Assembly: GCA_023300105.1 (NCBI GenBank)
Contig: JALZWM010000069.1
Span: forward strand, 1 to 62,008
Reading direction: 5' to 3'
Length of the DNA: 62,008 nt
From: Hellea sp.
GTDB lineage: Bacteria; Pseudomonadota; Alphaproteobacteria; Caulobacterales; Maricaulaceae
Part shown: positions 1-62,008 of the stretch, piece by piece
Layout of the letters: every line of letters begins with the position of its first letter
Position numbering within the stretch: the stretch's first letter is position 1
Made by a program: the position numbers and the translations under genes
Notes under the pieces: model-generated
What the model was told of the DNA's origin: nothing
Database searches by the model: none
The model's input: the letters and a program-made list of their open reading frames with translations, nothing else

Positions 1-137
1 GTTAAGGAAATTAAAGACTGCCAAATTTTCTTAACAGAGTCAAAAGGTTTATGACTAATTTTTAGTTAACGCTCTTTAAATGGCGGTAGAAGCAGACATT
101 ATTGTTCAAAATATCTTTCACCCGCGTTGGAATAGGC

Positions 138-929
138 TTAAATCTCTTTTTTAGGGACTGATTTGGGAACTGTCTGAAGAATATGTGGCCCATCATTACC
201 TAAACGCACCGCGGTAAGCGGCCCGCCGTCATACGTCCCCGTATCAACAGCTATCCTGTTCGGAAGTACCTCAACCGTTTCAACGATTGTATGTCCATGA
301 ACAATAATAAGCGGATGTTGTTTTTTATACGCCATGAATTCATTGCGAATCCAGCGTAAATCTCGAGAGCTTTGCTTTTCGATAGCGACTCTGGGCTTAA
401 TCCCAGCATGTACGCAAAGATAAGGACCAAATTGATGCATATCCTGAAAGCTTTCAATAAATTCAATATGGCGCGGCGGCACTTTTTCCTGAATACGAAA
501 CAGCAAACTATCTGCATTGGTATGAATTTCGCCCAGATTTTTAACACCATAACTACGAACGCAGGACCGACCACCAAATTCGAACCACGACATTAACGCG
601 CTGACAGAGCCGGCCAAGACCTTTAAAAAAACCTCTTCATGGTTTCCCATAATGAAAACAGGCTCCGCATAGCTTGGTTTAAAATTGGATAATAACTCTA
701 TCACCTCATTAGATTTAGGCCCCCTATCCATAAGATCACCTAAGAATATGATTTGTTTTGGGCCTGCCCCTAACATCTTTGCATCAGCTTCTATTAAGTC
801 CAGTAATTCACATAATTCGTCGTAACATCCATGAATATCGCCAATCACATAGGCATGTCCCTCCATGATTGGGTCGGAGTCAGAGCCTTGATTACGCTCT
901 TGATTTTTGTTTTTAAAAATACCGAACAT
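138..929 (-). CDS. Metallophosphoesterase (PP2A/ApaH-like serine/threonine phosphatase fold)
   Basis: Predicted cytoplasmic metal-dependent phosphoesterase of 263 aa. The calcineurin-like signature is complete: GDIHGC at residues 30-35, GDLMDRG at 64-70, GNHE at 95-98, and a late VHGHT histidine motif. These residues bind the di-metal centre in PrpE/ApaH/PP2A-type enzymes. The first 21 residues are polar and absent from most relatives, so the Met at residue 22 (MEGHAYVIGD) is a possible alternative start. The natural substrate (phosphoprotein or dinucleotide polyphosphate) cannot be told from sequence. It is transcribed away from the polysaccharide locus and shares a roughly 210-bp intergenic region with the aminotransferase gene, so it is probably not part of that operon. 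Confidence 0.85.
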   Translation of the reverse strand: MFGIFKNKNQERNQGSDSDPIMEGHAYVIGDIHGCYDELCELLDLIEADAKMLGAGPKQIIFLGDLMDRGPKSNEVIELLSNFKPSYAEPVFIMGNHEEVFLKVLAGSVSALMSWFEFGGRSCVRSYGVKNLGEIHTNADSLLFRIQEKVPPRHIEFIESFQDMHQFGPYLCVHAGIKPRVAIEKQSSRDLRWIRNEFMAYKKQHPLIIVHGHTIVETVEVLPNRIAVDTGTYDGGPLTAVRLGNDGPHILQTVPKSVPKKEI

Positions 930-1141
930 TAAATTCCCGATGTCACATAGCTAACAAATTCAGGTTCCCTTAAACATTAATTACCCGAAAGCCTAGGTTA
1001 AGCTGCACATAGCTTGACAAATATGCTGGAGGATTAAATTTTTAGTCCTAATCGATAACAACATTGTAACTTATCGTAACCTTTATTGGTGTGTAGGGCG
1101 ACGCTCATTGATGTAATTATCATCATTATGAAAGACCTAAC

Positions 1142-2263
1142 ATGCAATTTATAGATCTGAAATCTCAGCAAGATCGTTTAAAACCAGGGCTAGATGCCGC
1201 GATCGAGAAAGTATTGTCGCATGGGCAATATGTTATGGGGCCAGAAGTCGTAGACTTAGAACAAGCATTAGCTAATTTCGCAAATGTCAAATTCGCCCTT
1301 GGCTGCGCCAACGGAACAGACGCCTTAATGCTGGCCTTAATGGCCTTTGGTATTGGCCCTGGGGATGCCGTATTTTGTCCCTCATTTACTTACTCAGCCA
1401 CCGCTGAAAGCATAGCCGTTCTCGGCGCGACGCCGATCTTTGTGGACATTGATCCAACTACTTATAATATGTGCCCAGAGAGCTTAGAACGGACACTTCA
1501 AAAAACAACATCTGACGGCACATTAACCCCTCGCGCCGTCATCATTGTAGATTTATTTGGACAAACCGCGAATTATCCTCTGCTGGCGCCGATTGCTCAA
1601 AAATATAACCTCAAGATAATATCTGATGCCGCTCAAAGTTTTGGGGCAACATTAAATGGGATGCACCCAAGCCACTGGGCAGACATCATGACGACCAGTT
1701 TTTTCCCGGCCAAACCTTTGGGGTGTTACGGGGATGGCGGCGCGGTCTTTACAAATGACCCCGACATAAAAGATATTTTGGATTCCCTACGGGTACACGG
1801 GAGAGGAATAGACAAATATGATAATATTTATATCGGGTTGAATTCGCGCCTAGATACGCTTCAAGCAGCTATTCTGTTAGAGAAAATGAAGATATTCGCG
1901 GATGAGATAGACCAGCGCAACCACATCGCCAATCGCTATGTAAAAGGCTTAATCTCGCAGCACGTTAAAACACCTTCAATAATTCCGGGGGCAATATCGA
2001 CTTGGGCACAATTCACGATAGAAGTTGAAAATCCTGACACTCTTAGTCAGTTTTTAAAAAATTACGGTATCCCAACAGCCCGTTACTATCCAAGGCCAAC
2101 ACATCTTCAAACGGCTTATTTACAATACCCCCGTGACCCAAATGGACTCCAAATTACGGAAACCGTGATGAAGACTGTTATTAGCCTACCTATGCACCCT
2201 TATCTTGATGAAAGCACACAAAACTCAATTATAGAAAAGATAAAGCAAAGCAGCGATATATAG
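1142..2263 (+). CDS. DegT/DnrJ/EryC1 (WbpE-like) nucleotide-sugar aminotransferase
   Basis: PLP-dependent aminotransferase of 373 aa that aminates a keto-sugar nucleotide, here likely a UDP-GlcNAc derivative. The N-terminal FIDLKSQQ, the substrate loop CANGTDALMLAL, DAAQSFGA and the Schiff-base lysine K191 in FFPAKPLGCYGDGGA are typical of the family. Overall it reads closest to WbpE (3-keto-GlcNAcA aminotransferase), but 4-keto-sugar aminotransferases look similar. The next gene is a 4,6-dehydratase, so the pair could make a UDP-4-amino-4,6-dideoxy sugar. The C3 versus C4 specificity is unresolved. It opens the polysaccharide locus. Confidence 0.88.
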   Translation: MQFIDLKSQQDRLKPGLDAAIEKVLSHGQYVMGPEVVDLEQALANFANVKFALGCANGTDALMLALMAFGIGPGDAVFCPSFTYSATAESIAVLGATPIFVDIDPTTYNMCPESLERTLQKTTSDGTLTPRAVIIVDLFGQTANYPLLAPIAQKYNLKIISDAAQSFGATLNGMHPSHWADIMTTSFFPAKPLGCYGDGGAVFTNDPDIKDILDSLRVHGRGIDKYDNIYIGLNSRLDTLQAAILLEKMKIFADEIDQRNHIANRYVKGLISQHVKTPSIIPGAISTWAQFTIEVENPDTLSQFLKNYGIPTARYYPRPTHLQTAYLQYPRDPNGLQITETVMKTVISLPMHPYLDESTQNSIIEKIKQSSDI

Positions 2264-2322
2264 CTGAGTTTTAAATTTGTTATTCTCAACAGAAAACGTT
2301 AAAGCGCCATCCATAACATTAG

Positions 2323-2344
2323 ATAGAGGCTTTTAGGCCTCTAT
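2323..2344 (+). other. Hairpin in the leader of the 4,6-dehydratase gene
   Basis: An 8-bp perfect inverted repeat (ATAGAGGC at 2323-2330 and GCCTCTAT at 2337-2344) encloses a 6-nt loop and ends 15 nt before the ATG at 2360. It has no U-tract, so it is more likely an mRNA structure near the ribosome binding site (GGGGAT) than a terminator. Confidence 0.45.
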
Positions 2345-2359
2345 AGATACGGGGATCTA

Positions 2360-4237
2360 ATGGTAACAAAAGTTGTTAATCTTGTTGATGGTTTAGATCG
2401 CCGCAGCAAATGGGTTATAATGACACTCGTTGATGTCATCATGATAATTTTAGCCTTAACCTCCGCTTTTGCCCTCAGATATGGGGAAATATTTCCGCTT
2501 GAACAAATGCAACGCGCCTGGCCGCTTTTCCCCGTGTTGGCTGGCGCGGGTATGATATACGCATGGATGCTTAAAATTCCGAAAATTAAGCTCCAATCAT
2601 TTGATCTACAAGCAATACAACAGATTGCTTTATGCAGTTTATTATTAGTCTTGACCGCAATGAGCATGAGCTTTCTCTTGCATGTTCCTGCGCCGCGCTC
2701 TGTTCCTATGATTTTCGGGATTATATTTTTTACAGGTGCGCTTTTTTCCAGAGTGAACGGCTTATTACTTTTGCGCCAACTCTACCTGATTGGAAATGAT
2801 AGAACCCCTGTTTTGATATACGGTGCAGGTGAAGCAGGCATACAGTTGGTTTCTGCGTTAAGACAATCAAAACAAGTCAAACCTATCGCCTTTATAGACG
2901 ATAATAAGTTACAGCAGAAATTGATTATTTTTGGGCTTTCTGTTTTTGGGCCAGAAAATCTAGAAAGACTCGTCAAACAAAAAAATATCGAAAGAATTTT
3001 AATTGCTATCCCTTCTTTATCTGACGCAGATAGTAAAAAAATGTCGAAGCAATTAAAACATTTAACATGCGCGATTCAATTCATACCGTCACATATGGAC
3101 ATCATTCATGGGAGTAATATTTTAGATAGCTTCGTTGAAGTTAATCCTGAAGATCTACTTGGGAGAGACAAATTTGATGTTGAGCTTCCAAACATAAATG
3201 CGCCTTATAAATCAAAATCTATTCTTATCTCAGGCGGAGGCGGCTCAATAGGCTCAGAACTTTGTCGTCAGATTATAAAACATGAACCGAGAAAGTTAAT
3301 TATATTTGAGCAATCTGAGCTTGCTTTATATTTGGCGGAGCGAGAATTAAGGCCCGTTGTTGCGAAACTCAACATCACGCTTGTTCCTATCTTAGGCTCC
3401 GTTACGGATTCCACAACCTTGGCCCATATTTTCAAAGAACATGAGGTAGAAGTCGTGTTCCACGCAGCCGCCTATAAACATGTTCCCTTAGTCGAAGCCA
3501 ATGAGCTTGCTGGAATCAAAAACAATGTCATCGGGACATATACGATAGCCCAAGCGGCGTTGAAGGCAAAAATAGAAACATTTGTTTTAATTTCAACCGA
3601 CAAAGCCGTCAGGCCAACGAACATAATGGGGGCCACCAAAAGGCTTGCCGAACTCATCGTTCAAGATTGCGATAAACGTAGCAAAAAAACAAAATTCTCA
3701 ATGGTAAGATTTGGGAATGTTTTAGGGTCTTCTGGGTCTGTCATCCCCCTCTTTAAGGGTCAGATTGCTAAAGGCGGTCCCGTCACACTTACGCATGAAG
3801 ATGTAACGCGTTACTTTATGGCTATATCAGAGGCTGCATATCTCGTTGTCGTTGCCGGAAGCTTTGCTCAAGGCGGAGAAGTCTTCGTACTTGATATGGG
3901 CAAGCCTGTAAAAATTAAGGACCTTGCGCGGCGATTAATCGAAAAAAGCGGGTTTAGTGTAAAAGATGATGAGAACCCGCTAGGCGATATAGAAATATTA
4001 ACGACGGGACTGCGTCCGGGTGAAAAACTTTATGAAGAACTTTTGATCGACGCGGAAACTTTACCGACACCACATCCCAAAATATTGAGAGCAAAAGAGA
4101 AAAGTATAAACAGCCCCGCAACAAGAAATCTCTTGGGTGAGGTCACATCTGCAATCGCCTCAAACGATAGCGCTGAGGTCAGACAGATAGTAAAAAAATG
4201 GGTGGAAGGTTACTCTCCATCTACTCACGATACTTAG
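2360..4237 (+). CDS. Membrane nucleotide-sugar 4,6-dehydratase (WbpM/PglF/CapD family)
   Basis: Inner-membrane dehydratase of 625 aa, the usual length for large WbpM/PglF proteins. It likely converts UDP-GlcNAc to the 4-keto-6-deoxy intermediate. There are about four N-terminal membrane helices (roughly residues 17-130), then a CoA-binding-like Rossmann segment (IYGAGEAG, about 150), then the SDR domain with its NAD(P) loop GGGGSIG at 292-298. The active site is the family's SxxK-type MGATK (M423, K427) preceded by STDKAVRPTN, not the classic Tyr-xxx-Lys. It follows the aminotransferase by about 100 nt on the same strand, and the two together give an amino-deoxy sugar donor. Confidence 0.9.
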   Translation: MVTKVVNLVDGLDRRSKWVIMTLVDVIMIILALTSAFALRYGEIFPLEQMQRAWPLFPVLAGAGMIYAWMLKIPKIKLQSFDLQAIQQIALCSLLLVLTAMSMSFLLHVPAPRSVPMIFGIIFFTGALFSRVNGLLLLRQLYLIGNDRTPVLIYGAGEAGIQLVSALRQSKQVKPIAFIDDNKLQQKLIIFGLSVFGPENLERLVKQKNIERILIAIPSLSDADSKKMSKQLKHLTCAIQFIPSHMDIIHGSNILDSFVEVNPEDLLGRDKFDVELPNINAPYKSKSILISGGGGSIGSELCRQIIKHEPRKLIIFEQSELALYLAERELRPVVAKLNITLVPILGSVTDSTTLAHIFKEHEVEVVFHAAAYKHVPLVEANELAGIKNNVIGTYTIAQAALKAKIETFVLISTDKAVRPTNIMGATKRLAELIVQDCDKRSKKTKFSMVRFGNVLGSSGSVIPLFKGQIAKGGPVTLTHEDVTRYFMAISEAAYLVVVAGSFAQGGEVFVLDMGKPVKIKDLARRLIEKSGFSVKDDENPLGDIEILTTGLRPGEKLYEELLIDAETLPTPHPKILRAKEKSINSPATRNLLGEVTSAIASNDSAEVRQIVKKWVEGYSPSTHDT

Positions 4238-4290
4238 TATATTTAAGCAATATCAAGAGCTAAAAGCTTTCACTCTATCGGCACGAATAA

Positions 4291-4306
4291 TGCTAAATAA
4301 TTAGCA
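4291..4306. terminator. Small hairpin between convergent genes
   Basis: TGCTAA at 4291-4296 pairs with TTAGCA at 4301-4306 across a 4-nt loop, between the convergent 3' ends of the dehydratase and the export lipoprotein gene. The stem is short and AT-rich and lacks a clear U-tract, so this is only a possible bidirectional transcription end. Confidence 0.25.
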
Positions 4307-4318
4307 CAGAAGTGTTAA

Positions 4319-5068
4319 CTACCGGGTTACTGCAAATATAACAGCACTTAACAAAGGAATAGTCTTCACGAAATTTTCGAAAAGTAACTTTCCTTGGTTA
4401 TCTTCAATAAAAATGACATCCCCTGGATATAATTTAGGATCATTACCGCCGTGTAATTGTATAGCCTCCAAATCTAAGACCATAATCCGACGTTCTCCAT
4501 CAAAATCTCTCGATAAAATCGTGCGGGATTTAGCAGCGTATTGTCCCGCTCCGCCAGCTATAGCAATCGCCTCAGACAATCGGATACTTTCAAAAACATC
4601 GAAGGACCCTGGAGATTCAACGGCGCCATCAACAACAATTTTTCCTATGGCTTCAGATTCTTTCTCAACTGAAACACTCGGACTTCTTAAGCAACAAGCC
4701 GCATATTCTTCGCGCAAATGATTTTGTAATTCTGCAACAGTTTTTCCGCTAACTGTAACAAGTCCTATATAGGCAAAATATATTTGCCCATTACTGTCAA
4801 GACTGAACGCGCCCGAAAACTCTTCAAACCCATGCACCGTAACTTTGGCAATATCTCCAACTTTAAAAACATTAGAGAGAGCTTTAGATGAAACATATTT
4901 CGCTTCATCATTAGGTGAAAGGTCAGATTCTAAAAAAGTTTTGACGGATGGCCAGTTTGCATCACTGCCTAAACCATTTGGGTTGGCAGATGCACACCCA
5001 ACCAATAAAGCACTCATGAGACTTAAAGATACGTATTTATATCCTATTTTTGGAAGAGTAGTCTTCAC
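4319..5068 (-). CDS. Wza/GumB-type polysaccharide export lipoprotein
   Basis: Outer-membrane or periplasmic export component of 249 aa. A hydrophobic signal ends in the lipobox LLVGC with the lipidated cysteine at residue 25. A Poly_export domain follows (starting near FKVGDIAKVTVHG), then an SLBB-type segment with VDGAVESPGSFD. The last about 20 residues are hydrophobic, as in Wza-type proteins whose C-terminal helix crosses the outer membrane. At 249 aa it is of the shorter GumB class. It is divergent from the copolymerase/kinase gene it should work with, across a 249-bp region rich in inverted repeats. Confidence 0.88.
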   Translation of the reverse strand: MKTTLPKIGYKYVSLSLMSALLVGCASANPNGLGSDANWPSVKTFLESDLSPNDEAKYVSSKALSNVFKVGDIAKVTVHGFEEFSGAFSLDSNGQIYFAYIGLVTVSGKTVAELQNHLREEYAACCLRSPSVSVEKESEAIGKIVVDGAVESPGSFDVFESIRLSEAIAIAGGAGQYAAKSRTILSRDFDGERRIMVLDLEAIQLHGGNDPKLYPGDVIFIEDNQGKLLFENFVKTIPLLSAVIFAVTR

Positions 5069-5317
5069 TGTAAATTCCTTTATTTAATGGCTAATAAAAC
5101 CATTTTCAGACCCTGCATAAGCTAATATCAGGTTAGACCAATTGAGTAGGCATGAATATTGCGTAGCTGCTACGTTTATACAAGTGAGAAACACAATCAA
5201 CAAGTTCGACTTACAATTATTTGCAGTTATTATCTCTATCCTTGAAGGATAAAGCAAGATATATGCTGCTGCAAATAATCTACTGAGAATTTAAGACTAA
5301 AGGGCACCACATTTATC
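5069..5317. promoter_or_regulatory. Divergent control region of the export lipoprotein and copolymerase genes
   Basis: This 249-bp AT-rich gap separates two divergently transcribed genes whose products should act together. It holds a small palindrome (CGTAGC-T-GCTACG, 5162-5174) and, nearer the copolymerase start, a nested inverted repeat described separately. I could not assign clear -35/-10 boxes by eye. Confidence 0.5.
5216..5279 (+). repeat. Nested inverted repeat in the copolymerase leader
   Basis: The outer arms are an 11-bp perfect inverted repeat: ATTATTTGCAG at 5216-5226 and CTGCAAATAAT at 5269-5279. Between them sits a second perfect one, TATCCTT-G-AAGGATA, at 5237-5251. The structure ends 38 nt before the ATG at 5318. 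It could be a leader RNA fold or a double operator; the sequence does not say which. Confidence 0.55.
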
Positions 5318-7534
5318 ATGGCTTCACAATCGGACATAGACATTTTGAATGTAGACAGCTGGCAATCTCGCAAAATGTTCGATCAAATACCAGAACAGAC
5401 TAATCAGTTAGATTTTGCCAGAGCTCTAAATATTTTAAAAAAATGGTCATGGTTCATCCTATTGTCCATCGTCATTACTCTTGGACTCGCTGCATTAATT
5501 GTCTTTAGACTTGCGCCTGTGTACAGTGCTTCCAGCACCTTGGAAATTAAGCAGCAAGAAAGAAAAATATTTTCAGAATCTGATATAGCTGGCATCGTTG
5601 TTGACGATGAATTTTTCAGCACAATGGTAGAACTCATCAAGAGTAGGACGCTAGCTGAAAGCGTCGTGAATAACTTAAATCTAGCATCAGACCCAGAGTT
5701 CGTATCACAAGATCAAGACCGGTCTCAGCGCATGAAAAGTGCTATTACCAAATTTGTAGATACCCTGCGTGTAAAGCCAATTGGTGCCAGTAGATTAATC
5801 TCAGTAACCTTTGAGCACACCGACCCCAGAACAACGTCTGATGTTGTTAACTCAATATCTGACACGTTCATAAGCAATAACCTTGATCGCAAATTCAACG
5901 CAACCGCATATGCAAGAGAGTTTATTGAGGAACAGCTATCAACGACCAAGAAAACATTAGAAAATTCTGAAAGAGCCTTAGCGCGTTATGCGACAGACAA
6001 CCGCTTAGTGACAGTTCGAGATAATAATGGTGAGGACACTCCAGGCTTACTCACTGCAGATGCCTTGGTCATACTGGACGCGGAATTAATTGGAGCTCGC
6101 ACTAAAAGGTTAGAGAGTGAGAGACGGTATAACTTATCTCAGGAAAACTCAGCCCTTGGAAACCCAAATAATTCTGCCGCGCTTGCAGAGTTAAAAAGGC
6201 AACATTATGAGCTCAATTCAACACTCATTGAGCAAAGCGCAAGATACCTACCTACATTCCCGCCTGTCGTGGATTTGCAAAACCAAGTCGATCTGCTTTC
6301 AGAACAAATAAAAGAAGAAGAAAGCAATCTGGGAAGCTTTGATATTTCAAACCTAAAAACAGAATATGAAATCGCTCTGGCAAAAGAAGCTGATTTACAA
6401 AGTCGTGTGAATTCACTCAAAAATTCAGTCACGAATATTCGTGCTAAAAGTGTTGAATATAACATTCTAAAAAGAGAGGTTCAAACGAACAGTGCTCAAT
6501 ACGATGCATTGTTGCAAAGATTAAAAGACGTCAGTATTTCAGACGACCTCGATTCAGACCTTGTTGTTATAGTTGATAGAGCGCAACCTCCCGTAAAGCC
6601 TATTCGCCCTAAAAAGCTTTTACTCCTATTGTTAGCGGGCGGATTAGGCGGCGTTTTAGGGTTATCCATAGTTGCTCTGATTGAATTGCTAGATGATAAA
6701 ATCAAAAGCCCAGAACAAGTTAAAAATCACGTCACCAAGGTCATCATGGGCGTTACACCTATTGTCAAAAATATCAAAAACAGAGAGGAAATGCTTTTAG
6801 AGTTAACGAACTCTCACTCTTCAATTGCCGAAGCTTATGCCTCTTTCAGAACAAATATACAATTATCAGGCCCTAACGGTGGTCCGCGGATCATACATTT
6901 AACCAGTTCAGAAAGTGGAGAAGGTAAGTCCATATCATCGTTAGGCCTAGCTTTACGTTTCGCGGGCATTGGAGGAAGAACTCTACTCATTGATGCCGAT
7001 TTAAGACTCCCAACATTCAACAGAAATGCAAAAGATAGTATTGGTCTGTCTGGCCTATTGACGACCAACGAACACCCAAAGGATCACATAATAGAGACGC
7101 GTTTTGATAATCTCGATCTTCTCATTAGCGGCTCTAACGTACCCAACCCCTCTGAAATTTTATCCACTTATAAAATGGATGAAATTTTGGAATACGCCCG
7201 TGGGTCGTATGAACATATCATCATTGATTCCCCTCCCGTAATGGGGCTTGCTGATGCTTTAATATTAGGGGCTAAGGCTGATGCTACTATATTAATGATA
7301 AAAAGCGGAGCCATTAGAGTGCCCGTAGCAAAACAAAGCATAGAAAAATTATTAAATAATAATGCCAAAGTGCTAGGCGCCGCAATAACAAGCTATCAGC
7401 CCCCAACAAGAGGGTATTACAGTTACTATAATTATGCTTATGGAGAAAAGTCTAGCAGCTATGGCAAAGGTAAGAGCAGTAACGCAAAGGCAGATCAAGG
7501 CACAACTGCTAAGAAGCCTCTTAACTTGTTATAA
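5318..7534 (+). CDS. Polysaccharide copolymerase with fused tyrosine autokinase (Wzc type)
   Basis: Inner-membrane chain-length regulator and BY-kinase of 738 aa. The order is: first TM helix (about 45-68), Wzz domain, long periplasmic coiled coil (about 170-390), second TM helix with the proline-rich approach PVKPIRPKK (about 420-455), then the cytoplasmic kinase. Kinase motifs are Walker A SESGEGKS (531-538), Walker A' LLIDADLR (559 and 561 are the aspartates) and Walker B IIIDSPP (D637). The tail has a tyrosine cluster (RGYYSYYNYAYGE), the usual autophosphorylation site. Its stop codon overlaps the next ATG (TAATG), implying translational coupling to the TPR protein. Confidence 0.93.
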   Translation: MASQSDIDILNVDSWQSRKMFDQIPEQTNQLDFARALNILKKWSWFILLSIVITLGLAALIVFRLAPVYSASSTLEIKQQERKIFSESDIAGIVVDDEFFSTMVELIKSRTLAESVVNNLNLASDPEFVSQDQDRSQRMKSAITKFVDTLRVKPIGASRLISVTFEHTDPRTTSDVVNSISDTFISNNLDRKFNATAYAREFIEEQLSTTKKTLENSERALARYATDNRLVTVRDNNGEDTPGLLTADALVILDAELIGARTKRLESERRYNLSQENSALGNPNNSAALAELKRQHYELNSTLIEQSARYLPTFPPVVDLQNQVDLLSEQIKEEESNLGSFDISNLKTEYEIALAKEADLQSRVNSLKNSVTNIRAKSVEYNILKREVQTNSAQYDALLQRLKDVSISDDLDSDLVVIVDRAQPPVKPIRPKKLLLLLLAGGLGGVLGLSIVALIELLDDKIKSPEQVKNHVTKVIMGVTPIVKNIKNREEMLLELTNSHSSIAEAYASFRTNIQLSGPNGGPRIIHLTSSESGEGKSISSLGLALRFAGIGGRTLLIDADLRLPTFNRNAKDSIGLSGLLTTNEHPKDHIIETRFDNLDLLISGSNVPNPSEILSTYKMDEILEYARGSYEHIIIDSPPVMGLADALILGAKADATILMIKSGAIRVPVAKQSIEKLLNNNAKVLGAAITSYQPPTRGYYSYYNYAYGEKSSSYGKGKSSNAKADQGTTAKKPLNLL

Positions 7535-8745
7535 TGAGTGTTTTGTACAAAGGCATAATTGCGTCATCAGCAATAGTAGCGGTGTTTTTGACATCAACGT
7601 CCTGCTTTAATAAAATTAAATCAGATAAAGGTTTAACGGCTCGCGCGGAATCTTTTAAGTACTCCAATGATCTCGTCTCCCAGAATTATTACTTATTACA
7701 AAAGCCAGCGGTCGCAATAGAGGCTCAAGAAAAAATTCGTCATAATGCAGAACAAATACTGAGCTTAGCGCCCATAAACGACGCGCCCTTTATACAGCTC
7801 GCATTTCTAGACATACACAAACAGGAATATCAAAATACACGGTCTCTGCTTGATGAAGCACAGCGACGTAACCCAAGAAACAAGCGAGCCCTAAAAGCCC
7901 TCTCTCTCATAAACCTTTACGAAGGGGACGCCGCTAGCTCAGTTGAACATCTTAATACTTTTATTACCCGCAGCAAAGGTGATCAGCTAGCAGAACCACT
8001 CAAACTACTATCTCAAATTTTTAAAACTCCCGACGGTTTTGATGCAATTTCAGCCTTTCTCGCAACAGGCCCAACTTGGGGGAAATCTTTTTTACAAAAT
8101 GAGATAAAAATATCAAATGAAGACGTTATCAAATCTTTAGCGCTCCCATTAAACACCTTTGCGAACTCTAAAATAAATGAAACCAAGTCCACCGATTTAC
8201 AATTAAAATACATTAATCGTCTTTTCAGTCTTGGGTTTCAAGTTGAGGCCTATAACCATTGGCGAGCCCTTCCTATTCATGATGGAATCCCTAATAGAAA
8301 CAGCGTCTTTGATGATAGCTTTTCAGGCCAGTCACTGGATTCAGTTTTTAGTTGGAATACTCGTAACGCCAAAAAATATTTTACTGAAATTGACCGAACT
8401 GATGGCCTATATGCCTCGTTCAATGACATTAAAACGCGTAAATTAACATCCCAAGTTTTGTTTTTATCAAGTAATACGGATTACACGGTTTCTGTTGATT
8501 TTCGGCGAAATTACAAAGACCGCAATGGTTATTTCGCATGGGAAATATCATGCCTTCCGGGGCAAGCTTTGGTGCAAATAAATATAGACGATTCAAATAC
8601 TGATAAAAGTAAGCTATCAGCAGACTTTCAAATTCCGGCTACGGGATGTGACATTCAAGAAGTGAAATTATTAGGTCACTCTGGAAAATACAGAGGCCGT
8701 ATCGCATTGACCACTCAAAGTTTCAAAGTAACGGCTAAAAAATAA
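7534..8745 (+). CDS. TPR-containing envelope protein of the polysaccharide locus
   Basis: 403 aa with no firm family match. An N-terminal hydrophobic segment ends in STSC at about residue 24, which could be a weak lipobox, so the protein is probably periplasmic and membrane-tethered. Residues about 60-160 look like TPR-type helical pairs (SLAPINDAPFIQLAFLDIHK, then EAQRRNPRNKRALKALS). Residues about 255-400 are beta-rich, with alternating polar and hydrophobic strands like a jelly-roll or carbohydrate-binding module. It starts and ends with TAATG stop/start overlaps, so it is translated with the copolymerase and the polymerase. A role in assembly or scaffolding is inferred from context. Confidence 0.6.
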   Translation: MSVLYKGIIASSAIVAVFLTSTSCFNKIKSDKGLTARAESFKYSNDLVSQNYYLLQKPAVAIEAQEKIRHNAEQILSLAPINDAPFIQLAFLDIHKQEYQNTRSLLDEAQRRNPRNKRALKALSLINLYEGDAASSVEHLNTFITRSKGDQLAEPLKLLSQIFKTPDGFDAISAFLATGPTWGKSFLQNEIKISNEDVIKSLALPLNTFANSKINETKSTDLQLKYINRLFSLGFQVEAYNHWRALPIHDGIPNRNSVFDDSFSGQSLDSVFSWNTRNAKKYFTEIDRTDGLYASFNDIKTRKLTSQVLFLSSNTDYTVSVDFRRNYKDRNGYFAWEISCLPGQALVQINIDDSNTDKSKLSADFQIPATGCDIQEVKLLGHSGKYRGRIALTTQSFKVTAKK

Positions 8746-10106
8746 TGTCTTACATTAGATCTATAATCCCTCCTTTCGAATTTTTAAAGACCGCCTTTTT
8801 GGACTTACAATTAGGTATTTTTCTTTGCCTATGCCTCATCTTAGGCGGCACCAGCCAAGACATAATACAGCCCAAATATGTTCTATATATATTTTCTATC
8901 CTTATAATTGCCGTGAATATGGTCAGGTTCCCGCCTCAATCCAATTGGAAGGTTTTTTTAATTCCAATATCAGGGCTGGGTATTATTATTTTGACTTGCC
9001 TTCTCCAATTAGTGCCTTTGCCACCAGATATTTGGTCAAATATTCAAGGCAGAGACAGTGTTGCGCAAGCTTTTGATACGCTAGGTATAGCAAGGCCATG
9101 GCTACCTATTTCGTTGACACCAGAAATTACACGGTTTTCTCTTCTAGATTTCTTACCTCCAATTGCGATCATAACTATTTTTGCAAATGGCATTACACAA
9201 GAGTCCCTGATTAAATCAGTAAAGTTCATTTTGGCCATCTCTATAATAAGTATATTTTTGGGTTTACTACAATTTTCAACGTCTCAAGACATTTTCTATT
9301 TATACGAAGTCACAAATGATAAATCACTTGTTGGTTTTTTCTCAAACAGAAACCATCTCGTCACGCTTTTATTAGTCGCGTTTCCCTTTGCAGTTAGTCT
9401 CCTCTATCAACGCTCAGGTACCCAAAAGAGGAGCTTGCTACTCGCGCTACCTCTCGCGATAATATTTGGAATTATATTAGTTGGCTCATTATTTGGATAC
9501 GTCTTAGCACTACCTGTTATCCTGCTCTCACTCTTCATTTATGCGACGCAAAAACGAATAAACTTTGTTCCGTTATATATTTTTATTATCCTCGGATTTG
9601 CAATAACCGCAATCGATACTCTTTTGCTCAATGGTTATATTTTGGGCCTCATCAAGACGGTAGCAACCTTAGCTTTTGACCAACGTGTAGAATTTACCTT
9701 CCTGACATATGAAGTCGCCAGGGATTACTTTCCTATGGGATCTGGTCTAGGGTCTTTTGAAAATGTGTATAAGCAATATAGCCATGTTGGAACGAGATTT
9801 GTCAATCACGCTCATAATGACTTCATTGAAATTCTCTTAGAATTTGGCGTGTTTGGAGTAATATATTTAATCGCCTTTATTCTATACCTTGTCAGAATGA
9901 CACTTAATGTAGCGGATTCAAACCTTGATGTGTCTATTTTTGCATGGCCTGCTGTCATAGGCATTGGGGTTATCACCTTGCACTCTTTTGTCGATTATCC
10001 TCTGCGCACAATCGCAATATCGTCATTATTTACATTCTGCTTATGCTTACTACATCATAGCCTTGATAAGTCAGCAGACCCCTCTACCGCGCCATTATCC
10101 ACATAG
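8745..10106 (+). CDS. O-antigen ligase/polymerase family membrane protein (Wzy/WaaL-like)
   Basis: Polytopic inner-membrane protein of 453 aa with about 11-12 hydrophobic helices. A large periplasmic loop between about residues 310 and 360 contains GSGLGSFENVYKQY and FVNHAHNDFIEILLEFG. The HAHNDFIEILLE pattern is characteristic of the Wzy_C/O-antigen ligase family. It should polymerise repeat units or ligate the glycan. The ATG overlaps the stop of the TPR gene (TAATG). A second polymerase-like protein is encoded at 12891, so which one polymerises and which does something else is open. Confidence 0.85.
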   Translation: MSYIRSIIPPFEFLKTAFLDLQLGIFLCLCLILGGTSQDIIQPKYVLYIFSILIIAVNMVRFPPQSNWKVFLIPISGLGIIILTCLLQLVPLPPDIWSNIQGRDSVAQAFDTLGIARPWLPISLTPEITRFSLLDFLPPIAIITIFANGITQESLIKSVKFILAISIISIFLGLLQFSTSQDIFYLYEVTNDKSLVGFFSNRNHLVTLLLVAFPFAVSLLYQRSGTQKRSLLLALPLAIIFGIILVGSLFGYVLALPVILLSLFIYATQKRINFVPLYIFIILGFAITAIDTLLLNGYILGLIKTVATLAFDQRVEFTFLTYEVARDYFPMGSGLGSFENVYKQYSHVGTRFVNHAHNDFIEILLEFGVFGVIYLIAFILYLVRMTLNVADSNLDVSIFAWPAVIGIGVITLHSFVDYPLRTIAISSLFTFCLCLLHHSLDKSADPSTAPLST

Positions 10107-10126
10107 GATATGACCCAGTTCTAGCT

Positions 10127-10864
10127 ATGGAAAATATTCAACAAACTCACCTCTTCGTCATAGGGCCGCAAAGATCTGGCACAACATGGCTGTATGAATA
10201 TTTTTCAACCGAACAACAGAATGTGTTCATAGACCGCGTGGAAAAAGAAAATTACTTCTTTGCAAAAGCAACAAAACGCAATTCAGTTCAAAGCAAAGAT
10301 AAGTTTTTAGAAAAGCTATCAGGGCACGGACAAGCAGACCTTCTTGTAGATGTTTGCTCCACTTATTTTGGACACCCCAAAGCTATTCTTCGTATTCTAG
10401 AATGTTTTCCTAATGCTAAATTTGCTTATATTTACCGTCCAGAAAATAGCCGAAAAAAATCCTTTACTGAACACAGAAAATTCAACCAATTATCTGCCTG
10501 GATATTAGGCTATGGTATCAGCTGGAAGCTATATCATTTACAATCCAGATTTGATGAATTTGAGGGATGGTTAAAAGAAAACATCCCAAATGATAGACTC
10601 TGTAGATTAGAATTTTCTGATTTGGTGAGTTCGAAAGGCCAGCGCTGGATTGAAACAATTGAAGCCTTCACTCATTTTAAACTGGATGAGGTTTCGCTGG
10701 GCGTCGTTAATAAAAGCCGGAAAGACGCCGCTGTTTTCAAGCGTGTTTTATTCATGGGTGTCCGCATGATTCAGTATACAAGAGTTCATATTTATATTAA
10801 GCGCTTTTTGTTAATGAAAAAGAACCCTGAGTTAATTTTAGCAAACCACAAGTTTAAAAAATGA
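10127..10864 (+). CDS. Sulfotransferase family protein (first of two)
   Basis: PAPS-dependent sulfotransferase fold of 245 aa, probably cytoplasmic and acting on sugars of the nascent polysaccharide. The 5'-phosphosulfate loop is GPQRSGTTWLYEYF starting at residue 13. The 3'-phosphate region normally RxPxxRxxS appears as YRPENSRKKSFTEH, a loose match, so the second substrate-binding loop is unusual. It lies 20 nt after the polymerase gene and overlaps the deacetylase start by 4 nt (ATGA). The C-terminus is short and basic. Confidence 0.75.
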   Translation: MENIQQTHLFVIGPQRSGTTWLYEYFSTEQQNVFIDRVEKENYFFAKATKRNSVQSKDKFLEKLSGHGQADLLVDVCSTYFGHPKAILRILECFPNAKFAYIYRPENSRKKSFTEHRKFNQLSAWILGYGISWKLYHLQSRFDEFEGWLKENIPNDRLCRLEFSDLVSSKGQRWIETIEAFTHFKLDEVSLGVVNKSRKDAAVFKRVLFMGVRMIQYTRVHIYIKRFLLMKKNPELILANHKFKK

Positions 10865-11733
10865 ACATTGTTTTTTCATATGATTGCGAAGGGCATTGGG
10901 GGTGTGTGGATTGGGAAAATCCGCCCTTACATTCATTTAAGTCGGAAGAATTACATAATTGCTACAAAACTTTATTAGACCTCCATCTCAAGCATAATAT
11001 ACCCGCTACCTTTGCTTTTGTAGGACTATACGGCTTACCTCCAGAGCAACGCGAAGACTTCGTGAAAGATAATTTACAAGATCTCCACCAAAGACTTCCT
11101 AATCTCTTTTCTAGTGGTGGGCTCTGGGATGGACATGAAAATTTAAACTTAATTGCTGAGGCCGCAAAGAAGACTGATTTAATTGAGGTGGGCTCACATA
11201 GTTTGACCCACGCCCCTATTATCACGTTAAATGAAGCTCAACAAAAACGCGAATTCGCCCTTAGCAAAGAATTATTAGATAATATCACAGGGCTAAATAC
11301 AAAAAGTTATATTTATGCGCGCAACCTGTTTAGGGATGGGCCAGCATGCCTTGATACCTATAGCGAGTTCAGAGATACGCCCGCGGTAAAAACGAGCCAA
11401 CGCCTTATTGATATAATCCGTACAGTTAGCGGAACAGATTTATTAAAAAGCAACTGTATGAGTGATTTCATATTTTGGAAAGGGGGACACCGGCGCCATT
11501 TTTCAGATCGAGGTTGGAAAAAATTATGGCTAAAGCGCATGAAAGCAGCCCGAAATAATAAAACAAGTTCGCGCACGATTCACGTATGGTCACACCCACA
11601 TAATCTTCTTACCGATACACACGTGACGGATAGGATGGTATGGCTCATGAAGTTATTTGATGAAAACAGACAATATCTCACTTTCACGACAATGACTAAC
11701 ATGACGGCTAAGTCAAAGCTCAAAAACGTTTAA
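10861..11733 (+). CDS. Polysaccharide deacetylase (NodB homology domain)
   Basis: Metal-dependent carbohydrate deacetylase-like protein of 290 aa. NodB signatures are the N-terminal aspartate in FSYDCEGHW (D8) and the metal histidines in HSLTH (H113, H117). There is no signal peptide, so it would act in the cytoplasm on lipid-linked or nucleotide-linked sugar rather than on exported polymer. A late histidine-rich segment HVWSHPHN (about residue 240) may complete the active site. The start overlaps the stop of the first sulfotransferase by 4 nt, and the glycosyltransferase follows directly. Confidence 0.8.
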   Translation: MNIVFSYDCEGHWGCVDWENPPLHSFKSEELHNCYKTLLDLHLKHNIPATFAFVGLYGLPPEQREDFVKDNLQDLHQRLPNLFSSGGLWDGHENLNLIAEAAKKTDLIEVGSHSLTHAPIITLNEAQQKREFALSKELLDNITGLNTKSYIYARNLFRDGPACLDTYSEFRDTPAVKTSQRLIDIIRTVSGTDLLKSNCMSDFIFWKGGHRRHFSDRGWKKLWLKRMKAARNNKTSSRTIHVWSHPHNLLTDTHVTDRMVWLMKLFDENRQYLTFTTMTNMTAKSKLKNV

Positions 11734-12885
11734 ATGAACTTGGCGTCATCAAATATGAAAATTGGCTTCATAAGCACATCTAACTATGCTTTGAATTTTT
11801 TTTTAAAAGAATACATTGATGCATTAGCTAAGACAAATGATGTGACGCTCATCTCTAATTTAGATCATGGAATTCCCGAGACACGTAAAAATGTAAACTT
11901 TCAAGAAGTTCCATTTCGCCGCAGACCACACCCTTTATCAGACAGTATCAATCTCATCCGCCTCAGCCGTATTATTCATAAAAATAAATTTGATGTTATT
12001 TATACGATAAGTCCAAAGGGTGGTTTCATTGGAATGTTGGCAGCAACTTTTATGAGAGTTGATAAACGTATTCATTTTTTTACAGGGCAAGTCTGGGTAA
12101 CGCGTAAAGGCTTTTGGAAATTTCTTTTAAAATCCATGGATCATATCATCGGGTCCATGTCGACATTTTCACTCATAGATAGCCCGTCCCAACGGCAATT
12201 TCTTCTACAGAACTCCATAATCACAGAGTCTAAATCAACAGTTCTAGGGTCGGGATCTATATCCGGTGTAGATACAAAAAGGTTTACCCCATCTGTTAAA
12301 GCGCGGCATGAAATTCGTAAGAAACTTGGAATTCCTGAAGATATGGTAATTTTAGTTTTCTTGGGACGTTTAAATAAGGATAAAGGCGTAATGGATTTAG
12401 CGCTCGCATTCAAAGAATTATCCAAAAGACAGCCCAATACTGGTTTATTATTTGTTGGGTCTGATGAGGGCATGCTCGAGCCTATGCAAAAAGAAATACA
12501 AAAGGCAGGATTAGAAAATAAAGTTTGGTTCCAAGGGCTCACGCCTATTCCTGAAAAATTTCTGGCCGCTGGAGATATATTTTGTATGCCAAGTTATCGT
12601 GAAGGGTTCGGGCTTGTCATTATAGAGGCCGCCAGTACAGGCTTACCAGCAGTTGGTTCCGATATATATGGGGTGTGCGACGCGATACAGGATGGTGAAA
12701 CTGGAATTCTACATGAAGCGGGCAATATTAACGCTATTGCTCAATCCCTAGAGACTTTAGTTCAAAATCCAAGTTTAAGAAAAAAAATGAGCGCCGAAGC
12801 ATTAAAGCGCGCGCGTTCAGAATTTAGTCGTAAAACGTTACTTGAAAAGTTCGAAAACTTTCATGCAAAACAGGTAAGGTTTTAA
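11734..12885 (+). CDS. GT-B glycosyltransferase (GT4 family)
   Basis: Retaining glycosyltransferase of 383 aa that adds a sugar to the lipid-linked repeat unit on the cytoplasmic face. The N-terminal half carries the acceptor-side Rossmann fold. The C-terminal half starts near VFLGRLNKDKG (about 207) and contains the GT4 donor motif EGFGLVIIEAASTGLP with its E-x7-E pair. The first ATG directly abuts the deacetylase stop; a second in-frame ATG at 11755 (MKIGFIST), close to the usual family N-terminus, may be the real start. It is tightly packed in the operon. Confidence 0.87.
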   Translation: MNLASSNMKIGFISTSNYALNFFLKEYIDALAKTNDVTLISNLDHGIPETRKNVNFQEVPFRRRPHPLSDSINLIRLSRIIHKNKFDVIYTISPKGGFIGMLAATFMRVDKRIHFFTGQVWVTRKGFWKFLLKSMDHIIGSMSTFSLIDSPSQRQFLLQNSIITESKSTVLGSGSISGVDTKRFTPSVKARHEIRKKLGIPEDMVILVFLGRLNKDKGVMDLALAFKELSKRQPNTGLLFVGSDEGMLEPMQKEIQKAGLENKVWFQGLTPIPEKFLAAGDIFCMPSYREGFGLVIIEAASTGLPAVGSDIYGVCDAIQDGETGILHEAGNINAIAQSLETLVQNPSLRKKMSAEALKRARSEFSRKTLLEKFENFHAKQVRF

Positions 12886-12890
12886 ACTAA

Positions 12891-13970
12891 ATGCTAGAGA
12901 TATTCTTCAGCGCGTTTCTATACACATCCATTGGACTGGCCGTCCTTGTCATGAGTATACAAAAATTAAATATCCAAGTTCTCTTACAAGCGATTGCGGC
13001 GTGCTTTATCTTAACGACTCTAGCCGTCATAAACTTTGAACTCGATATTGTCGCTCAAAAGTTTGCCTCCGAATTTGCCTTTAATCGCTTCTCAGGCAAT
13101 GAATCAGTGCGCGACTCTTCTGGGTTTGTTCTTCAGGCTATATATTGCTGGCCGGCCTTTGCTTTAACAAATGTGTGGTGGGCGGCCATAGGCACCAACA
13201 TCGCAGCCGTAGTCCTCTTATACGCTTATATCGCGCATTATAACACGCGTTTATCCTTATTTGTATTCGCGCCTGTTATTGTAAATTTCTCATTATTCAG
13301 TCTGCGCGATCCATTGATTGGTATTCTTATGTTTACGGCAGCCGTTGCAGTTTCAGAACAAAATTTTAGCAAAAGAGCCGTTAAGCAAGGCGTTATGACA
13401 GTGCCATTATTTTTTATTCGGCCTGAAAACATCCTCATTATCTTAGGGAGTTTTACTTATAGTTTTTTATATAAATATTTGAAAACATTTTGGGCGCTCA
13501 TTATCATCCCCATTACTTTAATTATTTCGTATGCTTTACTGAAAATGGTTCCGGGATTTCTTAATATTTCCTTTTCTGGATCTATTCTCGATTTGCCATT
13601 AGCTTTGGAGGAGTTTTATACGCGACGGGCAAACCGACATCTGGGAAGTAGCGGAGGCAATAGTAATATTTTAGATGGCCAATTATCATCTATGCCTTTT
13701 ATATTACGCTACCCCATCCAAGTCATTTCTTTGTTCCTTCTGCCTTTACCTGTTGATTTAAAGAGCGGGGCCTTATTGTTGGCCGCCATTGATAGTATCT
13801 TTTTTATTGCCCTTGCTGTCATTTTTCATCGAAGCGGAACACTTAATTCTAAAATACTTTTTTGGGCTTATATCTTGATGGTTGCATTGTTTATTAGTAA
13901 TTATGGAAATGCATTTAGATTAAGGTTACCTGCCTATATGATCATGATGGGCGGATTACTAAAAAAGTGA
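12891..13970 (+). CDS. Polytopic membrane protein, probable EpsG/Wzy-like polymerase
   Basis: 359 aa with about 9-10 predicted membrane helices and no soluble domain. The short SLRDPLIG after a helix (about residue 140), the arginine- and glycine-rich loop RRANRHLGSSGGNSN (about 245-260) and the general topology are reminiscent of EpsG/Wzy-like polymerases, but the match is by appearance only. It sits between a glycosyltransferase and a flippase-like gene and overlaps the latter by 4 nt. A repeat-unit polymerase is the best guess; a general membrane component cannot be excluded. Confidence 0.55.
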   Translation: MLEIFFSAFLYTSIGLAVLVMSIQKLNIQVLLQAIAACFILTTLAVINFELDIVAQKFASEFAFNRFSGNESVRDSSGFVLQAIYCWPAFALTNVWWAAIGTNIAAVVLLYAYIAHYNTRLSLFVFAPVIVNFSLFSLRDPLIGILMFTAAVAVSEQNFSKRAVKQGVMTVPLFFIRPENILIILGSFTYSFLYKYLKTFWALIIIPITLIISYALLKMVPGFLNISFSGSILDLPLALEEFYTRRANRHLGSSGGNSNILDGQLSSMPFILRYPIQVISLFLLPLPVDLKSGALLLAAIDSIFFIALAVIFHRSGTLNSKILFWAYILMVALFISNYGNAFRLRLPAYMIMMGGLLKK

Positions 13971-15100
13971 ACTTATTTCATGTATTACTCCACAAAGGCT
14001 TAGGACTCTCAGCAGGATTTCTTAACGTTATCATCGCCGCCGCGGTATTACCTGCGGCTGTTAGTTTTCACTATCTTACCATTTTATCGGCTTCTCAGGT
14101 ATTTATGGCCTTTGCAGGGTTTGGAATATCTCACAGACTGGTTTTACTTCCTTCAACAGAGGCTCGAAAACAACGTAGTTGGCCCTGGTTTTTATTAACA
14201 TTAATTACGGGCTGTCTATTTTTCTACTATTTAAGCAGGGGTATCCCGTCAATCGACTGGAGGCCAACAACCTATTTTGTTAGCGCTCTTTTTCTTTTGA
14301 TTATATTAGCAGAGTGGCTACGGGCAGCTATCGCTCAGCAAATTGGGTTTATAATCTATAACGTCACTTTAATTGTCGCAGCATTTTGTATTTTTATATT
14401 AAAAACCATACCAATATGGTTAGGCATTCTGCCTGTTATTGGGTCTATATCACTTTTATGGGTAGCCCGTGATTTCTACTCTCTACACGGTAAAAATATA
14501 TCGCCCAAAATGGCTGATATTTATAGAGCTATACGCGTAGCTTCAGTGAACCAATATTATAATATCATAGTAATGCTATGTGCTGTGATTGGCCTGGGCC
14601 CAGAAGGTTTAGTTGTTGTTTTAATTTTCCGATTTGCAATTTTTTATAATTGGCAGAACTTTTTTTGGTTGCGATTTGGACACAAGGAGCTGTCCCAAAG
14701 TATAAAAAATAAGCATAAAAAAGATAATTTGAAATTTGTAAAAGTCAATTTTGTAGCGCTAGCAGGCACTTTATGTGTTGCTAGTTTAGCTCACATTTTT
14801 GATTTATATCATTTTGTTCCCAACAGTGTATTTAACCGTCATTTTACAATTCTTCTAGTTTATTTTGCCGCACTTCGTACAGCTGTAAACCTTATATTTC
14901 CATATGAGGTTTTTTTACTTTATTCAGCAGATTCAAAAACGAATGCTATTTTTCTAATCTTTAGTTTTATATCTATAATGATAATTTCGTTCATTATGTG
15001 GGTATCTAAAGATCCATTTGTAATTATTACATTTGTGGAAATAAACTGGGTTGTCTGGAGGTATGTATCTAAAAGAATTTTGAAAACTACATCAGTATAA
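13967..15100 (+). CDS. Wzx/MOP-type oligosaccharide flippase-like protein
   Basis: 377 aa, mostly hydrophobic, about 10-12 membrane helices. The N-terminus (HKGLGLSAGFLNVIIAAAVL) and the late FPYEVFLLYS resemble MOP-family lipid-linked oligosaccharide flippases, though it is shorter than the usual 420-480 aa. It starts with GTG inside the stop of the previous gene (GTGA overlap), so translation is coupled. Its last about 40 residues, from WVSKDPF, have a decayed copy about 1.1 kb downstream (see 16108-16301). Flippase function is inferred from fold and neighbours. Confidence 0.6.
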   Translation: MNLFHVLLHKGLGLSAGFLNVIIAAAVLPAAVSFHYLTILSASQVFMAFAGFGISHRLVLLPSTEARKQRSWPWFLLTLITGCLFFYYLSRGIPSIDWRPTTYFVSALFLLIILAEWLRAAIAQQIGFIIYNVTLIVAAFCIFILKTIPIWLGILPVIGSISLLWVARDFYSLHGKNISPKMADIYRAIRVASVNQYYNIIVMLCAVIGLGPEGLVVVLIFRFAIFYNWQNFFWLRFGHKELSQSIKNKHKKDNLKFVKVNFVALAGTLCVASLAHIFDLYHFVPNSVFNRHFTILLVYFAALRTAVNLIFPYEVFLLYSADSKTNAIFLIFSFISIMIISFIMWVSKDPFVIITFVEINWVVWRYVSKRILKTTSV

Positions 15101-15151
15101 TGCAGTTTTCAATCTCATGAAAATCTAGATTGTCTATAGATTTACAACAAC

Positions 15152-15889
15152 TTAACCTTCAGTGTTAGCCAGCCAATTATCGAAAACAGAATTAGATTGC
15201 GGCTTCTTTCTTACAACGGCTATATTCGAGTAGCCCCACCAAGGCGCAAATTTTACTAAAAATTTACCGATACCACGTGAGAGCGATGAGCGAGTAGAGA
15301 ACGGCAACTGTATGAAATCAGTACGATACTCTAATACTTCGTATCCCATGATGTTTTCTAGAAAATTCCGCCAGTGCGAGCAGTCCCACGCATGGACATG
15401 TCCGCGGTTTACATAATGCCTTTTAAAAAGGTTAGTTATGAAAATTGCCGGCCTAACAGGATTAGGAACGGCGAGAATAATGACACCGTTTGGCTTCATC
15501 ATTGAAAAAACATCGTCAAGTGCTTTCGCAGGGAAAATCAAATGCTCTAACACATGCGACATCACAGCTACATCATATTTTTTATCAACGATGTCTTTGA
15601 CATTGAAAGTCAATTCATTAATTTTAAATTGCTTATCAATTTTCACCCTTTTTGATGTCGCATCCAAACAGGCGTCGTAAGCATCAGCAATATCAAATAC
15701 TAGGTGTTCGTTCCCTTGATTTACTTCATCAACTACATGTCCTAACCCACAACCAAGGTCTATCAGGCTATCGCCCGCATTTGCATATTTCAAAACAAGG
15801 TCAGATACGGCTTGATGATAAGGCATTGTAGCACTTAATTCGAGATCAATATGCGCGTTACCTTTTGCTTTCCAAGTTTCTGCTCTCAT
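15152..15889 (-). CDS. Class I SAM-dependent methyltransferase
   Basis: 245 aa. The SAM-binding motif I is LIDLGCGLGH (residues 42-51), followed by an acidic loop and a post-motif MSHVLEHL (about 110), as in Methyltransf_11/UbiE-type enzymes. It may methylate a sugar of the polysaccharide, but the substrate is not visible. It is the only minus-strand gene inside the second half of the locus, lying between the intact flippase-like gene and the decayed flippase end, which suggests it arrived with a rearrangement. Confidence 0.82.
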   Translation of the reverse strand: MRAETWKAKGNAHIDLELSATMPYHQAVSDLVLKYANAGDSLIDLGCGLGHVVDEVNQGNEHLVFDIADAYDACLDATSKRVKIDKQFKINELTFNVKDIVDKKYDVAVMSHVLEHLIFPAKALDDVFSMMKPNGVIILAVPNPVRPAIFITNLFKRHYVNRGHVHAWDCSHWRNFLENIMGYEVLEYRTDFIQLPFSTRSSLSRGIGKFLVKFAPWWGYSNIAVVRKKPQSNSVFDNWLANTEG

Positions 15890-16107
15890 GGGAACTCCAT
15901 TACTTTATAATCAAAAATCTAGGTTAGATTCAGAGGCGGTTAATATTACGATTAACTTATTATAAATGCCAATCTTCTGAAGAAATTTAACTAATTAATG
16001 TGAACATTACAACCTCAAAAGCACGTCTGAATAACAAGCTTACACCACCTTATGGTTGCGCAGATTTAGTAACCTAAAACAAGGCTTATTGTGAATCCCA
16101 AAATGAA
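15890..16107. other. AT-rich gap with no recognisable gene
   Basis: This 218-bp stretch lies upstream of the methyltransferase and upstream of the decayed flippase remnant. I see no ORF of substance, no strong hairpin and no RNA gene. It must contain the methyltransferase promoter and may hold further unrecognisable remains of the decayed gene. Confidence 0.4.
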
Positions 16108-16301
16108 GTTCCATGTTGCTTTTGTTACTACAGAATAAATTCATTTTTGATAAATTGACCTTATATCTTTAACAGCGATGACTTATTATGTGGTTGTCAA
16201 AAGACCCATTTACTATAATCACATGTTTTAAAATCAACTGGATTTCTTACGGTTTTTTATCGAGAGGATTATTGCAAAAATGGATAAAAAAGATAATTTA
16301 A
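16108..16301 (+). pseudogene. Decayed 3' end of a second flippase-like gene
   Basis: Reading 16188-16301 in frame gives a peptide beginning MWLSKDPFTIITCFKINW and ending at TAA 16299-16301. It matches the C-terminus of the intact flippase-like protein at 13967-15100 (MWVSKDPFVIITFVEINW), with 12 of the 17 positions from the tryptophan identical. Upstream the nucleotide match continues (ATATCT and TATTATGTGG blocks) but is broken by a one-base frame change and in-frame stops, fading out near 16108. Only the tail of a paralogue survives. Its former stop overlaps the sulfotransferase ATG at 16280, as real genes of this operon overlap. Confidence 0.72.
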
Positions 16302-17107
16302 AATCTCAAAAAGTTAAATATTTTTTTGTCGGGGTTGGAAAATGCGGAACGTCTTGGTTGTATGAATTCTTAAAGCGTCATGAAATTACATCAGTACCAT
16401 CACTCAAAGAGCCCTACTTGATTGATCAACCCGCTTCAAAACAACAAGATATTATTGATAAGCTATATTCAAACCCTGTAAAAATGTGCGATTTTTCAAA
16501 CTTATATTATTGGGATATTGATAATCCTCAAAAAATTTACGACTATAATAATGCTTCAAAGATCATTATAACCGTAAGACAACCTTCTCTGCGTATTATT
16601 TCTCATTTTGGATTCTCAAAACAAAATGGTCTTATTCGCGAAGAAACCATAGGTGAGTACTTACTGAATGGAGATTTTTTACACATTGTCGCCCGTTCAG
16701 ATTATGCAAAAATGATTGAAAGATACGTCTCAAAATTTGGTCGAGACAACGTTCTAATACTCCCCTTAGAACAACTAAAAAATACACCTCAAATATATGT
16801 TGATCGCTTACTCGCTTTTTTAGAAGAGCCTCAATTCGCCTTAAGCGATGATGATATCAAGCCGACCTTGAAAAGTGCTCGAGCTAGAAGTTTAATCGTT
16901 GCTAAATCAGGCAAACAACTCGCCGTTATTTTACGCTCATTCGGCATGCTATCGTTATTGGGGCGACTAAAGTCATCTAAGATAATTCGTTCTATACTCT
17001 TTAAAACCGTTGAAAGTTCAAATGAAGATGTGTCATTCGCGAATAGAACAAAAGAAATTAATGAACTGGACCAAGCATACAGTAAATTATTATCTCAAAT
17101 TTTATGA
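16280..17107 (+). CDS. Sulfotransferase family protein (second of two)
   Basis: Cytoplasmic PAPS-dependent sulfotransferase-like protein of 275 aa. The 5'-phosphosulfate loop is GVGKCGTSWLYEFL (from residue 18). The 3'-phosphate loop IITVRQPSLRIISHFGF fits the RxPxxRxxS pattern well, better than in the first sulfotransferase. It likely sulfates a sugar residue of the polysaccharide. The ATG lies within the decayed flippase tail, so the original flippase-sulfotransferase adjacency is preserved as a fossil. The gene is visibly AT-rich. Confidence 0.8.
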   Translation: MDKKDNLKSQKVKYFFVGVGKCGTSWLYEFLKRHEITSVPSLKEPYLIDQPASKQQDIIDKLYSNPVKMCDFSNLYYWDIDNPQKIYDYNNASKIIITVRQPSLRIISHFGFSKQNGLIREETIGEYLLNGDFLHIVARSDYAKMIERYVSKFGRDNVLILPLEQLKNTPQIYVDRLLAFLEEPQFALSDDDIKPTLKSARARSLIVAKSGKQLAVILRSFGMLSLLGRLKSSKIIRSILFKTVESSNEDVSFANRTKEINELDQAYSKLLSQIL

Positions 17108-17141
17108 ATGAAAACCGCAATATGATTTACGTCATGGGATT

Positions 17142-19082
17142 ATGATGAACTCTATAATCACGATACCAAAAAAGATTAAGCGTGTCGCTGTTACTGGCGC
17201 TACGGGATTTCTCGGTAGAGAGGTGGTTGACTTATTACTGGGTCACGGTCTCGAAGTCGTTTGTACAGGTAGACGTTTAGGCGGAGAAGCTTACTTACCC
17301 AATTATCACATCATAGATTTTTCCAAAAAAGACTTTTCTGGAAAATTTTTGAAAAACTGTGATGCCGTCATTAATTGCGCAGGTAGTGTTCACAATAACT
17401 CCAACTCCAAACTTAAAACGAATACCCCTTTTGGCGTTAACACTGATGCTGCGGTTCGTTTGGCTAAACTCGCGACTGAACATAAAGTCAAAAAACTCAT
17501 CCAAATCAGTACCGTATCAATTTATGGAGAGTGCTTTCCTGCTAAGTCTGAAATCGACGAACCCGCGCCTAATAATTTATATGGAGAAAGTAATCTTGAA
17601 GCTGAAACACGGCTTTTAAAATTTTGTGAAACATCCTCACTAGATTTAGCAGTATTAAGACTTACAACTTTATACGGAGATAGAGATCCCGGAAATATAG
17701 GTAAGTTAATAAAATTTCTTATAAAGCCTTATGCCTTTACCTTGGGAGATGGGCATAACAAAAAAAGTTTAATTCACGTAACAGATGCCGCACGTGCGGT
17801 TGTTGCCTCGTTATCACCTCCAGTTATAAAAACAGATAACATGGTTTTTAATATATCCGACGCACCCGTTGAAGTTGGACAGATATATAAAATAATTCGT
17901 CAAACAATAGGGCGTAATACGCCGCCTAAAGTTCCCTTTGTTTTCATCAATTTTTGTAAAAAAATTCTGTCTTCAATTGGCCCCCGTGTAGGGATTATTC
18001 AGAAGACTCTAAAGGTAACAGAAAAAATAACACAAGACGACTTAATTGATGGTCATAAGTTTTGGGAAGCCTATAATTTTAAATCCCATAAAAGTCTTGA
18101 AGCTGGGCTTTCCGAAGAAGTCAAATACATATTAGAAAGTAACTCCGAAGACGGAAAATTAAAAAGAACTTTCGATGTTTTCGCTGCAATCATCGCACTG
18201 GCTTTATTTTTAATACCAATAACATGTCTTTATATCCTCATTAAAGTCACGTCTAAAGGCCCCGCTGTTTATTGGTCCGACCGCATAGGTAAAAACAACA
18301 AAATATTCAAGATGGCGAAGTTTAGATCTATGAGAATCGAAACGCCAGAATTAGCCACTCATTTACTCAACGACCCTGAACAATGGGTGACGCCAATAGG
18401 AAAGGTTATGCGCAAAACCAGCTTAGACGAATTACCGCAACTGTGGCATATATTGGAAGGCAAAATGTCCTTTGTGGGTCCGCGCCCCGCACTTTATAAT
18501 CAAAATGATCTGATTGCTATCAGGACAAGCCTTCACGTAGACCGCCTTACACCCGGTGTGACTGGATTGGCTCAAATAAGTGGACGTGATGAGCTTAGTA
18601 TCTTTGAGAAAGTTATATTCGACAGAGACTATTATAATAAAAAGAGCTTACCCTTTGATATACAAATCATTTTAAAAACCTTCTTGAAGGTCTTTACGGG
18701 TAATGGCGTTATACAAGCGAATAAATTACACGACCACCGTAAGTTAAATAACCTCTATGAAATTCATCCCTCAAATAACATAAATATTTATGCATCGTCA
18801 TCTTCTTTACTTGCAGCTACATTAGCGAGAGAAAAATTAAATGCCGCAGGTCATGAAGTGGGTATTATTTCAATACGTAACTTTGACAGTGTAACTCATC
18901 ACAACTTTAAAAGTTCCGATTTTATCTTGTGTCCAGAAGACCAGAAAAATTTAATAGCCAATCAAATAAATAAAAATTTGATTTACTTACCTATCCTTAA
19001 AGATAGCTCATCACTAGGCGCTTCAAATCAAAAGCATGCAGATTATATCATCGAGTATTTAAAAGAATTTTTAGATGCGTAA
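17142..19082 (+). CDS. Epimerase - initiating sugar-phosphate transferase fusion
   Basis: 646-aa three-part protein. Residues 1-about 300 are an extended SDR (NAD-dependent epimerase) with the dinucleotide loop GATGFLG, but the catalytic Tyr-xxx-Lys reads YGESN (Y147, N151), so the lysine is missing. Residues about 340-535 are a bacterial sugar transferase (WcaJ/WbpL/PglC type): one membrane helix (348-368), KFRSMR, DELPQLW (429-435), FVGPRP (444-449), PGVTGLAQISGR. This part loads sugar-1-phosphate onto undecaprenyl phosphate and starts repeat-unit synthesis. Residues about 540-646 form an extra Rossmann-like tail. The second codon is also ATG; either start is possible. Confidence 0.88.
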   Translation: MMNSIITIPKKIKRVAVTGATGFLGREVVDLLLGHGLEVVCTGRRLGGEAYLPNYHIIDFSKKDFSGKFLKNCDAVINCAGSVHNNSNSKLKTNTPFGVNTDAAVRLAKLATEHKVKKLIQISTVSIYGECFPAKSEIDEPAPNNLYGESNLEAETRLLKFCETSSLDLAVLRLTTLYGDRDPGNIGKLIKFLIKPYAFTLGDGHNKKSLIHVTDAARAVVASLSPPVIKTDNMVFNISDAPVEVGQIYKIIRQTIGRNTPPKVPFVFINFCKKILSSIGPRVGIIQKTLKVTEKITQDDLIDGHKFWEAYNFKSHKSLEAGLSEEVKYILESNSEDGKLKRTFDVFAAIIALALFLIPITCLYILIKVTSKGPAVYWSDRIGKNNKIFKMAKFRSMRIETPELATHLLNDPEQWVTPIGKVMRKTSLDELPQLWHILEGKMSFVGPRPALYNQNDLIAIRTSLHVDRLTPGVTGLAQISGRDELSIFEKVIFDRDYYNKKSLPFDIQIILKTFLKVFTGNGVIQANKLHDHRKLNNLYEIHPSNNINIYASSSSLLAATLAREKLNAAGHEVGIISIRNFDSVTHHNFKSSDFILCPEDQKNLIANQINKNLIYLPILKDSSSLGASNQKHADYIIEYLKEFLDA

Positions 19083-19095
19083 ATTTATTTCTAAG

Positions 19096-20157
19096 TTAGA
19101 AGGCTGAAATTCTTCCATTTGTAAGTTTTTCAAGAAAGTCATGGCTTTCAGGGAAAGCAGAGAATGCATTTTCGAGATGCCTAGAATCTTCCGTAGATAA
19201 TATTGTCGAAACATTCACAATCTGATTAATTTGTCCTTTTCCACTTTCTAGCACCATGGGATGTAGTGTCTGGAATATTTTTGAAAGTGTTGAATTTTTT
19301 GTTTTTTTCTGAACAAATTTGGGCGTTGCATTTTCAAATTTCTCTTGAAAAATGTCTCGTCCGCTCACCGCTTGCAACCAACTGGTGACAAGATATATGT
19401 GATAATCATCTCCTGAAATATCAGCGCTGTTTTTAGGGCCTATCGGAAACTGAATATCTATCATCTCTAACCCACGGCGACTGGCATCAATCCAAATCTG
19501 AGGCGCTTTGCGCCCAAGGAAAATAAAGCATAAACAAACTTCAGAGAGCAAGTCTTCATCATCATCTAAATAGGCCAACATACCAATGTGATTTAGTGAT
19601 TCAAAAATTTTCTCGCTATGAGGTATTTTTTGATTTCCAAAATTAGTTCCGAAGAAAATTAAATGGGTAAGATCATAGAATAATGGTCTATTGAACTTTA
19701 TAAACCTTTCTGGGCGTTCCATAAACCCTATCATTCGGTTAAATAACTGTTTTTTTGGGTCAGTCTCATAATTTGGCGCTCGGCCCCGACGTTCCAATAA
19801 ATTTATAATTTCCATCCGGCGTGTGTCAGACACGTCATAGGCATAGAGGTCATTTTTGAGAACAAACTCTATCAATTTTTCACCTTGATTTCCAGGCATC
19901 CCTAAATCTTCAAGGTCCAAAGTTATCCCGAGGAAAAACCTAAAGAAAGGCGGGTAAAGCTCGCATAATTTATCAATTTTTTCGTATAACTCGTGATACA
20001 GCGCAAGCGAGGCGTCATTTATCGTCATCCCGCTGCTTAAGGCGATAGAGAGAAGCTCCCCATTTTCTTTCAAAAAAGAAAGGCTCAATCCTTCACTGCG
20101 TTTGGCCGCAAAGGCCCGAACACATTCAAAAGGAACAGTTTTAATGGGGAGCGTCAT
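19096..20157 (-). CDS. Unrecognised 353-aa protein
   Basis: I do not recognise this family. The protein is soluble-looking, mostly helical, without a signal peptide or obvious catalytic motif. Notable stretches are YPPFFRFFLGITLDLEDLG (about 65-85) and a DDDED acidic run near 210. It follows the small secreted protein gene with a single base between that stop and this ATG, so the two are almost certainly translated together. It is convergent with the sugar transferase fusion gene. An accessory role for a secreted or envelope process is possible but unproven. Confidence 0.7.
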   Translation of the reverse strand: MTLPIKTVPFECVRAFAAKRSEGLSLSFLKENGELLSIALSSGMTINDASLALYHELYEKIDKLCELYPPFFRFFLGITLDLEDLGMPGNQGEKLIEFVLKNDLYAYDVSDTRRMEIINLLERRGRAPNYETDPKKQLFNRMIGFMERPERFIKFNRPLFYDLTHLIFFGTNFGNQKIPHSEKIFESLNHIGMLAYLDDDEDLLSEVCLCFIFLGRKAPQIWIDASRRGLEMIDIQFPIGPKNSADISGDDYHIYLVTSWLQAVSGRDIFQEKFENATPKFVQKKTKNSTLSKIFQTLHPMVLESGKGQINQIVNVSTILSTEDSRHLENAFSAFPESHDFLEKLTNGRISAF

Positions 20158-20158
20158 T

Positions 20159-20431
20159 TTAGTGTGTTACCCAGCGAGCTATGGTCATTTCGACAGCGCC
20201 TTTACCCGTGTAAAGATCACTTTGAGATAGCGCCTGCATGCTAGCCCGGGCACCCACCATAAAATCACCTTGGTAAAACTCCCCCGCGTTATCCAAAGAG
20301 GTTTCGGTCTGCAGAGTAATTTCCAATGCCGGGGCGTTAACAAGGGTTGCATTGTTTTGAGTTAGGGCAGTAGCCCCTGTAGATAGGCCTAGAGCAAGAG
20401 CTAGGGCCGTGCTGATCATTAAAGTTTTCAT
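20159..20431 (-). CDS. Small secreted protein of unknown function
   Basis: 90 aa with a clear Sec signal peptide (MKTLMISTALALALGLSTGA, cleavage near residue 22), followed by a polar mature chain of about 68 residues with no cysteines and no motif I know. It is transcribed with the 353-aa gene downstream (one-base gap). The pairing of a small exported protein with a larger cytoplasmic one could be substrate plus handling factor, but nothing in the sequence proves it. Confidence 0.7.
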   Translation of the reverse strand: MKTLMISTALALALGLSTGATALTQNNATLVNAPALEITLQTETSLDNAGEFYQGDFMVGARASMQALSQSDLYTGKGAVEMTIARWVTH

Positions 20432-20517
20432 GTATTTTTCCTTTCATGTGGAGTCACACAAAAGCATTAACACAACCTTAAGTAAAGAATTATATTTAAA
20501 TAATCGTAAAGGTTGCT

Positions 20518-22161
20518 TTATGATGCAGCCAATAATGCCTCCGACAACAGTGGTTCAAATCCCATACTTTCTATAAATGCACGTCTTTCTGTTAACTGAA
20601 GCAAATTGAATTTCATCAAGTTTTCTGCTGTTCGAGCCTCCCAAACAGTTTTTTCATATTTCACTGCGCAAGCATGAACGAGGAGGTTTGAAACTTTTGA
20701 ATATTCTGAATAGACTTTAACGCAATTTGCCCACGCCTCGGGACTTTTTTCCTCCAAAACAGCATAAGCCGCGTCAACGAGATAAACAGAATTATCCTTA
20801 TCCGAAATTAACCGCCTAACCTTATGATTTAAGGTAATGGCAAGATCCCAATCACCAATTATAAATCCAGAATATCTTGAAACCTCTAACATCACTACAG
20901 GATTAGATGTGTAGGACTCTGCTGCTCGGAGTAATGTTTTTCTTAAGCGCTGCTCATTATAATCATCACGAATAGCATCATACATAATTTTTGCCGTCGT
21001 AGATTCTGTACTTTGCAGCCACAGGTCTCCGATATCATCTAGAATGGCTTTTGCCCGCAGAAGTGGTTCGTCACCATTTGCACCTCGATTGCCTTGTGCT
21101 TGCTCCAAATAACTTGCTGCAAGCGCCCCTAGGTTATCTAAGGAGGTTGTTCCGTTTTTATAAGCACCGTCTAAACACTCTAGAGCCTCATAATAATCAT
21201 CGTCGGAGTCCAAAACAAAAGACACATGCATTTTTATAATGCAGCTATAATCTTCAAAAAGAACCTCATCCTTCCAAGTCTGACTGACAGCATTTCGGTG
21301 AACCACACCAGCGGGTTTCAATAAATCATTCGTGATTTTTACGATCGTGAAATAAAGGTCTTCGCGCCCAAGCGAAGGGTCAGATACGTCACTCATGGAA
21401 ACGCCAAAAAAATTATCTACGCCAATAACTTTAGCATTCTGTTGAGATATTACAGAGAGGCTGCCCTGAAAATCAGCCTCACTCTGCAAAAGGGCATATT
21501 GCAATTTATAGCCTGGCACACCCGAAGATGCACAAGACTTCACATCTTGAACAAGATTAAATTGGGTAAATTGAGAGGCCGCTCCGCTAATAACCTGATG
21601 GACATATTCATCCAGTTCAGACTTATTATCAGCAGATTGAGCCACTTCTAAATTGGGTATCATCTTTGAACACTCAGCCCCTTTTGGTTCAGACTTAAAG
21701 ACGCCATTAAAAGTGGTCGCTGATAAAATAACAGCCGCCGTAAGAACCGCAAAACCAGCAGTATAAAAAGGGTTTCTATTTGGCTTATCGATATGCCCTT
21801 TATCCGTAGGCGGTAAGACATTGGCTAGCGGTAAGCTTTTAACGTCTAACTTATAACTCGATTTAGGAAGGGTAACTTTTAAGTCGTCGGACTGTTGGTT
21901 AAATATATCAAGATTAGCCCTTAGGCGAAACATTTCGACGCGTACAATACTATCATGTTTTGCACTAAAACTATCATCTCTACCGAAGACCTCAATCGCA
22001 ATATCTTTTGTTTTAATATTAACGTCTGATGAGCCAAATTTATGCTCCAAAAGAAACTTAAAAAGAGCGATTTGGTTTTTAGATGAGCCGAGAACACCGC
22101 TCAAAACGATAGCATTTAATATATCAAATTTTGTAATTTTATATTGGTTATTTTCAGACAT
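20518..22161 (-). CDS. Membrane-anchored winged-helix transcriptional regulator (CadC/ToxR-like layout)
   Basis: 547 aa. Residues about 1-110 resemble an OmpR/CadC-type winged helix (the KFLLEHKFG helix, the RVEMFRLRANL recognition-like helix, and the SSYKLDV beta wing). One TM helix follows at about 132-152 (FYTAGFAVLTAAVILSATTF), then a large periplasmic domain with TPR-like helices (about 330-530). This layout couples an envelope signal directly to DNA binding, as in CadC and ToxR. It is upstream and on the same strand as the secreted-protein pair, 86 bp away, making that pair its most likely target. Confidence 0.7.
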   Translation of the reverse strand: MSENNQYKITKFDILNAIVLSGVLGSSKNQIALFKFLLEHKFGSSDVNIKTKDIAIEVFGRDDSFSAKHDSIVRVEMFRLRANLDIFNQQSDDLKVTLPKSSYKLDVKSLPLANVLPPTDKGHIDKPNRNPFYTAGFAVLTAAVILSATTFNGVFKSEPKGAECSKMIPNLEVAQSADNKSELDEYVHQVISGAASQFTQFNLVQDVKSCASSGVPGYKLQYALLQSEADFQGSLSVISQQNAKVIGVDNFFGVSMSDVSDPSLGREDLYFTIVKITNDLLKPAGVVHRNAVSQTWKDEVLFEDYSCIIKMHVSFVLDSDDDYYEALECLDGAYKNGTTSLDNLGALAASYLEQAQGNRGANGDEPLLRAKAILDDIGDLWLQSTESTTAKIMYDAIRDDYNEQRLRKTLLRAAESYTSNPVVMLEVSRYSGFIIGDWDLAITLNHKVRRLISDKDNSVYLVDAAYAVLEEKSPEAWANCVKVYSEYSKVSNLLVHACAVKYEKTVWEARTAENLMKFNLLQLTERRAFIESMGFEPLLSEALLAAS

Positions 22162-22268
22162 TTTTTATCCCACGAACTCCATAGGGATTCATGAGTATTT
22201 GCTTACCACACATAAAATACGTTTCACAAATTTATTCGATACATCCCACCTTATTAAATATAATTATC

Positions 22269-22817
22269 CTATCTAAAATTACCTAAAAGAGGATAGCTAG
22301 CTTCTTTTCGGTAAAGATTACCCCCTTTTGTTTTTTGGTGGCTTGAAAATAGAAAAAACTCATCAACTAAAAAAGGTTTACAATTAAAGCCTGCACGTTT
22401 TTTTTCAAAAGCAATAACGCGTTCAATCGGCGCATCTTTTTTTAAATATGCGAGCGTTACATGCGGTTTATATTTACGGGTTTCAACCGCAATTCCTGCT
22501 CGCCGCGCCGCAAATTTTGTATGCTGGTGCAAATCAACCAAGGCACCAGATTCGTTCACACTGAGCCAAATCGCATGAGGTTCAGATTTCCCAAAATGAC
22601 CGGCCGCACCTAATGATAATTTAAAACTAGAGAACGCCCTTTTCGCTAATTCCTCATCCAAGACCTCGGCATGTGCATCGTCTACCTCGCCGTAATAAGC
22701 GAGCGTAATATGCAGCTTATCAGGATCAGACCAACGCGCGCCAGAGACTCCTTTTTGTAAGTCTTGGATTTGCTCCGCCAAATGAGGCGGTATCTTTATG
22801 GCTGAAAAAAGTTTCAC
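22269..22817 (-). CDS. thpR: RNA 2',3'-cyclic phosphodiesterase (2H phosphoesterase)
   Basis: 182 aa, the standard length for ThpR (formerly LigT). The two catalytic H-x-T-x motifs of the 2H superfamily are HITLAYYG (about 46) and HVTLAYLK (about 134). The enzyme opens 2',3'-cyclic phosphates at RNA ends. The N-terminus (MKLFSAIKIP) fits the family, so the start is sound. The gene stands alone with no operon partner in the same direction nearby. Confidence 0.9.
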   Translation of the reverse strand: MKLFSAIKIPPHLAEQIQDLQKGVSGARWSDPDKLHITLAYYGEVDDAHAEVLDEELAKRAFSSFKLSLGAAGHFGKSEPHAIWLSVNESGALVDLHQHTKFAARRAGIAVETRKYKPHVTLAYLKKDAPIERVIAFEKKRAGFNCKPFLVDEFFLFSSHQKTKGGNLYRKEASYPLLGNFR

Positions 22818-22915
22818 GACGGTCTTTATTGCTTATATCTTATGGGCCAACTCGGCAGCGATAAGCTTTGTGTATTTTATATGCTTGTTATTTCAATCCG
22901 GACAGCTAGCTATTA

Positions 22916-23302
22916 TTAATAGATTTTCTTTTCCAGCGTGTGCAGAACGAATGCCCAGACAGAGCCGTAAAAAATCGGACCTGCCAACAGCATGATGTAT
23001 TTTTGGTTGCCGACCATGCCATAAACGTTTTCTGGGATATGCAGCACTAATGTTCCCAGCGAGGCCAGCATTAGCCCGAGGATTGCGCCAGATAAAAACA
23101 TGGTTCTTCGCGTGCGGTTAATGCCTATGGCATAGATAATCGCATTAAAGGCTCCAAAAATAAGCGGCATAAAAATACCGACCATCGAAAAATCAAGGTC
23201 AGCTCCGCTACGCCTTGATGCGACAGCCAACCCAAATAATGGCAAAATTACGACAGGGAGTGATGATGCGACTATAAATGATGTGAGGGTATTTTGTTTC
23301 AT
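22916..23302 (-). CDS. Small integral membrane protein, unknown
   Basis: 128 aa with four hydrophobic helices (about 8-28, 40-62, 68-90, 102-122) separated by short charged loops, such as RRSGAD and INRTRR. No catalytic motif and no family I recognise. A plausible ATG preceded by AAAGGAATAT supports translation. It lies downstream of the aldo/keto reductase gene on the same strand, with a 77-bp gap, and could be read through from it. Confidence 0.65.
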   Translation of the reverse strand: MKQNTLTSFIVASSLPVVILPLFGLAVASRRSGADLDFSMVGIFMPLIFGAFNAIIYAIGINRTRRTMFLSGAILGLMLASLGTLVLHIPENVYGMVGNQKYIMLLAGPIFYGSVWAFVLHTLEKKIY

Positions 23303-23379
23303 GGAATATTCCTTTGAAATTTTAAAATCCTATCCATGCATCAAGTACACATATTTCATGATAAATAAACCAATAGTTA

Positions 23380-24423
23380 TCAACGTCCTGTGGGACAGCG
23401 GTAAGTTTTATGTATGCGGTGCGCCTCTTTTTCCATCTCTTTTGTCCATGTAATATCATGGGCATCAATATTCTCAGCGAGCTGCTCCATCGTTGTCGCG
23501 CCAATGATGCTGGATGTTACAAACTCCCGGCTCTCAGCAAATTTAAGCGCAAATTGCGTGGGTGTTAGATTCAGGTCCCTAGCCGTTTTATTACAATCCA
23601 TCCACGCATCCTTAGCGTCCCAATACCCGCCCATAAAATTCTCAAACAAAGCCCCGCGTGAGCCTTCAGGGGATTGTCCATTATCATACTTCCCCGTCAA
23701 AAACCCCATAGCAAGCGGCGAATAAGCAAGCAGGCCAACTTGTTCGCGCATTGCAATTTCTGCGAGGTCATAATCAAAGCGGCGCGCAATAAGGCTATAA
23801 ACGCACTGGTTAGAGACAATGCGCGGCCAGCCATTTTTAGTGGCTAACTCCAGATATTTCATTGTCCCCCACCCAAATTCATTCGATACGCCAATATGGC
23901 GAATATTCCCTTTTTCAACATGGCGGTTGAGCGCCCCAAGAATATCTTCGAGGGGAACCATGTCATTGGCGTTATAATCTCTGTAACTATGAAAGCCAAA
24001 AGGCGGGATTGCGCGGTCGGGCCAATGAAGTTGGTAGAGATCGATATAATCGGTCTTGAGGCGCTTAAGAGATTTTTCTACCGCTTCATCAATTTGCGTG
24101 GGTGTGTGGCGGGTCATTTCATCATTATCACGACACCATGACATACCCGAGCGCCCTGTTAACTTCGTCGCAAGGACATATTTATCGCGGTTCTTACGTT
24201 CCGCCAGCCAATTACCAATATAGCTTTCGGTGCGGCCCTGTGTTTCGGCCCTACCGGGAATGGGGTACATTTCGGCGGTATCTATGAAATTAATGCCGCG
24301 GCCAATCGCATAATCGAGCTGCTCATGCGCTTCGGCTTCTGTATTTTGTTGTCCCCATGTCATCGTTCCGAGGCAAATCGAAGAAACTTTAATGTCTGTA
24401 CGTCCAAGGTTTCTAAATTCCAT
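23380..24423 (-). CDS. tas: Aldo/keto reductase (Tas-like)
   Basis: NADPH-dependent aldo/keto reductase of 347 aa with a TIM barrel. The catalytic tetrad can be placed: Asp and Tyr in DTAEMYP (about 48-54), the lysine in ATKLTG (about 84), and the histidine in YQLHWPD. Phrases such as GTMTWGQQNTEAEAHEQLDY and the ETQGRTESYIGNWLA segment closely follow E. coli Tas. The C-terminal SSIIGATTMEQL is the cofactor-binding end. The physiological substrate is unknown. It is divergent from the Bax-inhibitor gene. Confidence 0.9.
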   Translation of the reverse strand: MEFRNLGRTDIKVSSICLGTMTWGQQNTEAEAHEQLDYAIGRGINFIDTAEMYPIPGRAETQGRTESYIGNWLAERKNRDKYVLATKLTGRSGMSWCRDNDEMTRHTPTQIDEAVEKSLKRLKTDYIDLYQLHWPDRAIPPFGFHSYRDYNANDMVPLEDILGALNRHVEKGNIRHIGVSNEFGWGTMKYLELATKNGWPRIVSNQCVYSLIARRFDYDLAEIAMREQVGLLAYSPLAMGFLTGKYDNGQSPEGSRGALFENFMGGYWDAKDAWMDCNKTARDLNLTPTQFALKFAESREFVTSSIIGATTMEQLAENIDAHDITWTKEMEKEAHRIHKTYRCPTGR

Positions 24424-24546
24424 GTCTTAAGTCCTTTTTAAATGCTTTTACGCTTAATGCGGGTAACCCTTGGTATTTGCCTCAAGATGGCTTATATAGA
24501 GTGCAATGGTCCTGATAAAGGATATTAGATTTTTATGGAGCGTTTT

Positions 24547-25272
24547 ATGAACGAACACTATAACCGCACAATTGGCGTTAGTCAGGAAACCGATCTCGGT
24601 CTAAAAACCTTTATGCTTGGCACATATCGGTATATGGCAATGGCAATGACCGTAACGGCATCAGTAGCCTATTTATTTGGTCAATATTTAGTCGCAAATC
24701 CCGAAATGATGAGATTCATCTATAATCCGATGATGTCTCTTGTTGTGATTGGCGTCATTATGGTCGGCTTTGGCATTGTCGGTAAAAAATTACCAAGCAT
24801 GAGCCTTGGCGGCGTGTTGGCATTCCTTTTCGGATTTGCCGCTTTTATGGGCATCATGATGTCAGCCATAGGCATATTCTATAGCCCCGTCATTATTGCT
24901 AAAATATTCTTCATGACTGTCGGAATGTTCGGCGGGTTATCTCTCTTCGGCTATACAACAGGCTTTAACCTTGGCTCTATCGTCAAATATGCGGTCATTG
25001 CTTTCATGGCTTATGTCGGCATTAACGTTTTAGGTATGTTCATCCCAGCCCTAGCGCCAACAGGTGTTATGGACATGGTCATTACCGGTGTCGCCCTTAT
25101 CGCGATCTCAGTAATTATCGCTTGGGAAACACAAATGCTAAAGCGCATTTATTACGGATCAGCAGGCAACCCTGAGATGATGAAAAAACTATCTGCTTTC
25201 GGAGCAGCTTCATTATTGCTTTCATTCATCAACTTATTCCAAATTCTCTTAAGCCTTTTCGGCAGAGAATAG
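24547..25272 (+). CDS. Bax inhibitor-1/YccA family membrane protein
   Basis: 241 aa with seven membrane helices. The pattern of helices and the late paired aspartate-free stretch WETQMLKRIYYG followed by LSFINLFQILLSLFG are typical of bacterial BI-1/YccA proteins, which in E. coli modulate FtsH. An ATG 12 nt upstream (24535) is also in frame, but a GGAG ribosome binding site at 24537-24540 sits 6 nt before 24547, and MNEHYNRT matches family N-termini, so I prefer the second. A strong terminator follows the gene. Confidence 0.92.
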   Translation: MNEHYNRTIGVSQETDLGLKTFMLGTYRYMAMAMTVTASVAYLFGQYLVANPEMMRFIYNPMMSLVVIGVIMVGFGIVGKKLPSMSLGGVLAFLFGFAAFMGIMMSAIGIFYSPVIIAKIFFMTVGMFGGLSLFGYTTGFNLGSIVKYAVIAFMAYVGINVLGMFIPALAPTGVMDMVITGVALIAISVIIAWETQMLKRIYYGSAGNPEMMKKLSAFGAASLLLSFINLFQILLSLFGRE

Positions 25273-25290
25273 GACTTAAGAACATTTATG

Positions 25291-25319
25291 AAAAACCCGC
25301 CTTCAAGGCGGGTTTTTTT
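25291..25319. terminator. Bidirectional intrinsic terminator
   Basis: CCCGCCTT pairs with AAGGCGGG around a tiny loop, flanked by an A-run before and a T-run after (AAAAA ... TTTTTTT). It ends the Bax-inhibitor transcript, and because of the flanking runs it would also work for the convergent DUF2794 gene. Confidence 0.9.
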
Positions 25320-25348
25320 ATGTCTTGAATGTGCCACTTGCTTGAAGA

Positions 25349-25693
25349 CTAACGGCTCACCTTAAAGCGTTGCTTATCAAAAACACGTAGAACATTTTTC
25401 AGATCATGGCCGCGTTTCAAAATCAAGCCGCCCGGCGCAATAACGGCAAACTGCCCTTGCTTATTACGAAGCGCTGGCACCTTCTCAATTTTGTAAAGGG
25501 CGTGCTCCGACGCTTTTCTATAAATAGAGAAAACAGACTTATCTTTCAGAAAGTCCATCGCATAATCTTTCCAGTCGCCATTAGACACCATTTGTCCGTA
25601 AACATTTAAAATAAGCGACAGCTCTTGGCGATTAAAAGCAACCTGTGAAGGTTGCCCTTTGTCTGTATTAAGATGGACAATATTTGTTGTCAT
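25349..25693 (-). CDS. DUF2794 family protein
   Basis: 114 aa, a conserved alphaproteobacterial family of unknown function. The recognisable core is FNRQELSLILNVYGQMVSNG and the segment ending SVFSIYRKASEHALYKIEK. No membrane segment or signal peptide. The protein is basic at the C-terminus. It reads convergently towards the terminator at 25291-25319. The 347-bp region upstream of it contains the structured-RNA candidate. Confidence 0.85.
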   Translation of the reverse strand: MTTNIVHLNTDKGQPSQVAFNRQELSLILNVYGQMVSNGDWKDYAMDFLKDKSVFSIYRKASEHALYKIEKVPALRNKQGQFAVIAPGGLILKRGHDLKNVLRVFDKQRFKVSR

Positions 25694-25844
25694 AACAGCA
25701 GCTTAACCAGATTAAAGTCCTACGCAAGAATAATACTGTGGTTAGGGTCCGTTAAGATACCTCTCCAAAGTTTAAGGTTCCGCCACATTAATGCCTTAAT
25801 TCGGTCCCTTTTGAGACACGAAAACCATACAGTTTGAAATTGTT

Positions 25845-25992
25845 GACTGATGAGCGCGAGACGCGGCTTATTACGGCCCCCCAGCCTAACGGGTTTTGAT
25901 CTCATCAGTTAATCGTTCCCACGTATCCCCGTGGTTATTTTAATAACCACAATATGGTCCGCACTCTTCAGCCCAGTGCGGGCCATTTTCGT
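25845..25992 (+). ncRNA. Candidate structured non-coding RNA
   Basis: Three stems follow one another. First, a 9-bp closing stem pairs ACTGATGAG (25846-25854) with CTCATCAGT (25901-25909). Second, GTGGTTATT pairs with AATAACCAC at 25931-25950. Third is a strong 12-bp terminator stem at 25954-25986, followed by TTTTCGTTT. There is no ORF and both flanking genes are on the minus strand, so a plus-strand terminator here has no protein gene to serve. A possible promoter is TTGAGA (25811) with TGAAAT about 17 nt later. I cannot match it to a known RNA family. Confidence 0.45.
25954..25992 (+). terminator. Intrinsic terminator with 12-bp stem
   Basis: ATGGTCCGCACT (25954-25965) pairs with AGTGCGGGCCAT (25975-25986), with one G-T wobble, around a 9-nt loop, and is followed by a T-rich run on the plus strand. 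The reverse orientation has no comparable T-run, so it is oriented plus. It can end the candidate RNA. Confidence 0.7.
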
Positions 25993-26040
25993 TTGGGTCA
26001 TGCAGTTTTCTTGAAAAGTACCGTATGGTTCACGAGTTAA

Positions 26041-26757
26041 TTAAGGCGCGTAAGTCGCAACTGTTTTAATTTTGGCAGTTTTAGAGTCTTGGAACAAGGC
26101 GGCATAAGCTTGTCCTGCTTGGGCTTTTATACTCGTTTTAACAACCCCGCCGTTCCACTCAGCAGACGTTACATCTGTGACCACATTAGCCAGTTTCAAA
26201 TTACGTCCGCCGTTCTCACCACGTTTAACTTCAACACTTTGTAGGCCCGGCATATATGTAACAATAACAAGCTTAGCTTCGGCATTAACATCAGAGCGCA
26301 CCACGAGTCGCCCTTCTGAAACTGAAATATTGGCTTCAGGTTTAGATTCAGACAAAAGCATTGTTTCAACATCTTTGCGCGTATAGCGCGGGCTATGGGC
26401 CGATCCATTCAGAACTAGTTGAGGTGTATAAATGTTTGAAGCCCCTAACGCTTTACCATAATCGCGCTGGCGCGCAGTAAACTCAGGGTCACCAAATGTA
26501 TCTTTCCAGCCCAAATAATCCCAATAGGTGACGCCATACGTTAAAACCAGCTTATCCTCATCTTCAGCAAGCTTGGCTGCAAATTTATTCGCAGGCGGGC
26601 AAGATGAACATCCTTGAGATGTAAAGAGCTCAATAACAGATGACGGCTGATGAGATTCAGAGGATTTCTCAAAATCTTCTGAATTCGCTGGCGCCGCATA
26701 ATTTAAAGACATAGCGCCTATCACGAGCGCGAAGGAGATAAGAGTAAGTTTTTTCAT
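26041..26757 (-). CDS. DUF1223 secreted thioredoxin-like protein
   Basis: 238 aa. A Sec signal peptide (MKKLTLISFALVIGAMSLNY) is followed by the DUF1223 core with a CxxC pair in TSQGCSSCPPANKF and the downstream YVTYWDYLGWKD-like region (here YGVTYWDYLGWKDTFGDP). The fold suggests a periplasmic disulfide or redox protein, but activity is not established. An in-frame ATG 30 nt upstream (26787) would precede the signal peptide with ten extra residues. The AAGGGA ribosome site just before 26757 and the clean signal peptide favour 26757. Confidence 0.88.
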   Translation of the reverse strand: MKKLTLISFALVIGAMSLNYAAPANSEDFEKSSESHQPSSVIELFTSQGCSSCPPANKFAAKLAEDEDKLVLTYGVTYWDYLGWKDTFGDPEFTARQRDYGKALGASNIYTPQLVLNGSAHSPRYTRKDVETMLLSESKPEANISVSEGRLVVRSDVNAEAKLVIVTYMPGLQSVEVKRGENGGRNLKLANVVTDVTSAEWNGGVVKTSIKAQAGQAYAALFQDSKTAKIKTVATYAP

Positions 26758-26838
26758 GCTTTCCCTTAAACAAGGATAATTGAACATGCCATAAACAGAT
26801 TCATCACAGTGCTGTGAAATACCATACTCATGATCATC

Positions 26839-27915
26839 TTAAAGTGACGGAATTGCAGCCTTTGATTTCTTTTCATCAGGATCCAAATCAGGTTGTCCAT
26901 CGGCTGAGAGTAGAACAGCAAGCCAGCGCGTTGTCGGAAACTGTGCCAGAACAATCATAATGATGACAGTTAAAGGCGCAGAGAGAAAGGCCCCGACACC
27001 GCCCCAAAGCGCATACCATAAAGTCAAAGATAGAACGACAACCAGCGCGGAGAGGTTCATTGAATCCCCCATCATCTTTGGCTGGATTGTATTGCCGATA
27101 ATAAATTGGGCTCCAAACAACCCACCCGCGAGTATGGCTATAGGCGTCAAAGTTTCATATTGCACAAGCCCAAAAGCCACAGGCAATACGATAGCGGCCA
27201 AACCGCCAACAATAGGAATATAGTTTAAGATGAAAATGACTAAAGCCCAGAATAGCGCATTCTCTAAATTCAAAGCCGCCATAATTAAATAAGAAATCAC
27301 GGTCTGCATCACGCTAATAATCGTTTGAACGCCAATATATTTCTCAATGGAATGACGAATACGAACAAAAACCTTTGACGCTTGAGACCGTTTATTTTTA
27401 TTTGGAAAAAGGTCATCCATTTTTTTAGGGAAGCTCGATTGCGCCGCAAAAAGAAAAGCAACGTAAATGGCGATTGTTGCAAGGTTAGACAAAACACCCT
27501 GAACAGAACCCGCGAAACCCGCCAAGCCAGAGGCCAATTTATCTTCTAGCTCTAGGGATGCAATAAAACTATCTATGCTCAAATCTCGGCCAAATAAACC
27601 GCCCACCCAATGAAAAATTTCATCCAGGCGCTTTCCGTAACGCGGGGCCTGATCAACCACACTTCCAGCAGTATCAACAATAATAAGGACAATCCCAAAA
27701 ATTGATGCCACCACAGTCAAAATCGCAATTATTAAGGCGAGCCAATAAGGAATTTTAGAGGAACAATTATCAAGCCAACGCGCAAAAGCATCAATTATCA
27801 ACCAAATAAAAACAGCCATAGCAAAAGGCGTTATCAAATCGCGCATAAAGTAGAGACTGGTAGTCCCCGCAATAAAGGTCAGAATTAAAAGGCAAGAGCG
27901 TACAGTATTATCCAT
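26839..27915 (-). CDS. AI-2E family transporter (PerM/YdiK/TqsA type)
   Basis: Polytopic inner-membrane protein of 358 aa with about 7-8 helices and the long cytoplasmic or periplasmic segment between helices 3 and 4 (about 95-150) seen in this family. Signature phrases are NYIPIVGGLAAIVLP, the GNTIQPKMMGDSMNLSALVV stretch and the LWGGVGAFLSAPL region. Despite the family name, most members are of unknown substrate, and some are sodium/proton antiporters. It ends 81 nt before the DUF1223 start on the same strand. Confidence 0.9.
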   Translation of the reverse strand: MDNTVRSCLLILTFIAGTTSLYFMRDLITPFAMAVFIWLIIDAFARWLDNCSSKIPYWLALIIAILTVVASIFGIVLIIVDTAGSVVDQAPRYGKRLDEIFHWVGGLFGRDLSIDSFIASLELEDKLASGLAGFAGSVQGVLSNLATIAIYVAFLFAAQSSFPKKMDDLFPNKNKRSQASKVFVRIRHSIEKYIGVQTIISVMQTVISYLIMAALNLENALFWALVIFILNYIPIVGGLAAIVLPVAFGLVQYETLTPIAILAGGLFGAQFIIGNTIQPKMMGDSMNLSALVVVLSLTLWYALWGGVGAFLSAPLTVIIMIVLAQFPTTRWLAVLLSADGQPDLDPDEKKSKAAIPSL

Positions 27916-28030
27916 AGTGATTTATGAACACATGCCCTGCATCCGTCAATATTGCATTCCTCATCAAATGCCCATAACAAGACGTAAACCTCGGCCTCAA
28001 TGGGCCAAAGAATAACACCTAAGGACAGTA

Positions 28031-29605
28031 ATGAACGATTCAATTTTTGTGGGCACGGATACGGATGGAAACCGTCAAGAACTTCTGTTTAAACTCGCGA
28101 ACCGCCACGGCCTTATCGCTGGCGCGACGGGTACAGGTAAAACTGTTACGCTTCAGATTCTGACCGAAGGGTTTTCCAAAGCAGGCATCCCTGTTTTTTG
28201 CGCGGATGTGAAAGGCGATCTTTCTGGCTTGTCCCAAGCGGGGTCTGAGACGCATAAGCTCCATGATAAATTAATTGCTCGCGCCACTAAAATTGGCCTC
28301 ATCGGAAATGATTATGCGAGCATGATCGGGGATGCGGATGGCTATAGCTATGAAGCCATGCCAACATTATTTTGGGATCTCTACGGCAAGCAAGGCCATC
28401 CTGTGCGGACCACAATATCGGAAATGGGGCCAACGCTTCTCGCCCGCCTTATGGAGCTTAACGAAACCCAAGAAGGCATACTCACCATCGCCTTCGAAGT
28501 TGCTGATGACGAAGAAATGCTGCTTTTGGATATGAAAGATCTACGGGCGCTCCTGAATTATATCTCTGACAATAAAGACTCTATTGGGCGCAAATACGGA
28601 AATGTAGCCAGTCAATCTGTGGGCGCGATTACGCGAAATTTACTTAAGCTAGAACGGGCAGGCGCAGAACAGTTTTTCGGCGAACCTGCGCTTGTCCTTG
28701 AGAACATGATGCGCGTTGATGAAGATGGGTACGGGCTTGTGTCTATTCTGGCGGCGGATGAACTGGTCAATTCACCTATGCTCTATTCAACATTCTTACT
28801 TTGGATGCTGTCTGAGCTGTTCGAGGAACTTCCCGAAGTAGGTAATCCCGATAAACCTATCATGGTCTTCTTTTTTGACGAAGCGCATCTTTTGTTTGAT
28901 GACGCCCCAAAAGCGCTTGTGCGTAAAATTGAACAAGTCGCGCGTCTTATTCGCTCCAAAGGTGTTGGAATTTACTTCGTTACTCAAAACCCGATGGATA
29001 TACCCGACTCTGTTTTGGGGCAGCTTGGCAACCGAATCCAACATGCGCTGAGAGCCTATACACCCAAGGAACAAAAAGCTGTTCGCGCCGCTGCGAGCTC
29101 GTTTCGCGAAAATCCTGCCTTTGATACTGAAGAGGTTATTACCGATCTTGGTGTCGGCGAAGCGCTTGTCTCTTTGCTAGACTCTAAAGGCGTACCCGGC
29201 GTTGTTGGCCGCACGCTTGTCCGCCCGCCTGCATCGCGCTTAGGCCCTGTAGAACCCGCAGAACGCAAAGCCATCATCGAGAGCAGTCCTTTTGCAGGAG
29301 TCTATGAAGCTTTTATTGACCGCGAAAGCGCCTATGAAATCCTCGAAGTACGGACAGAGCTCGCAGAGAAAGAAGAGATTGAGGCCCTAGAAGCTGAGGT
29401 GAAGGCAAAAGCCAAAACCAAACCCCAATCTACATCTAAAAAGAAACCTGCACGCAAATCACCCGCACGTAAGTCATCAGGTCGCCGCAAGAAATCCGTG
29501 AGCGATCACGCCATGCATGAAGCGAAACTCTTTGCTCGTTCCGTTGCCCGTCAACATGGCCGTAAGATCTTACGCGGATTGCTCGGCTCCATGACCCGCC
29601 GTTAG
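28031..29605 (+). CDS. HerA-like ATPase (DUF853/YjgR family)
   Basis: 524 aa P-loop ATPase of the HerA/FtsK group. Walker A is GATGTGKTV near residue 32-40, Walker B is [12 protein letters not shown] (about 275-286), and the later [20 protein letters not shown] is the sensor/arginine-finger region of the family. The first 30 residues are short, as in YjgR. The C-terminal about 60 residues are lysine/arginine/alanine-rich ([18 protein letters not shown]), probably nucleic-acid-binding. Its cellular role is not known. gluQ follows 13 nt later on the same strand. Confidence 0.88.
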
Positions 29606-29618
29606 GAGTATTAAAGCT

Positions 29619-30395
29619 ATGTTGACCCGTTTCGCACCCTCGCCTACGGGTTACCTGCATCTGGGCCACGCCCATGCCGCCACACAAGCTTTTGGTTTTG
29701 GGCGCTCAGAAAATATAACGTGTCTTTTACGCATAGAAGACATCGACAAAACACGTTGCCGTCCGGAATATAAAACAGCCATATATCAAGACCTCGACTG
29801 GCTTGGCTTTGATTGGCCTATTCCTGTCCGCATCCAAAGCCAACACCGCGGCGCTTATGTGGATGTCATAGATAACCTGAAAGAACGCGGGCTTTTATAC
29901 CGCTGTTTCAAAACCCGTGCGGAGTTACAAGACGCCCCGCCTGCGCCAATTTCTGATACTGAAATTCAAGACCGCCTTGGCCAAAAGGAACTCTTTGCAT
30001 GGCGTCTTTCAATCGATAAATGCCGCCCGCGCCTCAAAAACGCGTTAGCCTATGTCGACACAGATCAAGACAAAACCGTCAATATTGACACCCTCGAAGA
30101 TATCGTCGTCGGCCGCAAAGACATCGGCACAAGCTACCATATCGCCGTGACACATGATGATATGATTCAGAACATCACACATGTTGTACGCGGGGCAGAC
30201 TTCATCGACCAAACGCCTTATCATGTCCTGATACAGCACTTGATGGGATGGCCTGTACCTATTTATCATCACCACCCTTTATTGCTCCGTGATGACGGAG
30301 AGAAACTCTCTAAGCGCCATTCGGACACAACCATTCGCTCGCTTCGTGAAAATAGCCTGACAGCTAGCCAAGTTTTGGATATGTCTGCACTATGA
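29619..30395 (+). CDS. gluQ: Glutamyl-Q tRNA(Asp) synthetase
   Basis: 258 aa paralogue of the GluRS catalytic domain that attaches glutamate to queuosine at position 34 of tRNA(Asp). It has the HIGH-like motif in RFAPSPTGYLHLGHAHAA (residues 4-21), RIEDIDKTR, and the KMSKS-like KLSKRH (about 229-234). The anticodon-binding domain of GluRS is absent, which defines GluQ-RS. The usual four zinc-binding cysteines between HIGH and KMSKS are largely missing: one Cys in LLYRCF is visible. It overlaps the Rieske gene by 4 nt (ATGA). Confidence 0.93.
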   Translation: MLTRFAPSPTGYLHLGHAHAATQAFGFGRSENITCLLRIEDIDKTRCRPEYKTAIYQDLDWLGFDWPIPVRIQSQHRGAYVDVIDNLKERGLLYRCFKTRAELQDAPPAPISDTEIQDRLGQKELFAWRLSIDKCRPRLKNALAYVDTDQDKTVNIDTLEDIVVGRKDIGTSYHIAVTHDDMIQNITHVVRGADFIDQTPYHVLIQHLMGWPVPIYHHHPLLLRDDGEKLSKRHSDTTIRSLRENSLTASQVLDMSAL

Positions 30396-31447
30396 CCCCT
30401 AAAGCATCCGGCGTAAATTTTGTATTCGACATCTGGTATTTCGCGGGGCTTTCCACGGATATAACTAAAGGCGAAATGGTTCGCATTGAAATCGCGGGCG
30501 AGCCTATTAACCTTGGACGGGACAAAAACGGAGTCGTTTTTGCCATGCGCGATATCTGCCCGCACCGCGCTGCGCCGCTGTCTAAAGGCTGTATCAAGTC
30601 TGGCACTGTTGAGTGCCCGTATCACGGTTGGCGCTTTGATATTACAGACGGTGCGTGCCAAGAGATACCTGCCCTAACAGCTGATCAGTCAGTGGAAACT
30701 GAAAAAATAAAAGTCCGTATTTTTCCAGCACGCGAAATAGGTTCGCTCATTTGGGTTTATATCGCGGCAGATAAACGCTTCATCGGAAGCCCCGACATAG
30801 AGCCGCCATCATTTCCCTTCGCCCATCGCCGCGCGCTTATGGATGATAGCCTCATCCTGAACTGTCATGTTGACCATGCCGTCATAGGCTTGATGGATCC
30901 TGCACATGGCCCCTTTGTGCACCGTCAATGGTGGTGGCGCTCGGAGCGCTCTATCCATGATAAAGCCAAAGCATTTGAACCTCGCGAGCGCGGCTTTGCC
31001 ATGGCCGCCCATTCGCCGTCGTCTAATAGTTTCGCCTATAAGCTGCTGGGCGGAAAACCCATCACCGAGATTACTTTTCAATTACCAGGCATTCGCACGG
31101 AAGAAATTAAAGTCGGCAAAAAGACATTACTCTCTTTCACTGCCGTCACGCCTCTTGATGAAACCCGTACACAAATTCGGCAAATCTTTTTCACTGATAT
31201 TGGCCTGATTAAACTACTCTCCCCTATCCTTGGCATCGGGGCGCGCAAGTTCCTGCGCCAAGACGCGGATATGGTTGACCTTCAACAAATGGGCCTAAAA
31301 TATGAGCCAACGCTTTTGTTGATTGATGACGCTGATACCCAAGCCAAATGGTATCACGCGATTAAAAAGGAATGGGCCAAAAGCCGCCAAGAAAAACGCG
31401 CCTTTAGAAACCCTGTTAAAGCTAAGACGCTTCGATGGAGGAGCTGA
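30392..31447 (+). CDS. Rieske non-heme iron oxygenase, alpha-subunit type
   Basis: 351 aa. The Rieske [2Fe-2S] ligands are in CPHRAAP (about 50-56) and CPYHGWRFD (about 71-79). The mononuclear iron site is suggested by HVDHAVIGLMDPAHGPFVH (about 155-173), with the histidines in the expected places. Such enzymes hydroxylate or demethylate aromatic or sterol-like substrates using electrons from a separate reductase, which is not encoded nearby. Start and gluQ stop overlap (ATGA), so the two are translated together, an odd partnership. An aromatic substrate is assumed only from the family. Confidence 0.85.
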   Translation: MTPKASGVNFVFDIWYFAGLSTDITKGEMVRIEIAGEPINLGRDKNGVVFAMRDICPHRAAPLSKGCIKSGTVECPYHGWRFDITDGACQEIPALTADQSVETEKIKVRIFPAREIGSLIWVYIAADKRFIGSPDIEPPSFPFAHRRALMDDSLILNCHVDHAVIGLMDPAHGPFVHRQWWWRSERSIHDKAKAFEPRERGFAMAAHSPSSNSFAYKLLGGKPITEITFQLPGIRTEEIKVGKKTLLSFTAVTPLDETRTQIRQIFFTDIGLIKLLSPILGIGARKFLRQDADMVDLQQMGLKYEPTLLLIDDADTQAKWYHAIKKEWAKSRQEKRAFRNPVKAKTLRWRS

Positions 31448-31453
31448 CAATAG

Positions 31454-31486
31454 ACAGGCTCATTTCACTTGAAACAGGCTCATTTC
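31454..31486. repeat. 13-bp direct repeat, 20-bp period
   Basis: ACAGGCTCATTTC occurs at 31454-31466 and again at 31474-31486, exactly two helical turns apart, in the intergenic region upstream of hrcA. The spacing suits a tandem protein-binding site. It may instead be a chance duplication at the end of the Rieske transcript. Confidence 0.4.
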
Positions 31487-31575
31487 TTAAAACACCTTAG
31501 AGCTCTTGGTCGTTTCGGACGGCGACCATACACTCACACGGCAAGCTAAGGGCAAACACCCACCACAGTTTCATC

Positions 31576-31604
31576 TTGAAACCCACGCGCCTTTGCCCCA
31601 CATA
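31576..31604 (+). promoter_or_regulatory. Sigma-32 (RpoH)-like heat-shock promoter of hrcA-grpE
   Basis: CTTGAAA at 31576-31582 and CCCCACAT at 31597-31604, separated by 14 bp, closely match the RpoH -35 (CTTGAA) and -10 (CCCCAT) consensus. The -10 ends 23 bp before the hrcA ATG. I found no CIRCE inverted repeat in this gap, so HrcA does not obviously autoregulate here. Confidence 0.75.
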
Positions 31605-31627
31605 TCTTATGCTATGAGTTTACCCTT

Positions 31628-32731
31628 ATGACCATTCCAGCGCCGCATATGACGCTCACGGATTTGGATAGCCGCGCGCGCGATATTTTTCGTGATATCG
31701 TTGAGAGCTATCTGGAGACGGGCGTGCCTGTAGGCTCACGGACTTTGGCGTTGTCTGAAGGCCGCTCTTTATCGCCCGCCACTATTCGCAATACTATGGC
31801 AGACTTAACGCGTTATGGTCTTTTGGATAGCCCGCACATTAGCGCGGGACGTATTCCGACACAGGCGGGGCTTCGGCTTTTTGTTGACGGGCTTTTGGAA
31901 ATTGGAGATTTACCCTCCAAAGAACAGCGCTCCCTCGAGGCACGGCTAGCCGCCTCAGGCGCCGCGCCAGAGCAAATGTTGGAACAGGCATCTGGAATGC
32001 TCGCGGGACTTGCAGGCGGCGCAGGGTTAGTTCTAACGCCCGTCCTGCCCTCAAAGACCGCAGGGCCACTTAAACACGTTGAATTTGTGAACTTGGATGA
32101 GTTTCAAGCCCTTGTTGTCTTGGTCTATGAAGACGGTCACGTTGAGAACCGTATCATGCCGCGCCCTGAAGGTTTACTCCCCTCGTCCTTAGAACGAGCG
32201 GGAAATTTTCTATCTGCAAGGCTCAAAGGCCGCCGCCTTGATGAGGCACGGGTCGACATATTAGCCGAGATTACAGCAGGCCAAGCCCAGATTGATAAAG
32301 CTGCGGAAAGCCTGATAAAGCAGGGTCTAGCCTCTTGGTCAGGCGGCGGGCCCCAATCCCCTGCGAAAAATACACAAACACGGTCATTAATTGTGCGCGG
32401 GCGGGCACAACTACTTGACAATTTGGAAGCGCAGACCGATTTGGAGCGCATTCGTATGTTGTTTGAAGATTTGGAACGTAAGGAAGAGCTAATAAGCCTT
32501 TTGGACCGCGCCGAAACAGCAGACGGGGTAAAGATTTTTATTGGCACAGAGAACCCTTTGTTCTCTTTGTCGGGATCAAGTGTCGTTATCGCGCCATACC
32601 GTGATGCGACGCAAAATATTATCGGGGCGGTCGGCGTGATTGGCCCTACTCGGATTAACTATGCACGGGTTATTCCGATGGTGGATTATACCGCGCAACT
32701 GATAGGTCGCTGGTTAGGCGACAAAAGATAA
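31628..32731 (+). CDS. hrcA: Heat-inducible transcription repressor HrcA
   Basis: 367 aa, normal length. The N-terminal winged helix carries VPVGSRTLALSEGRSLSPAT (about 33-52) and NTMADLTRYGLL, typical of HrcA, which represses groESL/dnaK-type genes by binding CIRCE. The C-terminal GAF-like domain includes IGTENPLFSLSGSSVV and the closing YGPTRINYARVIPMVDYTA-like end (here GPTRINYARVIPMVDYT). It is followed by grpE after 17 nt in the common alphaproteobacterial arrangement. Confidence 0.96.
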   Translation: MTIPAPHMTLTDLDSRARDIFRDIVESYLETGVPVGSRTLALSEGRSLSPATIRNTMADLTRYGLLDSPHISAGRIPTQAGLRLFVDGLLEIGDLPSKEQRSLEARLAASGAAPEQMLEQASGMLAGLAGGAGLVLTPVLPSKTAGPLKHVEFVNLDEFQALVVLVYEDGHVENRIMPRPEGLLPSSLERAGNFLSARLKGRRLDEARVDILAEITAGQAQIDKAAESLIKQGLASWSGGGPQSPAKNTQTRSLIVRGRAQLLDNLEAQTDLERIRMLFEDLERKEELISLLDRAETADGVKIFIGTENPLFSLSGSSVVIAPYRDATQNIIGAVGVIGPTRINYARVIPMVDYTAQLIGRWLGDKR

Positions 32732-32748
32732 AGCGATAAGAGATTTCT

Positions 32749-33402
32749 ATGGCCGACGATAAAAAAGATAGTCCGAAAAAAGATATCGAAATTCCAAAGA
32801 TGGAATTAGACGCGGATGGGTTGCCATCTGACGCTGAGCTTGAAGCTCTGCAAAAAGCCATTGATATGGAAATGGATGGTATCAACCAACGCGACGACGA
32901 AGCTGAAGCCGAAACAACACCCGAAAAACGCGTTGAAGAATTAGAGTTAGAGCTCGCCAATATTAAAGACCAGGCCCTACGCGCCATGGCTGATGCTGAG
33001 AATGTCAAAAAACGCGCAGAGCGCGAAGTCGCCGCCGCGAAGACGTATGGCATTGAACGCTTTGCTGTTGATGTTTTGGCTGTGCATGACAATCTTTCAC
33101 GCGCGCTCATGACGTTGGACGGAAAAGCCAAAGAAGATTTGGGTGATAACGCCAAGAACCTTATGGCGGGGATAGAGCTGACTGAGAAAGATTTAATCCT
33201 CACGCTGTCACGTCACGGCGTTCGTGCTGTGCCGGGCACAGGGTCTAAATTTGATCCAAATGTGCATCAAGCTGTAGCTCAAATCCCGTCTGATGAGGAA
33301 AAAGGGAATATCGCCACTGTTATGCAAACTGGCTTTACACTCGGTGAGCGTACGTTACGCGCCGCAATGGTCGCAGTCAGTACGGGCCCCGCCAAATCCT
33401 AG
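32749..33402 (+). CDS. grpE: GrpE nucleotide exchange factor
   Basis: 217 aa cochaperone that releases ADP from DnaK. A charged N-terminal tail of about 60 residues precedes the long coiled coil (EKRVEELELELANIKDQALR), the RAMADAENVKKRAERE signature, and the C-terminal beta-wing with FDPNVHQAVAQ and the TLRAAMVAV end. No dnaK/dnaJ lies in the window. The GrpE-like tail of the 48838 protein can be compared directly with this one. Confidence 0.95.
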   Translation: MADDKKDSPKKDIEIPKMELDADGLPSDAELEALQKAIDMEMDGINQRDDEAEAETTPEKRVEELELELANIKDQALRAMADAENVKKRAEREVAAAKTYGIERFAVDVLAVHDNLSRALMTLDGKAKEDLGDNAKNLMAGIELTEKDLILTLSRHGVRAVPGTGSKFDPNVHQAVAQIPSDEEKGNIATVMQTGFTLGERTLRAAMVAVSTGPAKS

Positions 33403-33415
33403 GCCTATTGACAAT

Positions 33416-33470
33416 CCGAACGGCATGGCCGTTCGGCACTTCGCTATTTTCGGTCCACTGGACCGAAAAT
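33416..33470. repeat. Two tandem inverted repeats between grpE and mutM
   Basis: CCGAACGGC/GCCGTTCGG (33416-33436, 3-nt loop) is followed after 9 nt by ATTTTCGGTCCA/TGGACCGAAAAT (33446-33470, 1-nt centre). Neither is followed by a proper T-run. The second is more like a protein-binding palindrome or a cruciform. They fill most of the 80-bp gap, and mutM starts 12 nt later. Confidence 0.6.
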
Positions 33471-33482
33471 TAGAAACGCTTC

Positions 33483-34319
33483 ATGCCTGAACTCCCTGAA
33501 GTCGAAACCGTCAAGCGAGGGCTAGCCCCCGTCATGGAAGGTTTCGTCTTTGACCGCGTTCAGCTCAACCGTCCTAATCTGCGTTTCCCTTTCGGGGATG
33601 ATTTTATCGCCCGCATTCAGGGCCAGACGCTAAACTCCCTCACCCGCCGCGCTAAATTCCTACAAGCAGAACTCTCTTCGGGTGAACGGCTGTTTATGCA
33701 TTTGGGAATGTCAGGGCGGTTCACGATTGACCAAAATCAACAAGGCGAATTTGTTCACGCCCATAATACAAATCCCAAACATGACCATGTAATTTTTGAA
33801 ATGAGTAGCGGCGCAAGGGTGACTTTTAACGACCCTCGCCGTTTTGGGTTTATGGAATTGGTCGCGGCGAACGCGCCTTACCGCCTTGATGATCTTGGCC
33901 CTGAACCGATGGGTAACGGCTTTAATGCACCTGATTTGCGCCAGCGCCTCAAAGGTAAGAAAAGCAAGATTAAAGCCGCGCTGCTCGATCAAAAAGTCGT
34001 GGCGGGCCTTGGGAACATATATGTGTGCGAAGCGCTCTACCGCGCGGGTATCTCTCCCAAGCGCGCGGCGGGGCGTTTGAGTGTGGCGGAGACGGAAAGC
34101 CTGACAGGGCATATCAAAGACACCATCGCCGCCGCGATAGACGCAGGCGGCTCGTCGCTAAAAGATTTCGCCAATACGGACGGCGACCTCGGTTATTTCC
34201 AGCACAGCTTTGCCGTCTATGGCCGCGAAGGGGAGCCTTGCAACACGTGTGATGCCCCAATTAAACGTATTGTCCAAAGTGGCCGGAGCAGTTTCTACTG
34301 CGGCGCCTGTCAGAAATAA
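33483..34319 (+). CDS. mutM: Formamidopyrimidine-DNA glycosylase
   Basis: 278 aa base-excision repair enzyme that removes 8-oxoguanine. The catalytic proline is exposed as in all Fpg proteins (MPELPEVETV). LDQKVVAGLGNIYVCEALY contains the helix-two-turn-helix, and the C-terminal zinc finger is CNTCDAPIKRIVQSGRSSFY with CGAC at the end. It stands directly after the double inverted repeat and is convergent with the RNA helicase gene. Confidence 0.96.
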   Translation: MPELPEVETVKRGLAPVMEGFVFDRVQLNRPNLRFPFGDDFIARIQGQTLNSLTRRAKFLQAELSSGERLFMHLGMSGRFTIDQNQQGEFVHAHNTNPKHDHVIFEMSSGARVTFNDPRRFGFMELVAANAPYRLDDLGPEPMGNGFNAPDLRQRLKGKKSKIKAALLDQKVVAGLGNIYVCEALYRAGISPKRAAGRLSVAETESLTGHIKDTIAAAIDAGGSSLKDFANTDGDLGYFQHSFAVYGREGEPCNTCDAPIKRIVQSGRSSFYCGACQK

Positions 34320-34324
34320 TAACC

Positions 34325-36421
34325 TTACGCTTTAGGTTTGCGCTTTAATTTCACGCCGCCAGGTTTACCTGCCTTACGACGCTTAGGCGGTCCGTCGCCG
34401 CCAGAGCCTCTTGGCCCTTTAGCGCCGCCAGATTTACCTGAAGATGACTTGCCAGAAGGCTTGCCTGATTTCGCCGCAGCGCGTGCGAGTTTCTTTTTAT
34501 GAGGTTTCTTCGGCTTATCCGCATATGACGGATCATCTGCCCAAACCGTGGCCTCTTCATAATTTTCAACTTTACCTTCGGCAGCTTCAGCGGCGCGGGC
34601 TTTGGCCTTCTTATTCATCTTCGGAGGACGGTCATCATATGACTTGACCTTTTCGCGCGGTGCATAAGGTTTGGAACTGCGGCCACGAGATTCAGAGCGG
34701 TCGCCTCCACGTCCTTTGCCGCCGCGATCTCTGGCACCCCTATCACCTCTGTCACCTCTGTCACGGCCCCGACCTCCGCCGCCGCCTTGAACATGACCGC
34801 CGTTAAAGTCTGGCTGTCCGTCGATTTGACGTGCGGTAATCGCTTTTTCGATTTTACCTTCAGGACCAATGGCGGCAAGGAAACGGTCTAGACCCGCAGG
34901 GTCGACTTCGACGAATGTAGCTGTCTCAGTAATTTTGATAGAGCCGATTTCGCCTTTTTTCAAATCGCCTGATTTACAAAGCATTGGCAAAATCCAGCGC
35001 GGTTCAGCCTTTTGTTTACGGCCCAAATTGAGCGTAAACCAAACGCCGCCAGCAAAATCATTGCGCGGCGTGCGTTCACGTTGACCACCCCGCTCATTTC
35101 CACCGCCGCCGCCAGAGACAAGCTCTTCGGGGGCTGAGCGTCCTGCGCGGTATTGACGAATAAACGCCGCCGCAATTTGGCCCGCTTCAAATTTTTCAAG
35201 CATACGCTCAGCCATAACGCGCTCATCATCCGTGACAGGATCTTCGAGCACTAAGCCTTCAAGCATACGCTCATTATCTTTGCCGATAACATCTTCAGCA
35301 GAGGGCGGGTTAACCCAATTGGCTGTAATTTTCGCGCCTTGTAATAAACGCTCAGCACGCCGCGCCGCTTGATGCGGAACAATAAGAACGCTGACGCCTT
35401 TACGGCCCGCGCGCCCTGTTCGGCCAGAGCGATGCAAAAGAGCCTCTGTGTTTTTCGGCACAGACGCATGTACAACAAGTTCAAGGTCAGGCAAATCAAG
35501 CCCGCGCGCCGCAACATCTGTCGCGATACATACTTTAGCACGGCCATCACGAAGCGCCTGCAACGCCGCGCTGCGTTGGCTTTGGTTAAGCTCACCTGAT
35601 AGCGCGACAACAGAGAAGCCTCGATTATTAAAGCGCTGTACCATCCGGTTAACTTCGTCGCGGCGATCACAAAAGACAATCGCGTTCTTGGCATCATAAT
35701 AACGCAAGACATTAATGATTGCATTTTCGCGGTCATCTTTGGAGACCCGCAAAGCGCGGTATTCAATATCCATATGCTGTTTAGCTTCGGCGGCGGTATT
35801 GACCCGCACAGCATTACGCTGATATTTTTTAGCAAGCGAAGCAATGGTTTTTGGAACTGTGGCTGAGAACATCAAAGACCGGCGGTCTTCTGGCGCTGCG
35901 CCCAATATATTTTCAATCTCTTCGCGGAAACCCATTTTGAGCATTTCATCGGCTTCATCAAGGACAACAGCTTTAAGTTCGCTCATATCGAGAGAGCCGC
36001 GTTTGATATGGTCACAAAGCCGTCCCGGTGTTCCGACAACAATATGTACGCCTTTTCCTAAGACGCGGCGCTCATCGCGCATGTCCATACCGCCCACACA
36101 AGAGGCCACCTTGCCGCCAGCCTTGCCGTACAGCCAATCAAGCTCGCGTTTGACCTGCATCGCAAGTTCGCGTGTCGGCGCAATCACAACAGCCAAAGGC
36201 AAATCTGCCCGCGGCATGCGTTCTGCGTCTTCTAATAGGGTTGAGGCGAGGGCCAAACCAAAGGCGACTGTCTTACCAGACCCTGTTTGGGCTGAAACCA
36301 ACATATCTACGCCGTCAAGCTCTGGGGCCAAGACAGCATCTTGAACCGGCGTTAGGGTTTCATAACCTTTGGCCGCCAAAGCGTCTGCGAGCGCGGGGTG
36401 CGCTTTCGAAATATCACTCAT
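34325..36421 (-). CDS. DEAD-box RNA helicase with DbpA/CsdA-type RNA-binding domain
   Basis: 698 aa ATP-dependent RNA helicase. Motifs in order: the Q motif (YETLTPVQDAVL), AQTGSGKT (motif I), PTRELA (Ia), DEAD (II), SAT (III), and HRSGRTGRAGR (VI). A DbpA-type RNA-binding domain (WFTLNLGRKQKAEPRWILPM, about 455-545) follows, as in CsdA/DeaD. The C-terminal about 150 residues are glycine/arginine/lysine-rich (GRGRDRGDRGDRG), disordered and RNA-binding. It probably acts in ribosome assembly and mRNA turnover, often at low temperature. Confidence 0.93.
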   Translation of the reverse strand: MSDISKAHPALADALAAKGYETLTPVQDAVLAPELDGVDMLVSAQTGSGKTVAFGLALASTLLEDAERMPRADLPLAVVIAPTRELAMQVKRELDWLYGKAGGKVASCVGGMDMRDERRVLGKGVHIVVGTPGRLCDHIKRGSLDMSELKAVVLDEADEMLKMGFREEIENILGAAPEDRRSLMFSATVPKTIASLAKKYQRNAVRVNTAAEAKQHMDIEYRALRVSKDDRENAIINVLRYYDAKNAIVFCDRRDEVNRMVQRFNNRGFSVVALSGELNQSQRSAALQALRDGRAKVCIATDVAARGLDLPDLELVVHASVPKNTEALLHRSGRTGRAGRKGVSVLIVPHQAARRAERLLQGAKITANWVNPPSAEDVIGKDNERMLEGLVLEDPVTDDERVMAERMLEKFEAGQIAAAFIRQYRAGRSAPEELVSGGGGGNERGGQRERTPRNDFAGGVWFTLNLGRKQKAEPRWILPMLCKSGDLKKGEIGSIKITETATFVEVDPAGLDRFLAAIGPEGKIEKAITARQIDGQPDFNGGHVQGGGGGRGRDRGDRGDRGARDRGGKGRGGDRSESRGRSSKPYAPREKVKSYDDRPPKMNKKAKARAAEAAEGKVENYEEATVWADDPSYADKPKKPHKKKLARAAAKSGKPSGKSSSGKSGGAKGPRGSGGDGPPKRRKAGKPGGVKLKRKPKA

Positions 36422-36621
36422 TCTTTATCTTTATATATGTAAGGCGTGGCGCGCCTGCCTGCACAAGAGGGCTGGCTGTCAATTGCGGGTGTCCTTAGGC
36501 CTTCAAAACGCGGCTGTATAGCGACAATACGCACAGAAGACTTTTGAGAAGTTTACTTTCGCGTGTTGCGGGTAGCGCTTTGGCCGTGTAAATGCCGCCA
36601 ATAATAAGAATGGAGAGCATA

Positions 36622-37395
36622 ATGGGCTATGAGATGATAGAATTGACGAAGGATGGCAGCGTCGCGACGATAATGCTCGACCGTCCTAAGGCCTTAAACG
36701 CCCTCTGCGGTCCTATGATGGCTGAAGTTGCAAAAGCCTTAGAGGCTTTAGCAAAAGACGACGCTATTGGCTGCGTGATCTTAACAGGGTCAGAAAAAGC
36801 TTTCGCGGCAGGCGCTGACATCAAAGAAATGTCAGATTTGGAATATCTCGAAATTTACAAAGATGATCTTTTTTACAATCATGAAGCTATTGCCCGCTTT
36901 CGCAAACCGATTATCGCTGCCGTGGCCGGCTATGCGCTCGGCGGCGGTTGTGAAATTGCTATGATGTGTGACTTTATCATTGCCGCAGATAACGCAAAAT
37001 TTGGTCAGCCTGAAATTAACCTTGGCGTTATGCCCGGTATTGGCGGCACACAGCGCCTTATTCGCGCCGTAGGTAAATCTAAAGCTATGGATATGTGCCT
37101 AACAGGCCGCATGATGGACGCTAATGAAGCATTAGCGGCAAATCTGGTTGCGCGCGTGGTCCCGCTAGACGAACTTATGGAAACGGCTAAAGACGCATCC
37201 AGTAAAATTGCCGCTCAAAGTCAGCCCATTGCCATGATGACCAAAGAGACGATTAATAGCGCATTTGAGATGACGCTGTCTCAAGGTGTGCAATTTGAAC
37301 GTCGTTTATTCCAGAGCATGTTTACTACTGCAGACCAAAAAGAAGGCATGGCGGCCTTCTCGGAAAAGCGAAAACCGCATTTTAAAAATAAATAG
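36622..37395 (+). CDS. Enoyl-CoA hydratase (crotonase family)
   Basis: 257 aa. The oxyanion-hole motif AFAAGADIKEM and the catalytic pair region GGCEIAMMCDFIIA / FGQPEINLGVMPGIGGTQRL are typical of short-chain enoyl-CoA hydratases, which hydrate 2-enoyl-CoA in fatty-acid beta-oxidation. The ATGs at 36592 and 36610 are in frame upstream, but GGAG at 36613-36616 places the ribosome at 36622 (MGYEMIEL). The order enoyl-CoA hydratase - rpsT - dnaA is common in Alphaproteobacteria. Confidence 0.92.
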   Translation: MGYEMIELTKDGSVATIMLDRPKALNALCGPMMAEVAKALEALAKDDAIGCVILTGSEKAFAAGADIKEMSDLEYLEIYKDDLFYNHEAIARFRKPIIAAVAGYALGGGCEIAMMCDFIIAADNAKFGQPEINLGVMPGIGGTQRLIRAVGKSKAMDMCLTGRMMDANEALAANLVARVVPLDELMETAKDASSKIAAQSQPIAMMTKETINSAFEMTLSQGVQFERRLFQSMFTTADQKEGMAAFSEKRKPHFKNK

Positions 37396-37410
37396 TCTAA
37401 AAAAGGGTTG

Positions 37411-37439
37411 TTGACGCGCTAAGTCTTGGTGGCTATAGG
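37411..37439 (+). promoter_or_regulatory. Housekeeping (sigma-73-type) promoter of rpsT
   Basis: TTGACG at 37411-37416 and TATAGG at 37434-37439, separated by exactly 17 bp, about 50 bp before the rpsT ATG. This is close to the alphaproteobacterial consensus and fits a highly expressed ribosomal protein gene. Confidence 0.75.
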
Positions 37440-37490
37440 CGGCCCTTGAAATTCAAGTCTGCTATGTGAGCAGCAAAAACTGAGGAAAAT

Positions 37491-37754
37491 ATGGCAAACA
37501 CTTCATCTGCCAAGAAGAACGTTCGTAAAATGGCTCGTAAAACGGCCGTCAACAAATCGCGTCGCACGGTCGTGCGCTCAAACCTTCGTAAAGTCGAAGA
37601 TGCGATTACAGCCGGCGATAAGGCTGCTGCAACTGAAGCACTTAAAGCGGCCGAACCTGCTATGATGCGGGCCGTGACAAAAGGTGTATATCACAAGAAT
37701 ACAGCATCGCGTAAAATCTCTCGCTTAAACAAGCGCGTTAAAGCGATTGCATAA
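37491..37754 (+). CDS. rpsT: 30S ribosomal protein S20
   Basis: 87 aa, lysine- and arginine-rich, helical. The N-terminus [20 protein letters not shown] and the C-terminal [16 protein letters not shown] are diagnostic for S20, which binds 16S rRNA early in small-subunit assembly. A ribosome site TGAGGA lies 7 nt before the ATG. The gene has its own promoter and terminator and precedes dnaA. Confidence 0.98.
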
Positions 37755-37791
37755 CTAAAATTTGCCTTAAAGGCTTAAATTTTTGACTATC

Positions 37792-37819
37792 AAACCGGAG
37801 TGAAAGCTTCGGTTTTTTT
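37792..37819 (+). terminator. Intrinsic terminator of rpsT
   Basis: AAACCGGAG pairs with CTTCGGTTT (one G-T wobble) around a short loop and is followed by a run of T, starting about 38 bp after the rpsT stop. Confidence 0.85.
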
Positions 37820-38007
37820 ATGTCTAAAATTAGATTTTCCAAAATACTGTCTTCAGACAAGTAAAAAAGTGCAGTAACAGTGGGTTTTCCACAGGTATGA
37901 AAAAAGATGTTAATAGAATCTAAATTTATTTTAGGGGCTAGTTCTTTGCGATTCCTCACTTTTTTTCTGTCAACTGAAAAGGGTGTCTATTTTACGATTC
38001 TTCTCTG

Positions 38008-38038
38008 TTGACGTGAGCGAAAAGAGTCGGTTTATAGA
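38008..38038 (+). promoter_or_regulatory. Candidate dnaA promoter
   Basis: TTGACG at 38008-38013 and TTATAG/TATAGA at 38032-38038 give 18- or 19-bp spacing. A GAGTC methylation site lies inside the spacer (38024-38028). The position, about 155 bp before the GTG start, leaves a long leader. Confidence 0.55.
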
Positions 38039-38194
38039 GGGTGTAAGATAAAGTTGTGAGGGGCTATAAACACACAGCTTTATACAGGGGAAACCTGCCT
38101 ATTTGATATTCTCAATTAGGTAGTATCCATAAATTATTGTTTTGTTTCAAGGGCTTACCTTTAAGTCCTCTGGAATCGTTTGGAGTGACGTCTG

Positions 38195-39697
38195 GTGACT
38201 ACGGCTGAAAATATTATCTCTGAAACCAGCCAAGCGGCGCCCGACCTGTATACAGGCGAGCCTCCCTTACAAAGCGCGCACAATACATGGGCAAAGGTTA
38301 GAAATGATCTTGCTTATGCATTAGGTGCAAATATCCATCGCTCATGGACAGGCCGGCTCAGAGTCTCTTCTGCAACAGACCGCATCGTTACACTCAGCGC
38401 GCCCACGCGGTTCATCGCCTCCAAAATTGAAACACAATATGCAGAGACTGTTCGCCGCCTTTGGAAAAAACACGACATGGTCGCACCGCCGCGTGATGTT
38501 ATGTTTTCAGCTGCAGCTGGCACGCCGGTAACTCCGCCTAAGCTAGCGGTAAAAAAAGTAAACAAACAAGCTCTCTCAAGTTCCAGCCAGTCTTCTCCTA
38601 ATTTAACTGAAACTGTAGCCGAAAATAACAACCATAAAGGTTTAAAGAGCGGAGAAAGCCCGCGTGACCGTTTTACCTTTGATAATTTCGTTGTCGGCGC
38701 CTCTAATGAACTTGCTTTTGCCGTCGCCCGTCAAATCGCGAGCTGCCGCGCGGCGCAGTATAATCCCATTGTTCTTCACGGCAGTAATGGCATGGGTAAA
38801 ACCCATCTTCTCTACGCAATTGAACAGGCTGTTAAGCAAACAGATCCAACTCACCGCGTAAAACTAATAAGTTCAGAAGAATTCGTCAGTGCGTTTGTCA
38901 GCTCTGTGCGCGGCAATGGCCGCGGCGCGATTGATGCTTTTAAATCATCCCTGCGTGATGTTGATCTTCTTATCATTGATGACGCGCATTTTATTGCGGA
39001 CAAGCCAGGTTCACAAGAAGAGCTACTTCACACGCTTGTTTCTCTCGTCGATCAAGGCAAACAGATATTAGTAGCTGCCGATCGACACCCTGACAAAATT
39101 GAAAAAGCGTCAGAACGTCTCAAATCTTACCTCTGTTCCGGCCTTGTGTGTAAAATTGGCGCCGCAGATTACGAATTACGCCTTAGAATTCTAGACCGTC
39201 TTATCGCACGCCGGCGCGCGAGTGGTAATGCGACCCTCGCTATTCCGCAAAATGCACGGGACCATTTGGCCGCGCGTATGAACGCAACACCGCGTGACCT
39301 CGAAGGGGCTTTCAACCAAATCGTGGCGCAAAGTGAATTCCTTGGAACACCGATATCCCTAGAAACCGTTCAAGAGACACTCTCTGACTCGCGCTATACA
39401 GCGGGACAACGTCTTACCGTTGACCGTATCCAGCGCGCAGTTTGTGAAGAATTCCGTGTCACGCTGACTGATATGACCTCCAAACGCCGCGCAAGAGCGA
39501 TTGCAAGGCCGCGCCAAGTCGCGATGTATCTATCCAAAAAAATGACAAAACGCTCACTACCTGACATCGGGCGGCGCTTTGGCGGACGAGATCACACAAC
39601 GGTTATGCATGCAGTTAAGCGTATTGATGCGCTTCGTCTTGATGACGGCGGATTTAATGCTCAAATCGAAGCGGTTGAAGACGCACTTAAGCGTTAA
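38195..39697 (+). CDS. dnaA: Chromosomal replication initiator protein DnaA
   Basis: 500 aa initiator that binds DnaA boxes and opens the origin. Domain I (about 25-100) carries the WAKVRNDLAYALG region. Domain II is a serine-rich linker (about 125-160). Domain III is the AAA+ ATPase with Walker A GSNGMGKTH (196-204) and Walker B LLIIDDAHFI. Domain IV ends with the box-recognition signature GGRDHTTVMHAVKRI. The GTG start has GGAG nine nt upstream. The Walker A reads SNGMGKT where most DnaA proteins have GVGLGKT. Confidence 0.97.
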   Translation: MTTAENIISETSQAAPDLYTGEPPLQSAHNTWAKVRNDLAYALGANIHRSWTGRLRVSSATDRIVTLSAPTRFIASKIETQYAETVRRLWKKHDMVAPPRDVMFSAAAGTPVTPPKLAVKKVNKQALSSSSQSSPNLTETVAENNNHKGLKSGESPRDRFTFDNFVVGASNELAFAVARQIASCRAAQYNPIVLHGSNGMGKTHLLYAIEQAVKQTDPTHRVKLISSEEFVSAFVSSVRGNGRGAIDAFKSSLRDVDLLIIDDAHFIADKPGSQEELLHTLVSLVDQGKQILVAADRHPDKIEKASERLKSYLCSGLVCKIGAADYELRLRILDRLIARRRASGNATLAIPQNARDHLAARMNATPRDLEGAFNQIVAQSEFLGTPISLETVQETLSDSRYTAGQRLTVDRIQRAVCEEFRVTLTDMTSKRRARAIARPRQVAMYLSKKMTKRSLPDIGRRFGGRDHTTVMHAVKRIDALRLDDGGFNAQIEAVEDALKR

Positions 39698-39756
39698 TTA
39701 AGCCTCAACTTACGTTTATTTCTATATACAATGCCCATATATAATGAGGCAAAGAC

Positions 39757-40878
39757 ATGACCAACGTATTTACGCTTTATGGCGTCAAGATATCTATGTT
39801 TACAGGCAAGGTGCGCAGTTATCTTATTAAGCAAGGCATTGCTTTTGAAGAAACTGCCCCAATCAATGCGCATTTTCAAACCGTAGTCAAACCTCAACTC
39901 GGGAGGCATATTATTCCCGTTATAGAGACAAGTGACGGGACACTTGTTCAAGATACAACGGACATAATTGATTATTTAGAAGATCAAGGACTAGCCGCCC
40001 AAAGTGCTTACCCTTCAGATTCTCTTACAAAACTCTTAGCCCTAATTTTTGAACTCTTCGGGGATGAAGGACTATTGCGGCCTGCTATGCATTACCGTTG
40101 GAACTTCCCTGACCGGACAGATAAGTTTATTTTGCATGGGTTTGGCGGCTGGCAAGGTCCAGACGCAAGTGAAGCCGAGACCGCGCAGACTAAAAAGACT
40201 ATGGGAGTGTTTAACGGTTTTCTTCCTGCCTTAGGTGTCTCTGACGAGACTATTCCAGAAATCGAAAAAAGCTTTAAAAATTTACTCTCTATACTAGATG
40301 CCCATTTTGTCAGAACGCCTTATCTATTTGGGAAGGCGCCAACGATTGGGGATTACGGCATGATGTGCTCACTTTATGCTCATCTCGGACGAGACCCTGT
40401 GCCTGCAAGCCTGATGAAAAATATCGCGCCAAGCCTGTTCCGCTGGACAGAGCGTATGAATGCGCCACACTCAGATTACTCTGATATGCCGTATTATAAA
40501 GCTTCAGAAGACTTACCCGATACGTTAGCGCCAATATTTAAATATATAGCAGACTATTTTCTCCCTGAATTACAGATGAATATAGACGTCATGAATAGCT
40601 TAATCCCAACAGGATCTGGTAAGCCAGCCACGATAAATCCCAAAATGGCCGTTCTTGGTTTCGGAACCTTCCTCCATGGGGATACAGACATAAGCTGCGC
40701 CGTTAGGCCTATCCGGTTTTACATGCTGCAACGCGTCACAGACTATTTCGCAAGTCTAAACAGCGCTGATCAAAAACTTGCCCAAGACTATTTGCAAAAG
40801 ACTGGCCTCACCCCTCTCCTAACCTTAACAGCTAAACATAGGGTTGCCCGACAAAACCATATTGAAGTTTGGGCTTAA
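39757..40878 (+). CDS. Glutathione S-transferase-like protein with long C-terminus
   Basis: 373 aa, much longer than the 200-230 aa of ordinary GSTs. Residues about 1-80 are a thioredoxin-fold GST_N domain (FTLYGVKISMFTGKVRSYLI, with the cis-proline region IIPVIETSDGTLVQDTTDII). Residues about 85-245 are a helical GST_C-like domain with KAPTIGDYGMMCSL. The remaining about 130 residues match nothing I recognise. No active-site cysteine is evident in the N-terminal helix. Its substrate is unknown. Confidence 0.75.
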   Translation: MTNVFTLYGVKISMFTGKVRSYLIKQGIAFEETAPINAHFQTVVKPQLGRHIIPVIETSDGTLVQDTTDIIDYLEDQGLAAQSAYPSDSLTKLLALIFELFGDEGLLRPAMHYRWNFPDRTDKFILHGFGGWQGPDASEAETAQTKKTMGVFNGFLPALGVSDETIPEIEKSFKNLLSILDAHFVRTPYLFGKAPTIGDYGMMCSLYAHLGRDPVPASLMKNIAPSLFRWTERMNAPHSDYSDMPYYKASEDLPDTLAPIFKYIADYFLPELQMNIDVMNSLIPTGSGKPATINPKMAVLGFGTFLHGDTDISCAVRPIRFYMLQRVTDYFASLNSADQKLAQDYLQKTGLTPLLTLTAKHRVARQNHIEVWA

Positions 40879-40981
40879 GGCCGCTTTGAAAATCACAACA
40901 TGGTAAAAAAACATGTTTAACCGCAGGAAAAGCCGAGATGCCCCGTTAGTAGCTATGAACGACATTAAAAGGAGATCAATT

Positions 40982-41650
40982 ATGTCTAACTTAAAAAAAG
41001 CTGGCGTTGTTTTCGCCGTTAGCGCTTTCGCTTTATCTGGCCTTGCTCTAGCTGGCCCCAAAGCCGACACAAATGGTGATGGGCAAATCACACAAACAGA
41101 ATTCCAAGCAGCAGCAGATGCCAAGTTTTCACAAGCCGACACCGACTTTGATGGAAACCTTAGCAAAGATGAAATGCAGGCTTTAAAAAAATTAAAACGT
41201 GCTGAGCGCGAAGCCATGAAATTTGCGCATCAGGACTTAAATGGTGATGGGTCTCTTACACAGGCAGAAATCGAAGCTGCAAGAAGCGCAAAAGACGCGC
41301 AGATGCAAGCTCGCCGCTTAGAACGCCTTGATACAAATCAAAACGGAACGGTCGAAGACTCTGAGCGCGAAGCCATGAAAGCGGAACGTAAAGCTAAGCA
41401 TGAAGCTAGAAAGGCTGAGAGACAAGCCAATGGTGGGTCTGCTGAAGCAGGTGAGCGTAAAGGCAAGTCTGGAAAACGCGGGGCCCGCGGACCCCAAAAA
41501 GACACCAATGGCGATGGCCTTATTTCACGCGCAGAATATAATGCGGCGTCAAATGCACTCTTTATTCGTATGGACGCGAATGGAGACGGTGTATTGACCA
41601 AGGGCGAAGGCAAAAAACGCCGGGGCCGCAAGGGTAAGCGCAAGCACTAA
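40982..41650 (+). CDS. Secreted protein with six EF-hand calcium-binding loops
   Basis: 222 aa with a Sec signal peptide (SNLKKAGVVFAVSAFALSGL, cleavage after ALA). Six EF-hand-type loops can be read: DTNGDGQITQTE, DTDFDGNLSKDE, DLNGDGSLTQAE, DTNQNGTVEDSE, DTNGDGLISRAE and DANGDGVLTKGE. The linkers are rich in arginine, lysine and alanine. It should bind calcium in the periplasm or outside. The ATG at 40982 has AAGGAG upstream; the in-frame ATG at 40913 would place 23 extra residues before the signal. The ECF sigma gene begins one base after its stop. Confidence 0.88.
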   Translation: MSNLKKAGVVFAVSAFALSGLALAGPKADTNGDGQITQTEFQAAADAKFSQADTDFDGNLSKDEMQALKKLKRAEREAMKFAHQDLNGDGSLTQAEIEAARSAKDAQMQARRLERLDTNQNGTVEDSEREAMKAERKAKHEARKAERQANGGSAEAGERKGKSGKRGARGPQKDTNGDGLISRAEYNAASNALFIRMDANGDGVLTKGEGKKRRGRKGKRKH

Positions 41651-41651
41651 C

Positions 41652-42233
41652 TTGCTTAGAAAAGTTGTCGATAACACGGCCAAGGAACATTTAGATCCCG
41701 ATGCCGACTTAATCTCCAGCCTCAAGGCTGGAGATAATAATGCGCTGGGCCAGTTAATGGAACGGCACCTGACAACGATTTATAATTTAGCCTATTATAT
41801 GGTGGGTGACCAAATGAGCGCTGAAGATATCAGCCAGAGCGTTTTTTTAAAGACATGGCAGGGCATATCTAAATGGGAACCCGGGCAGGCAAAACTTATT
41901 ACATGGATGCGTCGCGTGGCAACAAATGCCTGTTTGGACCACCTTAGAAAAAAGAAACCAATATATACAGATACTGTCCCAGAGGTCGTAGACCTAGCAG
42001 ATACGCCTTTCGAAGCCCTCTCTCGGCAGAACCAAAGCGATCGCATGAAGACAGCGTTACAAAAATTATCTGATAGGCAGCGCATGGCTGTGACTTTGTC
42101 TTACTATCAAGAGTTAAACCAACGTGAGGGTGCGGCGGCTATGGATATCAGCGAAGGCGCATATGAAAGCTTACTGGTGCGCGGCCGTAAAGCCTTAAAA
42201 GTAATATTAGAAAATGACAGGGTGGAAACTTAA
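41652..42233 (+). CDS. ECF-type RNA polymerase sigma factor
   Basis: 193 aa. Region 2 is visible as QLMERHLTTIYNLAYYMVGD followed by AEDISQSVFLKTW and TWMRRVATNACLDHLRK. Region 4 ends with LSDRQRMAVTLSYYQELNQREGAAAMDISEGAYESLLVRGR. The start is TTG at 41652, one base after the stop of the EF-hand gene, with no good ribosome site, so it is likely made by translational coupling. A one-TM protein that could be its anti-sigma factor follows at once. Confidence 0.88.
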   Translation: MLRKVVDNTAKEHLDPDADLISSLKAGDNNALGQLMERHLTTIYNLAYYMVGDQMSAEDISQSVFLKTWQGISKWEPGQAKLITWMRRVATNACLDHLRKKKPIYTDTVPEVVDLADTPFEALSRQNQSDRMKTALQKLSDRQRMAVTLSYYQELNQREGAAAMDISEGAYESLLVRGRKALKVILENDRVET

Positions 42234-42234
42234 A

Positions 42235-42552
42235 ATGGACGATAAAACTCTAAATAAGATGCTAGATAGTCATGTCGCACCTGCGCCAAATTCTAATTTG
42301 GCATCTCGTATTCTCGCAGCGAGCGCAGATAATACAGTCCTTGAATTTAAACCCCGTACAGCAAGGCCCTTCATGAAACGCTTTGCGCCAATGGCGGCCT
42401 CACTTTTGGCGGTCTCTTTAGTCGGATACACATTTTTCGAACCCATTCAAAATAACGAAACCGAAATCAAGGTTTGGCAAGAAGCCGCGCTCGATCTCGG
42501 TTTTGATGACATTTATAGCTGGGTCGAAAGCGAAGACGCATCCGCTCAATAA
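42235..42552 (+). CDS. Small one-TM protein, probable anti-sigma factor
   Basis: 105 aa with an N-terminal soluble segment (MDDKTLNKMLDSHVAPAPNS), one membrane helix (about 49-65, FAPMAASLLAVSLVGYTFF) and an acidic 35-residue outer tail. The layout fits membrane anti-sigma factors, and it starts one nt after the sigma stop, with GGTGGA eight nt upstream. No HxxxCxxC zinc motif is present, so it is not a classic ZAS-type factor. An in-frame ATG at 42214 would overlap the sigma gene and is less likely. Confidence 0.6.
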   Translation: MDDKTLNKMLDSHVAPAPNSNLASRILAASADNTVLEFKPRTARPFMKRFAPMAASLLAVSLVGYTFFEPIQNNETEIKVWQEAALDLGFDDIYSWVESEDASAQ

Positions 42553-42566
42553 TAAATTGAAATAGT

Positions 42567-42938
42567 TTAGCTCACTTTACGAAGGGCTTTTTCGGCCTTA
42601 GCCGCCATTTGACGTGCTCTAACGCGTTCAAAACTATCAAGCGCATCTAGAGCAATACGTAAATCAACAGATAGGTCTGATGTCTGCGCTGTTATATCTT
42701 CAAGTGAGTCACGTAAATTTTCTTTACGTGCAATAACTGATTTAGCATATGAGCCGTAAGCAACGTATCCCTCACGTTGCTCGTTTCCTTGAACGTCTTC
42801 TTCAGGAACACTGTCATTTAATTTACGAATTTGACGTTCCAAGTCCTCACGCGTTGCTTCTAATACGGCAATCCGCTTTTGAAGGTCAGCAATCGCGAAA
42901 CGTGTTTTTTGAACACTTTTATCCATTGAATGTGTCAT
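42567..42938 (-). CDS. Coiled-coil protein, possibly FliJ-like
   Basis: 123 aa, almost entirely charged helix (MDKSVQKTRFAIADLQKRIA and onward heptads). The coiled-coil pattern, length and position next to ctrA suggest a FliJ-type flagellar export chaperone, often found near ctrA in related bacteria, but no diagnostic motif is present and I am not sure. It is divergent from ctrA across the ctrA control region. No other flagellar gene lies in the window. Confidence 0.45.
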   Translation of the reverse strand: MTHSMDKSVQKTRFAIADLQKRIAVLEATREDLERQIRKLNDSVPEEDVQGNEQREGYVAYGSYAKSVIARKENLRDSLEDITAQTSDLSVDLRIALDALDSFERVRARQMAAKAEKALRKVS

Positions 42939-43059
42939 TTACCTCACCTAACCCTAATATTCGTGAGCTTTTAGCTCTTATTAGAGATATATTTAGCAGA
43001 ATAAGTTTACGCGTCGGTGAAGATACACGGTTAAAATCTGATAACCTTTTGTCTAAAGT

Positions 43060-43079
43060 CCCACATTTAGTGGGTTTTT
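43060..43079 (+). terminator. Short terminator-like hairpin before ctrA
   Basis: CCCAC (43060-43064) pairs with GTGGG (43070-43074) around a 5-nt loop and runs into five T residues. There is no plus-strand gene immediately upstream, so this may be a leader attenuator or a chance structure. The stem is short. Confidence 0.35.
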
Positions 43080-43129
43080 AGGCGTTAACTGACCTTTTCC
43101 TCTATTTCATAACGATTTGGTTCCTGGCG

Positions 43130-43205
43130 TTAACATTTGATTTACGGGATTCACATATCAGTTGAATTCTATTAACTATATCTCGTTGGCTACGAGATTT
43201 GATTC
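43130..43205 (+). promoter_or_regulatory. ctrA control region with CtrA-box-like and GANTC sites
   Basis: TTAA-N7-TTTAC at 43130-43145 differs by one base from the CtrA box TTAA-N7-TTAAC. A GATTC methylation site lies three bases further on, at 43148-43152, and a second is at 43201-43205, 18 bp before the ATG. This mirrors the C. crescentus ctrA promoter, where CtrA feedback and CcrM methylation both act. Confidence 0.6.
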
Positions 43206-43222
43206 GCCTGGGAGGGAATATT

Positions 43223-43918
43223 ATGCGGGTTCTTCTAATTGAAGATGATGCTGCAACAGCACAGGGCATCGAATTGATGCTCAAATCTGAAGGTTTTAAC
43301 GTCTATACGACGGATTTAGGCGAAGAAGGTGTCGATTTAGGCAAACTTTATGATTATGATATCATATTGTTAGACTTAAATCTTCCAGATATGCCTGGTT
43401 TTGAAGTCCTTAAGACATTGCGCATGTCGAAAATCAATACACCCATCTTTATTCTATCAGGAACAAGCGACATAGACACGAAAGTCCGTGGCCTTGGAAC
43501 TGGCGCTGATGACTTTATGACAAAGCCATTCCATAAAGATGAACTTGTTGCTCGTATTCACGCCGTTGTGCGCCGGTCGAAAGGTCACAGCCAGTCTGTT
43601 ATCACAACAGGCGACATTAAAGTGAACCTAGATGCGAAAACAGTCGAAGTTGGCGATCACCGCGTTCACCTAACTGGCAAAGAATATCAAATGCTTGAAC
43701 TTCTATCTCTCCGTAAGGGCACGACCCTCACAAAAGAGATGTTCCTTAACCACCTCTATGGCGGCATGGACGAGCCTGAGCTTAAAATTATTGATGTATT
43801 CATCTGTAAGCTTCGTAAGAAGCTGGCATCTGCCACACAGGGCGATCACTATATCGAAACTGTTTGGGGACGGGGTTATGTACTTCGCGACCCAGCCAAA
43901 GAAAAAATGAGCGCTTAA
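43223..43918 (+). CDS. ctrA: Cell-cycle response regulator CtrA
   Basis: 231 aa OmpR-family regulator that controls replication and polar development in Alphaproteobacteria. The receiver domain has D8, D9, phospho-acceptor D51 (ILLDLNLPD) and K-containing FMTKPF. The DNA-binding winged helix is almost invariant ([40 protein letters not shown]). The start MRVLLIEDD has GGGAGG upstream; the in-frame ATG at 43199 is inside the control region. The C-terminus ends MSA, not the double alanine of the C. crescentus ClpXP degron. Confidence 0.98.
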
Positions 43919-43957
43919 ACCGCTCTCAATAGAAGGGCGGCCTTCCCCGCCATAAGC

Positions 43958-43983
43958 AACCCGCTTAGCCAGCGGGTTTTTTT
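43958..43983 (+). terminator. Intrinsic terminator of ctrA
   Basis: AACCCGCT pairs with AGCGGGTT around a 5-nt loop, followed by a run of T, about 40 bp after the ctrA stop. Confidence 0.9.
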
Positions 43984-44004
43984 ATGCCTAATCTTAACTT
44001 ATGT

Positions 44005-45321
44005 CTAAGATCGCCCAACACTCGTGTAGCTAAACCCTAAATCTTCCATTTGCGCAGGTTGATAGATGTTACGTAAATCAATTAAAACGGGCGCCGCCAT
44101 GCAGGCTTTGACTCGGTCCATGTTCAAAGCTCTAAACTCATCCCATTCTGTGATGATGACCACCGCATCCGCGTCTTCAATAGCGTCATAAGGACCTTTG
44201 GCAAAAGTGACGCCATCAAGCATACCCTTTGCCTCCTCCATTGCCGCAGGGTCATACGCCGTTATAGCGGCACCTTTTTCCTGAAGCTTAGGAATAATGC
44301 TTAAGCTTGGCGCGTCACGCATGTCATCGGTATTGGGCTTAAAAGCCAGTCCCAATATTGCAATTTTTTTACCGGATAAATTCCCGTCCCTATTTTCACT
44401 AACCGCCTGAAGGACTTTATCAGTCATCGTTTGTTTACGGGTTTCATTGGCATTAACAACGGCGTTCACAATACTCAGCGGCACATTCGCCTCATTGGCT
44501 GTTCGCGTTAGCGCTAGTGTATCTTTCGGAAAACAGGAACCGCCATAGCCTGGGCCTGCGTTTAAAAATTTTCCGCCAATGCGTTTATCAAGCCCAATGC
44601 CTTTCGCAACTTCTTGGACATTCGCCCCAACAGCCTCACACAGATCCGACATCTCATTGATAAAAGTTATCTTCGTCGCCAAGAAAGAATTAGCAGCGTA
44701 TTTTATAAGCTCAGATGTACGCCGGCTTGTAAAAACAATCGGCGTTTCGTTCAAATAAAGTGGACGGTACACAGCCTTCATGACCGCTTCTGCTTTCGGG
44801 TTATTTGTTCCCACAACAACGCGGTCAGGGTGTTTAAAGTCGTTAATCGCAGCCCCTTCTCTTAGGAATTCAGGATTAGAAACGACAGCGAAGTCTTCTG
44901 ACTTGCAATGTTTCGCTATGATGTTTTCAACTTCATCCCCTGTCCCAACAGGCACGGTTGATTTCGTAACAATAACAGTAAATCCGTCTATATGCTGCGC
45001 AATCTCTTCGCTCGCCGCATAAACATAAGATAAATCAGCATAGCCATCACCACGGCGCGAGGGTGTGCCCACAGCGATAAACACAGCTTCCGCGCCGCGC
45101 ATGGCACTAGCCAATTCAGTGGTAAAGGACAATCGGCCTGCAGATATATTTTTAGCAACAAGGTCCGCAAGACCCGGTTCATAAATGGGAATACCTCCCG
45201 CATTTAAAGTTTCGATTTTCTTCGGATCTTTATCGACGCAAATAACTTCATGACCAAAATCAGCGAAGCAAGTCCCGGATACTAATCCAACGTATCCTGT
45301 TCCGACCATCACAATGCGCAT
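44005..45321 (-). CDS. ugd: UDP-glucose 6-dehydrogenase
   Basis: 438 aa cytoplasmic enzyme that oxidises UDP-glucose twice to UDP-glucuronate. N-terminal NAD loop GTGYVGLVSG (residues 7-16), the catalytic cysteine in GPGYGGSCFPKDT (about 262), and the C-terminal UDP-binding domain starting near KIAILGLAFKPNTDD. The family is UDPGDH/Ugd/TuaD. Its product is a common building block of acidic capsules and exopolysaccharides, linking it functionally to the locus at 1-19 kb and to galU at 53 kb. Confidence 0.95.
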   Translation of the reverse strand: MRIVMVGTGYVGLVSGTCFADFGHEVICVDKDPKKIETLNAGGIPIYEPGLADLVAKNISAGRLSFTTELASAMRGAEAVFIAVGTPSRRGDGYADLSYVYAASEEIAQHIDGFTVIVTKSTVPVGTGDEVENIIAKHCKSEDFAVVSNPEFLREGAAINDFKHPDRVVVGTNNPKAEAVMKAVYRPLYLNETPIVFTSRRTSELIKYAANSFLATKITFINEMSDLCEAVGANVQEVAKGIGLDKRIGGKFLNAGPGYGGSCFPKDTLALTRTANEANVPLSIVNAVVNANETRKQTMTDKVLQAVSENRDGNLSGKKIAILGLAFKPNTDDMRDAPSLSIIPKLQEKGAAITAYDPAAMEEAKGMLDGVTFAKGPYDAIEDADAVVIITEWDEFRALNMDRVKACMAAPVLIDLRNIYQPAQMEDLGFSYTSVGRS

Positions 45322-45415
45322 ATGTCTCTCTTATAATAAACCAAAATGAGCTTATGGCACTTTGATACCCAATGTTCCATTGACTTAATATAGGAAGTGA
45401 AGTCAATTTAAATAG

Positions 45416-46384
45416 ATGAAATATGATGTACCCGACTTCCCTATGGTTTTAGCTGTAGCGGCCCCTGCTTTCGTTGTTTTGATGGCAATTGAATGGGGAC
45501 TGGTTTCGCGCAAAAAACTCTCAGGGACTTATGAGACCAAAGATGCTGTCACCTCATTGATGATGGGGACGGGACAATTACTTTCAGATGTTCTTATGGG
45601 CGCTATCAGTCTCGCCCTCTTGATGGAGTTTTGGGCGTTTCGTGTTTTTGATTGGGGTTTTGGAATCGGTGCGATGCTTGCCTGTCTAGTGCTACAAGAT
45701 TTTGTCTATTGGTATAAGCATATGGCCGCACATAAAATACGGTGGTTTTGGTCGGCCCATAATGTGCACCATAGCTCGGAAGAATATAATCTCTCCACCG
45801 CTTTTCGCCAACCTTGGAACAATCACATTACGGGATTTGTACTCCTCTCTTCACCTTTAGTTCTCCTTGGATTTCATCCTTTGCTTGTTGGTTTTATTGG
45901 GGCAGTAAATTTGGTTTATCAATTTTGGATTCATACGCAGGCAGTTAAAAAACTTCCGCCTTGGTTTGAATTTATCTTCAACACACCAAGTCATCACCGT
46001 GTTCACCACGGTACAAACCCAAGATACTTAGACAGTAATTACGGCGGTATTCTTATTATCTGGGACCGCATGTTTGGAACATTCGTGGAAGAGCGCGACG
46101 ATGATCCTGTCATTTACGGAATTATCACGCCGATTGGAACGCATAACCCCGCTATTGTGGCCTTTAAAGAACTTGGCAATATTTTAAAGGATGTGGCCCG
46201 TCCTGGGTTAAAATTAAACCACCGCTTAGGATATCTCTTTGCTCACCCTGGATGGAGCCATGACGGCTCGCGCAAAGGCTCAAAAGACATAAAGCAAGAC
46301 TTTGTCATGCAAAACCCAGAACAGGCTGGCATGCAAGGGCTGCCTAAACTGGCTGAAAAAGCGTTATCCAAGCCCGCTAAATAA
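45416..46384 (+). CDS. Sterol desaturase/fatty-acid hydroxylase family protein
   Basis: 322 aa membrane di-iron enzyme. Histidine clusters are HMAAH (about 102), HNVHH (about 116) and HRVHH (about 196), the usual eight-histidine ligand set of this superfamily, with 4-5 membrane helices in the first 180 residues. Bacterial members hydroxylate or desaturate fatty acids, sterols, hopanoids or carotenoids. The substrate is not shown. Its 3' end overlaps the convergent PhoD gene by 21 bp. Confidence 0.88.
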   Translation: MKYDVPDFPMVLAVAAPAFVVLMAIEWGLVSRKKLSGTYETKDAVTSLMMGTGQLLSDVLMGAISLALLMEFWAFRVFDWGFGIGAMLACLVLQDFVYWYKHMAAHKIRWFWSAHNVHHSSEEYNLSTAFRQPWNNHITGFVLLSSPLVLLGFHPLLVGFIGAVNLVYQFWIHTQAVKKLPPWFEFIFNTPSHHRVHHGTNPRYLDSNYGGILIIWDRMFGTFVEERDDDPVIYGIITPIGTHNPAIVAFKELGNILKDVARPGLKLNHRLGYLFAHPGWSHDGSRKGSKDIKQDFVMQNPEQAGMQGLPKLAEKALSKPAK

Positions 46385-48094
46385 AATCCGCTGTTTCACA
46401 TTTAGGCCTTTGGGGTTTGTCGCCTTAATGGTTTCACCCGTTCGGCGTAGCGTAAATTCAGCCGCTGTAAAAGCTTCGTAATCCGTCTCTATAACCGTAT
46501 TAATTCCGACCATTTTAACATGACCCTTAGTGCGCCCCAACGTCAGGTCTATATAACCATTATGCAAGGCATTATAATATAAAGCATCGGCATTAGATTG
46601 GGTCAAAAGCAAACTATAATCGGCAGTTGCATCCCCCATATAAGCTGTCAAAGTTTTAGATGAAATTGACGATGTGACCAATTCCAATCCAACTTTATCG
46701 CCAGCCTCAGACGTTAAATCATTAACCCAAAACTCATGGGCATCACCGGTCAGAACAAGAAGGTCATTCAAACCTTCCTTAATCAAGCGCTGATAAAATT
46801 TTTCACGCGCGACGGGGTAGCCATCCCAACTGTCTGGGTAAATAGGCATATTATATTTTGATAGTGCCAAACTCTTTCGAATATCTGGATTATCTTTCTC
46901 GACAGATTCAAGCGTTGCTTCATCTATATAAGGCGACATATCCGTGGTTAAAAGCCGTCCCATAATCACTTGGTTTGCTAAGACGCGCCAAGGTATTTCT
47001 TTTGTTTTTGAGGCTTTAAGCGTATCGATAATAAAATTGCTCTGAATTGCGCCGAGCATTTCACGAGACGGATCATTCAGAATATTGGTTTTAAAATCAT
47101 CCGCATGACCTATGGCAGTGATGTCGTCATAATGATCTTCAATAACAATAGGCTCAGCGCGTGCTGTGAGCCGTGTCTCAACCGTGACGAGGGTGAGTAA
47201 ATCACCCCAATCATAAGATCGAAAAATATCACTGCGCACCTTACCTGCCCGCGGTTCGCGAATAGGCATCCATTCATAATAGGCTCGCAAGGCCGCTTGC
47301 TTACGCGCGTCCCATAACCCTTCTTCGGCTTCGTGGTTTTCAGCGCCGCCTTTCCAGCTATCATTACTGGTTTCATGGTCATCCCAAATCGCAATCATGG
47401 GCATTTTAGCGGTAACACCTTGCAAGCCATTATCCGTTCTATATTGCGCGTGGCGCAGACGGTAATCTTCGAGGCTTACAATTTCATGACGCGGCTCATG
47501 CAGTCGTCCCGTATCTTTGGCAGCTTCATTTAAATATCTATCCGAGGCATATTCATAATAATAATCACCCAAATGAATGACCGCATCAAAATAATCTTGT
47601 TTCGCAATATGGTCATAGGCATTAAAAAACCCATGCTGCCAATTCGCGCAAGAAACAAAGGCAAAGCGGGCTTGATCCAAAGCCCCATCAGAAAGCGTTT
47701 TCGTTTGTCCAATAGGCGATACGGTCTCTCCGACTCGGAACCTGTAAAAGTAAACCGCGCCGGGCTCTAAATTAGTTGCGTCGACTTTAACCGTCCAATC
47801 ACGCGAAGCATCGGTTGAAAATGTGCCTGAAGCCGCCAATGAACCGAACGCATTATCTTTATCCATTTCCCAAACCACATCAATGGGACCGTTCGTTGCG
47901 TTATCAGGGGTCAACCGAGTCCACAAAATCACGGCACTAGATAAAGGGTCGCCCGACGCAATGCCGTGCGAGAACAAACCAACTACGCGCTGCGTATTCG
48001 CAGAAAAACTTTCAGGTGTTTTAGGGCTGCAAGCAACCGCCGTGGACGCTGTTAGTGCTCCTAAAATTCCTCGCCGCGTCAAATGTGTTTTCAT
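46364..48094 (-). CDS. PhoD-family alkaline phosphatase
   Basis: 576 aa. A Tat-type signal (TRRGILGAL, then TASTAVACS) takes the folded enzyme to the periplasm; the cysteine might also be lipidated. An N-terminal beta-sandwich domain precedes the phosphatase core with FVSCANW, HLGDYYYEYA, WDDHETSNDSW and LTGDAHEFW, which supply the calcium/iron ligands of PhoD. It releases phosphate from mono- and diesters under phosphate limitation. I saw no clear Pho box upstream. The end overlaps the neighbouring hydroxylase gene. Confidence 0.92.
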   Translation of the reverse strand: MKTHLTRRGILGALTASTAVACSPKTPESFSANTQRVVGLFSHGIASGDPLSSAVILWTRLTPDNATNGPIDVVWEMDKDNAFGSLAASGTFSTDASRDWTVKVDATNLEPGAVYFYRFRVGETVSPIGQTKTLSDGALDQARFAFVSCANWQHGFFNAYDHIAKQDYFDAVIHLGDYYYEYASDRYLNEAAKDTGRLHEPRHEIVSLEDYRLRHAQYRTDNGLQGVTAKMPMIAIWDDHETSNDSWKGGAENHEAEEGLWDARKQAALRAYYEWMPIREPRAGKVRSDIFRSYDWGDLLTLVTVETRLTARAEPIVIEDHYDDITAIGHADDFKTNILNDPSREMLGAIQSNFIIDTLKASKTKEIPWRVLANQVIMGRLLTTDMSPYIDEATLESVEKDNPDIRKSLALSKYNMPIYPDSWDGYPVAREKFYQRLIKEGLNDLLVLTGDAHEFWVNDLTSEAGDKVGLELVTSSISSKTLTAYMGDATADYSLLLTQSNADALYYNALHNGYIDLTLGRTKGHVKMVGINTVIETDYEAFTAAEFTLRRTGETIKATNPKGLNVKQRILFSGLG

Positions 48095-48187
48095 CTGCCA
48101 ACTATTTTTCTATTGTAATGAGGGTCATCCATAACACTGAGTGGTCTAAATTACACTCATATTCTGATAGGTGATAAAGAAATATAT

Positions 48188-48206
48188 GTCATACTCTTGG
48201 TATGAC
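48188..48206 (-). terminator. Hairpin downstream of the small gene at 48234
   Basis: GTCATAC (48188-48194) pairs with GTATGAC (48200-48206) around a 5-nt loop. On the minus strand it is followed by an AT-rich run with scattered T, which fits a weak terminator for the 112-aa gene. Confidence 0.4.
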
Positions 48207-48233
48207 GTTAGATAATTTAACTAAGCGAGAGCT

Positions 48234-48572
48234 TTAGTAGTTAATTGCGGCCGCATCGAAGGTGCCTGTTGTTCTATAACGCCTATAAAGACGCCATCCA
48301 TAATGCGCTGTACGCGGGCCCACTTTCAAATCCTTCATTGCCGCAAATATAGCATATTCCTCGGGTGTCCGTAGAACACGAAAACCATTTTCTTCCGCGA
48401 GCGATTTAACAATACAAAAATCATGGTCAGAGGCTGGTGGGTCATCTCTGTCTGGCAGAGCCGTGATAAGGTCAATGAGTGCGTAGACAGCTTTAAACGG
48501 GGCAGAAGATTTCCGAGTTGCAGGTAATGCTCTAAGAGGCATCGTAGACTCGTTTGAAATCTTTAATGGCAC
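48234..48572 (-). CDS. Hypothetical protein, 112 aa
   Basis: Unrecognised small protein without signal peptide or membrane segment. The C-terminal half is basic and aromatic (HYGWRLYRRYRTTG). A second in-frame ATG at 48542 (MPLRALPATRKS) would shorten it by ten residues. Codon use looks like that of its neighbours, and a hairpin follows its stop, so it is probably real. Nothing around it suggests a function. Confidence 0.5.
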   Translation of the reverse strand: MPLKISNESTMPLRALPATRKSSAPFKAVYALIDLITALPDRDDPPASDHDFCIVKSLAEENGFRVLRTPEEYAIFAAMKDLKVGPRTAHYGWRLYRRYRTTGTFDAAAINY

Positions 48573-48837
48573 CTATTTCTCCCAGTCATAGATTTACTCT
48601 TATTATATTAAGCCTACTGCGGCTGAATAGAGACTGAATGCTTTTCATATAATTATTAATTTTTAATGTCATTGCCAGTTACCGAAAGCTCGCTGAAACC
48701 AGCATAAGACTTTGTCTTAAGTGAAAACAAAGCCGGAGCGGAAACGCTTCGGCTTATTCATTTGTGAAACAGCAAACCTAAAAGATTAGCACAGTAACGC
48801 ACTTGACTCTTCGCCCTCCGAACACGACATAAATTCT
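48573..48837. other. 265-bp divergent gap with an orphan hairpin
   Basis: This region lies between the minus-strand 112-aa gene and the plus-strand Hsp70 operon. It holds an 11-bp GC-rich hairpin (48730-48755) but no ORF. Both flanking promoters must be here; I could not assign boxes with confidence. Confidence 0.4.
48730..48755. terminator. Orphan terminator-like hairpin before the Hsp70 operon
   Basis: AAGCCGGAGCG pairs with CGCTTCGGCTT (one G-T wobble) around a GAAA tetraloop. On the minus strand it is followed by TTTGTTTTC, and on the plus strand by TATTCATTTG. Because the flanking genes diverge, it is not the end of either one, so it may terminate a small RNA or a leader. Confidence 0.5.
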
Positions 48838-49725
48838 ATGAGCGATAACCTCCCGGCAAACGTACCTTCCTTGGCAATCGCCTTTGAACCTGAGCGTCAT
48901 AGTTTACAGCTTGCTTTAACCGATGAGTTATCCGCAGCCCAAATTGTCGGCGAAGCCCGCCGTGCCCTTGACAGAACAGGCGCCGCTTTTTCCGCGAGCA
49001 CACAAGACCCAAAACTTCAAAAAACAGGATTATGGTTGATTGAAATGGTCAAAGCGGGCGCTGGTATTTTAGACCGCGCCAGTCACGCAGATATCGTCTG
49101 GTCCGAAACCGCCCCGCGCCCCGCGCGAAAATGGGCGGGGCGAAGTCTCTTTTACGGCGCCGCAGGCGTCTTTGCCGTAGCCGGTTTTGTGCAAGGTTCT
49201 GGCCTGACTATTTTAGGCGCTGCTGTACTTGCAGGCTTGCGGTTTTTTGACCCCAAAGACTGGGGACATCTTTTGCACAAAATCCCCTTTATAAAACGCC
49301 CGCCCGCGCTTGAAGATAAATCAGGCAGACGCCTAGAGGCTGCCGCACATATACGCACAGACGCCAATGGATTTATTACGCAGCTTGTCGACGCCTTAAA
49401 AACAGCGGACCATATTTTAATCCGCCTCGCCGAACCCGGACGCCAAACACATTGGCGGGAAAACTCACGCTTAATGAGTCTTGTGCAAAACCTGCTTGAA
49501 GCTGAAGGCGCAAATGATGGTGATTTTGCGCTTACCCTCATAAAGCAGGAACTCACATCTGTCCTTTCAGGCGAAGGTGTTGAGCTTATCTCTTACACAC
49601 CTAAAACCAAAAATCTTTTTGATATCCTACCGGCCATTGGCGAGACGAAAACAAAAATGGCCGCACCCGCTTTAAAGGCTGGGGATCAAATTTTGCGGCG
49701 CGGAACGGTGTGGCAAGCAGAATGA
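48838..49725 (+). CDS. Membrane protein with GrpE-like C-terminal domain
   Basis: 295 aa. Residues 1-100 are soluble and unrecognised. A membrane hairpin at 103-136 (RSLFYGAAGVFAVAGFVQGS and following) is followed by a cytoplasmic part (about 163-295) that resembles GrpE: a helical segment, KQELTSVLSGEGVELI, then a beta-wing-like end with FDILPAI and KAGDQILRRGTVW. Compare GrpE's HGVRAV, FDPNVHQAV and GERTLRAAMV. It overlaps the Hsp70 gene by 4 nt (ATGA). I infer a dedicated membrane nucleotide exchange factor for that Hsp70; the resemblance is weak and needs profile searching. Confidence 0.6.
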   Translation: MSDNLPANVPSLAIAFEPERHSLQLALTDELSAAQIVGEARRALDRTGAAFSASTQDPKLQKTGLWLIEMVKAGAGILDRASHADIVWSETAPRPARKWAGRSLFYGAAGVFAVAGFVQGSGLTILGAAVLAGLRFFDPKDWGHLLHKIPFIKRPPALEDKSGRRLEAAAHIRTDANGFITQLVDALKTADHILIRLAEPGRQTHWRENSRLMSLVQNLLEAEGANDGDFALTLIKQELTSVLSGEGVELISYTPKTKNLFDILPAIGETKTKMAAPALKAGDQILRRGTVWQAE

Positions 49726-51632
49726 GTAATGTAACCGCAAATGAATTTGTCGGCTTCGACCTTGGTCACGGCGAAAGCGCGCTTGGGCGCGCCTTTGGCG
49801 CAACAACGCGCGAACCTGAGATATTAGAATATCGCGGTGAACGCAGCTTTGTTACCGCTGTTGCCAAAACAAAAGATGGCATAAAAATAGGTGCCGACGC
49901 CGTGAACTTATCATTCATGGCAGGCGCGCCGCAGGTTTGGGTTAAATTCAAAGACCGAAAAATGAGCGGCCCTGACGTCGAAATTCCGACACGGCTTTTC
50001 ACACAAACACTTATAGATGGCCTCGCCAAAGACGGCATTATTCGCGGCGCAAAAGACAGCCGCTTTATTATTGGATGTCCCTCGGGATGGGAGGACAACA
50101 CCAAAGCAAGCTACCAAGCCCTCTTTGAAAGCGCGGGCCTTAAAACAGTTCGCATCGTGCCTGAGAGCCGCGCGGCCTTAATGACAGCCTTAGAGCAAGG
50201 TTATCTCTCGATTGATGACGCTAAAGCCTCTGTCCTTATTGTCGATATTGGTTCATCTACGACTGATTTCACCTATAGCCGTGACCTAGACGCTGAAGAT
50301 GTTGGGCATAATGTTTTAGGCTCTGGCCTCTTAGATACACATATTTTCAATCTCAATCTTACACGGCAAAAATCACGTAAGGATATTGAAAAACTTCTTA
50401 AAAAATATCCGCATTATAGACCCATTATGGAATATTGGTGCCGCCAAGCCAAAGAGGCTTATTTTACGGGTGAGGACAAACCCGTTGAAATGATCAAACG
50501 CCTACCCGTTAACGGCGGAATTTTATTCGAAATTCGGATTGATAAAAAAGATGCAGAAAAAATCCTAAATGCCCCGTTATCCGCTCTAGGGGGACAAAGT
50601 TGGAAAATGGCTTTTGACGCCGCCTTAAGAGATACGGTTGATATGCTCGGGGGCCGCGCGCCTGATACGATATTGTTAACTGGCGGAGCCTCACGTCTGC
50701 CTTTGGTTTTACCTGCAACAGAAAAAATCTTTCCGGGTGCCAAAGTTGTCCGCGGATCAGAACCAGAATATTCAATTGCTCGCGGCCTCGCATGGCTTGG
50801 CCGCTTTGAATTTCTACATGCAAGTTTTCAAAAATCTGTCGCCACATTATTAGCTAAAGACGGCGCAGTTTATGCCAAAGCTCAAAAAGCCTCACAGACA
50901 CTTGGCAATAAACTAGCCCCTGCATTGGTCGACGCAATGACGGATGGCTGCACCATACCTGTGTTCCAAGACTGGCGGTCTGGAAAAATAAAAAGCCTTG
51001 ATGACGTTGAGCTGGCTTTATCAGAGCGCGTTAAAGACTGGCTACAAGGTGACATAGCCACAGCCGTGCTTAAACCCGTCATCGATGAATGGTTTGCCGA
51101 GCTACAGCGTGATATCGAAAAAGAAACTGACCCACTGTGCCGTGATCACGGCCTTCCTGCTATGGTGCTTTCACTGGATGATAATCAACATGTTAGCCGC
51201 CACTTAGAAGACCTTGCTATTGCTGCGCCAAAAGTCGACACGTTAGAATCTGATGCCGCCTTTATGGGCACAACACTCACGGCGGTGATTATTTCTGCAC
51301 TTTTAGCCAAAGCCAATTTATTCGCCCCGCTCTTTCTAAACCCCATTGGCCTTGTGGTCGGGGGCGCCACAGCGGGAGGGATATTCATATTTGGCCGTAA
51401 ATCGCTACAAGGGCGTTTCAAGACAGCCAATGTCCCTGTTCTCGCGCGTCAAATTATGACAGATGGCCGTATACGTAAGGCCGCAGAAAAACAACGTCCA
51501 GACCTCATAACTGCGGTATCCGAAGCTTGGAGCCAAGCCGCCTCTGACCGTTTTACGGGTGAACTAACGCAGACACTCGAAGCCGCTTTAACAGAGCGCG
51601 CAGATGACCGCGCGATGCTTTTTTTAATTTAA
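49722..51632 (+). CDS. Divergent membrane-anchored Hsp70-family protein
   Basis: 636 aa. The actin-like ATPase core is intact in outline: phosphate-1 GFDLGHGES (residues 11-19, DnaK has DLGTTNS), phosphate-2 VDIGSSTTDF (174-183), adenosine motif LLTGGASRLP (318-327). After about residue 380 there is no DnaK-type substrate-binding beta sandwich; instead a helical region and a hydrophobic hairpin (about 510-555, TLTAVIISALLAKANLFAPL and LNPIGLVVGGATAGGIFIFG). The ATG overlaps the partner gene's stop, and the longer in-frame start at 49710 is less likely. No J-domain gene is nearby. Confidence 0.85.
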   Translation: MSNVTANEFVGFDLGHGESALGRAFGATTREPEILEYRGERSFVTAVAKTKDGIKIGADAVNLSFMAGAPQVWVKFKDRKMSGPDVEIPTRLFTQTLIDGLAKDGIIRGAKDSRFIIGCPSGWEDNTKASYQALFESAGLKTVRIVPESRAALMTALEQGYLSIDDAKASVLIVDIGSSTTDFTYSRDLDAEDVGHNVLGSGLLDTHIFNLNLTRQKSRKDIEKLLKKYPHYRPIMEYWCRQAKEAYFTGEDKPVEMIKRLPVNGGILFEIRIDKKDAEKILNAPLSALGGQSWKMAFDAALRDTVDMLGGRAPDTILLTGGASRLPLVLPATEKIFPGAKVVRGSEPEYSIARGLAWLGRFEFLHASFQKSVATLLAKDGAVYAKAQKASQTLGNKLAPALVDAMTDGCTIPVFQDWRSGKIKSLDDVELALSERVKDWLQGDIATAVLKPVIDEWFAELQRDIEKETDPLCRDHGLPAMVLSLDDNQHVSRHLEDLAIAAPKVDTLESDAAFMGTTLTAVIISALLAKANLFAPLFLNPIGLVVGGATAGGIFIFGRKSLQGRFKTANVPVLARQIMTDGRIRKAAEKQRPDLITAVSEAWSQAASDRFTGELTQTLEAALTERADDRAMLFLI

Positions 51633-51649
51633 GTCTCTCAATTGGGCTT

Positions 51650-52297
51650 CTAGCGCTTCGGCTTTAGGTCGATATCAAAATCTTCGTCACCGTCAATTTC
51701 GATAACAATGCGCGTTTTTGTTTTCCCGTTCTTTTGGATGATCTTTTTATCAATTGTCAAATTACGGCCAAAGCCTTCAATATCGAAGCTCTCATCTCTA
51801 TCCTTATCAACCTTGATGCGCCCAAGGCGCTTACCCTCAAAATTTAAAGATACGCCGTCATCCGAACTTTCAACATCAAAATCATCGGCGAAATCCAACA
51901 TCATATTCGCAAAACCAGAAATTACGCCCGAGTCTGATAAGAGATCCTCTAGCGCAACAGCTGCATCACGTATATCTTCTAAGGTTTCAACATTACGGTC
52001 TTCTTTTAAGAACCTATTCTTTGACTTAGCTGTCTCCAGTTTTTTATCCATCGCCTTAGCATGATCATCAAAACGTTTTTCTAACCGTTCGCCAAACTCA
52101 TCAGTATCCATAAATTCATCAGTATCTATTGCATCATCAGTCTTTCTCGTTTCTGATGTCTTTTCAGTTTTTTTTCCAAAATTCGGCCAGATGCGTTCGG
52201 CTTTTGATGTGTCTGTACCCTCATCAGTCTTTTCAGGGTGCGCCGTAGCGCCAAGGCTTAGAGATAAAAAAACTAAGGGAAAAATTATGCGCTTCAT
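51650..52297 (-). CDS. Acidic secreted protein, unknown
   Basis: 215 aa with a Sec signal peptide (MKRIIFPLVFLSLSLGATA, cleavage before HPEK). The mature chain is very acidic with repeated TDE/DTDEF-type units (about 50-70) and a coiled-coil stretch (RLEKRFDDHAKAMDKKLETA). The C-terminal 60 residues have alternating charged beta-strands (KTRIVIEIDGDEDFDIDLK). No family recognised. Convergent with the Hsp70 gene. The mature N-terminus HPE is shared with the secreted protein at 56582. Confidence 0.7.
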   Translation of the reverse strand: MKRIIFPLVFLSLSLGATAHPEKTDEGTDTSKAERIWPNFGKKTEKTSETRKTDDAIDTDEFMDTDEFGERLEKRFDDHAKAMDKKLETAKSKNRFLKEDRNVETLEDIRDAAVALEDLLSDSGVISGFANMMLDFADDFDVESSDDGVSLNFEGKRLGRIKVDKDRDESFDIEGFGRNLTIDKKIIQKNGKTKTRIVIEIDGDEDFDIDLKPKR

Positions 52298-52393
52298 TAG
52301 GCTCTCCTTTAAAAAGCGTCTTAATTATAAAACTTCTCAGACCTTACGTAAACTTATCTTCACAGTAGAGCTCATCTCGACTATGCACAGTCT

Positions 52394-52969
52394 ATGTTGA
52401 AGGATCGGTATTTTTATCCACTAATCATAGCGTTGATGGCCACTATGATTTGGTATGCTCTATCTAAGGGAAATCGTGAAATACTGACGCCCCAAAGTAT
52501 TCTTGAAAACGGGTATATTATTGATAAAAAAAATCTCTCGAAGCTGATTGCCTCACCTGGAACGTCCTATGACTTCGTTGCTCAGTCACAGCAGAGCCAG
52601 GCCTATGTAGTTTTAAAATCCGACATAGCCTTCGATGACCCAACATCAACAATTGGTATATTTGCGCCGCTTGGACCTCAATTAGAAACTGTTTTTGCAC
52701 AACGCAATCTACGCATTACAGTTAGCGCACGCCAAGGTCAGGATACCCCCTTGAGCGATTTTTATATTGCCTATTTTACCGCAGATGTCGGAGATTCGGG
52801 ATGGAAGAAAAAAACACTCACACCCGAATGGAAAAACTACGTGATGAAATTCACGCCCAAGGCACCGGTCAACACCCTAGAGGCTGACTATTTTGGTATA
52901 TTGCCAGGTGACAAAGGGGGACAGAAAACCATGGACATTCAATCTATAAAAATTGACATTATTCCATAG
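52394..52969 (+). CDS. Membrane-tethered beta-sandwich protein
   Basis: 191 aa. An N-terminal membrane helix (about 7-24, FYPLIIALMATMIWYALS) anchors an outside domain of about 160 residues that looks like a carbohydrate-binding or galactose-binding jelly roll (NLRITVSARQGQ, FYIAYFTADVGDSGWKK, WKNYVMKFTP). No catalytic residues are evident. The layout is similar to the C-terminal part of the TPR protein at 7534. It sits beside galU, so an envelope-glycan role is a reasonable guess but not shown. Confidence 0.6.
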   Translation: MLKDRYFYPLIIALMATMIWYALSKGNREILTPQSILENGYIIDKKNLSKLIASPGTSYDFVAQSQQSQAYVVLKSDIAFDDPTSTIGIFAPLGPQLETVFAQRNLRITVSARQGQDTPLSDFYIAYFTADVGDSGWKKKTLTPEWKNYVMKFTPKAPVNTLEADYFGILPGDKGGQKTMDIQSIKIDIIP

Positions 52970-52983
52970 CGAACCAATAGTCC

Positions 52984-53853
52984 TTATTGAGCAAACTTCT
53001 TTATCATAGCATTAGCCTCAATCCCAATTTCAGGATGATCTTTGGCAAATGCAAGAACGGCTTCAAAATAACCCAGCTTAGAGCCGCAATCATAGTCTTG
53101 GCCTTCATATTCAAACGCATGAAAGGCTTGACTTTTCATCAGTGTCGCCATCGCATCGGTCAGTTGGATTTCACCGCCAGCACCAGCAGCTTGCGTCTTA
53201 AGAATATCCATAATTTCTGGCTGCAATATATAACGCCCCGTGATTTTAAGATTACTTGGCGCTTTATCGACTGGCGGCTTTTCAACCATGCCAGACATTT
53301 CGATAAGACGGCCATCGCGGGATTTAGGCGCGATAACGCCGTAATTACTCACCCGGTCCTCAGGCACAGCATCCACAGCAATAATATTACCGCCAACACT
53401 GTTATAAGCCTCTACCATTTGCCCAAGACATGACTTTTCTGCTTTCACCAAAACATCAGGCAGTAGAATTGCAAACGGGTCATCCCCGATAACGTCACGG
53501 GCGCACCAAATGGCGTGTCCTAATCCTTTAGCTGATTGCTGACGCACAAAGCTCATTGTCCCGGCTTCGGGTGTATCCGCGTCTAGGGCGTCATAAATAG
53601 CAGTTTTACCCTTTTGCTGCAGGCTGTACTCAAGTTCATAAGCGCGGTCGAAGTAATCTTCTATCGCACCTTTATTACGGCCCGTGACAAAGACAAAATG
53701 TTCGATACCCGCTTCGCGGGCTTCATCAACAACATATTGAAGAGCAGGCCTGTCAACAACAGGCAGCATTTCTTTAGGAATAGTCTTAGTTGCGGGCAGA
53801 ACCCGCGTTCCAAAACCAGCGACAGGTAAAACGGCTTTTCTAAGTTTTTTCAT
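52984..53853 (-). CDS. galU: UTP-glucose-1-phosphate uridylyltransferase
   Basis: 289 aa. Nucleotide-binding N-terminus AVLPVAGFGTRVLPATKTIP, then KEMLPVVDRPALQYVVDEA and the catalytic-region phrases VEKPPVDKAPSNL and GRYILQPEI, all standard for GalU. It makes UDP-glucose for glycan synthesis and feeds Ugd at 44 kb. It follows glmS by 23 nt on the same strand, so the two sugar-nucleotide supply genes form an operon. Confidence 0.96.
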   Translation of the reverse strand: MKKLRKAVLPVAGFGTRVLPATKTIPKEMLPVVDRPALQYVVDEAREAGIEHFVFVTGRNKGAIEDYFDRAYELEYSLQQKGKTAIYDALDADTPEAGTMSFVRQQSAKGLGHAIWCARDVIGDDPFAILLPDVLVKAEKSCLGQMVEAYNSVGGNIIAVDAVPEDRVSNYGVIAPKSRDGRLIEMSGMVEKPPVDKAPSNLKITGRYILQPEIMDILKTQAAGAGGEIQLTDAMATLMKSQAFHAFEYEGQDYDCGSKLGYFEAVLAFAKDHPEIGIEANAMIKKFAQ

Positions 53854-53876
53854 AAGAGCTGTTTAACAGAAATAGA

Positions 53877-55691
53877 TTATTCAACCGTTACCGATTTCGC
53901 TAAATTACGCGGTTGATCGACATCAGTGCCCAAATGGACGGCTGTATGATAAGCTAATAACTGCACAGCGACCGTAGTAATAATCGGCGCAACAAAACTA
54001 TCCGATGTAGGCAAGACAATCATATTATCTGCCATCGACTCCGCATGAGACGCACCTTCTTTATCTGTAATCAAGATAATATGAGCGCCGCGCGAGGCCA
54101 CCTCTTGAAGGTTGGAAATCGTCTTCTCAAAAAGTCTGTCATAGGGTGCCAGAACAATAACAGGTGTTCCGTCCTCAATCAGCGCAATTGGCCCATGTTT
54201 AAGTTCCCCAGCCGCGTAACCTTCGGCGTGAATATAAGAAATTTCTTTAAGTTTAAGCGCCCCTTCAAAAGCAATCGGCACTTGGCTACCCCGCCCGAGG
54301 TAGAACGCGCTTTTTGATTTAGAGAACTCAAAAGCCATGGCTTCGATGTCTTTATCAAGACGTAAGGCCTGTTTAACATGACGCGGGGTTTTAATCAGCG
54401 CCGTTGCCATGCGTTTCTGGTCATCTTCGGAAATCATGCCACGCGCTGTGCCTGCGGCCAATGCCAGAGATGCAAGCGCTGTGAGCTGTGATGTGAACGC
54501 TTTTGTAGATGCCACGCCAATTTCAGGACCCGCATTAATCGGCAATGCAATATCAGCTTCGCGCGCCATAGTTGATGTCATAACATTGACAAGCGCGGCA
54601 GTTTTAACGCCCGCTTCTTTGCAGTAACGAAGTGCGGCCAACGTGTCTGCCGTTTCCCCAGACTGTGAAACCGCAATGAAAAGCGACTTCGGCGAAATCA
54701 CAGGTTTGCGGTAACGAAACTCAGACGCAATATCTACATCGACAGCAAGGCCAGCCACTTGTTCAAACCAATATTTTGCAACCATGCCCGCATAGCAAGC
54801 CGTTCCGCAGGCAATAATGATAACACGGTCAAATTCAGAGAAATCAAGCTCGGCAGGCACATTTGCGCTAAGACGGTATTCGTCAATATAATTACTAAGT
54901 GTGCGGCCTATCGTTTCTGGCTGTTCATACATCTCTTTGAGCATGAAATGACGATAATTGCCTTTCTCTGCCATAGCAGGACCGCCCGTCAAAATCGTAA
55001 TATCGCGCTCTACTTTATTGTCATCAACATCATAAATTTCATAACTTGTCGGCGTCAAGATCGCCCAGTCCCCTTCTTCTAGGTAAATTAGCTTTGTTGT
55101 TAACTGCGCCAACGCCATAGCATCAGACCCAAGATACATTTCATCTTCGCCGATACCCAGCGCTAACGGAGAGCCTGCACGCGCGCAATATATATGGTCA
55201 GGGTGGTCATCTATTATTACGCCAAAAGCATAAGCGCCTTTAAGCTTCTTAAGGCTTTGCGAGAACGCCTCTTTAGGCGCAAGACCTTGACTGAGAGCCT
55301 CATCGACTAAATGGGACACAACTTCGGTGTCAGTCTCAGTGCGGAAATCGCGGTGACTTAACTCTTTACGAATATCGAGGAAATTTTCAATAATACCGTT
55401 ATGAACGACCCCGACACGGCCTGAAAAATGAGGATGCGCATTAGTCTCGTTCGGCACGCCATGCGTTGCCCAGCGCGTGTGTGCAATGCCAATTTGACCA
55501 TCAACATGATCAGTTGCAAGCTTCGCCACGAGTCCTTTGATTTTACCTTCAGCGCGTTGACGGATTAATTTACCGCCATCCAGAACAGCAACACCAGAAC
55601 TATCATAGCCCCGATATTCGAGCCTTTTAAGCCCGTCAACTAGACGTTCTGTGACAGTACTCGTCCCAACAATTCCAATAATTCCGCACAT
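53877..55691 (-). CDS. glmS: Glutamine-fructose-6-phosphate aminotransferase
   Basis: 604 aa. The N-terminal glutaminase begins MCGIIGI with the catalytic Cys2 exposed after Met removal. Two SIS domains follow (CGTACYAGMVAKYW, SQSGETADTLAAL) and the C-terminus ends KSVTVE as in the family. It makes glucosamine-6-phosphate, the entry to UDP-GlcNAc, peptidoglycan, LPS and the amino sugars of the polysaccharide locus. No glmS ribozyme sequence is visible in the 101-bp upstream gap. Confidence 0.97.
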   Translation of the reverse strand: MCGIIGIVGTSTVTERLVDGLKRLEYRGYDSSGVAVLDGGKLIRQRAEGKIKGLVAKLATDHVDGQIGIAHTRWATHGVPNETNAHPHFSGRVGVVHNGIIENFLDIRKELSHRDFRTETDTEVVSHLVDEALSQGLAPKEAFSQSLKKLKGAYAFGVIIDDHPDHIYCARAGSPLALGIGEDEMYLGSDAMALAQLTTKLIYLEEGDWAILTPTSYEIYDVDDNKVERDITILTGGPAMAEKGNYRHFMLKEMYEQPETIGRTLSNYIDEYRLSANVPAELDFSEFDRVIIIACGTACYAGMVAKYWFEQVAGLAVDVDIASEFRYRKPVISPKSLFIAVSQSGETADTLAALRYCKEAGVKTAALVNVMTSTMAREADIALPINAGPEIGVASTKAFTSQLTALASLALAAGTARGMISEDDQKRMATALIKTPRHVKQALRLDKDIEAMAFEFSKSKSAFYLGRGSQVPIAFEGALKLKEISYIHAEGYAAGELKHGPIALIEDGTPVIVLAPYDRLFEKTISNLQEVASRGAHIILITDKEGASHAESMADNMIVLPTSDSFVAPIITTVAVQLLAYHTAVHLGTDVDQPRNLAKSVTVE

Positions 55692-55792
55692 AGACTTCTG
55701 TCCTCATAATTTATTTTATGGATTTAACGTCTTGCTAGAGCGAGGAAACATCAAACACCATAGTATTTTGACAGCAATAAGTGCAAATTTCG

Positions 55793-56323
55793 TTACAATT
55801 TTGACGGTTTTTCAGTCTCATCAGGCTCTATTATGTTAATGATAAGCCTACCTGCGCTTAAATCCAGTTTCGGAACTGCAATTTTTGTAAAAGGGTGAAA
55901 AAAGCTCGCTGTATCTTTAGCCTTAATTTCGAGCATATCTCCTGCCCCAAAATTATGCACCGCCGTCACCTTGCCCATACGTTTCCCGTCCGTTGACTTC
56001 ACATCAAGCCCAATCAAATCCATGAGGTAAAACTCATCATCCTCAGGTTCTGGAAGTAAGGACCGAGAAATATAAAGTTTGGTTGATTTAAGAGCTTCAG
56101 CCTCCTCTCTGGTGTTAACTTCCTCTGCAATGACAGCGATAGCTTTTGTGATGAGGCGGTGACTTTTGAGTGTGAGGACAATTTTTCCGCTCTCATTATA
56201 TAATGGGCCATACTTCACGCAATTTTCGGGGATATCTGTGAAAGACTTTAGTTTCACCTCGCCTTTGATACCAAAAGCCCCAGCTATCGCAGCCACACAT
56301 ATTAAATCAGATGAACCTGTCAT
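55793..56323 (-). CDS. rimM: 16S rRNA processing protein RimM
   Basis: 176 aa ribosome maturation factor that binds S19 in the 30S head. The N-terminal RimM domain starts VAAIAGAFGIKGEVKLKSFT, and the PRC-barrel C-terminal domain carries DLIGLDVKS, NFGAGDMLEIK and VPKLDL. The usual trmD/rpsP neighbours are absent; here it stands alone, divergent from the secreted-protein gene at 56582. Confidence 0.95.
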   Translation of the reverse strand: MTGSSDLICVAAIAGAFGIKGEVKLKSFTDIPENCVKYGPLYNESGKIVLTLKSHRLITKAIAVIAEEVNTREEAEALKSTKLYISRSLLPEPEDDEFYLMDLIGLDVKSTDGKRMGKVTAVHNFGAGDMLEIKAKDTASFFHPFTKIAVPKLDLSAGRLIINIIEPDETEKPSKL

Positions 56324-56397
56324 GCGGGGCCATTACGGCCTTCCCTGAAAGCTGTCAGTAAAAAAATTCAGCAATAAATAAAGGAAAACGCTTAACC

Positions 56398-56411
56398 GTG
56401 ACGAACGTCAC
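56398..56411. promoter_or_regulatory. Candidate operator GTGACG-N2-CGTCAC
   Basis: A perfect 6-bp inverted repeat (GTGACG 56398-56403, CGTCAC 56406-56411) lies between divergent rimM and the secreted-protein gene. Its symmetry and spacing are those of a dimeric regulator site, but no regulator can be named. Confidence 0.45.
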
Positions 56412-56452
56412 AGAATTAGTAACGAGAATATAGGTACATTACACAGTGGGGC

Positions 56453-56494
56453 GCAGGAGAAGAGTTGGGATCCCTTTTTGATTCTTCTCCCTGC
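56453..56494 (+). other. Hairpin in the leader of the secreted-protein gene
   Basis: GCAGGAGAAGA (56453-56463) pairs with TCTTCTCCCTGC (56483-56494) as 11 bp with one bulged C, around a 19-nt loop that contains GGGATCCC. It lies about 88 bp before the ATG at 56582, without a U-tract, so it is a possible leader structure. Confidence 0.4.
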
Positions 56495-56581
56495 CTGTTC
56501 AGCTGTTGATTACGCAGTTCTGTTTCTGTTCATCTTGAGTTTGCTATAGAGACATAATGTTACCGCTCGAAAGGCCTGACT

Positions 56582-57040
56582 ATGTTTCGTACACTTGTTC
56601 TCTCAATTGCCATGGTGGCGTTATCTTCTACGGCATTTGCGCACCCAGAACCCGAAGCACAAAGCTCTGAAGCGCAGTCTCCGAAAACACAACACATCAC
56701 TAAGCCTGCACTCCCCTCTCAAGCAGAAATAAATGCGGCTTTGGAAAAAATGCCCGATATGAACGCTATTATGGGTGATATGATGAGCTTGGTGAAGGAT
56801 GAGAGTTTTCGAGAGAAAATGGAAACGAGCGCCAAAGGTTTTACGGATAAAATAGATACAGATGCTTTCAAAAAAGGGCCAGACGGCATGCCTGATTTCA
56901 ATAAGGCTTTTGCGTCAATGCTCGGCAGCTTTTCAGATGAAGAGGCTATGGGCGGAATGCTCGATACGATGATGGACCTTGCGCAGACAATGGAAAAACA
57001 TATTCCTGAAGACGCAACGAAAGCAGCCCCAAAACCATAA
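56582..57040 (+). CDS. Small secreted protein, unknown
   Basis: 152 aa with a signal peptide (MFRTLVLSIAMVALSSTAFA, cleavage before HPEP). The mature part is methionine- and aspartate-rich and helical (KMPDMNAIMGDMMSLVKDES, FKKGPDGMPDFNKAFAS). The family is not recognised. It precedes the def-fmt-truA operon by 60 bp on the same strand but is probably a separate unit. It shares the HPE mature start with the protein at 51650. Confidence 0.7.
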   Translation: MFRTLVLSIAMVALSSTAFAHPEPEAQSSEAQSPKTQHITKPALPSQAEINAALEKMPDMNAIMGDMMSLVKDESFREKMETSAKGFTDKIDTDAFKKGPDGMPDFNKAFASMLGSFSDEEAMGGMLDTMMDLAQTMEKHIPEDATKAAPKP

Positions 57041-57103
57041 GACCCGCCCAAAGTTAAAGAGCTACCCCTTGACCAAATGCGGCCACGCTCTTACTTAGGC
57101 CAA

Positions 57104-57622
57104 ATGCCTATAAGACCCATTCTCACGGTACCCAATCCGATCCTCAAAGAAGTTTCAAAACCCGTCGAGACCGTGACGGATGAAACCCGCGCTCTGATGG
57201 ATGATATGCTCGCGACGATGTACGCTGCGCCCGGCATTGGCCTTGCCGCCATTCAAGTTGGCGTGCCTTTAAATGTGATTGTTATGGACTTGGCCCGCGA
57301 AGGCGAAGCGCCCGCGCCACGGTATTTTATAAATCCAGAAATTCTCGAAGACGTTGAAGAGCTAAAGCCTTATAATGAGGGCTGCCTGTCTATCCCAGAA
57401 GTTTATGAAGACATTGAGCGCCCAGAACGTGTGAAGCTAACCTATCTTGATTATAATGGCGAGCGCGTGACCGAATGGTGCGAAGGGCTTTATGCTGTGT
57501 GTATCCAACACGAAATGGATCACCTCAAAGGCGTTGTCTTTATTGATTATCTCTCGCGCCTCAAACGCGAGCGCGCCGTCAAGAAAGTGGTGAAAGCTGA
57601 GAAATTGAAAGACGCGAGTTAA
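57104..57622 (+). CDS. def: Peptide deformylase
   Basis: 172 aa metalloprotease that removes the formyl group from new proteins. Motifs: [10 protein letters not shown] (motif 1), EGCLSIP (motif 2, cysteine metal ligand) and QHEMDHLKG (motif 3, two histidine ligands). An in-frame ATG at 57077 exists, but [12 protein letters not shown] is the classic N-terminus, so the start is taken at 57104. The stop overlaps fmt (TAATG), and fmt in turn overlaps truA, giving a coupled operon. Confidence 0.96.
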
Positions 57623-58551
57623 TGTCTCTCAATATCGTTTTCATGGGAACGCCAGACTTTGCAGTGCCCTCCCTCGCGGAACTTATTTCTAATGGATATA
57701 ATGTGGTGCGGGTTTACACCCAGCCTCCGCGCCCTGCTGGCCGTGGTAAAAAGCTGACAAAATCTCCTGTCCATCAATTCGCAGACATCATGGGTATTCC
57801 TGTCGAGACGCCAGAAAACTTTCGCGGGTCGAAAACCATTGACGCGCTCGAAGCTTTGGACGCTGATGTGGCCTGTGTTGTGGCTTATGGTCAGATATTG
57901 CCAAAGCGCGCGCTTGCCGCGCCTAAACACGGATGTTTCAATCTGCACGCCTCGCTCCTCCCAAGATGGCGCGGCGCGGCGCCCGTACAGCGGGCCATCA
58001 TGGCAGGGGACGCCCAAACTGGCGTTCAAATTCAGCAAATGGATACAGGTCTAGATACAGGCGATATCCTGCTGTCGGAAACAGTCGATATTAAACCCAT
58101 AGATACAGCGGGCGCGTTGTTTGATAGTCTCTCCCGCATTGGCGCAGGGCTTTGGCCGCGTGTCCTCGGCGGGCTCGAGCGCGGCGCGTTGAAACCAACG
58201 CCTCAAGACGGGACGCCAACATACGCGCATAAAATTGATAAAACTGAAGCCCGTATTGATTGGAACCAATCCGCGCAAAAACTTGATTGCCATATACGCG
58301 GCCTCGCGCCCTTCCCCGGCGCATGGTGTGAACTCGATGGTAAGCGGGTCAAAGTTCATCTCTGCGAATACGCTGAAATCGAAGACACGCATGGTCAGCC
58401 CCTTGGTACAGCGCTTGATGATAATCTGCTCATCGCCTGCGCGCTCGACGCCATTCGGCTTTTAGAAGTTCAACCCGCAGGTAAACCCAAAATGAGCGCG
58501 GAAGATTTTTTGCGAGGCACAGCTGTCCCGACAGGCACGCAGCTTAGCTAA
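57622..58551 (+). CDS. fmt: Methionyl-tRNA formyltransferase
   Basis: 309 aa. N-terminal Rossmann-like formyltransferase fold with IVFMGTPDFAVPSL and the folate-site signature NLHASLLPRWRGAAPVQRAI; the C-terminal OB-like domain begins near TYAHKIDKTEARIDW. It formylates the initiator Met-tRNA, complementing def. ATG overlaps the def stop by one base (TAATG). Confidence 0.97.
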   Translation: MSLNIVFMGTPDFAVPSLAELISNGYNVVRVYTQPPRPAGRGKKLTKSPVHQFADIMGIPVETPENFRGSKTIDALEALDADVACVVAYGQILPKRALAAPKHGCFNLHASLLPRWRGAAPVQRAIMAGDAQTGVQIQQMDTGLDTGDILLSETVDIKPIDTAGALFDSLSRIGAGLWPRVLGGLERGALKPTPQDGTPTYAHKIDKTEARIDWNQSAQKLDCHIRGLAPFPGAWCELDGKRVKVHLCEYAEIEDTHGQPLGTALDDNLLIACALDAIRLLEVQPAGKPKMSAEDFLRGTAVPTGTQLS

Positions 58552-59291
58552 TGCCGCGCTATAAGCTCACCATAGAATATGACGGCGGACCTTATATGGG
58601 CTGGCAATGGCAAGACCATGGCCCGTCCGTACAAGGCGTGATGGAAGCCGCCGCGGCAAAACTCAATAAAGGCCAAGACGTTTTGGTTTACGGCTCGGGC
58701 CGCACCGATAGCGGCGTTCATGCCCTCGGCCAAGTCGCCCATATGGATTTGCCTCATGAGATTCGTCCCGACAAATTACGCGACGCGATGAATTATCACA
58801 TGTCCAAAGACCCTGTGACGGTCCTCAGCGCAGAGATTATGAAAGATGAGTGGCACGCCCGCTTTGACGCCACAGAGCGCAGTTATCTATACCGTATAAT
58901 TGACCGCCGCATGAAACTCTCTCTTGATAAAGGGCGGCTTTGGCGCATCCCCGTCAAAATGGATGCAGACGCCATGCACGCCGCCGCGCAGGTTCTTGTC
59001 GGCACGCATGATTTCTCGGCCTTCCGCGATATTAAATGCCAGGCAAAATCACCTGTAAAAACCATCGATGAAATTACAATTTTGCGCGCAGGGGCAGAAA
59101 TTCATTGTCATTTCCGCGCGCGCTCATTTTTGCATAAGCAAGTCCGCTCGCTTATTGGTACGCTCGCCGAAGTTGGCATGGGAAAATGGAACACAGCGGA
59201 TATGCGCGAAGTCCTAGAATCAAAAGACCGCCAAGAATGCGGGCCCGTGGCCCCGCCAGACGGACTTTATTTGGTGAGTGTGAAGTATTAA
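58551..59291 (+). CDS. truA: tRNA pseudouridine synthase A
   Basis: 246 aa enzyme that makes pseudouridine at tRNA positions 38-40. The catalytic aspartate lies in GRTDSGVHALGQVAH, with the partner RSFLHKQVRSLIGTL. It overlaps the fmt stop by one base (TAATG). The def-fmt-truA order is common among Alphaproteobacteria. Confidence 0.96.
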   Translation: MPRYKLTIEYDGGPYMGWQWQDHGPSVQGVMEAAAAKLNKGQDVLVYGSGRTDSGVHALGQVAHMDLPHEIRPDKLRDAMNYHMSKDPVTVLSAEIMKDEWHARFDATERSYLYRIIDRRMKLSLDKGRLWRIPVKMDADAMHAAAQVLVGTHDFSAFRDIKCQAKSPVKTIDEITILRAGAEIHCHFRARSFLHKQVRSLIGTLAEVGMGKWNTADMREVLESKDRQECGPVAPPDGLYLVSVKY

Positions 59292-59380
59292 GCTAAAGTC
59301 CTCTTATGTTCTTCGAACACACCCGATAATGTAAACGTGATATTTAATGGATAGCTAAAACGGCCCATTCTGCTTATTAT

Positions 59381-60016
59381 ATGTCTATGATAAAAATTTT
59401 AGCTCTTCCTTTATTCACGGCAACTCTGTCTTTCGCGGCCTGTTCGCAAGCCCAAGATAGCGCTCCAAATAAGGTTGAGCTCACAAGCTCTGCGCCTGTG
59501 ACTAACGCGCAGACATCGGCCTCTAATTGGACTGTCATTGACGCCGAGAGCCATGTGAAATTTACGGCCGCGCAAGAAGGCAATGAATTTACGGGGCAGT
59601 TTAATAAGTTCACGGCAGTGATTAATTTTGACCCTAGCAATATTGAAGACGCCTCTGTCACGGCGCGAATTGATATATCCTCTGTGGACGCAGGCGATAA
59701 AGACCGCAACGGGGCGCTGCCCGGTAAAGAGTGGTTCTTTATCAAAAAGTTCCCTGAGGCTGTTTTTCAATCATCCAGTTTTTCCAAGACCGGTGAGAAT
59801 ACCTACGCAGCGGCGGGGACTTTATCTATGAAAGGCGTGAGCCAACCCCTCACCCTGCCCTTCACATTGGACATTGAAAGCAGCACTGCGGATATGAGCG
59901 GCATGGTCACGCTGGATAGAACCCTATGGGAGCTTGGTAGCGGCGCATGGTCAACGGATGAATGGGTGAGCACATCCGTTACCGTTGATATAAAGATTAA
60001 GGCCGCAGCTAAATAG
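59381..60016 (+). CDS. YceI-family lipocalin-like protein, probably a lipoprotein
   Basis: 211 aa. A signal peptide ends in FAAC, a lipobox variant, with cysteine near residue 21. The YceI domain (about 45-205) includes SHVKFTAAQEGNEFTGQF, the turn GKEWFFIKKFPEAVFQSS, the MKGVSQPLTLPFTL strand and the closing TLWELGSGAW. YceI proteins bind isoprenoid or amide lipids in a lipocalin-like barrel. It is convergent with the Uup gene. Confidence 0.88.
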   Translation: MSMIKILALPLFTATLSFAACSQAQDSAPNKVELTSSAPVTNAQTSASNWTVIDAESHVKFTAAQEGNEFTGQFNKFTAVINFDPSNIEDASVTARIDISSVDAGDKDRNGALPGKEWFFIKKFPEAVFQSSSFSKTGENTYAAAGTLSMKGVSQPLTLPFTLDIESSTADMSGMVTLDRTLWELGSGAWSTDEWVSTSVTVDIKIKAAAK

Positions 60017-60025
60017 TTAAACCAA

Positions 60026-61831
60026 TTATTCTGCTGCATCCTTCATAACTTCCAGCTCTAACCATTCTTCTTCGCAGGCTTCTAGCTTTCCTAGAATCAC
60101 CTGAAAGTCTGCCAAGGCTTTGTTGAAGCCGTCTGGATCGCGTTGGAAGAAATCACCATCCGCCATTTTTTGCTCGAGAGCGGTTTTCTTGAGCTCTAAA
60201 CCTTCCATCTCTTTGGGGAGTTGCTCCAGACGGAATTTATGTTTGTAAGATAATTTGCCTTTGGGCGCAGGAGCGCTCACGCCGCCCGCCGCTTTGGCAG
60301 CCTTTTGAGCTTCTTTTTGCGCGAGTTTACGCGCCTGTACGCCGCGTCCGCGTTGGTCAACCATATCGGAATAGCCGCCTGCATAGACTTGCCATTTGCC
60401 ATCGCCCTCAAAGCCAATGGTACGGGTCACTGTACGGTCAAGGAAATCCCGATCATGCGAGACAACCACGACGGTGCCTTTGTAATCGGCGACGAGTTCT
60501 TGGAGCAGGTCTAATGTTTCAAGGTCCAAATCATTCGTCGGTTCATCCAAAATCAGCAAGTTCGACGGTAGGCGCAGTCCGCGCGCGAGTTGCAGACGTC
60601 CGCGTTCGCCGCCCGATAGCGCATGGATAGGTGTCCGCGCTTGCTCAGGTAAAAATAGGAAGTCCTTCATATAGCGAATGACGTGCACGGAGGCATCGCC
60701 GACGCTGACCTTATCACCGCCATTATCCGTCATAGCCTCAGAGAGTGTCCATTCAGGGTTTAGGCTCTCGCGCTTTTGGTCAACAATGAGCGGCTGTAGG
60801 TTCACGCCCAAATCGACCTTGCCGCTATCCGCTTCGTGCTCACCCATGAGTAATTTAAGCAATGTTGTTTTGCCTGACCCATTAGGCCCAACAATCCCGA
60901 GGCGGTCACCGCGCGCAATTTTGACAGAAAAATCGACAACGATAGGCCGTCCATCAAAACTTTTGCTGACGTTTTCTAGGGTCGCAACACGTTTGCCAGA
61001 GTTTTGGCCTTCGGTCACCGTAATTGCGGCAGAGCCAACAACTTGTTTTTGATCGCGCACCTGTTGGCGCAGACCCGCAAGTTCTTTGACGCGGCGCACA
61101 TTACGTTTACGGCGGCCAGAGACCCCGTGAACAATCCAATGTTGTTCGCGGTTTATTTTACGGTCGAGCTTATGACGGTCGAGTTCTTCTTGCTCGAGAA
61201 ATTCATCGCGCCAATCCTCAAAGTGAGCAAAGCCCTTGCCAAGGCTACGCGTCTCGCCGCGGTCCATCCAAATTGTGCGGCGCGAGAGGTTTTCAAGAAA
61301 GCGTCTATCATGCGAAATGAGCAATATCGAAGACGACAGGCTAGACAGCTCACCTTCGAGCCATTCAATCGCAGGCAAATCCAAATGGTTTGTCGGCTCG
61401 TCGAGCATGATGATATCAGGTTCAGGCGCAAGCGTGCGCGCCAAAGCGGCGCGGCGCATTTCTCCGCCCGACATCACACTCGGATCTTCTTCGCCCGTTA
61501 ATCCTAAAGCGTCCATAAGATACGGAATACGCGCGCCATCATCCGCGCCAATTAAACCCGCCTCAATATAGGCCCCTGAGGTTTTAAACGCAGAAAGGTC
61601 AGGCTCTTGAGGGAGATAACGAATAGTCGTGCCGGGTTGCACAAAGCGTGTTCCATCATCTGCTTCAACAAGGCCAGCCGCAATTTTAAGCAATGTCGAC
61701 TTGCCAGAGCCATTACGCCCAACCAAGCAAATGCGGTCACGTGCCATCACAGACAGCTCTGCGTTTTCCAGCAAAGGCGTCGTACCAAATGTCAGGCTAA
61801 TATTGGCGAGGGTTAAAAGCGGCGGGGCCAT
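60026..61831 (-). CDS. ABC-F family ATPase (Uup type)
   Basis: 601 aa soluble protein with two ATP-binding domains and no membrane segments. Walker A motifs GRNGSGKSTLLK (about 38) and GPNGSGKTTLLK (about 320), signatures SGGEMRRAALAR and SGGERGRLQLARGL, and LDEPTNHLDL/LDEPTNDLDL. The Uup-type C-terminal coiled coil begins near LSYKHKFRLEQLPKEMEG. ABC-F proteins act on the ribosome or, for Uup, in resolving replication structures. About 180 bp of gap separates it from the window edge. Confidence 0.92.
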   Translation of the reverse strand: MAPPLLTLANISLTFGTTPLLENAELSVMARDRICLVGRNGSGKSTLLKIAAGLVEADDGTRFVQPGTTIRYLPQEPDLSAFKTSGAYIEAGLIGADDGARIPYLMDALGLTGEEDPSVMSGGEMRRAALARTLAPEPDIIMLDEPTNHLDLPAIEWLEGELSSLSSSILLISHDRRFLENLSRRTIWMDRGETRSLGKGFAHFEDWRDEFLEQEELDRHKLDRKINREQHWIVHGVSGRRKRNVRRVKELAGLRQQVRDQKQVVGSAAITVTEGQNSGKRVATLENVSKSFDGRPIVVDFSVKIARGDRLGIVGPNGSGKTTLLKLLMGEHEADSGKVDLGVNLQPLIVDQKRESLNPEWTLSEAMTDNGGDKVSVGDASVHVIRYMKDFLFLPEQARTPIHALSGGERGRLQLARGLRLPSNLLILDEPTNDLDLETLDLLQELVADYKGTVVVVSHDRDFLDRTVTRTIGFEGDGKWQVYAGGYSDMVDQRGRGVQARKLAQKEAQKAAKAAGGVSAPAPKGKLSYKHKFRLEQLPKEMEGLELKKTALEQKMADGDFFQRDPDGFNKALADFQVILGKLEACEEEWLELEVMKDAAE

Positions 61832-61955
61832 AAATATCTTTATCAGTAAACGTAATTAAGGTGCGTCTCTATGCTTGTCTGGAGGCAAGTACAAGGTAGG
61901 TTTCACAGATAGCGAAGTTTAGGCGTTGCTTGGCGTCAGGAATTCACTTTGCGGT

Positions 61956-61999
61956 ATTTGCTAGAATGAAACTGCCCCCGCAACATCATCCTAGCAAAT
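61956..61999. repeat. 9-bp inverted repeat near the window edge
   Basis: ATTTGCTAG (61956-61964) and CTAGCAAAT (61991-61999) are perfectly complementary across a 26-nt spacer. It lies upstream of the Uup gene, at the end of the window, so its context is cut off. Confidence 0.35.
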
Positions 62000-62008
62000 T
62001 TGGTAAAG

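Follow-up and report, generated by a model that had tools for sequence, protein, structure and literature searches.

A conserved gene pair of an Hsp70-type ATPase and a protein with a GrpE-like tail, each with a probable membrane hairpin, in Hellea sp.

Two adjacent uncharacterised genes, here called U and H, lie on the plus strand of contig JALZWM010000069.1 of Hellea sp. (assembly GCA_023300105.1), of which 62,008 nucleotides were analysed; this whole stretch is referred to as the window. The features of the locus are as follows.

48730..48755, plus strand: terminator-like hairpin of 11 pairs, separating U from the upstream minus-strand gene
48838..49725, plus strand: gene U, 295 amino acids, with an N-terminal helical domain, a hydrophobic helical hairpin and a C-terminal GrpE-like domain
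49132..49245, plus strand: hydrophobic helical hairpin, U residues 99-136, probably membrane-inserted (hydropathy; model helices 99-119 and 122-136)
49450..49722, plus strand: GrpE-like helices and small beta domain, U residues 205-295 (VIA-align, Foldseek and hhalign)
49576..49578, plus strand: U Gly247, aligned with the GrpE Gly122 position (hhalign)
49722..51632, plus strand: gene H, 636 amino acids, Hsp70-type ATPase with a helical C-terminal half and a hydrophobic hairpin
49743..50816, plus strand: Hsp70 nucleotide-binding domain, H residues 8-365 (PDB sequence and structure matches)
50484..50540, plus strand: beta hairpin corresponding in alignment to that of Hsp70 subdomain IIB, H residues 255-273 (model strands and HSC70 alignment)
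51249..51401, plus strand: hydrophobic hairpin, H residues 510-560, probably membrane-inserted (hydropathy; low-confidence part of the model)
51609..51629, plus strand: conserved hydrophobic C-terminal tail RAMLFLI, H residues 630-636 (tails of relatives)

It was confirmed that the two ORFs overlap by four nucleotides at an ATGA, as the first-pass annotation had observed. U ends at 49725 and the most likely start of H is the ATG at 49722, while a longer H ORF begins at the GTG at 49710. The terminator-like hairpin 5′ of U suggests that U and H form their own transcription unit; it comes from a consensus scan, which found 9 such sites against a mean of 4.8 in shuffled sequences.

Is the pair conserved in other genomes, a check that had been proposed? 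Of 520 confirmed stretches, the 80 best were compared; a U ORF lies just upstream of H in 77 of them, and the other three have a frameshift or a contig end. A U ORF also precedes H in all 19 order-level genomes having H. The pair recurs across phyla. Its hosts include Caulobacterales, Cyanobacteria, and Clostridia, and the distribution is sparse and scattered; the pair is present in Hellea balneolensis DSM 19091, Algimonas arctica KCTC 32513, Robiginitomaculum antarcticum DSM 21748, and several Nostoc. In a mirror-tree comparison, the U and H distances correlate with r 0.91 within 36 alphaproteobacterial pairs and also within 27 cyanobacterial pairs (five loci with truncated H, locus L030, and the three loci without a U ORF were left out). 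Since any co-inherited pair would correlate, this was not counted as evidence of binding. In full-text searches of the open-access literature, none of the papers listed describes the gene pair in its title or abstract opening.

H belongs to the Hsp70 superfamily by its nucleotide-binding domain and its motifs. The Pfam HSP70 model matches H above its cut-off (E 1.5e-6, 27.2 bits against 20.6), over residues 115-359 only. Two of three H relatives scanned also pass the cut-off, and the cyanobacterial relative L068 gave no Pfam HSP70 match. A sequence search of the PDB with H led to Hsp70 chains. The predicted model of H matches Hsp70 nucleotide-binding domains with a Foldseek probability of 1.00 and a VIA-align Z of up to 30.8, and the structural matches listed (the best 50 of 1278 by Foldseek and 50 by VIA-align) are Hsp70/Hsp110-type nucleotide-binding domains, one of them being given as a ciliary complex without its chain named. 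No variation occurs among the 47 aligned members at D13, K77, E148, D175, T180, D182, and GG321-322; I take these residues to be the phosphate motifs, the catalytic lysine, and the adenosine motif of the DnaK active site. Thus, H is a divergent Hsp70 with intact ATPase motifs, as had been claimed from the first reading. An actin-like ATPase of the MreB, ParM, or PilM type was also considered for H and rejected, the HMM matches being weak and the structural matches listed all being Hsp70-type nucleotide-binding domains.

In the H model, the strands 255-261 and 267-273 make a beta hairpin that aligns with HSC70, at the place of the subdomain IIB hairpin once DnaK numbering is carried over to HSC70. 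In DnaK, the hairpin 276-302 contacts GrpE, according to an excerpt of a published study (PMC10825016). That H keeps a beta hairpin in this region was counted for a reading in which U is an exchange factor.

The C-terminal half of H appears to differ from that of a DnaK-type chaperone. The HSP70 match ends at residue 359 and the model beyond residue 348 is built of helices only, up to residue 635, so that the beta-sandwich substrate-binding domain and the lid of DnaK-type chaperones are absent from the predicted structure. This agrees with the earlier claim that H has no DnaK-type substrate domain. Both proteins carry a hydrophobic hairpin, as had also been noted, with maximal 19-residue Kyte-Doolittle means of 1.95 in H and 1.68 in U. 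The hydropathy is at least 1.6 in all 75 untruncated H relatives (five truncated H were excluded) and in 71 of 83 U relatives, while the weakest U (L038, L040, and L057) reach about 1.1, which hardly hints at a membrane span. The H model has a pLDDT below 50 in the segments 503-519 and 530-563. It is probable that both hairpins insert in the membrane. The conserved tail of H may take the place of the linker between the Hsp70 domains: in 22 of the 50 VIA-align matches listed, the aligned part of H ends at residue 632-636, as far as their residue ranges tell. However, the tail is modelled as a helix (608-635) and not as an extended linker, which counts against this idea.

What is U? No Pfam or NCBIfam model recognises it as GrpE. 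The Pfam GrpE model PF01025 gave no match to the U of the window or to seven further U with E values as high as 10, a range in which the HMMER filters drop most matches above 0.1. GrpE is absent among the 25 families listed of the 42 that weakly match 49 U members, and an HMMER profile of U against PDB sequences gave four weak matches at E up to 10, none of them GrpE. On the other hand, the AlphaFold model of U (pLDDT 86) was compared with 350,542 PDB chains by Foldseek, and GrpE (3a6m_B) came first with a probability of 0.98 and E 0.072. It was the only high-probability match among the 50 listed, the next highest being 0.18. In VIA-align, U 205-295 superposes on residues 69-168 of 3a6m_A over 85 residues with an rmsd of 3.4 and a Z of 7.8, a value in the range that a common arrangement can reach. 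Four helical bundles outscore GrpE in Z on the N-terminal part of U; among the 50 VIA-align matches listed, GrpE alone extends past U residue 246 into the beta domain. The helical-bundle matches to U 1-201 (ribosome-biogenesis proteins, BAR domains, MxA, and SynDLP) were taken as common arrangements and set aside. The predicted U model has the helical bundle and C-terminal beta domain of the GrpE fold, with a helical N-terminal half and its hydrophobic hairpin in place of a GrpE-type coiled-coil stalk.

A profile-profile alignment independently singles out GrpE. By hhalign, U and GrpE are colinear over 86-116 columns with P 0.0008-0.0033, the probability being a modest 10-25%. The redundancy filter reduced the U set from 84 to 53 sequences and the GrpE set from 27 to 24, after the extraction pattern had left out three of 30 GrpE loci (L121, L123, and L133). 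The score is 31.4 when six distant sequences are omitted (the f5 group, which the folding alignments did not include either). By comparison, 150 column shuffles reached at most 20.7, 150 block shuffles at most 26.2, and 19 real control families at most 22.7. With the f5 sequences added, the score is 27.4 and was exceeded by one of 150 block shuffles (32.5). Thus, the GrpE likeness of the U tail exceeds chance, and the resemblance claimed in the first-pass annotation is borne out by two methods, one of them working on a predicted model. The high-probability profile match that had been named as support was not obtained; the similarity itself was found. Of the outcomes that the first-pass annotation gave as refuting, neither a lack of profile similarity nor a lack of conservation of the pair was observed. 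The alignment pairs U Gly247, a glycine in 47 of 49 U, with a glycine that I take to be Gly122 in E. coli GrpE numbering. GrpE is inactivated by the G122D mutation, according to the same excerpt (PMC10825016). In addition, all 49 U share F261, P265, P277, A278, and G289. The conserved glycine and these residues suggest that the U domain is still under functional constraint.

It had also been stated that the pair has no J-protein partner. This is supported for the neighbourhood, where a J-domain pattern that recovers two of the three J-proteins of the genome matched none of 1216 ORFs flanking the pair loci. The genome holds three J-domain genes, all on contigs other than that of the window, and an unlinked J-protein may yet be a partner. 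The canonical machine is also present: a canonical GrpE is encoded in the window at 32887-33381, and the canonical DnaK shares a contig (C89) with one of the J-proteins.

GrpE acts on the nucleotide-binding domain of Hsp70. The reading that I favour, with moderate confidence, is that H is a membrane Hsp70 switch with U as its dedicated, membrane-anchored exchange factor. H would be an ATP-driven switch whose output is the helical, membrane-inserting C-terminal domain and not a peptide-binding domain. The GrpE-like domain of U would open the nucleotide cleft of H, and ADP would be released and H reloaded with ATP. The overlapping genes and the hairpin in each partner would keep U and H at the same membrane, so that H could cycle through its nucleotide states there without a gene-linked J-protein. 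The earlier proposal of a membrane-bound chaperone or switch with its own exchange factor is thus partly supported; binding of U to H, nucleotide exchange by U, the output at the membrane, and a role as switch or as chaperone are what I infer, as is membrane insertion. A bolder version is speculative and rather doubtful: an undescribed Hsp70 machine in which the motor is coupled to a membrane-inserting helical domain and gated by its hydrophobic tail as linker, a dedicated membrane-integral GrpE resets it, and the whole remodels or extracts at membranes without a J-protein.

Other explanations were weighed. It is conceivable, but unlikely, that the GrpE-derived domain of U no longer exchanges nucleotide and instead docks H to the membrane or locks its state, as a scaffold or inhibitor. 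U has drifted in sequence past Pfam recognition and most U have a hydrophobic stretch; in the remote pair L156, H lacks one (maximum of 0.95 in the C-terminal half) and U has a weaker one (1.55), which fits anchoring. However, nearly all U retain the glycine at which a mutation abolishes exchange by GrpE, together with the five invariant residues. A still different view, that U is a membrane protein partnering H but unrelated to GrpE and that its likeness to GrpE is a coincidence of helices and a small beta domain, seems very improbable to me. The sequence scores are weak, HMMER detects no GrpE, and one block shuffle of GrpE beat the real profile when the f5 sequences were included; yet two independent methods arrive at GrpE, in register, and U is paired with an Hsp70.

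The helical C-terminal half of H with its hydrophobic hairpin could also work in the manner of the stalk and paddle in a bacterial dynamin, the Hsp70 motor replacing the GTPase in a membrane-remodelling machine. A PADLOC LeoBC model matches H residues 454-605 weakly (E 7e-4). I consider this improbable, because it is a single weak HMM match in a helical hydrophobic region and the low-confidence hairpin gives no evidence of fold. To the same degree, I doubt that the pair serves in conflict or defence, in the way of the published combination of HSP70, GrpE, and an HSP70 domain without a peptide-binding part in GAP1-N2 systems, a precedent known from an excerpt (PMC7159879). The scattered distribution speaks for such a role, as does one plasmid copy that sits among genes annotated as phage-type integrases. 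Against it, a PADLOC search with an E limit of 1 assigned U to no family, and BLAST of the flanking ORFs found no recurrent third gene across groups, the sharing between them being sporadic (16 alphaproteobacterial-cyanobacterial, 1 alphaproteobacterial-clostridial, and 1 clostridial-cyanobacterial hits). None of 50,697 phage records matches H at a threshold of E 1e-5, and a phage origin of H was rejected on this basis.

If the switch with its own exchange factor is true, a membrane-anchored GrpE and a substrate-domain-free Hsp70 would indicate that the engine of Hsp70 and exchange factor can be reused beyond client folding. Since the pair is compact, with two genes, and occurs in named strains, it would allow the role of an exchange factor to be tested apart from substrate release.

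How does the pair compare with known systems? The LeoBC model, which I take to be dynamin-like, shares with H the weak match in its helical hydrophobic C-terminal region, whereas the motor of H is an Hsp70 and no GTPase family is among its Pfam matches. NF008673, presumably the YegD-type Hsp70-like proteins, is the best NCBIfam match of the H relative L097 (E 9.6e-8). However, the score of 31 bits is far under the model cut-off of 331 bits, and H possesses, in addition, a helical half bearing a hydrophobic hairpin, as well as a partner gene. The GTPase-centred GAP1-N2 conflict systems, as far as an excerpt describes them (PMC7159879), likewise join an HSP70 without its peptide-binding part to GrpE; they are multi-gene systems, whereas only two genes recur for U and H, and the GrpE model does not detect U. 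Closest is the DnaK-GrpE machine. H has the Hsp70 nucleotide-binding domain with the active site intact, and the U tail matches the GrpE helices and beta domain and keeps the Gly122 position. In contrast to that machine, H is predicted to be without the beta substrate-binding domain, hydrophobic hairpins occur in both proteins, a helical and membrane region of U takes the place of the long N-terminal stalk of GrpE, and no gene-linked J-protein was seen. The pair resembles an offshoot of that machine based at the membrane.

The U gene, with a GrpE-like C-terminal tail, and the H gene of an Hsp70-type ATPase directly downstream overlap at an ATGA on the plus strand. The ORF coordinates bear out this overlap, which the first-pass annotation had claimed:

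48838-49725, plus strand: gene U, 295 amino acids
49722-51632, plus strand: gene H, 636 amino acids
48730-48755: terminator-like hairpin of 11 pairs, from a consensus scan whose sites occur at about twice the chance expectation

Since the ORF upstream of U lies on the opposite strand and the terminator-like hairpin precedes U, the two genes probably form their own transcription unit.

The Pfam HSP70 model matched H above its cut-off (E 1.5e-6), covering residues 115-359 only. For an AlphaFold model of H (pLDDT 80, pTM 0.74, built from 47 sequences), the top PDB matches were Hsp70 nucleotide-binding domains (Foldseek probability 1.00; highest VIA-align Z 30.8, at an rmsd of 3.5 over 335 residues). 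Residues D13, K77, E148, D175, T180, D182 and GG321-322 are invariant in 47/47 aligned members. Residues 348-635 are purely helical in the model, and no beta substrate domain was found there. Thus, the earlier description of an Hsp70 with intact ATPase motifs that lacks a DnaK-type substrate domain holds. Judged by sequence and model, H is a member of the Hsp70 superfamily and would work like an Hsp70 motor. A DnaK-type chaperone was ruled out, because the substrate domain is missing from the model.

No curated family recognised U in profile scans, which gave only weak matches, all below cut-offs. The AlphaFold model of U (pLDDT 86, pTM 0.55, built from 49 sequences) has a helical N-terminal half including a hydrophobic helical hairpin. 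A hydrophobic hairpin had been proposed for both proteins; that of H falls in segments of pLDDT <50 (503-519 and 530-563). The rest of the U model comprises:

U residues 176-198, 210-224 and 228-245: helices after the N-terminal half
U residues 248-293: small beta domain

Foldseek placed Thermus thermophilus GrpE (3a6m) first for U, with a probability of 0.98 and E 0.072, the next-best probability among the 50 matches listed being 0.18. VIA-align superposed U 205-295 on residues 69-168 of 3a6m_A (Z 7.8, rmsd 3.4, 85 residues). This structure is fifth by Z among the 50 VIA-align matches listed, the four higher ones covering residues 1-201, and it alone among the 50 extends beyond residue 246 into the beta domain. 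U is best called GrpE-like rather than GrpE, because the modelled fold is GrpE-like but the GrpE family model does not recognise the protein.

Since the link is invisible to HMMER searches, the predicted relation of U to GrpE rests on profile-profile and structure comparison. The GrpE profile was built from 24 GrpE sequences of the phylum, including that of the window genome. The tails of U and GrpE aligned colinearly in hhalign, with P 0.0008-0.0033 and a probability of 10-25%. Leaving out six distant sequences of f5, a second family of the order, gave a score of 31.4, and keeping them 27.4; column shuffles (n=150) reached at most 20.7 and 19.7, respectively. Block shuffles (n=150) reached 26.2 without f5, with 0 above the real score, and 32.5 with f5, with 1 above it. 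Against U without f5, 19 real families from flanking genes scored at most 22.7. U Gly247 was aligned with the glycine corresponding to Gly122 of E. coli GrpE, where G122D is reported to abolish exchange (PMC10825016). Glycine occupies this position in 47/49 members, and F261, P265, P277, A278 and G289 are invariant in 49/49. In summary, the GrpE-like tail noted in the first-pass annotation was recovered by hhalign, Foldseek and VIA-align but not by HMMER or curated family models.

Is the pair conserved in other genomes? A scan of one genome per species (84,980 species) confirmed 520 stretches, of which the 80 best were examined. Forty-four are close loci (L021-L064) from Hellea, Robiginitomaculum, Algimonas, Litorimonas, other Caulobacterales and the like. 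The 36 distant loci include 27 from Cyanobacteria, five from Clostridia and one each from Deltaproteobacteria, Klebsiella (doubtful), Thiomargarita and Bacteroidetes. The Klebsiella pneumoniae label of the MAG with locus L066 looks wrong, since the locus, flanking genes included, closely resembles that of the Deltaproteobacteria MAG (L065). A same-strand U ORF of at least 180 residues lies upstream of H in 77/80 (shortened by a contig start in L030). In the three exceptions, U is split in two frames (L048), interrupted by a contig start (L034), or on a different contig of the same genome, H lying at a contig end (L098). U and H overlap in 33 of the 42 alphaproteobacterial pairs (22 with a gap of -4) and in 1 of the 35 others, whose gaps reach 387 nt. 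An order-level survey found H in 19/200 genomes, with U upstream in 19/19; six of these belong to f5, with an H identity of only about 30%. Conservation of the pair was found in both surveys.

The f5 pairs (L014-L019) are divergent: U is shortened, and H continues for a few residues past its tail. Gene order is unchanged in a very remote cyanobacterial pair (L156), but the hydrophobic stretch is missing from H (C-half maximum 0.95) and is weak and glycine-rich in U (1.55). On a conjugative plasmid of Calothrix brevissima NIES-22 (L109, AP018209.1), H accompanies a U ORF that diverges before the beta domain and has a differing C-terminal end, and genes annotated as phage-type integrases lie nearby.

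The distribution of the pair is sparse. U was found in 1/299 phylum genomes and H in 1/385 class genomes, each time the window's own; H was found in 5/146 of a cyanobacterial sample (including the seed genome and one remote member) and in 1/299 around a Lachnospiraceae MAG (the seed itself), samples too thin to establish group-level absence.

The genome has a canonical GrpE gene at 32887-33381 of the window and a canonical DnaK on another contig. One of its three J-domain genes accompanies this DnaK and 0 lie on the window contig. A J-domain pattern that recovers 2/3 of these J-proteins had 0 matches among 1216 flanking ORFs of related loci.

GrpE is described as turning subdomain IIB of Hsp70 nucleotide-binding domains so that the cleft opens; according to a revised model of the DnaK-GrpE complex, DnaK residues 276-302, the beta hairpin of IIB, contact the GrpE helices bearing Gly122 (PMC10825016). 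In H, the region aligned with the Hsp70 IIB hairpin is likewise modelled as a beta hairpin (residues 255-273). In the simplest reading, U would serve H as its exchange factor and act at the membrane. Two features of H may bear on the output, namely the helical half with its hydrophobic hairpin and the conserved hydrophobic C-terminus:

51609-51629 (H residues 630-636): hydrophobic tail, kept in the groups compared

Tails of relatives include RAVLFLI, EAIILIQ, RAVLLIR and VVEIPL. The last aligned H residue was 632-636 in 22 of the 50 VIA-align matches listed, opposite the end of the Hsp70 nucleotide-binding domain or the interdomain linker, given as 389-392 in DnaK (PMC10825016). The tail might stand in for this linker and relay the nucleotide state of H to the putative membrane domain. 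However, the matches listed give ranges only, the AlphaFold model makes the tail a helix, and f5 members carry a few residues beyond it.

No description of the U-H pair was found in the open-access full-text literature, as far as titles and abstract openings were compared. GAP1-N2 conflict systems are described as multi-gene GTPase systems, among whose components are HSP70, GrpE and an HSP70 domain that has no peptide-binding part (PMC7159879). In contrast, U-H consists of two genes, and comparison of flanking genes at related loci revealed no recurrent third gene. Among the published accounts as seen here, the GAP1-N2 systems are the nearest precedent found.
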